Shown: positions 1-48,328 of the stretch, piece by piece
How positions within the stretch are numbered: the first letter of the stretch is position 1
Layout of the letters: each line of letters starts with the position of its first letter
IMG/VR virus record: IMGVR_UViG_3300012205_000005
Span: 1 to 48,328 of that record
Length of the DNA stretch: 48,328 bases
Origin: a virus
Reading direction: 5' to 3' (one strand)
The notes under the pieces: model-generated
Told to the model about the DNA's origin: nothing
Databases searched by the model: none
Seen by the model: only the letters and a program-made list of their open reading frames with translations
Position numbers and translations under genes: made by a program

Positions 1-123
1 AATGGTATTCAGGTCCACGTGGTAAGCCGCTGCAAATCAAGCGCCCTGCCACGGCACATGACTCAGATTGCCAATGCGTTGCCTGCAAAACCGATTACCC
101 GGAGGCTATGCCGGACGATATGC
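1..123. repeat. Terminal direct repeat, left copy
   Basis: These 123 bases are identical to the last 123 bases of the window. This shows either that the contig closes into a circle (assembly overlap) or that the phage has short direct terminal repeats. The repeat lies inside a reading frame that continues across the junction, which favours circular closure or circular permutation over a gene-free physical end. Confidence 0.95.
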
Positions 124-179
124 CTGCCACGGCAGGAGAAGAGCAGCCAGACAAGCAGGGAGAGCAGCAATGTGGATGA
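3..179 (+). CDS. Junction-spanning hypothetical protein, 3' part
   Basis: Open from the left edge to TGA at 177-179. If the terminal repeats are overlapped, it continues the frame that opens at TTG 47983, giving one protein of 133 aa. The part here holds a small cysteine cluster (DCQCVACK) and a polar tail rich in E, Q and P ending EQQCG. The stop overlaps the next start (ATGA, 176-179), as expected for an operon. I recognise no family. The base composition looks more GC-rich than in the early genes of the right arm. Confidence 0.6.
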   Translation, partial: WYSGPRGKPLQIKRPATAHDSDCQCVACKTDYPEAMPDDMPATAGEEQPDKQGEQQCG

Positions 180-526
180 GCAAAGCTGAACTGGAACGAG
201 AATTCACTGGGCCGTTGACCGGCGATGACGTTGAGCGACTAAACGTGCTTCTCGCCAAGGCGCGACTGGATGAAGCGGAGTGGTGGAAGCCCCTAGTTAC
301 AAATCAACACTTGCGAAGCTGTTCCTTTAACCAGACGGACGGTCCTGAAGGGGATTACTGTACTTGCAAGCTTTCAACAATAAAGAAAGCGATTACTGAA
401 CACATCGCTGTTCTGGAACAGCAAGCCAACGGGAAGAAGGTGGGGGCTAAATGTCCAGATTGCGGACATCGTCTTCATGCTGGAGTCTCTTGCTTAGAAT
501 CTGATGCCTGTGGGTGTGGACAATGA
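170..526 (+). CDS. Hypothetical cysteine-rich small protein
   Basis: About 118 aa starting MWMSKAELEREF. The frame is open further upstream to 68, but that part overlaps the junction gene. The starts at 170 or 176 follow a GGGAGAG purine tract and overlap the upstream stop, so they are preferred. A helical N-terminal half is followed by cysteine pairs (YCTCK near the middle; CPDCG and CGCG at the C-terminus) that could bind zinc. Its stop overlaps the next ATG (ATGA at 523-526). Function unknown. Confidence 0.55.
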   Translation: MWMSKAELEREFTGPLTGDDVERLNVLLAKARLDEAEWWKPLVTNQHLRSCSFNQTDGPEGDYCTCKLSTIKKAITEHIAVLEQQANGKKVGAKCPDCGHRLHAGVSCLESDACGCGQ

Positions 527-651
527 GGACGATTTTCTGGTTCGGGTTATGGATGCTCAGTTTCGGGACATTGGAGATTCATGTTCGTTACAGCGATGGG
601 CTAGAAATCACGCTCCATAGTTGGCTCAACAAACTGAGAGATAAGTCATGA
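523..651 (+). CDS. Small hydrophobic-N-terminus protein
   Basis: 42 aa beginning MRTIFWFGLWML, with a hydrophobic, Trp/Phe-rich first third and a polar end. The start overlaps the upstream stop by ATGA, which suggests translational coupling. A second ATGA at 648-651 opens only a 13-codon frame that I do not annotate. The first third could be a membrane segment or signal anchor. No family recognised. Confidence 0.45.
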   Translation: MRTIFWFGLWMLSFGTLEIHVRYSDGLEITLHSWLNKLRDKS

Positions 652-718
652 CCCGCTCGTTCGTTCCGCGCGGCAAGGAGATGCCATAAAACTATCGTTC
701 AAACGTTGGCTATGGATC

Positions 719-1087
719 GTGATCCGCGAACTAGTGAGACATCCATTTGCGACATGGAAGCATTTGCTATTACTTATGCTGATCCTGAATGGCTGCGCCT
801 CCCGCTATCCGGGCAAGGTAAAAGCACCGGTGCCGAAAGTGACTTGGACGCAAGACGGCTTCACCATTGAATGTCCAAAGGGTTGGCGCGCGCTAGTGGA
901 TTGGAGTATCGTGTCCGTAACTGCTTGGCCACCTGTTCCAAAAGATGTCATATGCGAACGTGACGCTCCTACCTTCCCCCAAGGCGCTGCCTGCGGCGTG
1001 CCGGTCGAGTTCGATGATGGAACGACGTGGATTTACCCGTGCTGGCCGGAGAAGCCGACGCCGCGATGCGTGAAAGGATGCCAATGA
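719..1087 (+). CDS. Putative lipoprotein
   Basis: 122 aa from GTG 719. The N-terminus has basic residues, then LLLLMLILNGC, a lipobox-like sequence with the lipidation cysteine near residue 26, so export and acylation are likely. Several more cysteines lie in the mature part (IECPKGW, PCWPEKP, CVKGC). The GTG has no good Shine-Dalgarno. The best one (AAGGAG, 675-680) lies 5 nt before an in-frame ATA at 686, which would add 11 residues. It could be a spanin or surface lipoprotein, but nothing proves that. Its stop overlaps the next gene. Confidence 0.55.
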   Translation: MIRELVRHPFATWKHLLLLMLILNGCASRYPGKVKAPVPKVTWTQDGFTIECPKGWRALVDWSIVSVTAWPPVPKDVICERDAPTFPQGAACGVPVEFDDGTTWIYPCWPEKPTPRCVKGCQ

Positions 1088-1236
1088 TCAGATTTCTTGG
1101 TTGCATCATTCTTGGCGGTTTAGCTTATGTTGCGATCCTGCTATACGCATTACTTGTGGACTGGGGTAAGTTCCAGAAGATGAGTTTTCGCAAGGATTTG
1201 CGAGAGCTTTGGGATATCGCCACAGGTCGCGTATGA
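1084..1236 (+). CDS. Small inner-membrane protein
   Basis: 50 aa starting MIRFLGCIILGGLAY. One clear transmembrane segment (about residues 3-25) is followed by a basic tail. ATG 1084 overlaps the stop of the lipoprotein gene (ATGA). A lipoprotein plus small membrane protein pair is compatible with a spanin-like or superinfection-exclusion role, but this is inference from order only. Confidence 0.5.
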   Translation: MIRFLGCIILGGLAYVAILLYALLVDWGKFQKMSFRKDLRELWDIATGRV

Positions 1237-1272
1237 GTCTGCACGGGTGCCAGCCGCGAGTGAGGAGGGTAA

Positions 1273-1809
1273 ATGTTACTACGTAAAACATTCCGGTTCG
1301 AAGCAAGTCATGTGTTGCCGAAGCATCCAGGGAAGTGTTCCAGGTTACATGGTCATTCATGGGTATTGCACGTTGAAATTAGTGGTAGTATTAACCAAGA
1401 AACCGGCTTTGTCCAGGATTTCGCGGATATATCAAAAGTAATGACTCCTCTAGTCGAACGGCTCGATCACCGTCATCTTGGTGCTTGGGAAGTCCAAGGT
1501 GAATGGATTCCCAAACTTCATGGATTCGATGTCGAAGGGTTAACCGAAGACGTTTACCCATCAAGTGAGAACTTACTCATCTGGATCGCAGGGCAGATTG
1601 AGGGCCTTGACGTTTACCACTTAATCAGGAAAGATCACACTCCTGAGCCTTTCACACCTTATCCAGGTCAATTGATCGAAACGGATGAAGATGAAGATGA
1701 AGAAGTAACACTTCAATCATATTGGTCCAAACTCGCACTAGAGGAAACCTGTACGAGTTACGCGGAGTTGACAAGAGAGGAGTTTAATGCAACGAGGAAC
1801 CAAAAGTGA
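1273..1809 (+). CDS. queD: QueD-like 6-carboxy-tetrahydropterin synthase
   Basis: 178 aa of the PTPS/QueD family, the second step from GTP to preQ0: dihydroneopterin triphosphate to 6-carboxy-5,6,7,8-tetrahydropterin. The sequence shows the zinc histidine set (FEASHVL early, LHGHSW shortly after), the catalytic Cys in GKCSRLHGH, the DHRHL motif and PSSENL ahead of the C-terminal strand with ETCTS. The family is usually 120-150 aa; the extra length is an acidic insertion (DEDEDEE) near residue 140 and a short tail. GAGGAGGG lies just before the ATG. The 3' end overlaps the HNH gene by 23 nt. It works with folE, queE and queC in this genome. Confidence 0.93.
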   Translation: MLLRKTFRFEASHVLPKHPGKCSRLHGHSWVLHVEISGSINQETGFVQDFADISKVMTPLVERLDHRHLGAWEVQGEWIPKLHGFDVEGLTEDVYPSSENLLIWIAGQIEGLDVYHLIRKDHTPEPFTPYPGQLIETDEDEDEEVTLQSYWSKLALEETCTSYAELTREEFNATRNQK

Positions 1810-2077
1810 GTTACAAATGTTGAGAGAATTCACATGGTTGTGTCTCTCCCGATTTGATTGTTATTTCTGCCACCAACCGATGTTAACCAGACCTTTCGAT
1901 ATGACGTTCGGTCATCGCCGGCATCCACCCATTCCAGTCGAATTTACGGTTCATCACGACGACCGTAATCGTGCGAACAATCAAGATATCAATCTTAAAG
2001 TCTGCCACCCCAACTGCCACAGACGTTACCACGCTAACTTAAGGAGGACTAATGACCCAGTTGACCCTCCCGATTAG
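1787..2077 (+). CDS. HNH endonuclease
   Basis: 96 aa. The HNH fold is visible as CYFC, then TVHHDDRNRANN (the HH pair and Asn), then CHPNCHRRYH. These are the zinc-binding cysteines and catalytic histidines of small phage HNH nucleases. GAGAGGAG precedes ATG 1787. It overlaps both neighbours, 23 nt of queD and 26 nt of queE, as expected for a mobile endonuclease that entered a packed operon. A role in DNA processing is possible but less likely at this location. Confidence 0.85.
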   Translation: MQRGTKSELQMLREFTWLCLSRFDCYFCHQPMLTRPFDMTFGHRRHPPIPVEFTVHHDDRNRANNQDINLKVCHPNCHRRYHANLRRTNDPVDPPD

Positions 2078-2738
2078 CGAGTCCTTCCACTCACTCCAGG
2101 GTGAGGGAACATTTACAGGAACGCCCATGCATTTTATTAGAACCGCTGGTTGTAACGTAGGCCGTCATCCTGAATCGGTCACCTGGGAAATCGACAAGGA
2201 CCGTGACTTCCCTATCCTCAAAACCGGCCGTCCCGCCTACCTTTGTCATACCTACGACAACCGTCCATTCTGGTGCGATACGGATTTTCAACACGGGGAT
2301 CAAACCAGTGTCCGTGAGCTCCTTGACAACACCTGGGAAAAACACATTTGCTTTACTGGGGGTGAACCTCTTTTACACAAGGATAAACTCGATATTCTCA
2401 TGGATGAAGCCAATGATCGAGGCATCCTTGTCCATATTGAAACCTCAGGCACCATCGAGTGGGAACCCAACCTGGGGTGGATCACAGTTAGCCCTAAACA
2501 AGGTTACTCCCCTCTTATGATCCAGGTTGCGGATGAGATTAAACTCCTTGTCGATAAAGACTTTCATATCGAGGAAGTCCCACCCGACATCCGTGAACAC
2601 GAAAACGTGTTCATTCAACCCGTCAACGGTGAATTAACCATTGATATGGATAACTTCAAACTCTGTCAGGAGGTATTACGTGTCAAACCCGAGTGGAAGC
2701 TCTCAATACAACTTCATAAGTTCCTTAACATCCGCTAA
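2052..2738 (+). CDS. queE: QueE-like 7-carboxy-7-deazaguanine synthase (radical SAM)
   Basis: 228 aa. It converts 6-carboxy-tetrahydropterin to 7-carboxy-7-deazaguanine with a 4Fe-4S cluster and SAM. The start has the family's SESFHSLQGEG, then GTPMHFIRTAGCN. The remaining cluster cysteines are spread out (CHTYDN and FWCDT, about 45-55 residues later), an insertion-type arrangement and not a compact CxxxCxxC. FTGGEPLLH is the SAM-binding GGEP motif, ETSGT follows, and the end LHKFLNIR is typical of QueE. A strong AAGGAGG precedes ATG 2052. The next gene begins inside its 3' end. Confidence 0.92.
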   Translation: MTQLTLPISESFHSLQGEGTFTGTPMHFIRTAGCNVGRHPESVTWEIDKDRDFPILKTGRPAYLCHTYDNRPFWCDTDFQHGDQTSVRELLDNTWEKHICFTGGEPLLHKDKLDILMDEANDRGILVHIETSGTIEWEPNLGWITVSPKQGYSPLMIQVADEIKLLVDKDFHIEEVPPDIREHENVFIQPVNGELTIDMDNFKLCQEVLRVKPEWKLSIQLHKFLNIR

Positions 2739-3018
2739 CTTAACCGACGAGCAGCGAGGGCAAATAGTTGCCGCATTAACCGTTGCTATTAAAGGTAAAC
2801 TCCTCATGCATGCTCCTTGTCCAAGGTGTGGGAGGGCAAAGTGCTTGTTTGAAAAGGTTTCCTTCGATGGATCTCTCCGCCACGAGTGCCGTTCATGTGG
2901 ATATTTCATGGTATGGTCACCCCGACGTACCAACGCCCATGAGCAAGTCAACCCGAACACCTGGAGAATGGAGAAATACAACCGTGAAGCGTTTACCAGA
3001 AGAATTCACCCCGATTGA
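2680..3018 (+). CDS. Zinc-ribbon hypothetical protein
   Basis: 112 aa from GTG 2680, chosen because AGGAGGT (2669-2675) sits 5 nt upstream. It overlaps the end of queE by 59 nt. After a polar N-terminus there is a treble or ribbon motif: CPRCGRAKC and, about 20 residues later, CRSCGYF. It probably binds zinc. Family and function are not recognised; its place within the preQ0 cluster is the only hint. Confidence 0.65.
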   Translation: MSNPSGSSQYNFISSLTSANLTDEQRGQIVAALTVAIKGKLLMHAPCPRCGRAKCLFEKVSFDGSLRHECRSCGYFMVWSPRRTNAHEQVNPNTWRMEKYNREAFTRRIHPD

Positions 3019-3259
3019 TGAAGCTATAAGCACCGTTGGGAAGTACGCGATCGCGTTTGGTCAGCACTTTCGTCCAACGTTATGTTACGACGTGGTAGCG
3101 CTTAACCGTCTCACAGGTGAATGCAAACGGGTTCACTACGGCGACCACAAAGACCAAGCGATGACACGTTGGCAGGAGTTTAAGAAACAGATGACGGGGC
3201 CGAGAACCTCGAGTGAGGAGGATGAAAGTGCCGGATTCCAGATATTTGGACCAAACTAG
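2984..3259 (+). CDS. Hypothetical protein in the deazaguanine cluster
   Basis: 91 aa from GTG 2984, overlapping the zinc-ribbon gene by 35 nt, with GGAG about 10 nt upstream. It reads MKRLPEEFTPIDEAISTVG and contains YDVVALNRLTGE, a beta-hairpin-like core, then an acidic tail. No family recognised. The frame stays open between two real genes and has plausible codon use, so I accept it with moderate confidence. Confidence 0.55.
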   Translation: MKRLPEEFTPIDEAISTVGKYAIAFGQHFRPTLCYDVVALNRLTGECKRVHYGDHKDQAMTRWQEFKKQMTGPRTSSEEDESAGFQIFGPN

Positions 3260-3575
3260 TGAATTACATCCCGATAGTCAGAGATTCATGGAACTCTGCG
3301 AGAACTTAAAGGAAGTTCACCTTGCTAAGTCCCACGATTACGGGCATAACAACCAACCCCTAGCAAACTTTGAGGAGTCGACTAGGTTTAACGTCCGCCC
3401 GTTCGTTGGTATCATGATCCGCCTTAACGATAAGATGATTCGAATCCAGAACTTCATCGATAAAGGTAACCTTAAATGTGAAGGGGTATTTGACGCTCTC
3501 CAGGACATCGCCGCTTACGCACTTCTAGCACAAATCCAACTAACAAAGGAAACTCATGGACCTGGGAAAGATTGA
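3228..3575 (+). CDS. Nucleotide modification associated domain 1 (DUF1599-like) protein
   Basis: About 115 aa from GTG 3228. That start has GGAGG at 3217-3221 with 6 nt spacing; upstream GTG 3213 and ATG 3222 are alternatives with worse spacing. The pattern KSHDYG, PLANFEES, then GIMIRLNDKMIRI and a final DIAAYALLA segment matches the Nmad1/DUF1599 family. This family is small and alpha-helical, often found in phages with modified DNA, and of undetermined biochemical role. It lies between queE and folE and its end overlaps folE by 20 nt, which supports a role around the modification pathway. Confidence 0.75.
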   Translation: MPDSRYLDQTSELHPDSQRFMELCENLKEVHLAKSHDYGHNNQPLANFEESTRFNVRPFVGIMIRLNDKMIRIQNFIDKGNLKCEGVFDALQDIAAYALLAQIQLTKETHGPGKD

Positions 3576-4095
3576 ATCCGGGGTTGAACTTATATTGAAA
3601 GGCCTGGGTTGCAACCTCGCCGATCGTAACTTCCTCGATACCCCTAACCGGGTTGCCAGGTTTTACGAAGAGATGTTCACCACTAAAGATACCGAGTGGG
3701 CTACCTTCCCGGAGGATTACACCGATTTCATCATGCTTAGAGGGCATAGAATGTGGTCGTTGTGTCCACATCATTTGATACCGGTTAGGTTTGATGTTTC
3801 CCTTGCCTATATCCCAAATGGAGAGGTCTTGGGGTTGTCCAAGCTCGCCCGAGTCCTCGATGAAGCAAACTCAGGCCCACTCCTGCAAGAAAAATTCACC
3901 TTGGAGGTGGTCAACAATGTCCATTCAATCTGCACAGGAATTAAAGGTTGTGCTGTCCTCGTCGAAGGCCAACACGGATGCACTCTTATCCGGGGTGTTA
4001 GGTCTCCCGCCGAGTTTGTCACTTACCGGTTGGATGGGGTGTTCAGAGAGCAACCGGAGCTTGAAGAACGATTCTTCCAACTCGCCAGACGATGA
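3556..4095 (+). CDS. folE: GTP cyclohydrolase I (FolE)
   Basis: 179 aa. It converts GTP to dihydroneopterin triphosphate, the first step towards both folate and preQ0; here the context is preQ0. Visible motifs are the N-terminal helix with DTPNRVARFYEEM, the zinc-binding SLCPHHLIPV (Cys and His pair), LGLSKLARV, and GQHGCTLIRGV, which supplies the catalytic His and third zinc Cys. Length fits the family (180-220 aa). AAAGGAAA precedes the ATG and the start overlaps the Nmad1 gene. A phage copy frees the pathway from host folate regulation. Confidence 0.93.
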   Translation: MDLGKIESGVELILKGLGCNLADRNFLDTPNRVARFYEEMFTTKDTEWATFPEDYTDFIMLRGHRMWSLCPHHLIPVRFDVSLAYIPNGEVLGLSKLARVLDEANSGPLLQEKFTLEVVNNVHSICTGIKGCAVLVEGQHGCTLIRGVRSPAEFVTYRLDGVFREQPELEERFFQLARR

Positions 4096-4189
4096 GGATG
4101 ATAGCGTAGAAGATGTTATGCAAGAACCTGACGAATCATCTGATGACCTAGACGAGTTCGATGACCCGGATGAGGAAGATAAGGAATGA
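4034..4189 (+). CDS. Possible small acidic protein
   Basis: A frame of up to 51 aa ends at 4189, overlapping the polymerase start by 4 nt (ATGA). Its last 40 residues are almost all D, E and S (for example DDLDEFDDPDEEDKE). The start is uncertain: ATG 4034 lies inside folE with a weak ribosome site, and ATG 4121 would give only 23 residues. It fills the gap between folE and the polymerase, which otherwise has no gene. It could be a DNA-mimic or a spacer. Confidence 0.35.
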   Translation: MGCSESNRSLKNDSSNSPDDEDDSVEDVMQEPDESSDDLDEFDDPDEEDKE

Positions 4190-6681
4190 CCAAACCCGGA
4201 CCACTTTGTCATAAATGCCCACTTAAAGACGCCCCAGGTCCAGTCTGGGGGGAAGGACCTAGTAATGCAAAACTCGTGGTTGTCGGTCAATGTCCAGGGC
4301 CAGACGAAATTACCCAAGGTAGACCGTTTATTGGAGGCTCTGGAGGAATACTTGAGCGAAGTCTACAACGAGCTGGATTTAGCCGATCAAACTCGTTTGT
4401 CACCAACTCAGTTAAATGTTTCGTGCGACCTAAAACTCCAGTTCCTAGTGGAGCAGTCGAGTGTTGTGAACCTCTCTTACGGAAGGAGCTGGATACCCTC
4501 GAGCAGCACACAACAATCCTAACCCTCGGTCAGGAGGCGTTTCATGGGTTTACAGCAAAAAAGATGCTCACGGTTAGTCCACCCAGGTCACAAAAGAAAC
4601 CACCTAACCCCAACAACTGGCTTAGAGGATGTGTTTATCCATTGGGACAATCCCGACAGATTATCCCCGCCGCCCACCCAGCTTATGTTGCCTCTACAGG
4701 GTTCCGTGACGCTACCTTCTTCGACTGCGACGTTGCCAAAGCGGTTAGGTTTGCAAGGGGGGAAGGGGTAAGGATCGAGGAGCATTATGACTATAATCCA
4801 ACAAGCAAAATCGTCCTTGAATACATTGAAGAGATCCTCGCTCAAGGCGACTTTGGTCTTGACTATGAAACTCCCGAGAAGAGCGCGGCTGAGGAAGAAG
4901 AAGAACTTCTTGGCACAGGTCGTACTGACATCCAAGTTGCAGGTCTCTCTCACGCACCTGGATACTGTATTGGGGTACCAGGTGATATGTTATCCCTACT
5001 CAAGAACCTTTTCACTGGACGGCATGATCGACCCCTGTACTGCCGAGTATTCAACTGGGGTTTTGAGGGTTATCATTCCGCTAGACAGTTTGGAGAACTT
5101 ACAGTCATCCCAATAGATTTAATGTTACAATTAAACAGGTGCTATAGTGACTCTAAACGCAAGGATTTGGGTACCGCGCTTTCGCTCTTTACTGATATGC
5201 CTTATACTAAAAACCTTTCTAAAACAGATCCCAACCGATACAACGCATGTGACACTTACGGCACCCTCGTCGGATCTCGTAACGCACAGAGGTATATGGA
5301 GCAACTTCATATCTGGGGAGCATATTTGGATGCTGACGTGTCACTCTGGCAAGCCGTCATTGATATGAAAGTTGACGGTACCCGATGCGATGTTGAACAC
5401 GCTCAAAGGATGGAGTTACAATGTTACAAAGCGTTGAACGCGTACGAAGATTGGTGGCGCGGGAAGATCCCTTTAGTAGACTGGCAAAGTCCAAAGCAAT
5501 TGCTAGCTCTATTCGCTTCACTCAAGCTTCCGATCGTATACAGAAAGCGCAACAAGCATGTATCGAACTCAAAGACAGGGGAGACAGGTTACAGGACCCA
5601 GGTCAAGACTCCCTCCTGCGACCAGAAAGTCTTAGAGATGTACCGTGATAAGTACCAAAACCAACTCGCTGGACTCCTTCTTACAATGCGTAAGCTCAAG
5701 AAGGCGAGCGACTTCACGCATATCTATGCATCCGACGGGAGAGCTCATCCTAGCCATAAAATCCATGGGCAGGTTGCGGGACGTGTCCAAGCCAAGGATC
5801 CTGACCTGCAGAATATACCAGAGGAGTTGGCCGGTATACACCCTCGCACAATTATCATACCTGATGACCCTACACAAGATTGTATCATTTCTGCTGACTT
5901 TGAAGCTATCGAGTTTTTCATTTACGGTTACGCGGCTCAAGATGAACCCATACTTAGGGCCCGACGTGAAGGCACCTACATCTACGGTCTCTTCTACGAG
6001 GAGATCTTCCACAAGCCATTTTTCGAACCTGGACGACCTCCTAAAAAGGCTTACCGTCGCAAGGATATCCCCCCTTGGGAACTCCTTGTTGCCAAGAGTG
6101 GCCCACTTGGATTGCTCTACGGGCGAGGTGCGAAGAGCTTGGAGGACGGTTTTGGAATTCCCAAATCGCAGGCTTATAAAATCTACGACGATTTCTTCAA
6201 AGAGCATTGGGCAGTGGCACGTTACCATCAAGTTCTTATGAGTGAGGTAAACAAGAATGGGTATCTGCGGAATTACTTTAACCGGATCCGATGGTTCCCT
6301 AACGCGAACGGCATGCGGAATGAAATTTTGGCGTACCCCGGACAGAGTAACGCAGCTGATATCCTCATTAGGAATGCTATCGTACCCTGTTACAGTAGTA
6401 TTAAAGATTTCGGCGGTCGATTACTTTTCCCGGTCCACGATTCAGTTCAGTTCACGGTCCCAAGGCGAGCTCTGCACGGAGCTGTTGAGTATATTAGAGA
6501 ATGTCTCGAAAGGCCTATACCCGAGATGAACAACTTCTTCATCCCTTGCGCGATCAAAGTAGGAACTATAGAAACCTCAACAACTGGTAAACCTAACTGG
6601 GGGGATCTCATGTTATGGGAGGATTTCTGTGCCGAGTACCCGAGAGCAACTCGAAATCTTCAAGGAGTTCCTCAAGGGTAA
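4186..6681 (+). CDS. UDG-family 4-like domain fused to family A DNA polymerase
   Basis: 831 aa. Residues about 5-190 form a uracil-DNA glycosylase family 4/5-like domain: cluster cysteines C8 and C11 (CHKC), VVVGQCPGPDE, GRPFIGGSG, two later cysteines (VKCF and ECC) and AAHPAYV. Next comes a 3'-5' exonuclease domain with LDYET (about 226) and NACDTYGT (about 355). The polymerase palm and fingers have ADFEAIEFF (motif A, about 571), a motif B K...LGLLYG with Leu at the position of E. coli Phe762 (about 641), and VHDS (motif C, about 751) in place of HDE. Phage SPO1 has a similar UDG-like extension on its polymerase. This is the replicative polymerase. Its start overlaps the acidic frame, and its 3' end overlaps the DUF3987 gene by 53 nt. 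Confidence 0.92.
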   Translation: MTKPGPLCHKCPLKDAPGPVWGEGPSNAKLVVVGQCPGPDEITQGRPFIGGSGGILERSLQRAGFSRSNSFVTNSVKCFVRPKTPVPSGAVECCEPLLRKELDTLEQHTTILTLGQEAFHGFTAKKMLTVSPPRSQKKPPNPNNWLRGCVYPLGQSRQIIPAAHPAYVASTGFRDATFFDCDVAKAVRFARGEGVRIEEHYDYNPTSKIVLEYIEEILAQGDFGLDYETPEKSAAEEEEELLGTGRTDIQVAGLSHAPGYCIGVPGDMLSLLKNLFTGRHDRPLYCRVFNWGFEGYHSARQFGELTVIPIDLMLQLNRCYSDSKRKDLGTALSLFTDMPYTKNLSKTDPNRYNACDTYGTLVGSRNAQRYMEQLHIWGAYLDADVSLWQAVIDMKVDGTRCDVEHAQRMELQCYKALNAYEDWWRGKIPLVDWQSPKQLLALFASLKLPIVYRKRNKHVSNSKTGETGYRTQVKTPSCDQKVLEMYRDKYQNQLAGLLLTMRKLKKASDFTHIYASDGRAHPSHKIHGQVAGRVQAKDPDLQNIPEELAGIHPRTIIIPDDPTQDCIISADFEAIEFFIYGYAAQDEPILRARREGTYIYGLFYEEIFHKPFFEPGRPPKKAYRRKDIPPWELLVAKSGPLGLLYGRGAKSLEDGFGIPKSQAYKIYDDFFKEHWAVARYHQVLMSEVNKNGYLRNYFNRIRWFPNANGMRNEILAYPGQSNAADILIRNAIVPCYSSIKDFGGRLLFPVHDSVQFTVPRRALHGAVEYIRECLERPIPEMNNFFIPCAIKVGTIETSTTGKPNWGDLMLWEDFCAEYPRATRNLQGVPQG

Positions 6682-8041
6682 ATTATTAAACGTTGAACAC
6701 CCGCTGTTTGATTACGCGATTAAATGGGTGCGCAACTTTCCCGGAGGAATGAGTGACAGGGATAAACATGAACTCCGTTCAATCATTTGCCACACGTTTG
6801 ATCTCACCCCGGAGAGCTTACTGCAGTCACTTAACGAGGATATTGAGATTGATAAAGGGGGAAGTTATGACCCCAGGCAAGCTGAGGTTGACCTTAGATT
6901 ATTGGTTCCAACCGGAGGATTCTTCGACAGATATCTTACGTACACTGAGCACTCGGAGGCCCCTCTCGCGTATCATCTGTTCTGCGCTCTTGTCGGTATC
7001 GGTGTTACTGTTAACCGTAGGGTTTGGTTTAACATGGGCTACTATAAGTTGTTTCCTAACCTTGGCGTCATTTTACTCGGCCCTTCTGGTATCAAAAAGA
7101 CCTCGGCTGCGAATATTATCATTGAAATGCTCACGTTTCTCGAGCTCTCCAAGATATACAGTGAAAAACTCACCCCTGAACAACTCGTGGAGGCGATGAA
7201 AGAACATGCACAAGGAATTATCTATGCACCCGAAATGGCTGTGTTTCTCGGGCGACAACGATACATGGAGGGGATTGTTCCTCTCATCACGAGATTTATG
7301 GATTGCCCCGATGTTTGGTCTAGCGAAACTATCGGAAGAGGAAAAACGACTTTGCATGACATTGCCATCTCTTCACTTATGTGTAGTACCGCAGACTGGT
7401 TTATCAATAACACGGATGAGAGTGTGGTTGGGGGTGGCTTTATTGCGCGTAACATTTTGGTTGTTCAAGAGGATTCCCCTAGAACAGAGGATATCCCTTG
7501 TCCAGGAGATCCCAAGCAACGAGAAAGGTTAATTTATGAAATCTCCCAAGTCCATGAAATCCAAGGTGAAATCTCATTCGACCCGCAAGGCAGGTCAGCG
7601 TACAAAGAATGGTACACTTTCCACAAACGCGCAACTAAAAACGCTGAGCATGAAATTCTCGCAACTTATTACCAGCGCAAGCCCGACCATGCCAAGCGCA
7701 TCGCAATCTGCCTCCATCTTGTTGAACACCGCGACCTTTCTCTCTGTCTGTCATGCTTTACTCGAGCTGTTGAAATCCTCGACTGGGTTGAAAAATTCAT
7801 CCCTGCCCTCCTACGTCAGATGTTCAAAACGGCTAGCGGGCATAACGCCGACATCGTTCTTACCGCCATCAGAAACGCGGGAGGTGTTATTGACCATAGT
7901 GAGTTGCTTAGGAGAGTACAACATAGGTTGAACGGAGCAGAGTTGAGACCGATTCTTGGCTCGCTTAAGGATTCAAACGTGATTGATGAGCATATTGATA
8001 AATTAGAGCATGTGTATTACATTAAAAGGAGACAGGAATGA
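6629..8041 (+). CDS. DUF3987-type P-loop ATPase (primase/helicase-associated)
   Basis: 470 aa from GTG 6629, preceded by GGGAGG. A Walker A sequence GPSGIKKTS is near residue 150 and an APEMAVFLG segment follows, with later hydrophobic strands (LMCSTADWF, VVGGGFIARNILV). This order matches DUF3987/superfamily 3-like helicase domains that accompany phage replication. The C-terminus (about 400-470) looks like a winged helix. I see no zinc or TOPRIM primase domain. Directly after the polymerase, it probably acts as the replicative helicase. It overlaps the polymerase by 53 nt and the next gene by 4 nt. Confidence 0.8.
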   Translation: MPSTREQLEIFKEFLKGKLLNVEHPLFDYAIKWVRNFPGGMSDRDKHELRSIICHTFDLTPESLLQSLNEDIEIDKGGSYDPRQAEVDLRLLVPTGGFFDRYLTYTEHSEAPLAYHLFCALVGIGVTVNRRVWFNMGYYKLFPNLGVILLGPSGIKKTSAANIIIEMLTFLELSKIYSEKLTPEQLVEAMKEHAQGIIYAPEMAVFLGRQRYMEGIVPLITRFMDCPDVWSSETIGRGKTTLHDIAISSLMCSTADWFINNTDESVVGGGFIARNILVVQEDSPRTEDIPCPGDPKQRERLIYEISQVHEIQGEISFDPQGRSAYKEWYTFHKRATKNAEHEILATYYQRKPDHAKRIAICLHLVEHRDLSLCLSCFTRAVEILDWVEKFIPALLRQMFKTASGHNADIVLTAIRNAGGVIDHSELLRRVQHRLNGAELRPILGSLKDSNVIDEHIDKLEHVYYIKRRQE

Positions 8042-8325
8042 AAGATGGGATTGGACAGCCACTTCACGAAGGTAACCTCGTACAGGTGATAATCGGGCAA
8101 CAACCTATTCGTGGGTTCATTACCAAAATCAGAGAGGGTGGCGTAATGATCACTACAGGTAAAGGTACTGGGCCTCAAGGTCAAACTCCTGATACGTTAT
8201 TCCTCCAAATTGAGGTACCTCTTATGGACGCAGTCCCAGGTCAAAGTCACCCAGTAGTAATTCGACTACCCGTACCTGATAAGGAAGTTATCGTTCCGGT
8301 CGTAGTCAAGGAGACAACTAATTAA
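8038..8325 (+). CDS. Small beta-rich hypothetical protein
   Basis: 95 aa. ATGA overlap with the helicase gene; GGAGACAGG precedes the start. The sequence alternates hydrophobic residues (GNLVQVIIG, GFITKIREGGVMITT), as in a small beta-barrel of SH3 or OB type. No family recognised. It is probably co-translated with the helicase gene. Confidence 0.65.
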   Translation: MKDGIGQPLHEGNLVQVIIGQQPIRGFITKIREGGVMITTGKGTGPQGQTPDTLFLQIEVPLMDAVPGQSHPVVIRLPVPDKEVIVPVVVKETTN

Positions 8326-8679
8326 ATGGACGATCTCGACCCCATTGCCGGTTACGTCAACAAGCGAGCAATGCTGGAGGCTCTCTATGTCCAAGAAGGT
8401 CTCTCGGTTAAAACCATCTCCTCCCGCCTTGGAACAAGTACAGCTGCAATTATTCGATGGATGCGGGAGCTTGGCGTTACAAGGAGAAGTCGAGGTGGAG
8501 CTAATAGTCCGGCGACCCTTGGATGGAAGCTGCACAGGGTTGACCCGAGGGTTGTTTTTAGTCTTTCCATACACGACCTCTCCAGGTTGGTACAAGTTAG
8601 TGAGTCGTACGCTTTTAAGTTTAGGAAGGGAGAACAAGTAATATGGAATTTTGTATCATCGGCCCAACAGCAGGGTTAG
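8326..8679 (+). CDS. Helix-turn-helix protein
   Basis: 117 aa directly after the previous stop. Residues about 16-50 read LEALYVQEGLSVKTISSRL followed by IIRWMRELGVTRRSRG, a recombinase/homeodomain-like HTH of the kind used for DNA binding. The second half is basic and contains another helical pair (HDLSRLVQVSESYAFKFRKG). It may be a regulator or a DNA-binding partner of DpdA, whose gene starts inside its 3' end (37 nt overlap). Confidence 0.65.
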   Translation: MDDLDPIAGYVNKRAMLEALYVQEGLSVKTISSRLGTSTAAIIRWMRELGVTRRSRGGANSPATLGWKLHRVDPRVVFSLSIHDLSRLVQVSESYAFKFRKGEQVIWNFVSSAQQQG

Positions 8680-9416
8680 AACGTTATGCAACCCTGAGCA
8701 AGACGCATTTGGTGTTGGCGCATATCAAGGACGGAGCCTACGTCGAGTTTTACCGGAAGCGTAGGACTGATGGTGATTGGATTATCTTGGATAACGGCGC
8801 GTACGAGAGCGCAGGAATACCTGACGTTTATCTAGTTGAAGCAATCAGAATTTACGACCCACAAGTTTTCGTTCTGCCTGATTACCCTTTAGAACCCTGG
8901 AAGAAGTCTTGGCACGCGGCAATCCACTTCCTCGATGCATGGTCTGATCAATTCCCAACCGTTCAATGGCTCTACATCCCACAATCCGAAGAAGGAGACC
9001 TCCATGGATTTATGGAATCCTACTCAGAGGCAATTGATGATCCTCGGATCACTTGGTTGGGCATTCCCCGCGCTCTTGCTTATGCTATTACAGATAACCC
9101 GCTCGCACGAGTTGATTTCGCAAGAATGGTCAGAAAGGATAGACCAAGTCTTAAGTTACATTGTTTTGGTATGGTTAATGGTGACGTGCATGAGCTTCCT
9201 TATTTGGCTCAAGCGGGGGTAACCTCGATCGACTCAAGCGCACCGATTTGGAGAGGGTGGCATCGTAACTATATCGACAAACAACATTCCCGTATTTGGT
9301 GGGATGAAAATGGAACGCCTGTCAACTTTTCGTCACCGTTCGTAGATGAACCAATGCGTGATGATGTAATTAAACACAACCTGGAGGCCTGCGGTGTCAG
9401 AATACCAACTAGGTAG
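8643..9416 (+). CDS. dpdA: DpdA-like DNA 7-deazaguanine transglycosylase
   Basis: 257 aa. A tRNA-guanine transglycosylase paralogue that exchanges guanine in DNA for preQ0. Visible signatures are ILDNGAYE with Asp50 (one of the two active-site aspartates), VLPDYPLE, WLYIPQ, LGIPRA, HCFGM (about 173-177) and TSIDSSAP with Asp197, in the order of the TIM-barrel TGT/DpdA family. Bacterial tRNA TGT is longer (about 370 aa) and ends in a zinc site not seen here; the short form is typical of phage DpdA. Start ATG 8643 has GGGAGAACAAGT upstream. With folE, queD, queE and queC it completes a DNA modification pathway. Confidence 0.85.
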   Translation: MEFCIIGPTAGLERYATLSKTHLVLAHIKDGAYVEFYRKRRTDGDWIILDNGAYESAGIPDVYLVEAIRIYDPQVFVLPDYPLEPWKKSWHAAIHFLDAWSDQFPTVQWLYIPQSEEGDLHGFMESYSEAIDDPRITWLGIPRALAYAITDNPLARVDFARMVRKDRPSLKLHCFGMVNGDVHELPYLAQAGVTSIDSSAPIWRGWHRNYIDKQHSRIWWDENGTPVNFSSPFVDEPMRDDVIKHNLEACGVRIPTR

Positions 9417-9645
9417 TGAAGTTCAATACAAAGACAAAACCTGGAGGGTTGTACGAGTAGCCTCGGGAGACCAATCCCTCTTCGAGGATGAATCCGGCAG
9501 TTACATCATCTTTGAATCCTACGTCCAGATTAAAGACACAGAAGGTGCGATTGATTTCATCGTCCTGAACAGTGAGAAGTTACCTTATAACGGTCCCATC
9601 AGCACCATCAAAGCCCTTGAACCAATTCCTTGGAGGCAACCTTGA
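9394..9645 (+). CDS. Small hypothetical protein
   Basis: 83 aa from GTG 9394 (CTGGAGG upstream), overlapping dpdA by 23 nt. It begins MSEYQLGSEVQYKDKTWRVV, a beta-strand pattern like KOW/SH3-type modules, with an acidic middle. No family recognised. Its TGA overlaps the next start (TTGA). Confidence 0.65.
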   Translation: MSEYQLGSEVQYKDKTWRVVRVASGDQSLFEDESGSYIIFESYVQIKDTEGAIDFIVLNSEKLPYNGPISTIKALEPIPWRQP

Positions 9646-10013
9646 ATACTATAGAAGAAGGACATACATTCTTCCTTCATCAATTGGACGACTTCTCTCT
9701 TCACTCTAATGTTATACTACAATTCGTTGCAAGGATGGGGCCTAAATATCCAGGTAACATAACCGCTCACCCTGGAACTAACCTTCAGGAAGTCTTTCGT
9801 GCTTGTTTGGAACGTTTGTTCCATCTCAATAGACAAGAACGATGTTGGCAGAACATCATTATTATCCGATTTATGTGGTGGTCAATTTGGCTCCTAGAAT
9901 GGCGAGCAGCTAAGCGCCATAACAGGAAAGTCCCACCAATGTTCAAATCCGTTTACGGCAGTTTCTGCCTTAAATGCGGCCACGTTGGTTGTAAAGGAGA
10001 CTGTCATGTCTAG
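9642..10013 (+). CDS. Hypothetical phage protein with C-terminal zinc motif
   Basis: 123 aa from TTG 9642, chosen because GGAGG at 9632-9636 is 5 nt away and the TTG overlaps the upstream stop. A helical region (LQEVFRACLERLFHLNRQERC) leads into a Trp-rich amphipathic stretch (IRFMWWSIWLLEWR). The end has CLKCGHVGCKGDC, a likely zinc site. Family unknown. Confidence 0.6.
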   Translation: MNTIEEGHTFFLHQLDDFSLHSNVILQFVARMGPKYPGNITAHPGTNLQEVFRACLERLFHLNRQERCWQNIIIIRFMWWSIWLLEWRAAKRHNRKVPPMFKSVYGSFCLKCGHVGCKGDCHV

Positions 10014-10338
10014 GATTATCCCATTCGGCGCACGTATGTTTGTTGATGATTTAGAACCTGCAACAGATTTAGTCGCTAGAGGTAAAGCTGCGGGGCTTCA
10101 CGTGGTAGTTCTAGACGAAAATGCACCGAAACCCACAGAAGGGATCGTTCGTGCTGTAGGTAACGACCCCTTGCTACAAGAATGCGTCCAGGTTGGCGAC
10201 CACGTAACCTTCGCCCGTCATGCCGGGATAGAACAATGGGTTGAGGGCCACAAGTTCCGTTGTCTCGAACTCCGTGAGGTTATCGCGGTGATTAAACCCG
10301 ATCCCATTACTTCTTCTGAGTCGGGAACACCCCAGTAG
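10006..10338 (+). CDS. GroES-like co-chaperonin
   Basis: 110 aa from ATG 10006 (AAAGGAGA upstream). The cpn10 pattern is visible: PFGARMFVDDLEP, an expanded mobile-loop region (LVARGKAAGLHVVV), KPTEGIVRAVG, VGDHVTFARHAG and a final ELREVIAVI strand. Phage GroES homologues, such as T4 gp31, adapt host GroEL for folding the capsid or other large virion proteins. It is the last gene of the rightward unit, and its end overlaps the convergent minus-strand gene by 32 nt. Confidence 0.8.
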   Translation: MSRIIPFGARMFVDDLEPATDLVARGKAAGLHVVVLDENAPKPTEGIVRAVGNDPLLQECVQVGDHVTFARHAGIEQWVEGHKFRCLELREVIAVIKPDPITSSESGTPQ

Positions 10339-10603
10339 CGTTATAAAACGCGACAATCGCGTCAATGAGGTTACCAAGGGCGTCTTGAGCTTTTCCATCC
10401 ATTTGGGGTAACTTCAACCCAGTGGCAGATGCCGCAACCGCATTGTAGGCTTCCACCCCACCTTGAAAGGCCTGTAAGACCGCTGCACGCTTTGCATTGC
10501 CAGCCCCGTGACCGAATAAATGTTCAATCCCATGGACTAACCCAGCAACCCCTTGGATGATTGTCGGTGCACTACCCAGTAGACTTAACGCTAATGCTGC
10601 CAT
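10307..10603 (-). CDS. Hypothetical protein, end of leftward unit
   Basis: 98 aa. The start at 10603 is supported by GGAGG followed by five A's; a longer start four codons upstream would bury that site. Ala/Gly-rich helices (MAALALSLLGSAPTIIQGVAG) with a hydrophobic first third. Next to the holin-like gene it could be a lysis accessory or a virion protein. It overlaps the GroES gene tail to tail, so the two transcription units collide here without a visible terminator hairpin. Confidence 0.6.
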   Translation of the reverse strand: MAALALSLLGSAPTIIQGVAGLVHGIEHLFGHGAGNAKRAAVLQAFQGGVEAYNAVAASATGLKLPQMDGKAQDALGNLIDAIVAFYNATGVFPTQKK

Positions 10604-10817
10604 TTTTTCCTCCATTTTTGTACGACGGGTATAACTTCATCATCAACCCTCTGAGGTTTAACGCCCCAATGGTATTAATGAAAACGATTAGGATTCGATA
10701 CACAACCTGGAACCTTGGAACAAATGCGAATACCTCGTAAGGGGGTAACACCGTACTAAGGATTGAACAAACCAATACCACCCCTGCAATTATGTCAAAC
10801 ACGTGATGAGAGAGCAA
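10572..10817 (-). CDS. Holin-like membrane protein
   Basis: 81 aa from TTG 10817 (GGAGG 9 nt upstream, inside the end of the ATP-grasp gene); GTG 10802 is an alternative. Two hydrophobic segments, about residues 8-26 (FDIIAGVVLVCSILSTVLP) and 38-58, and a basic, polar C-terminus fit a class II holin. The endolysin is two genes upstream. Assignment rests on topology and context, not on sequence family. Confidence 0.5.
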   Translation of the reverse strand: MLSHHVFDIIAGVVLVCSILSTVLPPYEVFAFVPRFQVVYRILIVFINTIGALNLRGLMMKLYPSYKNGGKNGSISVKSTG

Positions 10818-12102
10818 TTTCTACATCCTCCTTCCTGGTGAGTTGATCGAACTTCGCCCATTCTCGGATGAAAACGTTGACGAGATCGGTTCGGTATTGT
10901 TTCTGTGGAATTTTCGCCCTCTTAGCGATTTCCATAGGACCGACGAACGCATCAGTGATTCCTTCACCGGAACCGGTTACCGTGACAATTGCACCGAACG
11001 CGTTGGTAGAAACCAGATGGTTGGCATCGTTAAGTTTAACATCGAAGAAATACAAATGATCCCTATCCTCCCTTGTCAATCCCCTAATAGGTATACCTTC
11101 ATCCGGGTGGAAATGCTCGCTGGGATACGGCGGGATCGATATCCGCAACCCCGCCGCCTTTCTGTCGACCAAAGGCAATGAAGTTGGAACCTCACCCCTT
11201 GCCATAGCCGCGATAGTTCCCCCAATCCCTCCTTCCACAAGTTCAAGTAACGCAGGGAGGGCATCGTACCCGAAACGGGGAGTAAACTCCAACCCCCAGA
11301 CGCCTTCCTTGTTAACCACAGTGTTGAGGTCGATCGGCCCAATGTATTCATGCTCACGGAGGATAGGCGCCATTCGAGCAATGCCTTCTTCAATAACATG
11401 GTTGGATTCCCTTTCAAGCCAGACGAGGTTACCTGCACAGCCACCGCTGGGACCTAACCCATCATTCATCAACTGTTTCCGCTCGAGCGTGTGGTTCCAG
11501 GGTGACATAAACTCTTGTCCGTTGAACCATCCTTCCGAGCTGACTTCCGTCCCTTCGATGAAATCTTGAAGGATAAATTCGGGCTTGCCCTGCCCCGCCG
11601 TGACTTCGGCAAAGTGGTCAAGCATTTCGATAAGATCGCCCGGGTCGTATGATACATACGATCCAAGGAAGTTTCCGGTATCCCCGCTTGCCTTAAATAC
11701 CAAACGAGTGTTTCTCTCCTTGACATACCCCTTCGCTTTTTCCCAACTTCGAAAGGTTTTGGATTCTGGTACACGTATCCCGGCTTGGGACATGAAATCG
11801 AGAGCAAGAGGTCGATCGAGTTCGAGGGAGTCTGCGAACGTGGACCCGGCAAAAACGAAATGCCCACGAGCTCGAAGGCGGTCAGCGGTACGCCCACCTC
11901 CCGAGCTATCGAATATAACGATTGTAGAAGCGTCCAGGAAGTCGTCCCATTTTTTAGGTTTGACAAGGAGTCCGTCGTAGTTGGATTTAGCTCTGGGTTC
12001 CTTAATGCTAATTGCGACATTGTGACCTTCCATCTTGAGACGAAGGGCGAGGCCGAGACCGTCACCCCCACCACTGATTAAGAGGAATTTTTCACTGGCC
12101 AT
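10795..12102 (-). CDS. PurD-like ATP-grasp ligase
   Basis: 435 aa, the length of phosphoribosylamine-glycine ligase. A Rossmann-like N-terminus (LLISGGGDGLGLALRL) is followed by an ATP-grasp core: RLVFKASGDTGNFLG (ATP-binding Lys and loop), ILQDFIEGTEVSSEGW, GPSGGCAGN (compare GPNTGGMG of PurD) and WGLEFTPRFGYDALP (metal-binding E/N region, with FTPR in place of FNAR). The fold family is clear; the substrate is not, because several PurD signature residues differ. It lies between endolysin and holin in the late unit, an odd place for purine synthesis. Possible roles are purine supply or ligation of an amino acid to a modified base or cell-wall precursor. Confidence 0.75.
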   Translation of the reverse strand: MASEKFLLISGGGDGLGLALRLKMEGHNVAISIKEPRAKSNYDGLLVKPKKWDDFLDASTIVIFDSSGGGRTADRLRARGHFVFAGSTFADSLELDRPLALDFMSQAGIRVPESKTFRSWEKAKGYVKERNTRLVFKASGDTGNFLGSYVSYDPGDLIEMLDHFAEVTAGQGKPEFILQDFIEGTEVSSEGWFNGQEFMSPWNHTLERKQLMNDGLGPSGGCAGNLVWLERESNHVIEEGIARMAPILREHEYIGPIDLNTVVNKEGVWGLEFTPRFGYDALPALLELVEGGIGGTIAAMARGEVPTSLPLVDRKAAGLRISIPPYPSEHFHPDEGIPIRGLTREDRDHLYFFDVKLNDANHLVSTNAFGAIVTVTGSGEGITDAFVGPMEIAKRAKIPQKQYRTDLVNVFIREWAKFDQLTRKEDVEIALSSRV

Positions 12103-12467
12103 ATTTCACCTAGCGTGGTTGAAGGGGAGATAGTACTCCCCAGCGCTTGACTTGCCCAATGGCATATAAACAGACAGTAAGCGGTTGTAGGGTTGTTATC
12201 GCTCGGAGGTGCGTAGATATTCATAAGATCAGACATTGTAGAGTTAGGTCCAATCCCGTGACGGTTATTACCGCTGAACTTAGCCCCGAGTTCGTTAAGG
12301 AGGGCTTGGTAGCCTTCGGTAAACGTGTTGAATACATCGTAGTTCTTCGCGTCGACCTTCTCGCCTCCCTCAAGGTTACCCGGGTTACGATTTCGGTACG
12401 ATCTTGTCCCAGGATGCCACCCTTCAAACATCTGAATGGCATCCGCGATGGATTCAAGCGGGTTCAT
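12078..12467 (-). CDS. Lysozyme-like endolysin or lytic transglycosylase
   Basis: 129 aa. The pattern ADAIQMFEGW, then SYRNRNPGNLE and FNTFTEGYQALLNEL, is that of small lysozyme-fold/SLT-like phage muramidases; the Glu in FEGW is the probable catalytic acid. No signal peptide is visible, so release would depend on a holin; the holin-like gene lies two genes downstream. It overlaps the ATP-grasp gene by 25 nt and the upstream gene by 4 nt. Confidence 0.72.
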   Translation of the reverse strand: MNPLESIADAIQMFEGWHPGTRSYRNRNPGNLEGGEKVDAKNYDVFNTFTEGYQALLNELGAKFSGNNRHGIGPNSTMSDLMNIYAPPSDNNPTTAYCLFICHWASQALGSTISPSTTLGEIWPVKNSS

Positions 12468-12664
12468 TTGTTAGGGCCGGCTTTGGTAATTGTGTTAGCA
12501 ATCGGGGGTAACGCTGACCCTGGGGTTTGCCCCATCGGATGTGCTGCTGTGATCGCGTTCTCCACCGGTTTAGCTTCGTCCGCACCATCACCACTATGTG
12601 TGATGACTTGGGGGATTTCAGGTTTATCCCGTTCTCCTGCCGGCGTTCGACCTTGTCCTGCCAT
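12464..12664 (-). CDS. Small low-complexity hypothetical protein
   Basis: 66 aa, rich in P, G, A and T (MAGQGRTPAGERDKPEIPQ), probably disordered. The ATGA overlap with the endolysin gene and AGGAGAA upstream of the start make it a likely coding gene of the lysis/virion cassette. Function unknown. Confidence 0.5.
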   Translation of the reverse strand: MAGQGRTPAGERDKPEIPQVITHSGDGADEAKPVENAITAAHPMGQTPGSALPPIANTITKAGPNK

Positions 12665-12665
12665 G

Positions 12666-13049
12666 TTAGTTCTCCTTTATAGTTAATTCCTCAACGGGGT
12701 GAACTTCATACCACTTATGCTCGCCGTCGAACCGAGCAATTCCTTTAACCGTGATGGTTTGACCTACATTAGGTTGTTTGCAAGGTAACTTAGGGATACA
12801 TTCAGCAATCACGCAGTTTTGGCGGATCCAGGTTAGGGACTTTAAGTTCATTCCCTTCACCCAAGTAGGCTGAGGAACCGCACACATCCGAATATGGATG
12901 TCACCGTCACCTTCAACTGTGGTGAAGGTAACCAACCCGGTGGTTAACACGTGGGTATGGTGATTGGTTGGCATACTAATGATCGAAATAGGCCAGTATT
13001 CTCGTCCAACTTCAAGTTGCAAAGCTAGTAGTAATAGTAAAATCATCAC
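12666..13049 (-). CDS. Secreted protein, OB-fold-like C-terminus
   Basis: 127 aa. A short hydrophobic N-terminus (MMILLLLLALQL) acts as a signal or anchor. The C-terminal part, GQTITVKGIARFDGEHKWYEVHPVEEL, recalls small extracellular OB-type domains that end with a W-E-HPV motif. Exported proteins are unusual for a late phage operon. It shares ATGA with the next gene upstream, another exported protein. Role unknown. Confidence 0.5.
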   Translation of the reverse strand: MMILLLLLALQLEVGREYWPISIISMPTNHHTHVLTTGLVTFTTVEGDGDIHIRMCAVPQPTWVKGMNLKSLTWIRQNCVIAECIPKLPCKQPNVGQTITVKGIARFDGEHKWYEVHPVEELTIKEN

Positions 13050-13399
13050 GGCACCGTTGGTGGATTCATCGTAGGTGGCGATGGAAACGTAAAGGTATAG
13101 GTGAAAGTCAACCCAGAAATCAAGGCTACGTTAGCCTTCTGGTAAGACCCACCTGATACCTTACTCCAGTACACGTTGTAACCCGCGACGGTTGACGTAC
13201 TAGCTATCCAAGATAAGTCAACGATGTTATGAAGTGGGTTAGAGGTAACCGTAGCTGAAACTTCATTAGAGAAACTAGACTCCGTTCCATTCACGTCGAC
13301 CGCGGTTGCTACGAAGAAGAGCTTTACCGACTGCTGCCCTTTTGCCAAATTGGGAATTAGGAACAGCAATAACGTCGTTAACAGAATCTTCAATTTCAC
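13046..13399 (-). CDS. Secreted fibronectin type III-like protein
   Basis: 117 aa. A typical Sec signal peptide (MKLKILLTTLLLFLIPNLAKG, cleavage near residue 22) precedes a beta-rich domain with VDLSWIASTSTVAGYNVYWS, the FN3 B-C strand pattern, and a Pro-rich end. It overlaps both neighbours by 4 nt. FN3/Ig-like domains are common on phage particles, but with a signal peptide the protein may decorate the infected cell envelope. Confidence 0.6.
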   Translation of the reverse strand: MKLKILLTTLLLFLIPNLAKGQQSVKLFFVATAVDVNGTESSFSNEVSATVTSNPLHNIVDLSWIASTSTVAGYNVYWSKVSGGSYQKANVALISGLTFTYTFTFPSPPTMNPPTVP

Positions 13400-13767
13400 T
13401 TCATCCTCCTTGTTCGTTTATTAAGTTCTTCGATTGCGAGTAAAATCTTGTGACGTAGAAGCTTGTTAATATCTGGTTTAGGTGGGGTTGATAGAAACAC
13501 TAGAGCTAACTCAGCTTGCCTTCTTTTAATGATGAGATGAGGCAGGAGTAATGTTAGAACATTCCTCATCGAACCTTTACTTGTGAACTTCAATCTAGTG
13601 AAACCAGTAGAATCGGTATGAGGGGTACCGCCTACTCTTTCCTCTATTAAGGTAAGTACTTCCAGTACACGATTACCTACCGTAACTCCAACCTCGTTAT
13701 TACCCCAATCAGGAAAGATAGAACCTTCTCCATCGAAAAATCCTGCTATATACTCAAGGGAGATCAC
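13396..13767 (-). CDS. LAGLIDADG homing endonuclease
   Basis: 123 aa. One LAGLIDADG motif near the N-terminus (YIAGFFDGEGSI) and the usual second half (LLPHLIIKRRQAELALVFL) indicate a single-motif enzyme that would act as a homodimer. The start codon overlaps the stop of the 1722-aa gene (ATGA), as for the other LAGLIDADG genes here. No intron core or intein splice motifs flank it, so it is free-standing. Confidence 0.88.
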   Translation of the reverse strand: MISLEYIAGFFDGEGSIFPDWGNNEVGVTVGNRVLEVLTLIEERVGGTPHTDSTGFTRLKFTSKGSMRNVLTLLLPHLIIKRRQAELALVFLSTPPKPDINKLLRHKILLAIEELNKRTRRMK

Positions 13768-16700
13768 CGATTTCTCCTGGTTCTCTCATAACCCAATTGC
13801 GTTTTCACGAAGTCACCCCAATCTTGGTCGCTCATAGCTTGGTTGATCGGTTTGAATCCGAGGGCGCGTAATAAGTTCTCCTGACTAGGAGGCCATTCAT
13901 TGATACCACCGTCTTCAATTGCACGAGCAACGGATTTCATTTCACTCAAAGCGGGGACGAAGTTTAACGGATACTCCAACACTGTCTTCCTAGCTGCCCG
14001 TCCCTCCTCTGTATTCTCAGGAGCTAACATTAACGAGTGGACGAAATCCCAATGTGGGCTTCCTGCAAACCCGGCGGGACTCTGCCAAAACCATTTAGAT
14101 GTATCCGCCCCCATAGCTTCCATCGCATGGGTGGCAGCGTAGTTAACCGCTACCCAGGTTGCACTGGTTCTCGCAGCTAAGTCCGGACGTTCTGACCATT
14201 TACGCCCAATCCGGTATAGGAAATCCGCGTAGTTAGCCGGCCATACCCCGTATTGACCGAATATGCGCCCAGCCCCGTAACGCAATAAGGTTGGTTGGGT
14301 CCCCCGGCGATACGGCCATTGGGTTAAATCTACCGCTTCAAGAGCGACCTTTGTTGCTGCATCCTCAGCTGGTACATGGACGTCTGAAATGTATCGTAAA
14401 AGGTTAGATTGAGCTGGCCGATCCATAAACCACAAGGTTGTAGATTCAGTGAGTTGATCAATGCTTTTACGACCCGCTCGGTACGCTTTAATACCTTCCA
14501 ACGCGTCGGCGTACTCACCGGTGAACATAATTGCACGGCCAAAGTTATGTCCCCATCTAGACGGCGCCAGTAACGTGTTCGACCATCGAGTGAGGCGGTC
14601 CATCCATCCGGGACCGGACGTCGGGACTTCCTGCATAATGTCGCCATAGAGTTCACCAATGTTATTCTTGCGAAGGAGGGCACCGGCGGATTCAGCAAAC
14701 CGGAAGGTTTGGGAGGGGGATAACATTGCTTGGGTAAAGGCTTTAGTAAACCGGGTGGGACCCATAACGGTTAACCCACCAGTGAATGCTTGGAACATAT
14801 CACGGGCGGCAACGGCGGGGCGGACGCCAAGACCCATCGCGTAGGACATGAGCATGAAACGTTGGAGGACTTGCCGGGGAGGGGAAGTCATTTCAGGGAT
14901 TTGGGCACCGGAAGGTAACTTGGCATTCAAAAGTTTAATCTTGTCATTCATCCTGGAGAAGAACTCACCCATGGTTTTGTTAATGACTTGTTGACTAGTA
15001 TCTGGTATCCCCCTCATATACTTCGCGTAGTTTGTTAACGGCCACCTAACTGCGTTGGGGATGACGTAAGTGCCCTCTTGAGTTTTACGTTCGATCATTT
15101 TCTCAAACGAATCAAGAGCTTTCCCTGTGAACTTTTTCTCCATCCCCTCTCTCATCGTAACGTGGAGGAACCTGCCCAAGTGAGCATCTTGCGGATCCCA
15201 CTTCCCTTCATGCCGGATCATTCTATCCCAAAATGAGGCAGTTTGGGGGGTGGTCATCTGACCAAATACCCGTTCAGGTGCCCAGCTAAATGAGCGGAGT
15301 TTAGGGTGGAACTCGAGCATATATTGCGGCATGTTGATTTGGGTCTGATCCCTAAACTCCTTCATGAACTCCCAAACCTTATGCGCTTGTTGGGCTTCGC
15401 CTTGGGTGAGACCGTATTTGTCCATCAATTTAGTCGTGCGCTCAACCTCAGGGTAGGTCAGGTAATCAAACACTGACTGCATCTTTTTACCCTTAAACGG
15501 TCTAAGAAGATCAGCGGTATTCTCATACGTGTTCTGCAACCAGGTATCGCCTAAACGGAACTGGTCATCAATAGCTTTGGCGCCTTCGTATAAAGGTAAG
15601 TACTTTCCTTGTTTCCTGAATAAGTTATTCATTGACTCGTGTAAGGTGGAAACCCAAGGGAAGAACGGCCTCCATAACGCACTCACTGCAGACATCCCTA
15701 CAAACCTGCCCTCAGGAGGGAGTTCGGGGACCGGGAGGGATGATCCATCAGGTTCCTTACCCAACGGAGTTATCGGTCCCCGAACTCCACCAAGTTCAGC
15801 CCGGAGGGAAGCGGATGCAGCCATGAAATTCTTATCGTTGCCTAGGAGATGATCCCAGAGATCGTTAATGTCCTTAAAGTGCACCTCACTATTCATCGCG
15901 TCTTTGAGAACCCAAGAATCCTTTGCTACATCGTACCACCCTGCAATCCCACTTCCTGTCGCTCGTGAACCTTGTCTAAGAGATTCGCTAATCTCCGGGC
16001 TCGATCTCCGCATGAGATCCCACAAGGTCCGCTGAAAAATTCGTATAGGTATGTTGTCCGCCCGTCTGAAGGTTCTCTCGAGTAGGTTACTAGACGTATC
16101 GAACACGAAGTCGATGACGTGATTAACGTCTCGATCATATCTAGCAAGGTGTTCGAGGTAAGGTTTGTTCCCGAATCTAACTGCTTCCGCGGCGTGGGTG
16201 AATGCCTCCTCGATATTGGCACGAACACCTCGTTTGGCATAACCGGGGAATGCTCCCATGATACCGCGGGCGAGTTCTAGAGCGGTTTGTTTATGTTCTG
16301 AACTAATCAGTTCAGGAAACTCATCATACGTCCCTGCATGCATTCCGTTGACGTGGAGGCGTTCATGCCATACGGTGTTCTTGGATACCTCAGGGGTTAA
16401 CATCACCATGGGTTCACCTCCTTTTAATGAGGGAGGTAAATCCACCCCGATTTCCTTGGCGAATTGGTCGAAACTAGGGACCGCGATACCTTCAGCTCCT
16501 TCATACAACCTAGCCATGTCTTCTTGTTGAAGGATGAGACGGTTGCCGGAAGGACGACGAGCAATTTCAGGGGCGGGTCGAACGCCTCCAATTCGACCTT
16601 CCTGGAAAGCTTCAATATCTTTGTCAGCAATACCGAACGCCCTCCCGAGACGTGCGTGGGAAGCTGACCCTACATCCCGGGTGGGCTTACCATCACTGTT

Positions 16701-18932
16701 AAAGATCCTACCCGCTTGACGACTGATGAAATTGTCAAAGTCTTGGATTAAGGGAGCTACCCGTGCTATATCCTGCTCACGGAAATACACAAATTCGAAC
16801 TTCCCCTGTTCGTATCCCCGGATGGGAAGAACCTTCCACCCCTTAGATGAAAGTGCAGCACCTACTTGTAATACGTTATCAGCTGGAACATCTTCGATGG
16901 AGCCCATTAAGCGTCCGGTTAGAGAAGCTTCCTTAACCTGTTCGGTGATAGCTTTCCTACCTGCTGGAGATCCCAAGAACCTCTGTTGTCCAGATGAATC
17001 TATTGCATCTTGTAAGAGGCTATGAGTTTCACCTCCGGCTTTAATTCCAGCTTTCACTGAACTATATTCTCTCTGTTCGCTTGAAGGTATATGATCGATT
17101 ATTGATGGAGCAGCGTCACGAGGAATACCCGTTCTCTTCCCGTAAAGTTCAGGCCGCTTGACTTCCAATTGACGGACAAGTTCAGCTTCCCCACCTTCCC
17201 GAACAGCTTCGAAAGCAACATCTTCAACCTTAACGTTGTGGAAGTCAAGGATGGATTTAACCTCTTCATCCGTACGTAACCTAGCCCGTTCAGCACGGTT
17301 ACGGATTTGTTTGGGGACGTAAACTTCATACTCACGACCGAGAGCGTTCTCCCACTGGTGGACTTCCTGGTCGGTCAATTTCGTGGTAACTGACAAGACA
17401 ACCTGCCCACGTGAACCTTTGCCAATGTGGTCAATGTTGGGACGATAACCTAACGCACTATCCGCCGCAGCGTTAGCTCGTGCTTCAGCAACGTCGTGGA
17501 TTAGATTACCCTGAGGATCCAACGGAGGCATTTTGGCACGGTAGGTCTCGGGTAATAGTTCGGGAGCGTGACGGCCAAGGATAGCCGCGGATGAACGTTT
17601 ATCTTCATACTCCAAGTTCTCATCCCACATCTTGTCGAAGTGGTAACGGATGAACTCTTTGTTCTTACTAGAGAGATCCCTCCTCTTCTCCAATGCTTGA
17701 GCAACTTCCACATCACTAGGTTTCCTCTCCGGCATCTTTGGAATATTAGACGTTTCCGGTTTATTCAATATTGGGTGTTCAATTGGAACGGTTGCAACCT
17801 CGACCGTATTCGAACTCATCACCTGGGTCGGTAACCCCTCGCCCTTCGCAGCCTCAGCGACTTTTTCCGCCTGACCGTTTGGAGTGCGGATAACGGTACC
17901 CCGGTATTTAGATTCCTCTGCAGCGGTTTGGATTCTAACAAACTCGTTGAGAGTTCGGGAATCCTCAGGGTGGACTTCATAATGACTGACGGATCCTCCT
18001 TGCTCAACGAGGGATCGGGCTTGTCGGTAAACATCGTGCTCTCGTCCGGGTTTAATATCAAGTGGGACAACCTGTCCACTAATATCTTTGACATAGACAC
18101 GAGCACCTCGTTGACCAAGGGTGTATTGCCAATGGGTACGTTCAGGTCTGAGTTCAAGCCGGGAGATCTCAGCATCATGTTTTGCCTTATCAGCAAGGGA
18201 TTGATCTACCACCCCTGACTTCGGCCTCCCTGCGTTGGCGTCGGCAATCACCCTCTCGGCTTCCTCAACTCCTTCCACCACGCCACGAGACTTAAGATAG
18301 CCAGGGGCACCAAGAGCAAGATCGAAGGTGGCACCGATCCCAAAACCCTTAAGACCAGACATGAGACGGTTACCCTGATCAGCGGATAGAGCGTCGTAGG
18401 TTCCAAATGCGAGACCTCCTCGTAGGACTCTAGTTGCAAGTTGAGCGGCTTTGGCGGAAGTCATCATTTCGGTTGCAATACCTGCAGCGGCGGGTCCGAG
18501 GACTTCGGCGAGAATACCGAAGTCCACCGCTTGACCGGCGAATGAACCGAGAACTTGAGCGGGTTTGGTATTGATGCCTTCACGACCTGCCATTCTAACT
18601 AGGTCAAGTTCTTTGGCCTGGACAGCGTCGTGAGCTTTGCGGAAGTCAGGGTGCAGGTCTTTCAAAGGTGCCAACAACGCATCTGCAGCTGCTGCAGCAC
18701 CGACCTGAGCGTGGAGACCGATTTTACCTCCAGGGGATAACAACGATGGACGCTCGGTCAACTTCTTAAACTCCGCATAGGTTGCCTCAACGTTTTTACC
18801 TTTAGGGACACGGGGGGCGACGAAATCGGTGAAGTACTTCAACCTAAGCCCGTCGTATAAATCCGCAGGCATCATTGGGTCGAAGTCTTTGGAGATCTCA
18901 TTCCATGGTTTTACGCTAGTCCCGTTAGGCAT
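13764..18932 (-). CDS. Giant internal virion / polyvalent protein with HExxH motif
   Basis: 1722 aa. Placed after the smaller core proteins, it corresponds by size and order to the largest ejected internal protein of podoviruses. The N-terminal region (about 120-210) is Ala-rich and partly hydrophobic. Around residue 850 is WHERLHVNGMH, an HExxH zinc-protease signature, followed about 50 residues later by NIEEAFTHAAEA, which could give the third ligand. The C-terminal half is helical and aromatic-rich. It may process cell wall or virion proteins, or protect DNA at entry as large polyvalent phage proteins do. No lysozyme or RNA polymerase motif was recognised. Confidence 0.75.
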   Translation of the reverse strand: MPNGTSVKPWNEISKDFDPMMPADLYDGLRLKYFTDFVAPRVPKGKNVEATYAEFKKLTERPSLLSPGGKIGLHAQVGAAAAADALLAPLKDLHPDFRKAHDAVQAKELDLVRMAGREGINTKPAQVLGSFAGQAVDFGILAEVLGPAAAGIATEMMTSAKAAQLATRVLRGGLAFGTYDALSADQGNRLMSGLKGFGIGATFDLALGAPGYLKSRGVVEGVEEAERVIADANAGRPKSGVVDQSLADKAKHDAEISRLELRPERTHWQYTLGQRGARVYVKDISGQVVPLDIKPGREHDVYRQARSLVEQGGSVSHYEVHPEDSRTLNEFVRIQTAAEESKYRGTVIRTPNGQAEKVAEAAKGEGLPTQVMSSNTVEVATVPIEHPILNKPETSNIPKMPERKPSDVEVAQALEKRRDLSSKNKEFIRYHFDKMWDENLEYEDKRSSAAILGRHAPELLPETYRAKMPPLDPQGNLIHDVAEARANAAADSALGYRPNIDHIGKGSRGQVVLSVTTKLTDQEVHQWENALGREYEVYVPKQIRNRAERARLRTDEEVKSILDFHNVKVEDVAFEAVREGGEAELVRQLEVKRPELYGKRTGIPRDAAPSIIDHIPSSEQREYSSVKAGIKAGGETHSLLQDAIDSSGQQRFLGSPAGRKAITEQVKEASLTGRLMGSIEDVPADNVLQVGAALSSKGWKVLPIRGYEQGKFEFVYFREQDIARVAPLIQDFDNFISRQAGRIFNSDGKPTRDVGSASHARLGRAFGIADKDIEAFQEGRIGGVRPAPEIARRPSGNRLILQQEDMARLYEGAEGIAVPSFDQFAKEIGVDLPPSLKGGEPMVMLTPEVSKNTVWHERLHVNGMHAGTYDEFPELISSEHKQTALELARGIMGAFPGYAKRGVRANIEEAFTHAAEAVRFGNKPYLEHLARYDRDVNHVIDFVFDTSSNLLERTFRRADNIPIRIFQRTLWDLMRRSSPEISESLRQGSRATGSGIAGWYDVAKDSWVLKDAMNSEVHFKDINDLWDHLLGNDKNFMAASASLRAELGGVRGPITPLGKEPDGSSLPVPELPPEGRFVGMSAVSALWRPFFPWVSTLHESMNNLFRKQGKYLPLYEGAKAIDDQFRLGDTWLQNTYENTADLLRPFKGKKMQSVFDYLTYPEVERTTKLMDKYGLTQGEAQQAHKVWEFMKEFRDQTQINMPQYMLEFHPKLRSFSWAPERVFGQMTTPQTASFWDRMIRHEGKWDPQDAHLGRFLHVTMREGMEKKFTGKALDSFEKMIERKTQEGTYVIPNAVRWPLTNYAKYMRGIPDTSQQVINKTMGEFFSRMNDKIKLLNAKLPSGAQIPEMTSPPRQVLQRFMLMSYAMGLGVRPAVAARDMFQAFTGGLTVMGPTRFTKAFTQAMLSPSQTFRFAESAGALLRKNNIGELYGDIMQEVPTSGPGWMDRLTRWSNTLLAPSRWGHNFGRAIMFTGEYADALEGIKAYRAGRKSIDQLTESTTLWFMDRPAQSNLLRYISDVHVPAEDAATKVALEAVDLTQWPYRRGTQPTLLRYGAGRIFGQYGVWPANYADFLYRIGRKWSERPDLAARTSATWVAVNYAATHAMEAMGADTSKWFWQSPAGFAGSPHWDFVHSLMLAPENTEEGRAARKTVLEYPLNFVPALSEMKSVARAIEDGGINEWPPSQENLLRALGFKPINQAMSDQDWGDFVKTQLGYERTRRNR

Positions 18933-20572
18933 TACTTGGGTTTCTCCTCGGTACCAAGCATGATGTCTTTCATGTACTGGAGGGTTCTCTCACGTCCAGC
19001 TGTTAGTAATTGACGCTCCAATTCAAACGGGTTCAGGATGGGATTACCCTGAGCGTCCTTGGGTAAGGTCCTTCGGACAGCTCCAGCGACGCCACCCTTT
19101 TCAGCGAAGGTCTTATCCCTCTTGACGGGTTTAGGAACACCAGGTTGCCGACCAGCTGCGGTTTCAGCTAGATCACTCGCGGGAATCTTTTTGTATTCAG
19201 TTGTCATACCGAACTTGTACCAATGGCTGACTTCCTCAGGCATTAACCCTGTTGCACGGGCGAGTTGGTTGAGGTAACCTTGTTTAATGTCATCCGGCCA
19301 GGGTTTCTTCGCCTTGTCAGCCTCGATCATTAACTTAATTCGATCGTTAAGAGCGTCGTACTCTTTTTGTGCAAGGGTAACAGCAATTTTCGAATGCTCA
19401 GTGTTGGCTTTCACCATCTCAGCTTCAGCAGATAAAGCAGCTGCGCTAGCTTGTTTCTCTTGTGCGCCTACCTTCCGAGTTGCCAAGCTTGTAGTGTTCA
19501 GAGGGTTATCAGGGTTTAATAACCCCTGCATTCCAGGGGGTAACAACAACGAGGGTGAAACCTTCATTTGTTGCCCTCTAGCAACAAGGTGAGCGAACTC
19601 ATATGGAAGACCTTGATCTTGCATTAACATCTTCTCGTAATCGGCTTCCTGCTTAAGCTCTTCCAGCGTGAAGGGTTTCATCGATACCCCTTCAGGGAGC
19701 GATCCACCGAAAACGATTGAATTGGTGATTTTATACACATCAAGAGGGTTATCCAACCTCTCCATGATTTGGGGGTTACCTAACATATCCTTTGACATAG
19801 CCTGGAACCTGGAAGCTTTGGAATCCCCGGTTTCGTTATGGAGGGCGACATCGAGAGCTTGTTGGACGGCTTTGTCACTGGCACCTGCAGCAACAACCAT
19901 GTTACGCATATCACTATCGGTCACCTGGTGACCAGCCAACGATGACAACCGTGCCATTGCTCGAATGTCACCTCCAATCGCAGCTCGCTTTAACGTGTCG
20001 ATTTCCATTTGCAATTGAGCTTGATGTTGGGATGACTCAACCTGAGAACGAGCACCTTGGTAAATCGGAGCGAGGGCTCCGTAATTTTCCTGCAACCTCT
20101 GGTTGGCTTTAGCCCCCATTTGTTCCACAAGTTGAGGGGACATAATCCCACCAGTTTCACCCCCACCAGGAGCTTTGTTAGCAGCACCAGGGCTTGCTGG
20201 GCTGGCGGATTGAGCGCCGGATTTATTCCCTTGAGTTACACTTGCCAAGGTAGCCATTTGGTTGGGGTCGACCTTAGCAGTACCCTCAGCGGTAGGAGCA
20301 GTCTTAGCGGCATCTTGAGGGTTGGTAGGCTGTTGATCGGTGACCTTAATCCCAAGTTCCTTGAGATCCTTTTCCATTTCCTTGGGATCTTGCATCAACA
20401 AGAGTTGAGGGTTTTTCATCAACATATCAACCCGACTTGCAGCCTCAGCTTTCTTTTGTTGCTTCTCCTGCATTTTGAACGACTTCACCGCCATTGCGAG
20501 TTGGACAAGGTTCTGGTTGTTACCTCCACCCTGCCCAAATTGTGGTGCGCCTGGTAATAGTGTTACGCCCAT
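18932..20572 (-). CDS. Internal virion protein
   Basis: 546 aa, mostly helical, rich in Q, A, K and E (MKSFKMQEKQQKKAEAASR-like stretches near the N-terminus), with a P/A/G-rich linker at about 90-150. Between a 189-aa and a 1722-aa protein, it matches the middle member of the three-protein internal core set of T7-like and P22-like particles. Start ATG 20572 follows GGGAGG. The stop overlaps the giant gene start by one base. Confidence 0.65.
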   Translation of the reverse strand: MGVTLLPGAPQFGQGGGNNQNLVQLAMAVKSFKMQEKQQKKAEAASRVDMLMKNPQLLLMQDPKEMEKDLKELGIKVTDQQPTNPQDAAKTAPTAEGTAKVDPNQMATLASVTQGNKSGAQSASPASPGAANKAPGGGETGGIMSPQLVEQMGAKANQRLQENYGALAPIYQGARSQVESSQHQAQLQMEIDTLKRAAIGGDIRAMARLSSLAGHQVTDSDMRNMVVAAGASDKAVQQALDVALHNETGDSKASRFQAMSKDMLGNPQIMERLDNPLDVYKITNSIVFGGSLPEGVSMKPFTLEELKQEADYEKMLMQDQGLPYEFAHLVARGQQMKVSPSLLLPPGMQGLLNPDNPLNTTSLATRKVGAQEKQASAAALSAEAEMVKANTEHSKIAVTLAQKEYDALNDRIKLMIEADKAKKPWPDDIKQGYLNQLARATGLMPEEVSHWYKFGMTTEYKKIPASDLAETAAGRQPGVPKPVKRDKTFAEKGGVAGAVRRTLPKDAQGNPILNPFELERQLLTAGRERTLQYMKDIMLGTEEKPK

Positions 20573-20581
20573 AATACCTCC

Positions 20582-21151
20582 CTAAGCGTGAAGGAACCCG
20601 AGAGCTTTGAGAAGCCCGAGTTGACTGAGACCTTCACCAGCAGACCCAAGTACCGCCCCCGTAACCGAACCTTTAGGTCCAACATCGGTAAACGCGGGAC
20701 CTAGAAATGCGTTCAGTCCAAATTCAGTGGCTGCGAGTTCTCGGTTAGCAGCATCGGTGGCGGATTGGTACCTCAACTGCGCGATGGTGTTTAAGAAATC
20801 CGCGTTAGATTCAGCGAGGAAGTTGGACTCGCCAACAGCGGCGGGGCTACTGGATGACAAACCGCTGACACCGAATCTCTCTCGAATTTGTGCAGTACCT
20901 TGTTTCTGCCTTAAAGCTTGAGTTGCTGATAGCCCCTGTTCCATCTCCTGTGTAGCAACAGGGTTACCGGTTTTCATCAAACTCAAAAGTTGACTAAACC
21001 CAGGACCTGCAACTCCAGAGAGACCACTAACACCTTGCCCTTGTAATCCAGGGAAGAGGGGACGAGGGCCTTTATTCGCAGCGGATTGGCTAAATCCCGA
21101 GCCAATCGCTCCCGCAGCAAGTCCACCGATAAGTAACGCAGCTGGAGGCAT
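20582..21151 (-). CDS. Small internal virion protein
   Basis: 189 aa. It starts MPPAALLIGGLAAGAIGSGF, a glycine-zipper-like hydrophobic N-terminus. A G/S/Q-rich middle and a helical second half (FLNTIAQLRYQSATDAANREL) follow. Such proteins form or cross the ejection channel in podoviruses. Directly followed by the 546-aa core protein gene. Confidence 0.6.
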   Translation of the reverse strand: MPPAALLIGGLAAGAIGSGFSQSAANKGPRPLFPGLQGQGVSGLSGVAGPGFSQLLSLMKTGNPVATQEMEQGLSATQALRQKQGTAQIRERFGVSGLSSSSPAAVGESNFLAESNADFLNTIAQLRYQSATDAANRELAATEFGLNAFLGPAFTDVGPKGSVTGAVLGSAGEGLSQLGLLKALGFLHA

Positions 21152-21709
21152 TTAGTTCCTCACTTCTCCCCTTTTACAAAACTCACTTTGTAAGAGGCCG
21201 TAAAGTTGTAGGTTGTGGTATTTCCCGTGACTTAGGAACGCTCTCCTGAGTTCACCTTCGAAACGAAACCCGATGATGGTCGCCATTCTGATAGCTTGTT
21301 TGTTGAACGCTGGGATGTAAGCAGTGAGACGGTTGAGCTCGTAACGGGTGAATAGATCGTTGAATAGCAAATGTTGTAACGGGAATAACTCCCTTGGTTC
21401 AACATCCCCCCAAACGACAAAGTGAACTACCGCGTTGCATTTAGGGATAATACCGTTTACCCCAGCGAGGCCATCATCACCAATTTCATACCATTCAGAC
21501 CCGGCAGCGAATAACTGGGTAAGGAATGCTGCGTGGCCAACTTCCCGGGCAGGATCATCGAATGCGTAATCCTGAGTTTTGAGTTGGTTCCAGAGGTATA
21601 ACAATCTTTCCTCAGACCACTTGTGAGGGTTGATCCTTGTTAATGCACGAACAGGACTAGATGCACCGTTGCCTGGTCCGCTTTGAGAAACATTACCTTC
21701 GTTGTCCAT
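21152..21709 (-). CDS. GNAT-family acetyltransferase
   Basis: 185 aa. The GNAT fold is suggested by the C-terminal half: NRLTAYIPAFNKQAIRMATIIGFRFEGELRRAF, with the usual asparagine-to-glycine stretch, and a final LQLYGLL strand. The acetyl-CoA loop is poorly conserved. Podoviruses often carry such a gene among tail and internal core genes; its substrate is not known. It overlaps the upstream gene by 70 nt and abuts the next. Confidence 0.7.
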   Translation of the reverse strand: MDNEGNVSQSGPGNGASSPVRALTRINPHKWSEERLLYLWNQLKTQDYAFDDPAREVGHAAFLTQLFAAGSEWYEIGDDGLAGVNGIIPKCNAVVHFVVWGDVEPRELFPLQHLLFNDLFTRYELNRLTAYIPAFNKQAIRMATIIGFRFEGELRRAFLSHGKYHNLQLYGLLQSEFCKRGEVRN

Positions 21710-22032
21710 AGTGATTTCCTCGAATCATAAATATGAGCTGCTGCGTCAATGCTACGGATATCGTAACCGATCGGGATCCGCCCCAAATTATGTGTTACTG
21801 TAAACTCAGTATTGGCAACTCCAGGGGTTGTGATCGTATAACTATTAGCTAACGTCCCCGGCCACACTCCGTCAATGTTGCCTGTAAACTTTTTGGACTG
21901 CCCTTGTGGACTACCAAAATCTAACCTACCATTAATCGCTCTGATATAATGCGAGTGCATAGAGATTAGAGCAGCCCGAACTTTGGGATCCTCAATCTGG
22001 TTCAAATCGTCGAAATTGATAGGAATGTCCAT
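21640..22032 (-). CDS. Virion-associated hypothetical protein
   Basis: 130 aa from ATG 22032, which shares one base with the TGA of the upstream gene. A helical N-terminus (DLNQIEDPKVRAALISMHSHYIRAI) is followed by a beta region with EFTVTHNLGRIPIGYDI, a motif common in small phage tail or baseplate-adjacent proteins. It is probably a structural component of the tail. Confidence 0.6.
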   Translation of the reverse strand: MDIPINFDDLNQIEDPKVRAALISMHSHYIRAINGRLDFGSPQGQSKKFTGNIDGVWPGTLANSYTITTPGVANTEFTVTHNLGRIPIGYDIRSIDAAAHIYDSRKSLWTTKVMFLKADQATVHLVLFVH

Positions 22033-23174
22033 CAAGCGTTACCTGTGCCTCCAATTACTGGACCTTTAGGTTCGAACTCCGGCATATAATCCAAGATTGA
22101 TACAGGTCCTCTAGCTGCCGCGCGACTAACTGTGATTTCTATTAGTTCACCAGTGACTTCAATCGGTTCACTGATGAACTCCCGGATCCAACTATCTGCG
22201 GTAACAGTACCTATCGAAACGTTAACGGAACCGGTCTCGTCAGCCTGTCCTAACCTACGGGCCCTGACCTTAAACGTAACCGTGGCTGCCCCAAGATCCT
22301 CGTAATGCCCTCTAATCCTCATCAACTGTTTTTCCTGGTTGGGGATTAGAAAGTCGTGCAACTTGACAAACTGCCCAGGTTCCTCGGTGTTCAAATTGGT
22401 AGGGTCGGCTACCAGTACAAGCGGAACTCCAAGTCCCGAGAACGCGAATAGGGTACCCTGTACTCCACCGGTCAAGTTAAACGCAGACTGTAACGTTGTA
22501 CCCAACCCGTTGACAGGAACGTTAATTATAACCGAACCCGCACCAGGGTTAGCGTCATCAACGGTGGTGATTTGAAGATTATCATTCCGAGAACCTACCA
22601 CTGTAGGGGTGAACTGTAAAGTGAACAACGCTGACTGATTGCCTGTTGGTATCGTAAAAGGTAATACAGGAGCTCCGGTGATGAAGAAATCGGTACCGGT
22701 TTGCATGGCGATACCGGTTACTCTTACGGTTCCGGTAAATGAACTAACAATCCGTTCCTGGGTGAAGTTGGTTGTTAACGCTACCTTGGTGGGAGGGAAG
22801 ATCACCGATGAAGGGAACGTTTGACCAGGAGGTACCCCTGTACCTGTAAAAGCTTCCGTTAACGCTACAGTTGGAGAGAACGCAACGTTACTTGTGGTAA
22901 CTGTTAAGGTAACATTCCCACCGAGTCCGGTACCGTCGTCAGATACCTGGATTAGTGCTGTCTGTCCAGGGTTAACTGTGACAGGAAACTGTGCGCCTAT
23001 AATTGTGTAATGAGCACTACCTGCACCAGACAACGCTGCGCTGTTGTACGTGACAGTACCGTTCGTCGTGTTAGGAACCAAACAGACCCCAGTCGACGCC
23101 GTATTATTCGCGGCAGGGGTGTACCACTTCATACTAACGCCGGAAAATATCCCGTTAATGACAGTCGCGGGCAT
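22032..23174 (-). CDS. Virion protein with choice-of-anchor-D / Ig-like domain
   Basis: 380 aa from ATG 23174, which overlaps the upstream stop (TAATG); longer starts lie inside the neighbour. Beta-rich, T/V/G/N-rich. Residues about 170-260 have the SPD-2/Hydin-like pattern (SALFTLQFTPTVVGSRNDNLQITT and VNVPVNGLG-like endings). The C-terminus (about 290-370) looks like a receptor- or fibre-attachment beta domain. It is probably displayed on the tail. This Ig type is abundant in Acidobacteriota secreted proteins. Confidence 0.65.
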   Translation of the reverse strand: MPATVINGIFSGVSMKWYTPAANNTASTGVCLVPNTTNGTVTYNSAALSGAGSAHYTIIGAQFPVTVNPGQTALIQVSDDGTGLGGNVTLTVTTSNVAFSPTVALTEAFTGTGVPPGQTFPSSVIFPPTKVALTTNFTQERIVSSFTGTVRVTGIAMQTGTDFFITGAPVLPFTIPTGNQSALFTLQFTPTVVGSRNDNLQITTVDDANPGAGSVIINVPVNGLGTTLQSAFNLTGGVQGTLFAFSGLGVPLVLVADPTNLNTEEPGQFVKLHDFLIPNQEKQLMRIRGHYEDLGAATVTFKVRARRLGQADETGSVNVSIGTVTADSWIREFISEPIEVTGELIEITVSRAAARGPVSILDYMPEFEPKGPVIGGTGNA

Positions 23175-24289
23175 TATTGAGTATACACCGTCCTGACAGC
23201 TGTTAAGTAACCATGAGATGATGACAACCGCACCCATTGCCCATCGTCGAAAGTGTAAATCCAGGTTACGTTTGGTCCGGGAATGGTTAACATGTAGCAT
23301 AGAAAGTCATATCCTAATGTAAAGTGAGGAACGATACGACCCCAAACTTGGTCGCCGTTGTTGCCGGCAAGGTCAGCGTAGATCTTTTTCTTGGTCAGGC
23401 CACCGATAGGTGTCATGGATGAAACATCGAACCGGTAAATATTATCCTGAGCAACGAACGTGCACCAGTTGGTGTAGGTTGCTAGGCTATAAGGGAAGAA
23501 ATTCCCCACCCCATCTGGCGCAAGGGAGAAGTTCTCGAAATCGAATGGGCTGAGACCGATCCCTGTGGGGAACATTACAGTGATACCATTCGATCGCCAA
23601 ACGAACGAGTTGCGACCAAGGGTATTAAGCCCAGTAATATCGTCAGGGACTTCTAAGAGATCGTTCAACCCAGCTGTGAAATCAAGGGTTGGATCCCACT
23701 CAAGAGGGTTACCACTTGCTGACCAACGGACTCGGCGGGAAAAGACTTTAGATCCAGTTTGGCCGAGCGCTGGTTCAATACAATACGCTTGAACAAGATG
23801 ACTGGTATTTACAGCAAGGAAGTTACATGTACCGGGGGTATCACCTGCGAACTGAACGTTGGCTGACCCATCAAGGTAGGAAAGTGGGTAACCCCCGTTA
23901 GCGAAATAAATCTGGTTTTGGATGTGAGCATCTGTGAAGAGTTGGTTAGAACCCTGTTGGCCCGTAGCTAATCCAGGAATTGTCAACGCGTTGAGTGTAA
24001 ACGGAGCAATGGATAACATATAAGCAGGGGTCTGTCCAGCTGAATAACTTGTTAGGAAGAACGTGTGTAGGCTCCCGTTAGCATCCTTAAACTTCCCTTC
24101 ATACCGAATGAACGCGTTGTTTGGAACGGTTGCAATGAAAGGGTTAAGGACTGGACGAGATTGAATCCTACCCTTCCTAACGAAAAAGTTCAAGATATCG
24201 TCAAAGTCGTTGAGGGGACCTTGAGGGGAAGGGGTATCGCTCACAATCCCTTGGAACGGTCCCTTCACGGGTAAAGTCTGGTAAGTCAT
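23174..24289 (-). CDS. Tail tubular protein B-like / tail hub protein
   Basis: 371 aa, beta-rich, with repeated aromatic-glycine strands (IQNQIYFANGGYPLSYLDG, NSFVWRSNGITVMFP). It follows the adaptor gene and precedes tail-surface genes, the position of tail tubular protein B or the P22-type tail needle/hub components. Family identity is not certain; the order is the main argument. It overlaps both neighbours by 1-4 nt. Confidence 0.6.
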   Translation of the reverse strand: MTYQTLPVKGPFQGIVSDTPSPQGPLNDFDDILNFFVRKGRIQSRPVLNPFIATVPNNAFIRYEGKFKDANGSLHTFFLTSYSAGQTPAYMLSIAPFTLNALTIPGLATGQQGSNQLFTDAHIQNQIYFANGGYPLSYLDGSANVQFAGDTPGTCNFLAVNTSHLVQAYCIEPALGQTGSKVFSRRVRWSASGNPLEWDPTLDFTAGLNDLLEVPDDITGLNTLGRNSFVWRSNGITVMFPTGIGLSPFDFENFSLAPDGVGNFFPYSLATYTNWCTFVAQDNIYRFDVSSMTPIGGLTKKKIYADLAGNNGDQVWGRIVPHFTLGYDFLCYMLTIPGPNVTWIYTFDDGQWVRLSSSHGYLTAVRTVYTQ

Positions 24290-25029
24290 ACCGAGTTTGT
24301 ATATCTCCTAATCAACGGCTGTAACCCGTATTCGGTGTCTTCAATATCAGTCTGATCACGTGGGGCGGTTAATTGCTTAATAACTCCAGGTACCCGGCGA
24401 CCAAGTGCTGGATCGTAACCACCGAATAAATATGTCTGTTCAGCTTGGGCTTTGTCAGGTTCCTGCAACGCGGTGTGACCTTTTAACTTTACAAGGGAAC
24501 GTAGAACACCAATCCAGTCATCGGGTAATTGAATATTCGTAACAGCAATGGTTGCACCGAATGTGGGTTTTTGGATGACGTCCCAAATGAGAGGGTACCC
24601 TTGATCAGGTATAGGTCTCACAATGATTGAGGGTTGACCCCCTGGGTTGAACGGAGCGTAAATGGAAGGAGGACCACCTTGAGCGGTTTGATACCGCCTG
24701 ATATTTCGGATGTGACGACGCCTAATTGGACGAGGCTGTTGGTTAAGCCCAGTTGCAGGGAATAACAATGTAATTGCCCGGAGAGTCCTGGTCAATGCAG
24801 GTAACGCGTAAACGTCAATATTGGGCACAAATACATCCTGCACGGTTGCCTGGAGTTCTTCGAACCGATATCCAAGGCAGATTTCGTTGTAGGCGTCTTT
24901 TAACCAAATAGCGAGACGGTCGGTATCAGCCATGTTAGGCACCGTTGGGAACGTGGTATAAGTTAATACATCACTTCGGTTACCAAGTTCAGCGTTTATC
25001 TCCTTAGCGAGTGAGCCTAAAGTAGGCAT
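24286..25029 (-). CDS. Head-to-tail adaptor (tail tubular A / gp4-like)
   Basis: 247 aa. The helical N-terminus (MPTLGSLAKEINAELGNRSD, then IWLKDAYNEICLGYRFEEL) is typical of podovirus adaptor proteins that dock under the portal. The middle has an IIVRPIPDQGYPLIWDV beta segment. Order (capsid, small head genes, fibre, adaptor, hub) fits. ATGA overlap with the hub gene. Confidence 0.68.
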   Translation of the reverse strand: MPTLGSLAKEINAELGNRSDVLTYTTFPTVPNMADTDRLAIWLKDAYNEICLGYRFEELQATVQDVFVPNIDVYALPALTRTLRAITLLFPATGLNQQPRPIRRRHIRNIRRYQTAQGGPPSIYAPFNPGGQPSIIVRPIPDQGYPLIWDVIQKPTFGATIAVTNIQLPDDWIGVLRSLVKLKGHTALQEPDKAQAEQTYLFGGYDPALGRRVPGVIKQLTAPRDQTDIEDTEYGLQPLIRRYTNSV

Positions 25030-25289
25030 TACCAGGTGAACCTCAAGTCACCGTCTTCTTGGATTAACCTTTCGTCGTCTTGTAATTCACTCTCATCGTC
25101 GAGGATTTGGGCGATGACAAGAGGGCGCTCCTCGATCAAGGTCTTGTCGTAACAAGTTTTGGTGCAAACTTTTAATCCCTTTTGTAACACAAGCATGGTA
25201 ACAGGATATTCGAAATTACACCGATCGCAAACATCCCATTCAACTCGTTGGACGCCCTGATGACGAGGCAATGAACCTCCTAATGCCAC
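25029..25289 (-). CDS. Small zinc-binding hypothetical protein
   Basis: 86 aa. CDRCNFEYP near residue 21 and KVCTKTCYD about 20 residues later make a four-cysteine zinc knuckle; the tail is acidic. This layout resembles small phage proteins next to adaptor genes. It overlaps the fibre gene by 10 nt and the adaptor by one base. Confidence 0.6.
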   Translation of the reverse strand: MALGGSLPRHQGVQRVEWDVCDRCNFEYPVTMLVLQKGLKVCTKTCYDKTLIEERPLVIAQILDDESELQDDERLIQEDGDLRFTW

Positions 25290-27892
25290 CTTCGCGCCTG
25301 GATTGTTCCATAAGCCTTCAGCGTGCTCACCGTGAATGTTCCCTGTGCGACGAGGAATACCGTCGTCGTACTTCCTAGACTCAGGCGCACAACAGGAAGC
25401 GCGAAAGTAGAATCCGCGCCTGCTGTAGGGACAGCAGCGGGCGTTTCGAAATCAAATTTACTATCTTGTGCTCCTAGCGTCGCCGAAGTTGTGCTGATGC
25501 TACCCACCAAATTCGTATAGCTGGTAGTCGCCCCGAAAGTGAAATCCACCGCCCCGCTCACATCCCAATCCCCCGCCGTTAAGCTAATGCTTGTAATGTT
25601 CGCGGTCGTGTTCGTCGTTAGCGCAATAGACGCTCCGGTGGCGATTGTAGAGGAAACGTATTCGCCAACGGCCCCCGCAGGACTGCTCCCTGTGTGCGCC
25701 AGAAAGACTGAATGCCACAGATTGCTTGGCGCTCCAATGTCATCCAAGCCATCCGTTTGAAACGGGAAAAAGTTTCGCCCTGTGCCGTGGTATTCGATGG
25801 ACTTTCCAGATGATTGTAGGAAAGTATCGCTATTCGGGCTATTGAGGAACAGAGTATCAGTGGTATTTGCCTGAATATTACTAACAAAAAGAGTACTCGG
25901 ACTTGCAATTGCCGTGTTATACGGAATAGAAACTGATGTCGCACCAGGACTTCCTGCGTGGAAAATGTTGTATACAGAAGTAGGATTTGTACCTGTTCCC
26001 AGTGTAATGAACGTGTCCCATGTATCGTTAGCAGCAGCAGCACCGTTCCAGTAAGAGGCCACGAGTTCCGTGTTGTTGCTGCCAAAGTTGGCACCTGAGG
26101 TCGCCGTTCCTTGCGGCAGCATGAAAATAGAACCGGCGAAATTGGCACTGTTGAAGTTACTAAAGCCGCCGCCAGCAAGCGAGGTAAAACTCCCTGCTGT
26201 AACCATATCTGCTGTACTATTACGTGTCGGAGCCACATAAGCCGCCGTAGCTTGGCCTTGATCTGCAACCGCGAGACCGGGCAAAACCCCGAGAGCGAGC
26301 GAAGTTGCAGTGTTCGTTTTCAAAATGTCAGCGGCATAATAATTGGTGGGCGGATTCTGCGTGCTACCCGAACAATTTGGCGTGACAAGGTTGTAGTTCG
26401 TCGTATTGAGCGTTGCGTTCCCGTTCGCGATGGTCGTCACGGGAGACGCAAGGCTCACACCTAAGCCGTAGTCGCGGCAGACCGTAAAGTAGGAGTAGCT
26501 AGTCGCGCCCGTAGCACCAACCGTTGTGACCGTAGGAGCGGGCGGGTTTGGCAATATATTCGCCCGCAACTGGCCGTTCGACAACATCCCGCCACTCAAG
26601 TTCAGGCCCGCGAAGTCAAACTGCTGTCCAGCAGTAAACAAGCTATTGGTCGTGTTGCGGTAGGGATTTGGAAAAAATGCGCCCATGATCGTGGACCACG
26701 TAGCCGTCGCTTGCCCCGTATCGTTGAACGTGCAAGGAATCTGTCCGGTCGAAGTAGAAAAGCACGCGCCCGGTAACTGGGACAAAACACCCCCGCCCGA
26801 CTGGTTGATATTCGTGTTCTTGTCCGTGCGGAAGATGGCGGCGTTCGAATAGTCTCCCCGGCAAGTATAGGAGATTGTGTTGAAGTTCGTGCCGCTTAAG
26901 GAACCCGAAGGCCAGCCCCCCGCGTCCACGCCAGCGGGAGAAAACTGGCTTGTGCCGCTGTTCGCATCAAGACAAACGAAGTAATAATTCGGGGAGCCCG
27001 TGCTGCCAGCTCCGCTGTGTGTGATTGTCGGACCTACTACTGGGTCGTCCATTATAAAGCTGTCGAATCTCCCCTCTATCGGAAGCCCTCCAGTCATCAA
27101 GAAGGACCAAATCGGAGTAGGAAAAACGTGTAATCCCACAAAATTATTGGGAATTTGAATGAACGGCTGCATATACTCAAAGTTAACGAAATCCGTGCCG
27201 ACGCTGTTCTGGATGTGCCAATTCAGTTCTCCATTGTTGCGGATAAACGCTTCAGCCTGCTGGTAGGCTGCAGGCGCTAGTGGGTTCTTTATGAACAGGG
27301 GGTTGAACGTCCCGGAGCTGCCGCTTGAGGGTACTGCGTTTCCGTTGATGAATAGACCGCCACTGAAATAACCTGCAGCGTATTGGAGGGAGGGGGATCC
27401 AATATTGAATACGTTAGTTGCGATGGGTAGGATATTCACCTGAAACGGATTGGATCGAATGATCGCGTTCTGAGGGCTGACTTGCACGGTGGGACAAAAC
27501 ACAGGGTTGTTAAGACTGTAGTTAGCTCCTGTGATACACTCACCGCTAACCACGTTGGAGATGTTACCATTAGGAGCAAACGTAACCTTGTATTGAGTAT
27601 TGGCAGGGTTGATAAGGTCGTTCCCCCATACCGTACAAGAGTTGGCGAGGTTGAGGTTGGATTTAACATGCCCGGTACCGTCAATCCCGCATATAACCTG
27701 TTGGGTGATTGTACCAACCCCAGCGACGAAGTAATGGATAGAGGAAGCAGTGGGGATTAAGTTGAACTGGACAGTACCACTTGTAGCAGGATTGTTACCA
27801 GCATCGGTAATGAGACCGGTGACGGTAACGGGAGATTGAGCGAGGGAGAGAGATGGAACAAGGAACAACAGTATTAGTAATACCTTCTTCAT
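25280..27892 (-). CDS. Large beta-rich tail fibre / surface protein with signal peptide
   Basis: 870 aa. The N-terminus MKKVLLILLFLVPSLSLAQ is a textbook Sec signal peptide, cleaved near residue 19, which is unexpected for a fibre assembled in the cytoplasm. Next is a VTVTGLITDAGNNPATSGTV carboxypeptidase-regulatory-like domain, a middle rich in N, G, S and T, and a C-terminal collar-like domain with LTAGDWDVSGAVDF. The 3' two thirds (about 25.3-27.3 kb) look more GC-rich and use different codons from neighbours, suggesting transfer. Position argues for a host-range determinant. Confidence 0.65.
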   Translation of the reverse strand: MKKVLLILLFLVPSLSLAQSPVTVTGLITDAGNNPATSGTVQFNLIPTASSIHYFVAGVGTITQQVICGIDGTGHVKSNLNLANSCTVWGNDLINPANTQYKVTFAPNGNISNVVSGECITGANYSLNNPVFCPTVQVSPQNAIIRSNPFQVNILPIATNVFNIGSPSLQYAAGYFSGGLFINGNAVPSSGSSGTFNPLFIKNPLAPAAYQQAEAFIRNNGELNWHIQNSVGTDFVNFEYMQPFIQIPNNFVGLHVFPTPIWSFLMTGGLPIEGRFDSFIMDDPVVGPTITHSGAGSTGSPNYYFVCLDANSGTSQFSPAGVDAGGWPSGSLSGTNFNTISYTCRGDYSNAAIFRTDKNTNINQSGGGVLSQLPGACFSTSTGQIPCTFNDTGQATATWSTIMGAFFPNPYRNTTNSLFTAGQQFDFAGLNLSGGMLSNGQLRANILPNPPAPTVTTVGATGATSYSYFTVCRDYGLGVSLASPVTTIANGNATLNTTNYNLVTPNCSGSTQNPPTNYYAADILKTNTATSLALGVLPGLAVADQGQATAAYVAPTRNSTADMVTAGSFTSLAGGGFSNFNSANFAGSIFMLPQGTATSGANFGSNNTELVASYWNGAAAANDTWDTFITLGTGTNPTSVYNIFHAGSPGATSVSIPYNTAIASPSTLFVSNIQANTTDTLFLNSPNSDTFLQSSGKSIEYHGTGRNFFPFQTDGLDDIGAPSNLWHSVFLAHTGSSPAGAVGEYVSSTIATGASIALTTNTTANITSISLTAGDWDVSGAVDFTFGATTSYTNLVGSISTTSATLGAQDSKFDFETPAAVPTAGADSTFALPVVRLSLGSTTTVFLVAQGTFTVSTLKAYGTIQARRWH

Positions 27893-27898
27893 AATCCC

Positions 27899-28189
27899 TC
27901 ATTCAAAGTAAATCAATACCTGCCCGGCGGCCGCTCCACCAACTGAGGTGACGATCACCCCATCAACATAACCAATGTTACCTGTGCGCTTTTCCTCAAC
28001 GTCAGTGGCACTCGATGGGGTGAGGGTAGCGATAGGATTCCCTGCACCGTCGGTTACCGTTGCTGGTGCTGCTCCAGCAGTATAAGCCGAAAACTCGATA
28101 TGTCGAAGTTTGACGGAGTTCTTTGTTACCGTCAACGGTAGGGCATCCCCAACCGCCACTCTCCACGGATTTTTCGCAAGTTGAGACAT
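27899..28189 (-). CDS. Small virion-associated hypothetical protein
   Basis: 96 aa, beta-rich (LRHIEFSAYTAGAAPATVTD, GYVDGVIVTSVGG). Between a small membrane protein and the fibre gene. It resembles small head or fibre-attachment decoration proteins in composition, but no family is recognised. The upstream AGGTAGTA gives a weak ribosome site. Confidence 0.55.
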   Translation of the reverse strand: MSQLAKNPWRVAVGDALPLTVTKNSVKLRHIEFSAYTAGAAPATVTDGAGNPIATLTPSSATDVEEKRTGNIGYVDGVIVTSVGGAAAGQVLIYFE

Positions 28190-28196
28190 TACTACC

Positions 28197-28403
28197 TCAA
28201 TTCCTAATTAACCTACTAAGAGCTTCCCGTTCATCGGAATCAGAATGAGCGATGAGATAACTGATAATCCCATCTATTTTAGCTTCCATTCGGCCGAACC
28301 GGTCAATGAATAATTTATACAGGATGCTTGCCAATGTGATACAAACGAAGGTGAGGGCTGATACAACAATTCTCCAGGTAATAACATCTGTAGATAGCTG
28401 CAT
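28197..28403 (-). CDS. Small single-TM protein
   Basis: 68 aa. One transmembrane helix (about residues 10-32, WRIVVSALTFVCITLASILY), then an amphipathic, possibly coiled-coil segment (FGRMEAKIDGIISYL). Topology resembles Rz-type inner-membrane spanins or T7 gp17.5-like small holins, but it is surrounded by head and fibre genes. A lysis role is therefore only one possibility. Confidence 0.55.
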   Translation of the reverse strand: MQLSTDVITWRIVVSALTFVCITLASILYKLFIDRFGRMEAKIDGIISYLIAHSDSDEREALSRLIRN

Positions 28404-28417
28404 CAGCCCTCCAAGGG

Positions 28418-29005
28418 TTAGATTAACACGTAAACATCGAACTTCAACGTTAGGGTTAACGTCCCCGTCCCAAGGGTCAGCGCCGCGGCAGTTCCGGTAA
28501 CTTTTGCCTCAATGCCGAGGTTCGCGCCTGCGGTTCTCGCTATGTTTTGCGTGGCCGCTTGAACGTTACTTGAGAAGGTGTTAACTGCTGCGGTTAGAAG
28601 TCCGTTTGCGGGGACTTGAATGAGTGACGCGGCTTGGCCGGTGTATTCAAGCCTGACCACGTTATCAGCGTTGCCTAGAGTGTAAGCGGTTCCACCGAAT
28701 ACGTAATCCGCGAAGAGAGCGGTGGGGTTAATGACCATGGATGACCCGAAACCTTTAGGTGGCAATCCGGGAGCGTTGAGGATCTGGATTGGAGTTGCAT
28801 TCAACGCGAGTAATTGGGCGCTGGTGAGTGTTATGGCAACTGCCGCACTCATCACTCCGCCAATTACTATCCCACTTGGGAGTGCTGTTGGTTGAGGGTC
28901 GAAAAGATCAACGAATGCATCGTAACCAAAGGAACCAAAGGGTCCCGCCCAGTTAGCTGGGAAGTTGGACCCTTTGACGAGTAGGTTAGTTGGAATCGTA
29001 GGCAT
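28418..29005 (-). CDS. Head-associated structural protein
   Basis: 195 aa, Ala/Thr/Leu-rich and beta-prone, with FDPQPTALPSGIVIGGVM and a C-terminal TLTLGTGTLTLTLKFDVYVLI-like strand run. Immediately downstream of the capsid gene. Probably a head fibre, decoration or completion protein. No family is certain. Confidence 0.55.
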   Translation of the reverse strand: MPTIPTNLLVKGSNFPANWAGPFGSFGYDAFVDLFDPQPTALPSGIVIGGVMSAAVAITLTSAQLLALNATPIQILNAPGLPPKGFGSSMVINPTALFADYVFGGTAYTLGNADNVVRLEYTGQAASLIQVPANGLLTAAVNTFSSNVQAATQNIARTAGANLGIEAKVTGTAAALTLGTGTLTLTLKFDVYVLI

Positions 29006-29008
29006 ACG

Positions 29009-29908
29009 CTACGCTCCGTTCGACGCGCACGCTCCATGCCAGTAGGTAACACCAGCACTGAAACGGAAGAAGACGCTGAAGGAAGCTCCTTTAGTCATGA
29101 AGTCGTCCTGACTGTCGAATTGAGGTTGAGTACGCCAGTAACCTTTGAAGGTATGCCCTCGTTTTGCGGAGAACATACCCCATTGAGTCGGGTTGGTGAA
29201 GTAATGGTTAACGTAAGGGGTAAAGCGTCCTTGCATTACGTTTACTTCGTTTGTTCCCGTGTAGGGTTTATACGCACTGTGAAGGATTTCCCCCGCTTTG
29301 AACTGAATGTCGGGAGGCATCCAAACTTGCTCAGGCATGGTCCGCTTGAGCAAGCCACGTTCGTTCACCATTTTTTCGAACAGGAGGGTGAGTTCTTGAA
29401 GTCCGGCAAGGCTGAACGCGATGTCAGTTGCGGAACGGTTGCTGTATGTGCCACCACCTAGGAGAGGATGAGCGGTATTGAATACGGTAACCCCATCAAT
29501 CGTTTTGGTTGTCCCACCAGTAAACCCGTTGATGAAGATCCCGGCGAAGGTCGATTCAACTGTTTGACGGATGGAACCCGCGAAGTCTTGGGAGACCCTA
29601 CGCATGATTCCATATTTGTCATCATCCCACATTTCACGGGTGACTTGAAAGCCGAGACCGTAGGAAACATGGGTGTAACGAAGGGAACCTCCTTGAATAG
29701 GTTCATCAAGTGCAAGGGCGGTACCTTCCGGTTTGGTTGGTACTGCACCAAGACCTGCGACGAGTTGATCTTCCTCATATTGCTGTTCAGAGGGATAAAT
29801 GTTGAAGAGTTGGGAGTATTCCTCTGGATGCATCTCCAAGTCTTCGTAAATGACGGAGAACAATCCTGGTGCGAGAAGTTGGCTGAAAGCGCCTCGTGTG
29901 GCAGCCAT
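29009..29908 (-). CDS. Major capsid protein
   Basis: 299 aa. HK97-fold capsid of the type seen with Mu-like gpT: SVIYEDLEMHPEEYSQLF at the N-terminus, YGLGFQVTREMWDDDKYG, ESTFAGIFINGFTGG, GVTVFNTAHPLLGGG and a late FRFSAGVTYWH strand. No separate protease was seen and no long delta domain is present, so assembly probably relies on the scaffold-like protein upstream. It follows a decoration-type gene. ATG 29908 has AGGAGACATC upstream. Confidence 0.82.
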   Translation of the reverse strand: MAATRGAFSQLLAPGLFSVIYEDLEMHPEEYSQLFNIYPSEQQYEEDQLVAGLGAVPTKPEGTALALDEPIQGGSLRYTHVSYGLGFQVTREMWDDDKYGIMRRVSQDFAGSIRQTVESTFAGIFINGFTGGTTKTIDGVTVFNTAHPLLGGGTYSNRSATDIAFSLAGLQELTLLFEKMVNERGLLKRTMPEQVWMPPDIQFKAGEILHSAYKPYTGTNEVNVMQGRFTPYVNHYFTNPTQWGMFSAKRGHTFKGYWRTQPQFDSQDDFMTKGASFSVFFRFSAGVTYWHGACASNGA

Positions 29909-29917
29909 GATGTCTCC

Positions 29918-30532
29918 TTAGGTAGCCAATTGTTGAGCCGCGTGGGTTACGCGGAACTCGACCAAGCCGTTTAGCGTGCCGATTGCTGAGACCAAACTTA
30001 CGATCTCGACGCATGCCCCTGCGACTGTGGTGGTGATGTCGTTAGCGATGAACCAGAAGTTATTACCCGCGTCTTTAACCAAGCCTCGGATGGAACCAAC
30101 CTGAGCTTGAGCAAGGACCGCGTTGGCAGCGGTGGTGTTGTCACCGTAAACACCGATGAAGGTTGAAATATCGTTCGCTACGTAAAGTCCCATGGTACCA
30201 TCAACTGCGACGGCACCGATGGGGAATACAGCTGCACCTGATTGGTTGGGGACGCCTTGACCGGTGGCTTGGGTTACACCCACTCCAGAGGTTGTAAGGT
30301 TGTGTCCGAATTCGGATGAAAACCCTGCAATGATCGCTGTGGCAACGGAGACGATCGCAGGGTTAGCAATGATGAACCCGGTAGCGCCCGCCACATCAAT
30401 TTGTACAGGGGTACCTTGAAGAAACGTTTGCCCGGACTTCTCACCAATACGCTGGATCTCAGCAACACCGGTAGCGTTGTTTTTGACCCGGTATGGGTAG
30501 ATAGGTCGAGCGACTCCTGATGAAGCAGCCAT
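29918..30532 (-). CDS. Capsid decoration-like protein
   Basis: 204 aa, Ala/Gly/Val-rich beta protein with repeated small strands (GFIIANPAIVSVATAIIAGF, AAVFPIGAVAVDGTMGLYV). Immediately upstream of the major capsid gene, the usual place of head decoration or stabilising proteins. No catalytic motif. Confidence 0.58.
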   Translation of the reverse strand: MAASSGVARPIYPYRVKNNATGVAEIQRIGEKSGQTFLQGTPVQIDVAGATGFIIANPAIVSVATAIIAGFSSEFGHNLTTSGVGVTQATGQGVPNQSGAAVFPIGAVAVDGTMGLYVANDISTFIGVYGDNTTAANAVLAQAQVGSIRGLVKDAGNNFWFIANDITTTVAGACVEIVSLVSAIGTLNGLVEFRVTHAAQQLAT

Positions 30533-30539
30533 CTATCTC

Positions 30540-30980
30540 CTATCCTCGAGGAGGTTTACCCACCTCGAATACCGGTGATCCCTGCTTTTCGGCTTCGTCT
30601 TTGAATACTCGAGGAGCATTATTTCTCTGGGCTTCGTTAATCTCGACGTACTCCTGTTGGAGCATCTCGTAAAGCCAGGAGTCGATCTCCATGAGGATTA
30701 CGTCACCTATAACATACGTGCCGTCTTCCTTGAGACCGTTGGCTCTCCAGGCAGGGTTCTTAGGGTCGTCATGCACTATTGTGAACCCAACCCAGGATAG
30801 CCTACCCATTTCACGAGTGTCGGTTATGTGAGCCCAGTAACCAGACTTGCCGGCAGGAGGGGTCACCTCTATTTGTGACCTACCCATATTCTTGCGTAAT
30901 TCGCTAAAGCGACGTTTCTTTTCCTCTAGCGAGAGAGGCTCCACTTTGGGAGCGGAAGTCGGTGTTATTGGAGTCGCCAT
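30540..30980 (-). CDS. Hypothetical protein near capsid genes
   Basis: 146 aa. A basic, helical start (LEEKKRRFSELRKNM) precedes a compact domain (YWAHITDTREMGRLSWVGF, GDVILMEIDSWLYEML). It lies between the LAGLIDADG gene and decoration gene and may be a head assembly factor. It shares one base with the LAGLIDADG stop. No family recognised. Confidence 0.55.
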   Translation of the reverse strand: MATPITPTSAPKVEPLSLEEKKRRFSELRKNMGRSQIEVTPPAGKSGYWAHITDTREMGRLSWVGFTIVHDDPKNPAWRANGLKEDGTYVIGDVILMEIDSWLYEMLQQEYVEINEAQRNNAPRVFKDEAEKQGSPVFEVGKPPRG

Positions 30981-31435
30981 TATCGTTCTCCTTGGTTAAG
31001 CTTTTGTATTTCTTGGGCGATACGAATGCGGAAAAGCTTTACGGTATTATCTACAGGTTCACCCTGCTTACCGTAAGTATACGCGATACCTAAAGCCAAA
31101 CGAGCTTGTTCCTTTTTGACGAGTAAATGAGGGAGTATTGGCTCAAGGAACCGAATTATATTCTTCCCGTAAATGCCCCAGTAATACATCAACTTTCGGT
31201 TCTCTACTTTAGGTCTATCCTTAAGACTCCCACCAAAAAGTTCAAGGGCTATATCTAGTGGTCTTCGGCAAGAATTATGTAGTACAGCACTTATACTAAC
31301 ATGCCCTTCCGGACCGATTCCTGGATCAATACTACCTTCTCCATCAAGGAAAGCTGCGAAGTACCCAAGTTCAATTTCCGTCGGAAGTCTAGAAGGTTCG
31401 AATTCAGGTTTAGGTAAGAGCCCTGATACAATCAT
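30980..31435 (-). CDS. LAGLIDADG homing endonuclease
   Basis: 151 aa. The LAGLIDADG helix is YFAAFLDGEGSI near residue 28; FLEPILPHLLVKKEQARLAL is the characteristic second segment. Its ATG overlaps the stop of the scaffold-like gene by four bases. It separates two head genes of the late unit. Free-standing, since both sides abut coding sequence and leave no room for an intron core. Confidence 0.88.
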   Translation of the reverse strand: MIVSGLLPKPEFEPSRLPTEIELGYFAAFLDGEGSIDPGIGPEGHVSISAVLHNSCRRPLDIALELFGGSLKDRPKVENRKLMYYWGIYGKNIIRFLEPILPHLLVKKEQARLALGIAYTYGKQGEPVDNTVKLFRIRIAQEIQKLNQGER

Positions 31436-32157
31436 TTTACCCTCCGATTATCAATGGTTAATGGTAATAGACCATCACCTTGTAGAATCTTGTCGGATTT
31501 ACGGTATTGATCATGGGTAACCCCGAGCATGTCGGCAACCCGGCCGGCGGATTTAACGACGCCAGGTTGGTTACTGGTTCCGGGGAGGGTGACTTTGTAT
31601 AGATCAGCATCAGATGGGGGAGCAGTACCACCAGGGTTACCAGGTTCGCCGATAATTGTAGGAGGGTTAGCCCGATCTTCAGCGGATAAACGTTCATGGG
31701 CGAAACCTTTCGCTTGGATGTAAACGGTTTCCCACATGGAGGGATCGGTTTGCTGGAAATCCGGGACTTGTTTCATAATGGTATCAACTTCCTTCTCGAC
31801 ACGGAGGAAGTCAGCGTGTTTTTCCATCACCTGTTTCTTAGCCATCCAAATGAGACTAGGACGGATAGATGCAGCTGCACGATCCCATTCAGCTTTGGTT
31901 AAGGCTTTAGCGGCGATACGTTTGTCTACTGAAGCGTTCGGGTCGTTCCACCATTCTGCCTTGTCAGGGGGAGGGGGTTCTGGAGGAGGCGTTACCGATG
32001 CAGGTGGACGTGTATCAAGTTCAGTTCGTAAAGCTGCTTCACGAGCTTGGTAATACGCGGCGATCTCAGCTGCGGATTTACCTTTCAATTCAGCAGGGAG
32101 ATTATCACCTCCGGGTGGATCTACCCTATCTTGTGCTCCGAATACTGGACTTCCCAT
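31432..32157 (-). CDS. Scaffold-like head assembly protein
   Basis: 241 aa, highly charged and helical with a Pro-rich linker (SVTPPPEPPPPDKAEWW) near residue 60 and KEVDTIMKQVPDFQQ in the middle. Location between portal and capsid genes, low complexity and helix content fit a scaffolding protein. There is no sequence-level proof. It abuts the small gene upstream. Confidence 0.6.
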   Translation of the reverse strand: MGSPVFGAQDRVDPPGGDNLPAELKGKSAAEIAAYYQAREAALRTELDTRPPASVTPPPEPPPPDKAEWWNDPNASVDKRIAAKALTKAEWDRAAASIRPSLIWMAKKQVMEKHADFLRVEKEVDTIMKQVPDFQQTDPSMWETVYIQAKGFAHERLSAEDRANPPTIIGEPGNPGGTAPPSDADLYKVTLPGTSNQPGVVKSAGRVADMLGVTHDQYRKSDKILQGDGLLPLTIDNRRVK

Positions 32158-32415
32158 TTACCTCACCTCCTGTTCGCGTTTTCTCTTGGCTTCTTCAAGA
32201 TCACGGTTGCGTTTGTCGAGCTCGTCGAATTCAGCCAAAAGACCTTTGACTTCAAGGGGAAGGCATTCTTCAATCCTGATTTGCTCTACCCGACCTTGAA
32301 GTTTGAATATCTCCATTACATCACATTCTTCCGCTAGCTTCCTCGCGAGCTCCGCGCGAGATCGAGCTAATATTCTGCGATAATTGCTGTAATCGCTCGA
32401 TTGAAACAGGTTCAT
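32158..32415 (-). CDS. Small coiled-coil protein after portal
   Basis: 85 aa if it starts at MNLFQSSDYSNYRRIL (32415), overlapping the portal end by 95 nt. A shorter start at 32316 (MEIFKLQGRV) gives 52 aa. The sequence is amphipathic and charged throughout (FDELDKRNRDLEEAKRKREQ), probably coiled coil. Similar small genes follow the portal in many podoviruses. The start is not settled by a clear ribosome site. Confidence 0.5.
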   Translation of the reverse strand: MNLFQSSDYSNYRRILARSRAELARKLAEECDVMEIFKLQGRVEQIRIEECLPLEVKGLLAEFDELDKRNRDLEEAKRKREQEVR

Positions 32416-34258
32416 CAGATCCCGGCACTCCAACTCGGTTAGCTTGTTCAGCGCCAGCACGTGGGCTTCCTCCCAGAATCTCACGCACGTCGGGCAGGAG
32501 ACGTTTACGGTCTCCGATGTCGAACGCGAAGAGGAGGCGGGAGGCGAGATCTTTGGCGCCGTCGAGAACAGTGAGAAGAACTTCCATAAGCGGGTGACCT
32601 TTGGGTAATTGTGAGACTGTGGCACTGGCTTCAACGATTTGTCGGTAGTATCCCGCCATCGTGTTAGCCATAAGAAGGAGACCTGTTCGGTCAACTTCCT
32701 TATTTGCGCTTGCATCCGATGCTGAAATGTTGAAGAAGAATCCTGGGTATTCTGAGGGTTCGTTACTGAGTTTGAAGGCTTTTTTGATTGCATTACCTTT
32801 TTCTCCCCATGCGATGTATTCGGGACCATCGGGACGGAATTGCTTGTAGGATTGGAAAATTAGGTTACCAATGTCGTGGAAGGGGTAGCGGGCTCGGTGG
32901 AGGTAAATATCAAGTCTACGGTTACCTTCAGCGAGTAAAGCCAGAGTGCCACCCGCGTTATAGATACCACGTTTACCTTGTAACACTCCAGCACCATAAC
33001 CCTGCATTGGAGCGGATACTCCAGTGTATTGCTCCGCGAGGAACATAATGTGTTTTTCCTCGTCGATCATAGAGTTGTAGTTGACCTGGAGGTTCAAGAC
33101 ATCCATATCATCCATAGCTTCTAGTTCGAAGACCTTGCCCGGGTACCACTCACTAGATGGATTTGGACTATCCGCGTAACGTTTCTTTTTGAAGGTCGGA
33201 ATGTTCCCGATAGTGTTAGAATCCCTGCGCGCGTTATGAATCTGAGCTTGCTCTTCTTGACTTTGCTCGATGATTTCAGGGATAGAGTAACCATAGATGA
33301 AATCCTCCCGAGGCATGAACTTGAGTTCCCCCCAACAGTGTTTTAACTTTTCATAAGGGTTGTAATACCCACGGAGGTAACCGTCTTTACCTGATACTTT
33401 GGGGTTGAAGGTAACCACGAGTTCGTAGGTCTTACCACGTTCAAGTTCGTAGTCAAACGTGGCTTCGATAGCGGTGTAAGGGCGGACTACGTCTTTGGTA
33501 AGATCGATACCTGCTTCGGTGGCTTGGGACTCACGAGCGGTACCGGATGAGGATTCAGGAGTGGTAAGAAGTTTATCGGCAGCGGTGGGATCCCAAATAC
33601 TATTTGCGCTCCTCCAGAGGACTTCCTCTTTGGTTAAACGAAGGCGGTGGTAAATCTGACGAGCGTCACGAAGCCATTGAACGGTGATGGGGTTGACCCA
33701 AACGTCGTCAAATGCGATAGGGCGGAGGTCGAGATAGGATTGAGTGACTTCTTTCTGCTTGACGGATTTACCATCATCCGACAATCCTGAAACCTTCCAC
33801 CTACGATCTTCGATCCAGGGACCTTTTACCATACACTGCCCGGTCTTGAAGGCACGGTAAATTCCACTATCGAAGATTTCGGGCAATCTAAGTTGGAACT
33901 TGGACCAAAATTCCATTCCTTCGGATAAGCTTTCTGAGTCCTCGTGAGTCATGCCTTCGACCAGGGCTTTGGGGCGCCACATAGGTTTGGTGGCGAGGAT
34001 AAGGCCGAAGATACGAGCGGAGAGAATATCGGTGTGCATTCGGATGAGTTGAGGGACGAAGTTACTCGCACGGTAGAAGGGAGTGGTACGGATGGCTTCG
34101 AGAGGTTTACCACTATAGTTGTCCATCCATCGGGTGTATTTAGACTCAATTTGGGTGGTACGGGCTTTGGCGACGGGACCGAATCCATCCCTGGTCAAGA
34201 ATCCTACCAATTCCGCTTTACGCTCGTCGGAGATCGGGAGTTCAATAACTCTAGGCAT
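32321..34258 (-). CDS. Portal protein
   Basis: 645 aa. Upstream of the scaffold and capsid genes and directly after the large terminase (8 nt overlap). It has the length and pattern of podovirus portals: YTRWMDNYSGKPLEAIRTTPFYRASNFVP near the start, the phrase EQAQIHNARRDSNTIGN in the middle (a crown/stem region seen in many portals) and QQLSQNISSISRG at the end. It forms the dodecameric DNA channel at the capsid vertex. Confidence 0.8.
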   Translation of the reverse strand: MPRVIELPISDERKAELVGFLTRDGFGPVAKARTTQIESKYTRWMDNYSGKPLEAIRTTPFYRASNFVPQLIRMHTDILSARIFGLILATKPMWRPKALVEGMTHEDSESLSEGMEFWSKFQLRLPEIFDSGIYRAFKTGQCMVKGPWIEDRRWKVSGLSDDGKSVKQKEVTQSYLDLRPIAFDDVWVNPITVQWLRDARQIYHRLRLTKEEVLWRSANSIWDPTAADKLLTTPESSSGTARESQATEAGIDLTKDVVRPYTAIEATFDYELERGKTYELVVTFNPKVSGKDGYLRGYYNPYEKLKHCWGELKFMPREDFIYGYSIPEIIEQSQEEQAQIHNARRDSNTIGNIPTFKKKRYADSPNPSSEWYPGKVFELEAMDDMDVLNLQVNYNSMIDEEKHIMFLAEQYTGVSAPMQGYGAGVLQGKRGIYNAGGTLALLAEGNRRLDIYLHRARYPFHDIGNLIFQSYKQFRPDGPEYIAWGEKGNAIKKAFKLSNEPSEYPGFFFNISASDASANKEVDRTGLLLMANTMAGYYRQIVEASATVSQLPKGHPLMEVLLTVLDGAKDLASRLLFAFDIGDRKRLLPDVREILGGSPRAGAEQANRVGVPGSDEPVSIERLQQLSQNISSISRGAREEASGRM

Positions 34259-35858
34259 AACCGCCGTAATCCCTTTCTGTGTGGGTAAATGGTTTCCCGA
34301 CTAGTTGCGCGGATACTCTAGCAGCCTTGTCGGATGCTATCTCTACATCACTAATGGGAGGTCGCAAGAGCTTGCACAAGTAAGCTAAAGCGTCGAACAT
34401 ATCAACCAAAGTTCCGTGAGGAAATTCAATAATTTGTCTGCGCAACTTCGTCATCCCTCGACGGAGATATATTCGTTTCTCTTGAGAGGGTTTCTGAGCG
34501 TACATACGAATGCGCTCTTCCTTCGACATAACGCCACCTTCAGGTTTGACACCGATTGGGGTGATTTTCCTGTGTGGGTTCTTGAGGAATCTACCGTCTT
34601 TAAGGTGTCCAGCGGAGCAATATGGACACTCCTGTTGATGAGCACGTTCCCTGCAAAAGTCTTCTACTGATTTTTGGGCACCTACTAATTCATAATGGTT
34701 TTTGTAAAATCTCCAACGGTCATTTATCTCATGCCAGTGCTCAACTGCTTCACCAATTGTACAGTTTTCCCCCAGACTCTCCAGAACGAAGATTCTACGG
34801 AGGGAGTCCATCCCAGCTCCGATAATCGCGTTCTCGGCAGACGCGGACTTGCCCCCGGCGCTCACATCGTACATTGACATACGAAGAAGCAGCCCCGTGT
34901 CGATCTGGGGGGTGCCATCACAGGGAACGATTGTGTGGCCATCTGGGGCAACATCGTATTCCTGAATCCAGTCAGATTCGAAATCAGTGCTGCCAGGCAT
35001 AGAAGGGGTATTCATATACTGGCAGTTGAATTTGTAATCCTTCATTTCATCCCGAATTTTGGCGAGTGTGGTTAAATTCAATCGCTCCGGAAATGTTGGT
35101 TTACCATCTTCAATCGCTGAACGAATGTACCAAAGACCTTCGGGTAACATATCCATCATGACTTTACCGAAGACGTCAGCGAATCCGTGTTTCCATCTAG
35201 TACCGAGAAAACACCTCCTGCGAGTTTCCGGGTTCTCAAGGAGACCTCTACTGTATTGGATAAACGCCCAGGCAGCTTCATGATGAGCAGGACTATCCGC
35301 GTCGACTTCAGCTACCGGATCGTCGAATATAACTTCAGTGTAATGAAACCCGGTCCGCTTCGCGTTGATGCCATCACATGTGACTGTGGGCTCGTCAAAG
35401 GTACCTTCTCGGGGTAGGAGGATTTCTGCATCCGTCCATTTCGCTGAGTTCGGGTCTACCTGTTGTAATTCAGGGTATAACCATCGGAGTAACTTGTTGT
35501 TCAGGATGTTCCATTTAATATCGATCAGCGCTTTCTTTGCTATGGTATCGCTGGCTCCGATATTCAGGAACCTCTCGGTGTGATCTTGGAGATACCGCCA
35601 GAGCATGTATGCCTTAGTCCTGATTGTGGACTTGAACCCTCCCCTCATCATTAAGTAACCCTGGAGGGGGTCATTCATCCTTCGTTGGATCTCCTCGCAG
35701 AAAGGTAGATGTAAGTGATCCGTCAAGTCGCGATAGTTCATCACAACCTTGGCGAAGTAGTATAACGACGAGTCAGACTTATCCCTGAGTTCCTGCCAGA
35801 GGTCTTCAGCTTTGCCCGTCTCCGCTATCTGCATGATCAACGGGGTTTCCGTTGTCAC
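34251..35858 (-). CDS. terL: Terminase large subunit
   Basis: 535 aa from GTG 35858. The ATPase domain shows a deviant Walker A in MMRGGFKSTIRTK (about residue 75) and Walker B in TEVIFDDPVAE (about 175). The nuclease domain shows MYDVSAGGKS (about 330), VLESLGENC, and a late Asp in MFDALAYL. It packages DNA through the portal. The start overlaps the small terminase gene by 53 nt; a downstream ATG (MQIAETG) is an alternative start. Confidence 0.88.
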   Translation of the reverse strand: MTTETPLIMQIAETGKAEDLWQELRDKSDSSLYYFAKVVMNYRDLTDHLHLPFCEEIQRRMNDPLQGYLMMRGGFKSTIRTKAYMLWRYLQDHTERFLNIGASDTIAKKALIDIKWNILNNKLLRWLYPELQQVDPNSAKWTDAEILLPREGTFDEPTVTCDGINAKRTGFHYTEVIFDDPVAEVDADSPAHHEAAWAFIQYSRGLLENPETRRRCFLGTRWKHGFADVFGKVMMDMLPEGLWYIRSAIEDGKPTFPERLNLTTLAKIRDEMKDYKFNCQYMNTPSMPGSTDFESDWIQEYDVAPDGHTIVPCDGTPQIDTGLLLRMSMYDVSAGGKSASAENAIIGAGMDSLRRIFVLESLGENCTIGEAVEHWHEINDRWRFYKNHYELVGAQKSVEDFCRERAHQQECPYCSAGHLKDGRFLKNPHRKITPIGVKPEGGVMSKEERIRMYAQKPSQEKRIYLRRGMTKLRRQIIEFPHGTLVDMFDALAYLCKLLRPPISDVEIASDKAARVSAQLVGKPFTHTERDYGGYA

Positions 35859-36357
35859 TGTCGGTTACCTGCTTTCGTTGGAATTGCTCAAGTTCTTTGG
35901 CCGTTGCGGCAGCGTGGATTAATACCGCAGGGGAGATAAAATCATGTGACATTGACCCAGTGATATCCATCCGTTTAGTCCGGGATGACTTCGGGTCTCG
36001 GTCAAGGAGATCTTGACATACCTTTAACTTCAGTGTACTCGGACCGGTTAATTCTCCCATCATCGACATCATTTCCTCGAGAGCTGTAGCGGAGGCTTCC
36101 TCGAGCTTTTGCGCCATTTCAATTTGACTAGTGGATAGTTCATCAACCAACCTCTTCGCCATCTCACCCGAGTGTTCTCTCAACTGAAGCAAGAACTCAG
36201 GTTTCTTCGCGTGGAGGCGAATAGTGTTATAATTACACTTCATCTGGGTAGCGCACTCTTTTAAGGTGAACCCAGTCAAGAGCAAACGTAAGAGTTCTTC
36301 TTGCTTAATCGTCGCTCGTGCGGGATGCGCCCACGAAGATGCTGGTTCCATTCCCAT
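35806..36357 (-). CDS. terS: Terminase small subunit-like HTH protein
   Basis: 183 aa. An N-terminal helix-turn-helix (EELLRLLLTGFTLKECATQMKCNYNTIRLHAKKPEF) is followed by a long helical oligomerisation region (MAQKLEEASATALEEMMSMM). This is the architecture of small terminase subunits that bind the packaging site. It is directly upstream of and overlaps terL. The identification is by architecture and position. Confidence 0.7.
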   Translation of the reverse strand: MGMEPASSWAHPARATIKQEELLRLLLTGFTLKECATQMKCNYNTIRLHAKKPEFLLQLREHSGEMAKRLVDELSTSQIEMAQKLEEASATALEEMMSMMGELTGPSTLKLKVCQDLLDRDPKSSRTKRMDITGSMSHDFISPAVLIHAAATAKELEQFQRKQVTDSDNGNPVDHADSGDGQS

Positions 36358-36795
36358 TTACTGATCCTTAGGTAAGGTTACCCCACCTTCAGGCGGCATT
36401 TCTTTAACATGTTGTTTGTGATGGGGTTCTGCCGGCATTTGCAAATGAGTTGATCCAACGTTGCGACCCTGGTTAAGATCGGTTGCTTGATCCGAGTGCC
36501 GACGTCCCGACATGTGTTGTTTGTGTCGACCCATCCCAGGCATTCCAGCCACGGTTTCACCAGCATCCGTGGTATGCTCTCGGTACAACATATCCGGAGC
36601 TTCTAACCCCGGAGTCGCACCTCCGTTTAGGTTAACGTGGTATAAAACCACTGCCGAGCCCTTGTCATCCTGGGCTAACGATGCTGGTCCCTCAGACCTG
36701 GTCCTGGCGTCACCTTCCAGGATCGGCCGCTTTTCCAGAACTTCCTTGTCATGGTTCCTTTGTTGAATGGGAACCTGAACATTGGTTTGGCTCAT
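36358..36795 (-). CDS. Disordered hypothetical protein ending LPKDQ
   Basis: 145 aa, His/Gln/Gly-rich (GMPGMGRHKQHMSGRRH, EPHHKQHVKEMPPEGG), likely disordered, with one beta-like segment (SAVVLYHVNLNGG). It shares the C-terminal LPKDQ and the GSAVV/GSVV beta segment with the next gene upstream, so the two look like diverged copies. Its stop abuts the terS start. Function unknown. Confidence 0.5.
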   Translation of the reverse strand: MSQTNVQVPIQQRNHDKEVLEKRPILEGDARTRSEGPASLAQDDKGSAVVLYHVNLNGGATPGLEAPDMLYREHTTDAGETVAGMPGMGRHKQHMSGRRHSDQATDLNQGRNVGSTHLQMPAEPHHKQHVKEMPPEGGVTLPKDQ

Positions 36796-36798
36796 ATA

Positions 36799-37014
36799 TT
36801 ACTGATCCTTCGGCAGCGGTCCCGTCGATCCATGCAACGAGCCAAGTGGCGGCCCGTCATTATCATACGGTTCCTCCACCCGGTTGTGAAATATCACCAC
36901 CGACCCAACCGCCACACTCGACCTCGCGCCGGTTGCAGCATGCCCTTCCGGAGGCGTCAACGTATCCGGTTTCTTCTCACTCCCCGCAGGTAAACTCTCA
37001 CGTCTTTCTTCCAT
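36799..37014 (-). CDS. Small hypothetical protein ending LPKDQ
   Basis: 71 aa (MEERRESLPAGSEKKPDTL). It contains SSVAVGSVVIFHNRVEEP and ends PLPKDQ, mirroring the 145-aa neighbour. The shared tail and central strand suggest a tandem duplication with later expansion of the larger copy. No family recognised. Confidence 0.5.
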   Translation of the reverse strand: MEERRESLPAGSEKKPDTLTPPEGHAATGARSSVAVGSVVIFHNRVEEPYDNDGPPLGSLHGSTGPLPKDQ

Positions 37015-37015
37015 A

Positions 37016-37339
37016 TTATCCTACCTTTCTGATCCCTTGAGGTTTTACTTCCTCTAGGTAATCATCCAAATCGCAGAGATCGTTCAGATTGCCGTCTACA
37101 GCAATATAAACTAGCATTCCCATTCTCTGCAATACTTTACACATTCTTACTTGGTCAGGAGTTAGTCTGGCAGCAGGGCTATCTCCTCCATGTTCTAAAG
37201 ACTTAACTTCAACAAAGATAACTTCTTCACCCTTGACCAAACAGAAGTCTGGCCACCCCCTTCTCAGTACTTCGTACCCTTTTGCAAGAGCCATTAACTC
37301 GAGGCGACGTTCTGATGTACTACAACCTGAAGTTAGCAT
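37016..37339 (-). CDS. VRR-NUC / PD-(D/E)XK nuclease
   Basis: 107 aa. The core GWPDFCLVKGEEVIFVEVKS supplies the Asp and the ExK pair of the PD-(D/E)XK fold, and LTPDQVRMCKVLQRMG is the QxxxxxxLxxxG helix of VRR-NUC resolvases. A role in resolving branched DNA before packaging is likely. It is the first gene of the leftward unit. Its ATG lies only 9 nt beyond the -10 box of the leftward promoter, so its mRNA may be leaderless. Confidence 0.78.
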   Translation of the reverse strand: MLTSGCSTSERRLELMALAKGYEVLRRGWPDFCLVKGEEVIFVEVKSLEHGGDSPAARLTPDQVRMCKVLQRMGMLVYIAVDGNLNDLCDLDDYLEEVKPQGIRKVG

Positions 37340-37347
37340 ACGAGCGT

Positions 37348-37386
37348 ATTATAGTACAGATACAAGCCAAAGGCAAGGGCCAGTTG
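37348..37386 (-). promoter_or_regulatory. Leftward sigma70-type promoter with CMACTGG box
   Basis: Read on the minus strand: CAACTGG (37380-37386), three bases, TTGCCT (37371-37376), a 17-base spacer, TATAAT (37348-37353). It points into the nuclease-terminase unit. The box and spacing match those of the rightward promoters at 38.0, 39.3, 42.0 and 42.5 kb. Confidence 0.8.
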
Positions 37387-37556
37387 GGACGTGCCTACCA
37401 AAAAATTTTTCATGCTATGCAAGGTCCGTACAGTCCCGGACCAAAAATAGTTGGACCGTTAATATCGCTAATTCGCACGACCCGGTTTTTGGGGACGGCG
37501 GGTGGCGACAAGACGTGGTTGCCCGAGAGGCTACGTTATCTCGATGGAGGTGACGT

Positions 37557-37853
37557 ATGTCACAAAGCAACAACGGTCAAGTATGGACGTTGCAGTTGAG
37601 TCCTGAGTTGGTCAAAAGGACCGAGGAACTCAGAAAGGACGGTCAATCACACCGTGACCTGATGGAGCAGGTGTTTAAGTTGGGGTTGTATCAACTTGAA
37701 TACAGGAAAGGTCCTGAGTCGGTTGCTGCAAGAAAGGCGTATCGGGACAAGCTGAATGAGCAGAACAAGATCGGAAGGGAGTTGCTGAAGAAAGCATCGA
37801 CCGATCCTGAACTCGCGGTTAAGCTTGGACTCGGAACGCGTGTAGCACTCTAG
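37557..37853 (+). CDS. Early hypothetical protein (LYQLEY family)
   Basis: 98 aa. GGAGGTG lies about 8 nt upstream of ATG 37557. Helical and charged; the segment GLYQLEYRKGPESVAARKAYRD resembles ALYQLEYQRESHRKRGQSERD in the gene at 38805, so the two may be paralogues. N-terminal QVWTLQLSPELVKRTEELRKD could be a ribbon-helix-helix-like DNA-binding start. First gene of the rightward unit, so a regulator is plausible. Upstream (37340-37556) I see the leftward promoter and nothing else firm. Confidence 0.6.
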   Translation: MSQSNNGQVWTLQLSPELVKRTEELRKDGQSHRDLMEQVFKLGLYQLEYRKGPESVAARKAYRDKLNEQNKIGRELLKKASTDPELAVKLGLGTRVAL

Positions 37854-37860
37854 GTTGATC

Positions 37861-37888
37861 GAGGAGATTGTTCTCGGGCAGTCTCCTC
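37861..37888 (+). terminator. Strong RNA hairpin, attenuator- or terminator-like
   Basis: A 10-bp stem (GAGGAGATTG with CAGTCTCCTC, one G-T pair) and an 8-base loop, 8 bases after the 98-aa gene. No T-run follows. The 3' arm also contains CCTCC (37885-37889), which can pair with GGAGG at 37899-37903, giving two mutually exclusive folds. The rest of this 354-base gap (37854-38207) holds two promoters and no convincing gene. Confidence 0.5.
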
Positions 37889-38033
37889 CCTTGAGCTTGG
37901 AGGGCTCTTCAACACACTAGGCAAAGCCTAAAACACCTCGCGGTCATGCGAGCCGGAGGTCTGGTTGAAGTTGGTATACGTAAGACCGCCACACTAGAGG
38001 TTGCAATTGACGAAGGTGCTGATGAAGGGACTA

Positions 38034-38072
38034 CCACTGGTCCTTGCCATTGGCAAACTTCTGGAGTATAAT
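38034..38072 (+). promoter_or_regulatory. Rightward promoter P1 with CCACTGG box
   Basis: CCACTGG (38034-38040), three bases, TTGCCA (38044-38049), 17 bases, TATAAT (38067-38072). The -35 is also part of an inverted repeat, TTGCCA-T-TGGCAA (38044-38056), which could be an operator. It drives the small-gene cluster starting at 38208. Confidence 0.8.
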
Positions 38073-38129
38073 GCTCTAGTTAAAGGAGGTTGCGAGGTTG
38101 GTGGAAGTCCCACGACCAAAACTTTCCAG

Positions 38130-38158
38130 TTGATTTTTGAATTTGAATGTAGTATAAT
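38130..38158 (+). promoter_or_regulatory. Rightward sigma70-type promoter without the box
   Basis: TTGATT (38130-38135), 17 bases, TATAAT (38153-38158), giving a leader of about 40 bases before the gene at 38208. It lacks the CCACTGG box and so might be controlled differently from P1, 86 bases upstream. Confidence 0.7.
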
Positions 38159-38207
38159 CCTAACATGATGAGACAACAATGATCTCATCCATCACAGGAG
38201 GTGACTT

Positions 38208-38435
38208 ATGTTAAACGATAAAGTTGTTTACACCAAGGTTGAAGTTACCGATCCAGTAGTTGTTCAACTCGCAAAGGAGGTAGGTCAACCGGTGACCGCG
38301 ATCGCCGCGATGATAAATCAAGACCGCTACAGGAAAGCGTATAATAAACTCCAACAGTCCAGGATGAAGGTGATACGTGCACTTATTAAGCAACATCCAG
38401 AGTTGGTCAAGGAGGTGAATGATGGAACCAAGTGA
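38208..38435 (+). CDS. Early hypothetical protein
   Basis: 75 aa; AGGAGGTG is 6 nt before ATG 38208. Beta-strand start (KVVYTKVEVTDPVVVQLAKE), then VGQPVTAIAAMINQDRYRKAYNKLQQ, which could be a small helix-turn-helix, and a basic end. It overlaps the next gene. No family recognised. Confidence 0.6.
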   Translation: MLNDKVVYTKVEVTDPVVVQLAKEVGQPVTAIAAMINQDRYRKAYNKLQQSRMKVIRALIKQHPELVKEVNDGTK

Positions 38436-38673
38436 ACCGTTTAAGTGCGATAGATGTGGGAAGGAAATACCGTTACCAACACTTGACGAGGATGGGGTTT
38501 TAACCCTCGACATCTGGGCACAAAACTGTCTATTGTGGGATGAGGACACTAAGACGGGGTATCAACCGAACGAGGTCGAGACTGACTATCTGTCATTCTG
38601 CACGGAATGTCGCCAGGAAGTGATTATACAATGGAAAGCGTTTGTTGGAGCCGTAACGAAGGAAAGGAGGTAG
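38422..38673 (+). CDS. Zinc-ribbon early protein
   Basis: 83 aa from ATG 38422, with AAGGAGG 6 nt upstream; ATG 38419 also fits. CDRCGKEIP at residue 9 and CTECRQE near residue 60 form a likely four-cysteine zinc site; the region between is acidic. Typical of small phage host-takeover proteins, but function is unknown. Confidence 0.6.
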   Translation: MEPSEPFKCDRCGKEIPLPTLDEDGVLTLDIWAQNCLLWDEDTKTGYQPNEVETDYLSFCTECRQEVIIQWKAFVGAVTKERR

Positions 38674-38676
38674 CAA

Positions 38677-38805
38677 ATGATCTGGGGAATGATTAACCCA
38701 ATATGTAACTTGTTCAAACATGATACTTCCTACACCAACAAATGGTGGTGCCCTGGTTGTTGGTGGATGAAAGTGAAGTACAGGTTGAAAGGAGGGAGAT
38801 ACTAA
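38677..38805 (+). CDS. Very small Trp/Cys-rich protein
   Basis: 42 aa (MIWGMINPICNLFKHD) with a WWCPGCWW core. AAAGGAGG sits 7 nt before ATG 38677 and the stop overlaps the next ATG (TAATG). The strong ribosome site and perfect fit between neighbours argue that it is translated. The CPGC pair could bind metal. No family recognised. Confidence 0.5.
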   Translation: MIWGMINPICNLFKHDTSYTNKWWCPGCWWMKVKYRLKGGRY

Positions 38806-39116
38806 TGGAAATCAAACTGAAGGGTAGGGAGATGCCGAGAGGTCCTGCGGGAGATGTTAAGTTCACTACTCTCGGTGTAGACAGCGGTTCGATACCTGTA
38901 GGTCCACATGAACCTTGCGTGTTGGAGGTATTCTCACCACCTGAGGTGGTTGAACTTGTCAACCGAGCACTCTACCAACTTGAATATCAACGTGAATCAC
39001 ACCGTAAGAGAGGACAAAGTGAACGTGACAAGATGAAAGCGTTGAAGGCAGCGTTGAAGGCACAAGGGAAGGATGTGAAGACTGAGACTATTAACAAGCA
39101 ACTGAAGGGAGAGTGA
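38805..39116 (+). CDS. Early hypothetical protein (LYQLEY family)
   Basis: 103 aa from ATG 38805, which overlaps the upstream stop and has AAAGGAGGG before it. Beta N-terminus, then PPEVVELVNRALYQLEYQRESH and a basic Lys-rich coil (MKALKAALKAQGKD). It resembles the 98-aa gene at 37557 in its central segment. Function unknown; early position suggests a regulatory or takeover protein. Confidence 0.6.
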   Translation: MEIKLKGREMPRGPAGDVKFTTLGVDSGSIPVGPHEPCVLEVFSPPEVVELVNRALYQLEYQRESHRKRGQSERDKMKALKAALKAQGKDVKTETINKQLKGE

Positions 39117-39117
39117 C

Positions 39118-39333
39118 ATGAAAGGTTACTACATTATACGTTCGTTCAGTTTACCTGTATCTGTTTTCTGTGAAGGTGAGGCTGAGCGTTCACATGTTGA
39201 ACAACTATCCAACGCTGAGTTCACGCAATGGTGGCAAAATCATACTGACCATGATGAAAGGGACGGCCTACTCGACGGAGTCGACTTGGTGAGAGTATCC
39301 TCCCAAACGACTGAATGCGTGGGAGACATCTGA
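39118..39333 (+). CDS. Early hypothetical protein
   Basis: 71 aa beginning MKGYYIIRSFSLPVSVFCEG, which reads as a beta hairpin, then an acidic, His/Trp-containing half (FTQWWQNHTDHDERDG). AAGGGAGAGTG precedes the ATG. Last gene before the second promoter region. Confidence 0.55.
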   Translation: MKGYYIIRSFSLPVSVFCEGEAERSHVEQLSNAEFTQWWQNHTDHDERDGLLDGVDLVRVSSQTTECVGDI

Positions 39334-39337
39334 CATC

Positions 39338-39376
39338 CCACTGGATCTTGCTTTTGTGTGAAATGTATGATATACT
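39338..39376 (+). promoter_or_regulatory. Rightward promoter P2 with CCACTGG box
   Basis: CCACTGG (39338-39344), three bases, TTGCTT (39348-39353), 17 bases, TATACT (39371-39376). It lies just after the preceding stop codon and upstream of the AT-rich tract. Confidence 0.75.
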
Positions 39377-39386
39377 GGTGTCAATT

Positions 39387-39548
39387 ATGCAGAAAGCGCG
39401 ACGTTTCTCAAAGAAACAATCATATAGGCTATCCCCTGCACTCCGGGAGTTATGTAAGAATCTGGATAATATAATACATATAATATGTATATATATTATA
39501 AAGATAAGAACACGAGTCCCGGCCTGCATGAATATCCGGTTTGTTTGA
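39387..39548 (+). CDS. Doubtful small basic ORF over the AT-rich tract
   Basis: 53 aa (MQKARRFSKKQSYRL) starting 11 bases after the P2 -10 box. There is no ribosome site, and the second half is an artefact-like IIHIICIYII run produced by the AT-rich tract. It could be a leaderless short peptide, but the stretch is more likely a non-coding leader or origin. Confidence 0.2.
   Translation: MQKARRFSKKQSYRLSPALRELCKNLDNIIHIICIYIIKIRTRVPACMNIRFV
39463..39512. other. AT-rich tract, candidate DNA unwinding element
   Basis: About 50 bases made almost only of A and T, with stacked TATAAT/ATATGT words and a near-palindrome ACATATAATATGT (39475-39487), in a genome of mixed composition. It lies between two promoters at the start of an early cluster. 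This would suit an origin-melting site or a multi-promoter region. Nothing else in the window looks alike. Confidence 0.45.
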
Positions 39549-39552
39549 ATCT

Positions 39553-39580
39553 TTGAGAATACGACCAGTTGTTGCATAAT
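39553..39580 (+). promoter_or_regulatory. Probable promoter upstream of the AT-hook gene
   Basis: TTGAGA (39553-39558), 16 bases, CATAAT (39575-39580), about 25 bases before the start of the gene at 39605. No CCACTGG box. The AT-rich tract just upstream could act as an UP element. Confidence 0.5.
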
Positions 39581-39604
39581 ACGTACATGTGAAAGGTGTA
39601 AACA

Positions 39605-40105
39605 ATGGCAACCACACGGGAATACTCCCACCATACAATTGTCGCGTATAGATCTAGGTTGAAGATCTTACTCGCGGCGTTGGAAGCTGGGTTAGTTCCA
39701 GAGGATGACCTTAACCTTGCGGTACAGGAGGTGAAATCTCTCCAGGAGAAACTCGGACCCAACACGGAACCAGCGAATAAGCAAGGGAGACCGAGGAAGT
39801 ACATTAAGTTAACCATGGCTGAAGTAGAAGCACTCAAAGCTGGAAAGGAGATAGATAAATTGGCACCAGCATATTGGTCAAAGGAAGCAATTGAGATGAG
39901 GAAGAAGGTCAAGGATATGCAGTTGACGAAAGGAGAGGAAATCCTAACAGATATGCAAAAGATCGTGGATCAAGAGAACGCGTTGAAGGAGGCAGCAGAG
40001 CAAGATAAGTTGGTACAACAAGCGAATGAACAGTTAGGAGGTGGCAATGAAGGATCAAAGCAGGCAACCGACGCAGTTGAGCCGTCTGCAACAGATACTA
40101 AGTGA
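39605..40105 (+). CDS. Hypothetical protein with AT-hook-like motif
   Basis: 166 aa, helical and charged. Residues about 59-66 (KQGRPRKY) match an AT-hook core, a minor-groove binder of AT-rich DNA. Flanking helices (DLNLAVQEVKSLQEKL; IEMRKKVKDMQL) could form coiled coils. AAAGGTG precedes the ATG. The AT-rich tract lies about 100 bases upstream, so autoregulation or origin binding is an attractive but untested idea. It overlaps the next gene by 59 nt. Confidence 0.6.
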   Translation: MATTREYSHHTIVAYRSRLKILLAALEAGLVPEDDLNLAVQEVKSLQEKLGPNTEPANKQGRPRKYIKLTMAEVEALKAGKEIDKLAPAYWSKEAIEMRKKVKDMQLTKGEEILTDMQKIVDQENALKEAAEQDKLVQQANEQLGGGNEGSKQATDAVEPSATDTK

Positions 40106-40349
40106 TGGCAACTGGCCGGATGAAGACGACGAAGTATTTCAATGGTTAACATGGACGTTTAACTTCCTAAGCACTAGGAAGTTATACCATAAGAAAGCTG
40201 CGATGAAAACGGCCATCCTACAACGAATGGCGAAGACGTTGTTGTCGAAGGACGAACTGGAACAAATCGATCGGGAGGCCGAGGAGCGTCTTGGCAACCT
40301 GGAGGATGAACAACCTACCGAGGTAAATGAACGTGAAATGGCAGATTGA
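40047..40349 (+). CDS. Hypothetical early protein
   Basis: 100 aa from ATG 40047 (AGGAGG at 40036-40041). Polar N-terminus, then SDGNWPDEDDEVFQWLTWTFNF and an amphipathic helix with charged end (LSKDELEQIDREAEERLG). No family recognised. It overlaps both neighbours, in keeping with the packed early cluster. Confidence 0.55.
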   Translation: MKDQSRQPTQLSRLQQILSDGNWPDEDDEVFQWLTWTFNFLSTRKLYHKKAAMKTAILQRMAKTLLSKDELEQIDREAEERLGNLEDEQPTEVNEREMAD

Positions 40350-40557
40350 GTTCCTACTGCTTGCAGCGTCAATTACTTGCTTCCTTGGCTTGTTTCGTAT
40401 GCTCCTCGCTATGTACGCGTGGAATTGGTACACCGAACGAGCGAATGAAATCACCCGGATTGAGCCCTGGGATTGTGACAGGTTCCATGAAATTCAAGGT
40501 CGGCATAGACCTTGGAGTATTAAAATCAACGATTGGTTGGAGGAGCATCATGTCTAA
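40327..40557 (+). CDS. Small membrane protein
   Basis: 76 aa. A clear transmembrane stretch at about residues 6-32 (QIEFLLLAASITCFLGLF) is followed by a polar, Trp-rich cytoplasmic part. Start ATG 40327 follows GAGGTAA. An early phage membrane protein might serve superinfection exclusion. Family not recognised. Confidence 0.55.
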   Translation: MNVKWQIEFLLLAASITCFLGLFRMLLAMYAWNWYTERANEITRIEPWDCDRFHEIQGRHRPWSIKINDWLEEHHV

Positions 40558-40687
40558 GTCGAAGGTAGGTAAGTGTAAACGAGTGGGCGATCACTTAACC
40601 ACCCAACTTTGGTTTATCAAACGACGTGCACGTAATCGAGTCAGAGATAAAATGGCGAAACTTTCAAGGAGGATCAACCGAACATGA
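40550..40687 (+). CDS. Very small basic protein
   Basis: 45 aa (MSKSKVGKCKRVGDHL), strongly basic (IKRRARNRVRDKMAKLSRR), with GGAGGAG just before ATG 40550. It overlaps the upstream gene by 8 nt and the next by 4 nt. It probably binds nucleic acid. Confidence 0.5.
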   Translation: MSKSKVGKCKRVGDHLTTQLWFIKRRARNRVRDKMAKLSRRINRT

Positions 40688-40875
40688 TCATCACCCTCAA
40701 ACACGATAAATCCACAAAGCAATTCGAGAAGTACACATCCAACGATCACGGTACAATATGTTCATTTTACATCCCAAAGGAGGCCTTCCATGGACAACGG
40801 GTACCTGCAAGCTTATCTATCGAAATTCGAACCGATCAAGCAGTTACCGAAGGGCCCAACGTTAACCGAGGATGA
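40684..40875 (+). CDS. Small hypothetical protein
   Basis: 63 aa (MIITLKHDKSTKQFEKY). ATGA overlap with the previous gene, and AGGAGG about 11 nt before the ATG. Beta-rich start, then SFYIPKEAFHG. The last third overlaps the next gene. No family recognised. Confidence 0.45.
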   Translation: MIITLKHDKSTKQFEKYTSNDHGTICSFYIPKEAFHGQRVPASLSIEIRTDQAVTEGPNVNRG

Positions 40876-41170
40876 GGCGATTAGGTGGTTGGTTGATGAA
40901 GCATTCAGGGCGGGGAAGATGATGATAAGGACACATCACAAAGAGGATATAATTCGTTTCATCATCCTCGCTCAAGTCCTCGACGGGCATGGCTATACCA
41001 TGACTTGGGCGAAAGGACGAGGGGTAGTAGGCGCTACCAGAAAAATTGGCGTAGTTACCGGGTCTGGTCCCATTACAACCATGACCGTATCTATCTTAGG
41101 CGCGAGTAAGGAGGTAACGCATTATGCCGACAGGGGTACAAATGGACGCGTTAACACATTTGTTAGCTGA
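40790..41170 (+). CDS. Hypothetical protein
   Basis: 126 aa from ATG 40790 (AAAGGAGG upstream). The first half is helical (EDEAIRWLVDEAFRAGKMMIR); the second half (GVVGATRKIGVVTGSGPITTMTVSILG) is beta/loop-like. No family recognised. It overlaps the neighbours at both ends. Confidence 0.5.
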   Translation: MDNGYLQAYLSKFEPIKQLPKGPTLTEDEAIRWLVDEAFRAGKMMIRTHHKEDIIRFIILAQVLDGHGYTMTWAKGRGVVGATRKIGVVTGSGPITTMTVSILGASKEVTHYADRGTNGRVNTFVS

Positions 41171-41345
41171 GGTTGAGGCGAGGGAAGAGTTGGTACGGGA
41201 TGAAGAAGACATGTATCATAAAATCGTTCATGTAGCGATCGTCGACCTCATCAAACGGGTAACCCTACATCTTAAACAATTACAACTGGAGGTGGTGAGT
41301 CTTGAGCAACAATTATCTGATCTCCGTACAGGGACGCGGGGCTAG
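41124..41345 (+). CDS. Small coiled-coil protein
   Basis: 73 aa, nearly all helix: LLAEVEAREELVRDEEDMYHK and LIKRVTLHLKQLQLEVVSLEQQL show a leucine heptad pattern. GGAGGTAA lies about 8 nt before ATG 41124. It probably oligomerises. It overlaps the following gene by 44 nt. Confidence 0.55.
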   Translation: MPTGVQMDALTHLLAEVEAREELVRDEEDMYHKIVHVAIVDLIKRVTLHLKQLQLEVVSLEQQLSDLRTGTRG

Positions 41346-41733
41346 CTATGCGTTTATGTTAACGTGTGACGAGGGTGAAGTAACCTCCCGTTGCCAAAAC
41401 GCGTTAAAGTCCGGCTTTGAATGCTACATCTACAAAATCGAACCTTCACCCCTCGGTCAACCAGGGTTCATCCCAACTGGAGCAACCTGCCTACGCCGAG
41501 TTTGGCATTTATACAACGCTCATGAGGAGTTCAAACAAGAGGTTGTTGACATTATCAACCGACTCGATTGCCATAGTATTGAGTCGTCCAAGGAATACCT
41601 GCAAATCATGATTAACACGTTTAAGGAGGAGTTAAATGGACTTAACTCCAGAGGATCTCCACTTTCTGAAGAAGTACGAGGAGAAACAACGCAAGAAAGC
41701 AGTTCACATCAAGAACTGGCAGCAGAGAAATAG
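41302..41733 (+). CDS. Hypothetical protein, 3' end shared with endonuclease gene
   Basis: 143 aa from TTG 41302 (GGAGGTGG upstream). The N-terminal part (YAFMLTCDEGEVTSRCQNAL) reads as a compact alpha/beta fold, like a phage small domain, and the middle as helix (HEEFKQEVVDIINRL). The last 33 residues overlap the endonuclease VII gene and are Ser/Glu-rich. That tail may have been created when the endonuclease gene entered. Confidence 0.5.
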   Translation: MSNNYLISVQGRGASYAFMLTCDEGEVTSRCQNALKSGFECYIYKIEPSPLGQPGFIPTGATCLRRVWHLYNAHEEFKQEVVDIINRLDCHSIESSKEYLQIMINTFKEELNGLNSRGSPLSEEVRGETTQESSSHQELAAEK

Positions 41734-42052
41734 AGAACGTTACCTATCCTCCGTAAAGGCTTGGCGGTTACACAATCCAGATCGAGTCAGAAACTCGAAC
41801 ATGATACGTAACTATGGGATAACTCTTGAAGAGTTTAATAAACTTCTCCAGGACCAACAAGGTCTATGTGCTATCTGCAATGCACAAATGGAGAAACCTT
41901 GTATAGATCATAGTCACAGGACTAACACAGTTAGAGGTCTTCTCTGTCACGCTTGTAATGTTAAACTGGCTGCTGTCGATGACCCTGTCTGGCTCCATGC
42001 AGCCATTATTTACGTTGAACGGGCAAAACAGAACCTCCCACTGGGGACTTGA
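41636..42052 (+). CDS. Endonuclease VII-like His-Me finger nuclease
   Basis: 138 aa. The C-terminal domain has the T4 gp49-type signature: LCAICNAQ, then CIDHSHRTNTVRGLLCHACN, giving four zinc cysteines and the catalytic His in DHSH. The basic N-terminus (KNWQQRNRERYLSSVKAW) helps DNA binding. AAGGAGGAG precedes ATG 41636. These enzymes cleave branched DNA, and the family also spreads as homing-type genes. A large overlap with the upstream gene suggests insertion. Confidence 0.85.
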   Translation: MDLTPEDLHFLKKYEEKQRKKAVHIKNWQQRNRERYLSSVKAWRLHNPDRVRNSNMIRNYGITLEEFNKLLQDQQGLCAICNAQMEKPCIDHSHRTNTVRGLLCHACNVKLAAVDDPVWLHAAIIYVERAKQNLPLGT

Positions 42053-42077
42053 TTTTGTTTTCGAGATATTATATAAT
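42038..42077 (+). promoter_or_regulatory. Rightward promoter P3 with CCACTGG box
   Basis: CCACTGG (42038-42044), four bases, TTGATT (42049-42054), 17 bases, TATAAT (42072-42077). The box lies in the last codons of the endonuclease gene and the -10 just behind it. The box-to-35 distance is one base longer than in the others. Confidence 0.78.
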
Positions 42078-42135
42078 GCAAATCGAATCGAGCGACATGC
42101 TCGAAATCCTAACTGATGAAAGGATACACAACGCA

Positions 42136-42462
42136 ATGGCAGATGAACAGGTACCATCAATCGATATGGCTGCTATTAACGCCGAGATCGCGAAGCTACC
42201 CCAGAGTGAACTCATCGAGCAGTTGACCAAGGTCCGGGTTCGCCAAAAGGTCCAGCAAAAGAAACAGCAAGGAAAGGGAAGCCAGAAGGCCTACCAACTC
42301 AAGCAGCGCGCGAAGTTCAACGCGATGAAGGAAGCTGCGTTGGCGACCAAGGCGACCGTTCCTGGGTTCACCAACCTCTGGGAGCAAATCAACGCTCAGG
42401 CTGAAACAGCGGCTGAGAGCCAAGTGGAAGTTGAAACCGCCGCCGCGGGTACAGAGGAATAA
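42136..42462 (+). CDS. Hypothetical basic/Gln-rich protein
   Basis: 108 aa from ATG 42136 (AAAGGA upstream). ATGs at 42076 and 42097 overlap or closely follow the P3 -10 box and have no ribosome site. Helical N-terminus (MAAINAEIAKLPQSELIEQL) is followed by KQQGKGSQKAYQLKQRAKF, a basic possible nucleic-acid-binding helix, and an acidic Ala/Glu tail. Function unknown; its own promoter and following hairpin make it a single-gene unit. Confidence 0.6.
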   Translation: MADEQVPSIDMAAINAEIAKLPQSELIEQLTKVRVRQKVQQKKQQGKGSQKAYQLKQRAKFNAMKEAALATKATVPGFTNLWEQINAQAETAAESQVEVETAAAGTEE

Positions 42463-42498
42463 CACCACCCAAGTTGGCCACGTCACCTCCAACCGACG

Positions 42499-42526
42499 GT
42501 CGGGGACGCTAACACAGGTCCCCGAC
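42499..42526 (+). terminator. Perfect 9-bp hairpin between gene and promoter P4
   Basis: GTCGGGGAC (42499-42507) pairs fully with GTCCCCGAC (42518-42526) across a 10-base loop, 36 bases after the preceding stop and 12 bases before the P4 box. GC-rich stem without a U tract: a pause, Rho-linked or RNA-stability element is as likely as an intrinsic terminator. Confidence 0.55.
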
Positions 42527-42538
42527 AGGCCTAACGTA

Positions 42539-42577
42539 CCACTGGCCCTTGCTTTGTTAAGAAATCTGTAGTATAAT
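42539..42577 (+). promoter_or_regulatory. Rightward promoter P4 with CCACTGG box
   Basis: CCACTGG (42539-42545), three bases, TTGCTT (42549-42554), 17 bases, TATAAT (42572-42577). It drives the recombination/queC unit starting at 42630, and perhaps everything on to 10.3 kb over the junction, since I found no convincing later promoter. Confidence 0.8.
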
Positions 42578-42629
42578 GTCGTTGTAATCAGTTCCATCTC
42601 GGTCGACAACCTTAACAGGAGGAAGTCAA

Positions 42630-42830
42630 TTGACCATTACGTTGAAAGCTTATTGTGGGTGTAAACAATCACTTAAGTCCAACGAAGTCATCCCACCATC
42701 TGAAGTAATTAGGTGGGCAGAACAACACGCTGCTCTCTATAACCATTCCCTTATCTTCCAGGGTGAAATTCGGGTGGCCAACCCCAGAAAGGTGACAGTG
42801 CAACAACGTGACTCAGTTACCAGAAATTGA
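42630..42830 (+). CDS. Small hypothetical protein
   Basis: 66 aa from TTG 42630 (AGGAGG 6-7 nt upstream). MTITLKAYCGCKQSLKSNEV holds a CGC pair; the middle is a short helix (SEVIRWAEQHAAL). It overlaps the next gene by 23 nt. No family recognised. Confidence 0.55.
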   Translation: MTITLKAYCGCKQSLKSNEVIPPSEVIRWAEQHAALYNHSLIFQGEIRVANPRKVTVQQRDSVTRN

Positions 42831-43599
42831 GGTTAACGCCAACCCGGGACGAAACGGATCGGTGACCTTATCGTTTATAAGGACTGACATCCCGTTTACC
42901 CAGGTTGCCAAGTGCGATTTTGACACATTCATTGAGTCCGTTGAAACTTACTTTATCTGGGTACAGACCAAATTTAGTGTCAACCCTTACTATGACCGAA
43001 AGCAACTCAGACAAGCATGGAAGTTAGCGAATATACCTCCTCTAGCAGTCCCTGAAGTCACAATCGAACACCTTGACGTGTGGAAAAACGTTGAAGTCGA
43101 CCTAACCGAAGCTCTCACCGGATGGAAATGTTGGTCGGTTGGGGTTAACCAGCTCGTGTCCCAAAGTGATACAATTTGGTACCCTGACAAACCACAGGAA
43201 GCTGTGTGTACTAACAAAAGTACCAACCACACCGCTCCCAGTCCCGGATGTATGTGTGGCATTCACGGAGCCACCGATCGAGAAACCGCTAAAGGATACG
43301 GTGAAATCCTCGGTGAAGTCTACGGTTGGGGTCGTTACTGCCGACATGAACACGGATGGAGGGCACAGTTTGCTTACCCGAAAGCGTTCTTGCTCAACGC
43401 TGATCAGGTCACTTACATTGAATGGCTGAGAGACTACCACGTTCCAATCTTCATCTTGCAACCGACTTTGATCTACAACCCAGAGGAGGATGGATATGAA
43501 TACCGGACAACAGAAGCGTATTGGAATATCGGAACCGGTAAGGACACCATTACCGGTGAAGAAGGAGGTACCAGTCAGGAAGGAGACTACGAAGGCTGA
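42808..43599 (+). CDS. Conserved-looking Cys/Trp protein of unknown function
   Basis: 263 aa from GTG 42808. The second half carries a striking block: VCTNKSTNHTAPSPGCMCGIHG, then LGEVYGWGRYCRHEHGWRAQFAYP. The pattern C-x-HxAPxxxCxCGIxx followed by G-x-V-x-GWG-x-H-GWRA occurs, to my knowledge, in proteins of actinobacteria and their phages with no assigned function, and looks like a metal-binding fold. The N-terminal third (FIWVQTKFSV, WKLANIPPLAV) is unrelated. It precedes the exonuclease gene. Confidence 0.6.
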   Translation: MTQLPEIEVNANPGRNGSVTLSFIRTDIPFTQVAKCDFDTFIESVETYFIWVQTKFSVNPYYDRKQLRQAWKLANIPPLAVPEVTIEHLDVWKNVEVDLTEALTGWKCWSVGVNQLVSQSDTIWYPDKPQEAVCTNKSTNHTAPSPGCMCGIHGATDRETAKGYGEILGEVYGWGRYCRHEHGWRAQFAYPKAFLLNADQVTYIEWLRDYHVPIFILQPTLIYNPEEDGYEYRTTEAYWNIGTGKDTITGEEGGTSQEGDYEG

Positions 43600-43617
43600 A
43601 CCAGTGAGGGTTAACAA

Positions 43618-44607
43618 GTGATAATTAACATCTCACGCTCACAGTTTTTCCAACAATGTCGTCGTAAGCAATGGTTTTACGACCAGGGGCTCGTCCAACT
43701 CGGGGTTGCTGAACCATTGATAACAGGAAGTGCTTACCACGCTGGGGCCGCGGTATTGACCGCTAAGAAAGATCGGGAAGGTGCGATTAAAGCAGCGGAG
43801 GGTCATTACCGAACCGAACTCGCCAAGGTCAAACTCATCCTTCCTGAAGAACAAGTTCTCCACGAACGTAACATTGAACTTGTCAAACGGATGTTGAACG
43901 CCCAAGCCGACCAGTATGTTAAAGACACATGGACGGTGTTGAAACCTGAGGTGGAGTTTTTAGTGCCGTTACCGAATACTCAACATCACTGTTGGTTCAT
44001 CCATAAATTCTTGTTCGAAGCTGGTGAAATTCCGAACAACCTTGACATATGTATGAATCCCAAGTGCATTCAACCCCACTTCCTCAAAGGTAAAACCGAT
44101 GCGGTCCTATCCTGGAATTCCATGATCTGGATCATGGAACGTAAGACCAGCGGCATGAAACAAAACATATTTTGGGATCAATGGTATTTGTCACATCAGC
44201 TGACAGCCTACGTCTACGGGGTTCGTAAATCCACCAACCTCCCCGTCAATGGAGTCATCCTTGAAAAAATGCCCAAGCCTGCCAAGAATCAAGATCCGTT
44301 CAGTTTCAATTATAGTCCGGAACGCGAACCTTACCTACGTTCAGAGAGCGACCTCCAACAATTCGAGGCTGAAATCAGCAATATCGCGAGCGATTACGAG
44401 CGAGCTGCCGTGGTTGGCAAGGGAGCTTTCTACAGGAACCCCCAATCCTGCATCGATTACAATCGCCGTTGCGATTACTGGGATTGTTGTAAAAGGGGAG
44501 GGGAACCCAATCCGGGGGAATTCAGGCAACGGGATAAAGACTACGTAGAGAAGGCGTATTACACCCTTCTCGGACTCTCAATTCCGGAGACAGCAAATGT
44601 TCAATGA
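43618..44607 (+). CDS. PD-(D/E)XK exonuclease, Cas4/RecB-like
   Basis: 329 aa. N-terminal SRSQFFQQCRRKQWFYDQGL resembles the first Cys helix of Cas4/AddB-type nucleases; GSAYHAGAAVL follows. The core GKTDAVLSWNSMIWIMERKTSG supplies the D and ExK residues, and QLTAYVYGV the motif IV Gln/Tyr. Late cysteines (CIDYNRRCDYWDCC) could close a 4Fe-4S cluster with the first one. GTG start at 43618. Such exonucleases pair with Sak4-type recombinases and SSB proteins, both found downstream. Its 3' end overlaps a LAGLIDADG gene by 11 nt. Confidence 0.78.
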   Translation: MIINISRSQFFQQCRRKQWFYDQGLVQLGVAEPLITGSAYHAGAAVLTAKKDREGAIKAAEGHYRTELAKVKLILPEEQVLHERNIELVKRMLNAQADQYVKDTWTVLKPEVEFLVPLPNTQHHCWFIHKFLFEAGEIPNNLDICMNPKCIQPHFLKGKTDAVLSWNSMIWIMERKTSGMKQNIFWDQWYLSHQLTAYVYGVRKSTNLPVNGVILEKMPKPAKNQDPFSFNYSPEREPYLRSESDLQQFEAEISNIASDYERAAVVGKGAFYRNPQSCIDYNRRCDYWDCCKRGGEPNPGEFRQRDKDYVEKAYYTLLGLSIPETANVQ

Positions 44608-45058
44608 CGCTTATTTAGCAGGTTTGCTGGAAGGTGAAGGAGCAGTTACCTTAGTCTTTGGACCTGGTTGTTACATAGGTCGAATAAGAGTATCTATTGC
44701 ACAAAGCCATCTTCCCTTCATTCAAGAGCTTCAGGCTGATATCGGTGGCGCGATCGCACATAGCGGACCACAAAAGTCGATCTGCTGGAAAGTTTGGTTA
44801 GAAAAAGCAGATGAAGTTCAGAGATTCCTATCCCGTGTAGTCCCTCACCTAAAGATGCGTAACGAAGAAGTAGCTATCGCGATTGCGATATGTACATTAG
44901 TAAAGGCTCCAGGTGAACACTACACAGAACAGGAAAAACTCGTAAGAATCATCTTACAAGACAGATTTACCGCTGCGCAAGAGAAACGGAAGAAGGTCGC
45001 AAGACCTGGAATGGAGGTCCCATCCTTACCTGCAGAGAATGTGGCGGTCAAGCAGTAG
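44597..45058 (+). CDS. LAGLIDADG homing endonuclease
   Basis: 153 aa. YLAGLLEGEGAV near the N-terminus is the LAGLIDADG helix; FLSRVVPHLKMRNEEVAIAIAI is the matching second segment. ATG 44597 overlaps the exonuclease stop by 11 nt. A zinc-ribbon frame without a start codon begins inside its 3' end, suggesting that this gene displaced the head of that one. Free-standing. Confidence 0.86.
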   Translation: MFNDAYLAGLLEGEGAVTLVFGPGCYIGRIRVSIAQSHLPFIQELQADIGGAIAHSGPQKSICWKVWLEKADEVQRFLSRVVPHLKMRNEEVAIAIAICTLVKAPGEHYTEQEKLVRIILQDRFTAAQEKRKKVARPGMEVPSLPAENVAVKQ

Positions 45059-45228
45059 TTGATCAAGGTCAACGCGCAATCGTCAGCTATCGAGATTTAT
45101 GGTACGCTGTCAAGTGCAGTGGGTGTGGGCGTCACCTCGGTCTCCTAGCCAACGTTGAATCACCCCAATTATACGATCCAGATCAACAGGAGAGGTATCG
45201 GGTATGTCCCAAACTGCAATCGCACTAA
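45001..45228 (+). pseudogene. Headless zinc-ribbon reading frame
   Basis: An open frame (from 44917 in fact) without ATG, GTG or TTG reads WNGGPILTCRECGGQAVVD, then WYAVKCSGCGRHLGLLANV and ends at TAA 45226-45228. The two CxxC pairs make a plausible zinc ribbon. Its front lies in the LAGLIDADG gene, so it is probably the remainder of a gene beheaded by that insertion; ATT 44965 is a remote alternative start. It overlaps the queC start by 25 nt. Confidence 0.5.
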
Positions 45229-45899
45229 TGTCAGGAGGTTTAGACAGCACAACCGCAATCGCTGTCGCCCAACATGAACACGACATCTCGGTTAAAGCTG
45301 GTATTACTATTCTCTACGGACAAAAACACCATCGCGAAGTTCGAGCAGCTGAAGAAGTTGCAGACTTCTACGGGTTCACCCACTACGTTATCGATCTCAC
45401 AAGTCTTGGATGTATTATCCGAAGGTCATCCGCCTTACTTAACCCGGATGAACCTCTTCCGCACGACCGAGCGCTCAGTGAAATGACAGCTCGAGTTCCA
45501 CGCAGTTACGTACCCGGTCGCAACACAATCATGCTCGCACTTGCTCAATCCATCGCGGAGACTTATGACCTTGAAACAATCGTTACCGGATTCAACGCAG
45601 TCGATTTTTCGGGTTACCCTGATACTAGGCCGATCTTTGTCGATGCCTGGAACCATCTTGCACGTTACAGTACTAAACGGGGATACCAGGATAACAAACC
45701 TATTCTCTGCCTCGCTCCCATTATCAACTCGTCTAAGGCTTCTGTGGTGGCTATTGGCCGGGAATTTAAAGTACCCTTTCACCTTACGTGGTCGTGTTAT
45801 GAAGGGGGACCCAACGCTTGCGGACGATGTGATTCTTGCAGGATAAGGTTGGACGCGTTTAAGGAGAACAACATGGAGGATCCCATCGAATATGCTTGA
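45204..45899 (+). CDS. queC: QueC, 7-cyano-7-deazaguanine (preQ0) synthase
   Basis: 231 aa, the family length. ATP-dependent conversion of 7-carboxy-7-deazaguanine plus ammonia to preQ0. The PP-loop SGGLDSTTA is at residue 10. VPGRNTIMLALAQS, GFNAVDFSGYPDTRP and a C-terminal zinc site (CYEGGPNACGRCDSC, four cysteines) are all intact. ACAGGAGAGG lies upstream of ATG 45204. It stands 4.3 kb (over the junction) before queD, separated by recombination genes and LAGLIDADG genes, yet on the same strand and probably in the same unit. Confidence 0.95.
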   Translation: MSQTAIALMSGGLDSTTAIAVAQHEHDISVKAGITILYGQKHHREVRAAEEVADFYGFTHYVIDLTSLGCIIRRSSALLNPDEPLPHDRALSEMTARVPRSYVPGRNTIMLALAQSIAETYDLETIVTGFNAVDFSGYPDTRPIFVDAWNHLARYSTKRGYQDNKPILCLAPIINSSKASVVAIGREFKVPFHLTWSCYEGGPNACGRCDSCRIRLDAFKENNMEDPIEYA

Positions 45900-46326
45900 T
45901 CCTAAATATATTGCCGGATTATTCGATGGCGAAGGTTGTATTGGGCAAAACTTTACCAACACTGGTTTTAGAGTTTTGCAAGTCAGCATTTCCAACAACT
46001 ACAAACCTGTTCTTGACGATCTCAAACTTCAGTTCGGAGGAGGTGTATATCCGTTGAATAAGTGTTTCCAGTGGCGAATAGGTGCTGCTGACGACATCTT
46101 CGTGTTCTTAACTGCTGTCAGTCCACATCTGTTCATCAAGAAGGCAGAAGCTGCAGTTGCTCTCGCAATTTCTCAAACGGTAGGTTCGGGTGGTAGACTT
46201 ACCGACCAAACAATTCTGCTGAGAGAACGCTTATTCGATATGCTAACGGAAGCTGGTGATAGGCGCAAATCTTTCCGCGAGGAGGTGAATGAACATGTCG
46301 CCGAAGTACAACACGATAGTGATTGA
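45892..46326 (+). CDS. LAGLIDADG homing endonuclease, upstream of permuted Sak4
   Basis: 144 aa. YIAGLFDGEGCIG is the LAGLIDADG helix and FLTAVSPHLFIKKAEAAVALAI the second segment. ATG 45892 overlaps the queC stop by 8 nt. Its 3' end contains GGAGGTG, the ribosome site of the following Sak4 fragment (ATG 46295). It is a divergent relative of the truncated copy at 47056: both share the KP-L and GGG-Y core and a DDIF/DEIF segment. Confidence 0.87.
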   Translation: MLDPKYIAGLFDGEGCIGQNFTNTGFRVLQVSISNNYKPVLDDLKLQFGGGVYPLNKCFQWRIGAADDIFVFLTAVSPHLFIKKAEAAVALAISQTVGSGGRLTDQTILLRERLFDMLTEAGDRRKSFREEVNEHVAEVQHDSD

Positions 46327-47063
46327 CTCAGTCCATGAATGGGCAAGGCTGACATTCTCCTAAGGACATGAAGAAACACGCTGGGGACTTTGAATCCATC
46401 CGGATGGTCAACAATTACCCTGGCGCAACCGAACGAATCAACATGGTTGTCAGACGGTTCAAGGATTTCCAGCTTAAGGGAATCCAAGTCGTTATGACCG
46501 CTCACGAGCAGATTGAAAAGATTTACGCTCGTGGTGGCATGATCTCAGGCAAAGGTCAACCCCCATCCGATCCAATTGGGGTCAAAGGATGGCCCAATCT
46601 TCCCGGTACAACTTGTCCAACCGAAGTTATGGGAGCGTGCGATAATGTCTTCCGAATGAGGAGGGTAAATGGTAAACCCAGCTGGATTTGTGTACCTGAA
46701 GCGCTTGGGGGTGGCGGCGATAACTGGGTCGCTAAAGATCGATTTAACGCTCCTTCCCTCAATGCTGCAGGAGTACTCCCGGCTGACTACACCGAGGTCG
46801 CGAAACTCGCGGAGGCTTCGCCTACGTGTACGTGGACTCCTCCGTACATATGGCTTGTTTACGGAGAACCTGGTGTTGGCAAGACGAGAGCGTTACTTAC
46901 ATTCCCGAGACCAATGCATATCTTTGATATCGACCGGGGTGCAAGTGTTCTTAAAGGGAAAGATGGCAAATTCCCGGAAGGGATAACCCTTAGTCAATAT
47001 AACAGTGAAGAGAGCGATGACTATCCCAAATTCATATCCGACCTAGAGGCCGCTAATGCGTGA
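46295..47063 (+). CDS. Circularly permuted Sak4-like RecA-fold ATPase, with +1 frameshift
   Basis: Two frames. From ATG 46295 (GGAGGTG upstream): YNTIVIDSVHEWARLTFS, the Walker B strand, then TAA 46361-46363. Skipping one base at TCC-TAA restores the long frame (KDMKKHAGDF...), which holds the usual Sak4 second half: QVVMTAHEQIE, DPIGVKGWPNLPG, DNVFRMRR, DNWVAKDRFN. It then runs without stop or start into the family's first half: WLVYGEPGVGKTRALLTFP (Walker A, 46862-46885), MHIFDIDRGAS and FISDLEAANA, stop at 47063. Joining end to front rebuilds a normal order. Sak4 proteins anneal or exchange strands with an SSB; an SSB-like gene follows. It is either a working permuted protein (about 256 aa) or a rearranged remnant. 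Confidence 0.7.
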
Positions 47064-47289
47064 GTTAACTCCTGAATACCTTGCAGGCTTCTTCGAGGGT
47101 GATGGTTACGCAGGCATTTCCTCTAACGGACCTCACTTATCAGCTGGTGCTTGGTTAATTAACGATTTCAAACCCCTTCTTACGCAAGTTATGAAACAAT
47201 ACGGTGGGGGCCTCTACCATCAAGCGGGAAGCGATTGTTGGAAATGGTGCGCAAAAGGTTCCGACGAAATTTTCGGGGACGAGGATTGA
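47056..47289 (+). CDS. Truncated LAGLIDADG homing endonuclease
   Basis: 77 aa. YLAGFFEGDGYAG is the LAGLIDADG helix and PLLTQVMKQYGGGLYHQ matches the core of the copy at 45892. The frame ends at SDEIFGDED, where the relative continues for about 75 more residues, so the C-terminal half is lost and the enzyme is probably dead. ATG 47056 overlaps the stop of the Sak4-like frame by 8 nt, right at the point where that protein should go on to Walker B. Confidence 0.78.
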   Translation: MRELTPEYLAGFFEGDGYAGISSNGPHLSAGAWLINDFKPLLTQVMKQYGGGLYHQAGSDCWKWCAKGSDEIFGDED

Positions 47290-47292
47290 AAT

Positions 47293-47487
47293 ATGCCAAA
47301 CACGAGTTTCACCGTAACAGTGATTGATTGCTGGCCAAAGCTTAAAGTCCTAATCCTCCGCGGGGGCAACGCGAGGGATGAAGGTCCCGTCCAATACGAT
47401 ATTGCCCAATCTCAATTTACACCCGCTGTAACCGACGCACTTAGGTTATGCGTCGAGGAAATAATCAGAAAACGAAAAGGAGAATGA
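47293..47487 (+). CDS. Small hypothetical protein
   Basis: 64 aa (MPNTSFTVTVIDCWPKLKVLI), beta-strand start then a helix (PAVTDALRLCVEEIIRKRK). Only a weak GAGG precedes the ATG. Between the truncated LAGLIDADG gene and the SSB-like gene. No family recognised. Confidence 0.5.
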   Translation: MPNTSFTVTVIDCWPKLKVLILRGGNARDEGPVQYDIAQSQFTPAVTDALRLCVEEIIRKRKGE

Positions 47488-47490
47488 AGA

Positions 47491-47898
47491 ATGCCTGTCT
47501 ACACTCATGACATGTCCAAGGTCGACAAGTGGGGTGATATCGCCAACGAGGGCTGGTATAGAGTCCGGATTGAGAAAGGTCAGGAAAAACCCAGTGAAAA
47601 CACCCCAGGTGAACTCGTCTGGTGGTTGTTCCTCCGGGTACAAAACGAACCTCATGTTGGTAAGTTAATCATGGACAACTGTTCCCTCCAACCTCACGCA
47701 CTCGCGAAGTTGAAAGCGTACTATGAAGCCGTAGGGTACCTCCCCGGCCCCGAAGGTCACGATCCCGAACGGCTTAACTCGGGTGAGTGTTTCGTCAAGG
47801 TCGAACACGACACTTACAAAGGAGAAAAACGAGCCAAGATTGCTCCTTATAACATCCGATCACTTCAGGAAGGCCCCAAGGGAGCAATGGCGGTTTGA
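47491..47898 (+). CDS. SSB-like protein (DUF669-type)
   Basis: 135 aa with an excellent ribosome site (AAAAGGAG). EGWYRVRIEKGQEKPSENTPGEL and WWLFLRVQNEPHVGKLI form an OB-like strand pattern; LAKLKAYYEAVGYLPG and GECFVKVEHDTYKGEKRAKI are typical of the DUF669-type phage single-strand binding proteins next to Sak4 genes. It would coat DNA for the exonuclease/Sak4 pair. Confidence 0.7.
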   Translation: MPVYTHDMSKVDKWGDIANEGWYRVRIEKGQEKPSENTPGELVWWLFLRVQNEPHVGKLIMDNCSLQPHALAKLKAYYEAVGYLPGPEGHDPERLNSGECFVKVEHDTYKGEKRAKIAPYNIRSLQEGPKGAMAV

Positions 47899-47899
47899 T

Positions 47900-47986
47900 T
47901 TGACCTACATCGCAATTCCGGTGATATGGGTACTCTTAACATTTTTAGTTGAGGGTACCCTTAACCGGAAAAGGAGGAAACGTTGA
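47900..47986 (+). CDS. Possible tiny membrane peptide
   Basis: 28 aa from TTG 47900: a single hydrophobic helix (IAIPVIWVLLTFLVEG) and a very basic end (NRKRRKR), exactly the positive-inside pattern of a membrane anchor. There is no good ribosome site, so it may depend on coupling to the SSB-like gene, whose stop is 2 nt away. Its stop overlaps the next start. Confidence 0.35.
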   Translation: MTYIAIPVIWVLLTFLVEGTLNRKRRKR

Positions 47987-48328
47987 GCGACCGCGAGCGA
48001 AAGTTTAGGGAGTTGGATAAAGCGATAGAAAAGGCCGCGAGCATGCTGCATGAACTGGGAACGCCCGATGATATCACCACAGAGCTAATGGAAGTTCATC
48101 ATTGGCAAAGGCGCTTTGCCGCGATGCAATTACAGGATTGTTTCAATGCCCTGCTCGCCGCCGAGCCTGCCATGGCAGCCGTGCCAGAGACACCAGTAGA
48201 AGGCGAATGGTATTCAGGTCCACGTGGTAAGCCGCTGCAAATCAAGCGCCCTGCCACGGCACATGACTCAGATTGCCAATGCGTTGCCTGCAAAACCGAT
48301 TACCCGGAGGCTATGCCGGACGATATGC
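47983..48328 (+). CDS. Junction-spanning hypothetical protein, 5' part
   Basis: TTG 47983 has AAAAGGAGG 7 nt upstream and overlaps the previous stop. It encodes SDRERKFRELDKAIEKAASML, a helical N-terminus, then an Ala-rich part and the Cys cluster in the terminal repeat. It is open to the right edge; overlapping the repeats gives 133 aa ending at position 179 of the left end. No family recognised. The Ala/Glu-rich, GC-rich text differs from the neighbouring SSB-like gene. Confidence 0.6.
   Translation, partial: MSDRERKFRELDKAIEKAASMLHELGTPDDITTELMEVHHWQRRFAAMQLQDCFNALLAAEPAMAAVPETPVEGEWYSGPRGKPLQIKRPATAHDSDCQCVACKTDYPEAMPDDM
48206..48328. repeat. Terminal direct repeat, right copy
   Basis: Identical to bases 1-123. 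See the left copy for what this implies about genome ends. Confidence 0.95.

Follow-up and report, generated by a model that had tools for sequence, protein, structure and literature searches.

Background

Few P-loop enzymes are naturally circularly permuted, and the best-known cases are the GTPases of ribosome assembly. Permuted P-loop domains have been described in GTPases such as RbgA/YlqF (PMC6912228). Like the gene discussed here, RbgA/YlqF and YloQ/RsgA encode natural and conserved P-loop NTPase domains with permuted motifs. They are TRAFAC GTPases, another branch of the P-loop proteins, and not RecA-like recombinases.

The Sak4 annealing proteins of phages (phrog_124; PF13479, AAA_24) do belong to the RecA side. 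They carry a Walker A, a Walker B, an HE motif after strand 4 and a KxR finger, and their genes lie alongside an exonuclease and an SSB-like gene. With ATP, the Sak4 of phage HK620 binds ssDNA and anneals it, and the cognate SSB stimulates this protein (PMC5928155). The Sak4 of phage 52A (ORF016, PDB 8RC5) makes filaments with ATPgammaS at the interfaces. There the ATP analogue is touched by Lys41, Thr42 and Tyr216 of one subunit and also by Lys229, Arg231 and His232 of its neighbour (PMC11846896).

This work concerns a gene in the viral record IMGVR_UViG_3300012205_000005, positions 1 to 48,328 of which are called the window here. We believe the gene is very probably a copy of a conserved, naturally circularly permuted family of Sak4 recombinases. 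The family is homologous to Sak4 once its sequence is rotated, and it shares all four motifs and the gene context given above, yet it fails the motif order that marks Sak4 proteins. Its halves are swapped, its new termini lie before the Walker B strand, and a linker of 36-38 residues joins the old C-terminal and N-terminal parts. The same swap is found intact in at least 15 related viral genomes, so the permuted order is no assembly error but a genuine, natural rearrangement of a core DNA-repair fold. In the literature outside subscription journals we found no paper that describes a Sak4, or any recombinase of the RecA fold, in permuted form.

The gene in the window

The sequence at 46295-47063 encodes a Sak4-like ATPase with its Walker B half ahead of its Walker A half. 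The motifs run from TIVIDS (46313-46330) through HEQIEKIYARGG, DNWVAKDRFN and YGEPGVGKTR (46860-46889) to DLEAANA and the stop at 47063, and both this order and its positions agree with the original prediction. The Walker B strand TIVIDS is followed by a helix and strand, TERINMVVRRFKDF and VVMTAHEQIEKIYARGG, and then by KDRF (46734-46745), whose K and R are invariant in the family and align with K229 and R231 of the 52A Sak4. The 38-residue linker (46746-46859) leads from what was ancestrally the C-terminal part into what was the N-terminal part. The Walker A comes next, and after it the next strand, HIFDIDRG, and the last helix, which ends in DLEAANA at the stop. Ahead of the ATG at 46295 there is a strong ribosome site, gaggaggtg, also as predicted.

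The halves had been described as fused in frame, and this is true of the junction between them. The passage from DRFN to GEPGVGKT lies inside a single open frame of 231 amino acids on the plus strand (46368-47063), which holds the remainder of the Walker B half, the linker and the Walker A half. It is not true of the beginning of the gene. The first piece (46295-46363, plus strand), with the start codon, the Walker B strand MSPKYNTIVIDSVHEWARLTFS and a stop, aligns to residues 16-31 of the intact relative P0001 and is out of frame with the rest. The second frame opens with its own ATG at 46368, a few bases past that stop. Compared with every intact relative, the frame shifts by one base between about 46358 and about 46368, so the window copy is two ORFs where its relatives have one, and the expectation that a whole protein could be read from it as it stands is not supported.

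The rest of the gene has not evolved faster than its relatives (dN is 0.281 between L002 and the window, 0.279 between L027 and the window and 0.349 between L002 and L027), so the frame change may be a recent break, an assembly slip, or a change tolerated because two coupled pieces are translated. We rejected faster decay of this copy, since the window is the shortest end branch of its four-member clade. Programmed +1 frameshifting was also rejected, as there is no obvious stimulator near the site and it is seen in no relative.

The main ORF matches phrog_124 with E = 1.9e-16 and AAA_24 above the family cut-off, and its protein is 65-67% identical to that of an independent viral contig with the same order. 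The identity and the profile match together put the gene far beyond chance. No GTPase family appears in the Pfam or NCBIfam results for the permuted gene; Sak4/AAA_24 and TIGR01618 appear instead.

The neighbours are all on the plus strand. The exonuclease of the gene's recombination module (phrog_1218) lies at 43618-44607, and queC, for 7-cyano-7-deazaguanine synthase, at 45204-45899 is the upstream neighbour in all relatives examined. A free-standing LAGLIDADG endonuclease gene (45892-46326) overlaps the start of the permuted sak4 by 32 bases at its 3' end, and a truncated LAGLIDADG gene (47056-47289) begins just ahead of the sak4 stop. Downstream, a 64-aa ORF (47293-47487) has no family match; sak4 is trailed by a small ORF like it in the relatives read, and it is a possible partner of the permuted sak4. 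The DUF669-like gene at 47491-47898, probably SSB-like, is conserved beside the permuted gene.

The window has five LAGLIDADG-type genes in all (44597-45058, 45892-46326 and 47056-47289, with 13396-13767 and 30980-31435 on the minus strand), several of which start at or within the end of the preceding gene. It also encodes a preQ0 pathway, with queD, queE, folE and queC at 1273-1809, 2052-2738, 3556-4095 and 45204-45899, which suggests 7-deazaguanine modification of the phage DNA.

The permuted order in related viruses

Relatives were gathered by stepwise IMG/VR searches beginning with the 231-aa ORF. The first, contig 3300036791_001288, has a single intact permuted ORF of 274 amino acids that is 65% identical. 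The permuted gene was found in 19 contigs besides the window, with protein identity down to about 42%: 15 are intact single ORFs, one (L021) has a nonsense codon and three run off contig ends. The gene is complete in 16 contigs besides the window, and Walker B comes before Walker A in all 17 full-length holders. The normal order occurs in no member of the family, and no intermediate form, tandem or normal-order, was found in the permuted lineage among the contigs gathered.

In L021 there is an in-frame TGA (6388-6390) where L007 has Trp. We rejected recoding of TGA, as the other real genes compared at that locus have no in-frame TGA; the codon is likely a nonsense mutation.

Scanning the contigs with phrog_124 gave one Sak4 locus in each and no second Sak4 in any contig scanned. 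Sixteen contigs show two matches in swapped order, with the halves in one frame. The remaining contigs, with a single match, are the three partial ones and L002, in which hmmscan picks up the Walker B half. As a control, the same scan was run on the normal-order gene of L074, which phrog_124 matches without a break at 168.6 bits. The start codons lie a few codons ahead of the Walker B strand (KYKTVAFDS) with the end of queC or an endonuclease gene nearby, and the following gene starts at, or shortly past, the sak4 stop. Because these neighbours fix both termini, no missing halves are hidden outside the gene. The linker from KxRF to YG is 36-38 residues in all 16 aligned members.

All of the permuted sequences are metagenomic. 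INPHARED phages gave no match by tblastn with two family members, and two scans of GTDB genome contigs gave no relative.

Rotation and the match to Sak4

Homology to Sak4 spans both halves of the RecA core (phrog_124, and AAA_24 over its cut-off). When the proteins of L010 and L018 are doubled, phrog_124 makes one continuous match over the end-to-start junction (profile positions 42-214 and 43-237), and AAA_24 is likewise continuous across it (5-139 and 6-142). The phrog_124 E-values, which reach 1.1e-25 in the family, fall to 1.4e-55 for the doubled sequence.

The nearest normal-order match found is the Sak4 of IMG/VR contig 3300025141_001813 (L074:2863-3711). Its locus matches the permuted loci in the order of its genes (exonuclease-like, Sak4, DUF669-like-position), and the protein has a KDR motif and GVGKTR. 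Unlike the permuted loci, it has Walker A first and lacks QueC between the exonuclease and Sak4. The family alignment in its natural order covers 40 columns of the L074 protein and 36 of the 52A Sak4. After rotation the match covers about 134 columns of the former (E 5e-7 to 1e-11) and 144 of the latter (E 2e-4 to 4e-6), for any cut placed from about residue 85 to about residue 185. The rotated profile puts the family's KDRF on KIRH of the 52A Sak4 (FETKIRH), in an alignment of low identity. A sequence search of the PDB returned weak matches only, 8RC5 among them at E 0.048, and the doubled sequence returned nothing useful; the HK620 Sak4 is too diverged to align directly with the permuted family.

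The AlphaFold models are confident (pLDDT 75 and 81, pTM 0.78 and 0.81), with the longest low-confidence run after strand 4. No RecA-like PDB chain was returned by searches that depend on sequence order and are unsuited to a permuted chain. An empty result is what such a chain would give; it counts neither for nor against the RecA fold, which gets no independent confirmation there. Foldseek against the PDB found nothing. The best VIA-align scores (Z 7.0-7.5) are to cis-prenyltransferases and amino-acid/UMP kinases, within background, with RecA-like chains absent. The top BFVD match for both models is the 248-aa viral protein A0A516LUR7 (Foldseek E 6e-4 to 1e-3, probability 1.00, TM about 0.4, 16-17% identity), which may be a distant permuted relative.

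Selection and other explanations

Strong purifying selection acts on both halves of the protein: each is separately constrained with low dN/dS, and the linker is more relaxed. The dN/dS values in the closest pairs are 0.018/1.08 (L011/L019) and 0.085/1.22 (L017/L018). The distance matrices of the two halves correlate at r = 0.82, a value that none of 9999 permutations reached; this is what one protein evolving as a unit should show. The 16 other complete genes, the profile and rotation tests and the selection on both halves strongly support the original prediction of a circularly permuted, Sak4-like protein of the RecA fold.

We think it unlikely, though it is the best of the rivals, that the permuted gene is real and expressed but works without ATPase-driven recombination, kept as a DNA-binding or structural partner. 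In its favour, the glycine before the Walker A lysine has become K or E in two sublineages, GIKKT (L011, L019) and GMEKT (L007, L021), where nucleotide use may be altered, and the copies in the window and L021 are broken. Yet most members keep a complete Walker A, Walker B and KxR. The full GxxxxGKT is present in the window, L002, L004, L006, L010, L012, L013, L015, L017, L018, L027, L029 and L045. Among the residues that do not vary are the lysine and threonine of Walker A, an acidic residue past the second strand, the HE pair, and both K and R in KxR. Even the GIKKT pair is strongly constrained in both halves (dN/dS 0.02), and the exonuclease and SSB-like neighbours are retained.

Less probable again is the idea that subunits swap domains, the Walker A of one chain pairing with the next chain's Walker B to make a covalently staggered filament. 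The length of the linker could permit either arrangement and Sak4 filaments already share ATP sites (PMC11846896), but the single-chain AlphaFold model is confident overall (pTM 0.81).

A separate question is how the permutation arose. Circular permutations of any kind are usually explained by a tandem duplication whose outer parts are then lost. The original prediction added that a homing endonuclease had first split sak4, so that a unit of N-half, endonuclease and C-half was duplicated and its outer halves lost. This is compatible with a natural permuted family, and it has in its favour the endonuclease genes that adjoin both ends of the window gene and the one that L007 has at the same upstream boundary. 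We nevertheless regard it as very improbable: 14 of the 16 relatives have no LAGLIDADG gene seen near the permuted sak4, and those present (on both sides in the window, on the upstream side in L007, further upstream in L027) are free-standing genes at gene boundaries, outside sak4. The proposed check turned up no sak4 of normal order in which an endonuclease marks this split point, and Rfam gives no group I intron match at 43.0-48.3 kb. Nothing in these data ties the tandem-duplication route to endonucleases.

The weakest reading, that a single metagenome contig is chimeric or carries a rearranged copy in decay and that no real protein is made, could point to the window's frame shift past the Walker B strand and its truncated flanking endonuclease gene, but it can hardly be correct when other contigs share the order, linker length and neighbours, 15 of them with intact ORFs, dN/dS is far under 1 and the contigs scanned lack a second Sak4. 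Chimerism and a second intact Sak4 had been raised from the start as what would count against the permutation; both were tested and neither occurred.

Conclusions

We therefore return to a conserved, permuted Sak4 family. Its most likely role, judged from homology, motifs and context, is ATP-dependent annealing of exonuclease-exposed ssDNA, because the gene sits beside an exonuclease and an SSB-like gene as in the HK620 Sak4 module. The permuted order, its recurrence, the conserved motifs and context, the purifying selection and the confident fold prediction are direct results; from them we infer ATPase activity, annealing activity and filament formation. The chain begins at the Walker B strand and passes through the remaining RecA core as far as the KxR finger and then the C-terminal helix; the linker leads from there into the former N-terminus, made up of the Walker A strand with its loop, the second strand and the helix after it. 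Folding should bring both Walker motifs together in one ATP site. ATP would sit at the subunit interfaces, with Walker A from one subunit and KxR from the next. The protein would coat the ssDNA produced by the neighbouring exonuclease, helped by the neighbouring SSB-like protein, and the coated strand would be annealed to homologous ssDNA.

It is possible, and we offer this only tentatively as the less probable case, that this is the first naturally circularly permuted RecA/Rad51-type recombinase and that the permutation alters how subunits connect, possibly through a domain-swapped filament. If it is true, homologous annealing in these phages uses a filament with a chain topology unlike that of every known RecA-family protein. 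With at least 15 intact natural homologues, a recombinase of this permuted kind would be evidence that new ends can be placed inside the RecA core, and it would explain why such genes get annotated as fragments or missed. The permuted Sak4s would also supply ready-made proteins for testing the control that ATP-site topology and the linkage of subunits exert over filament formation.
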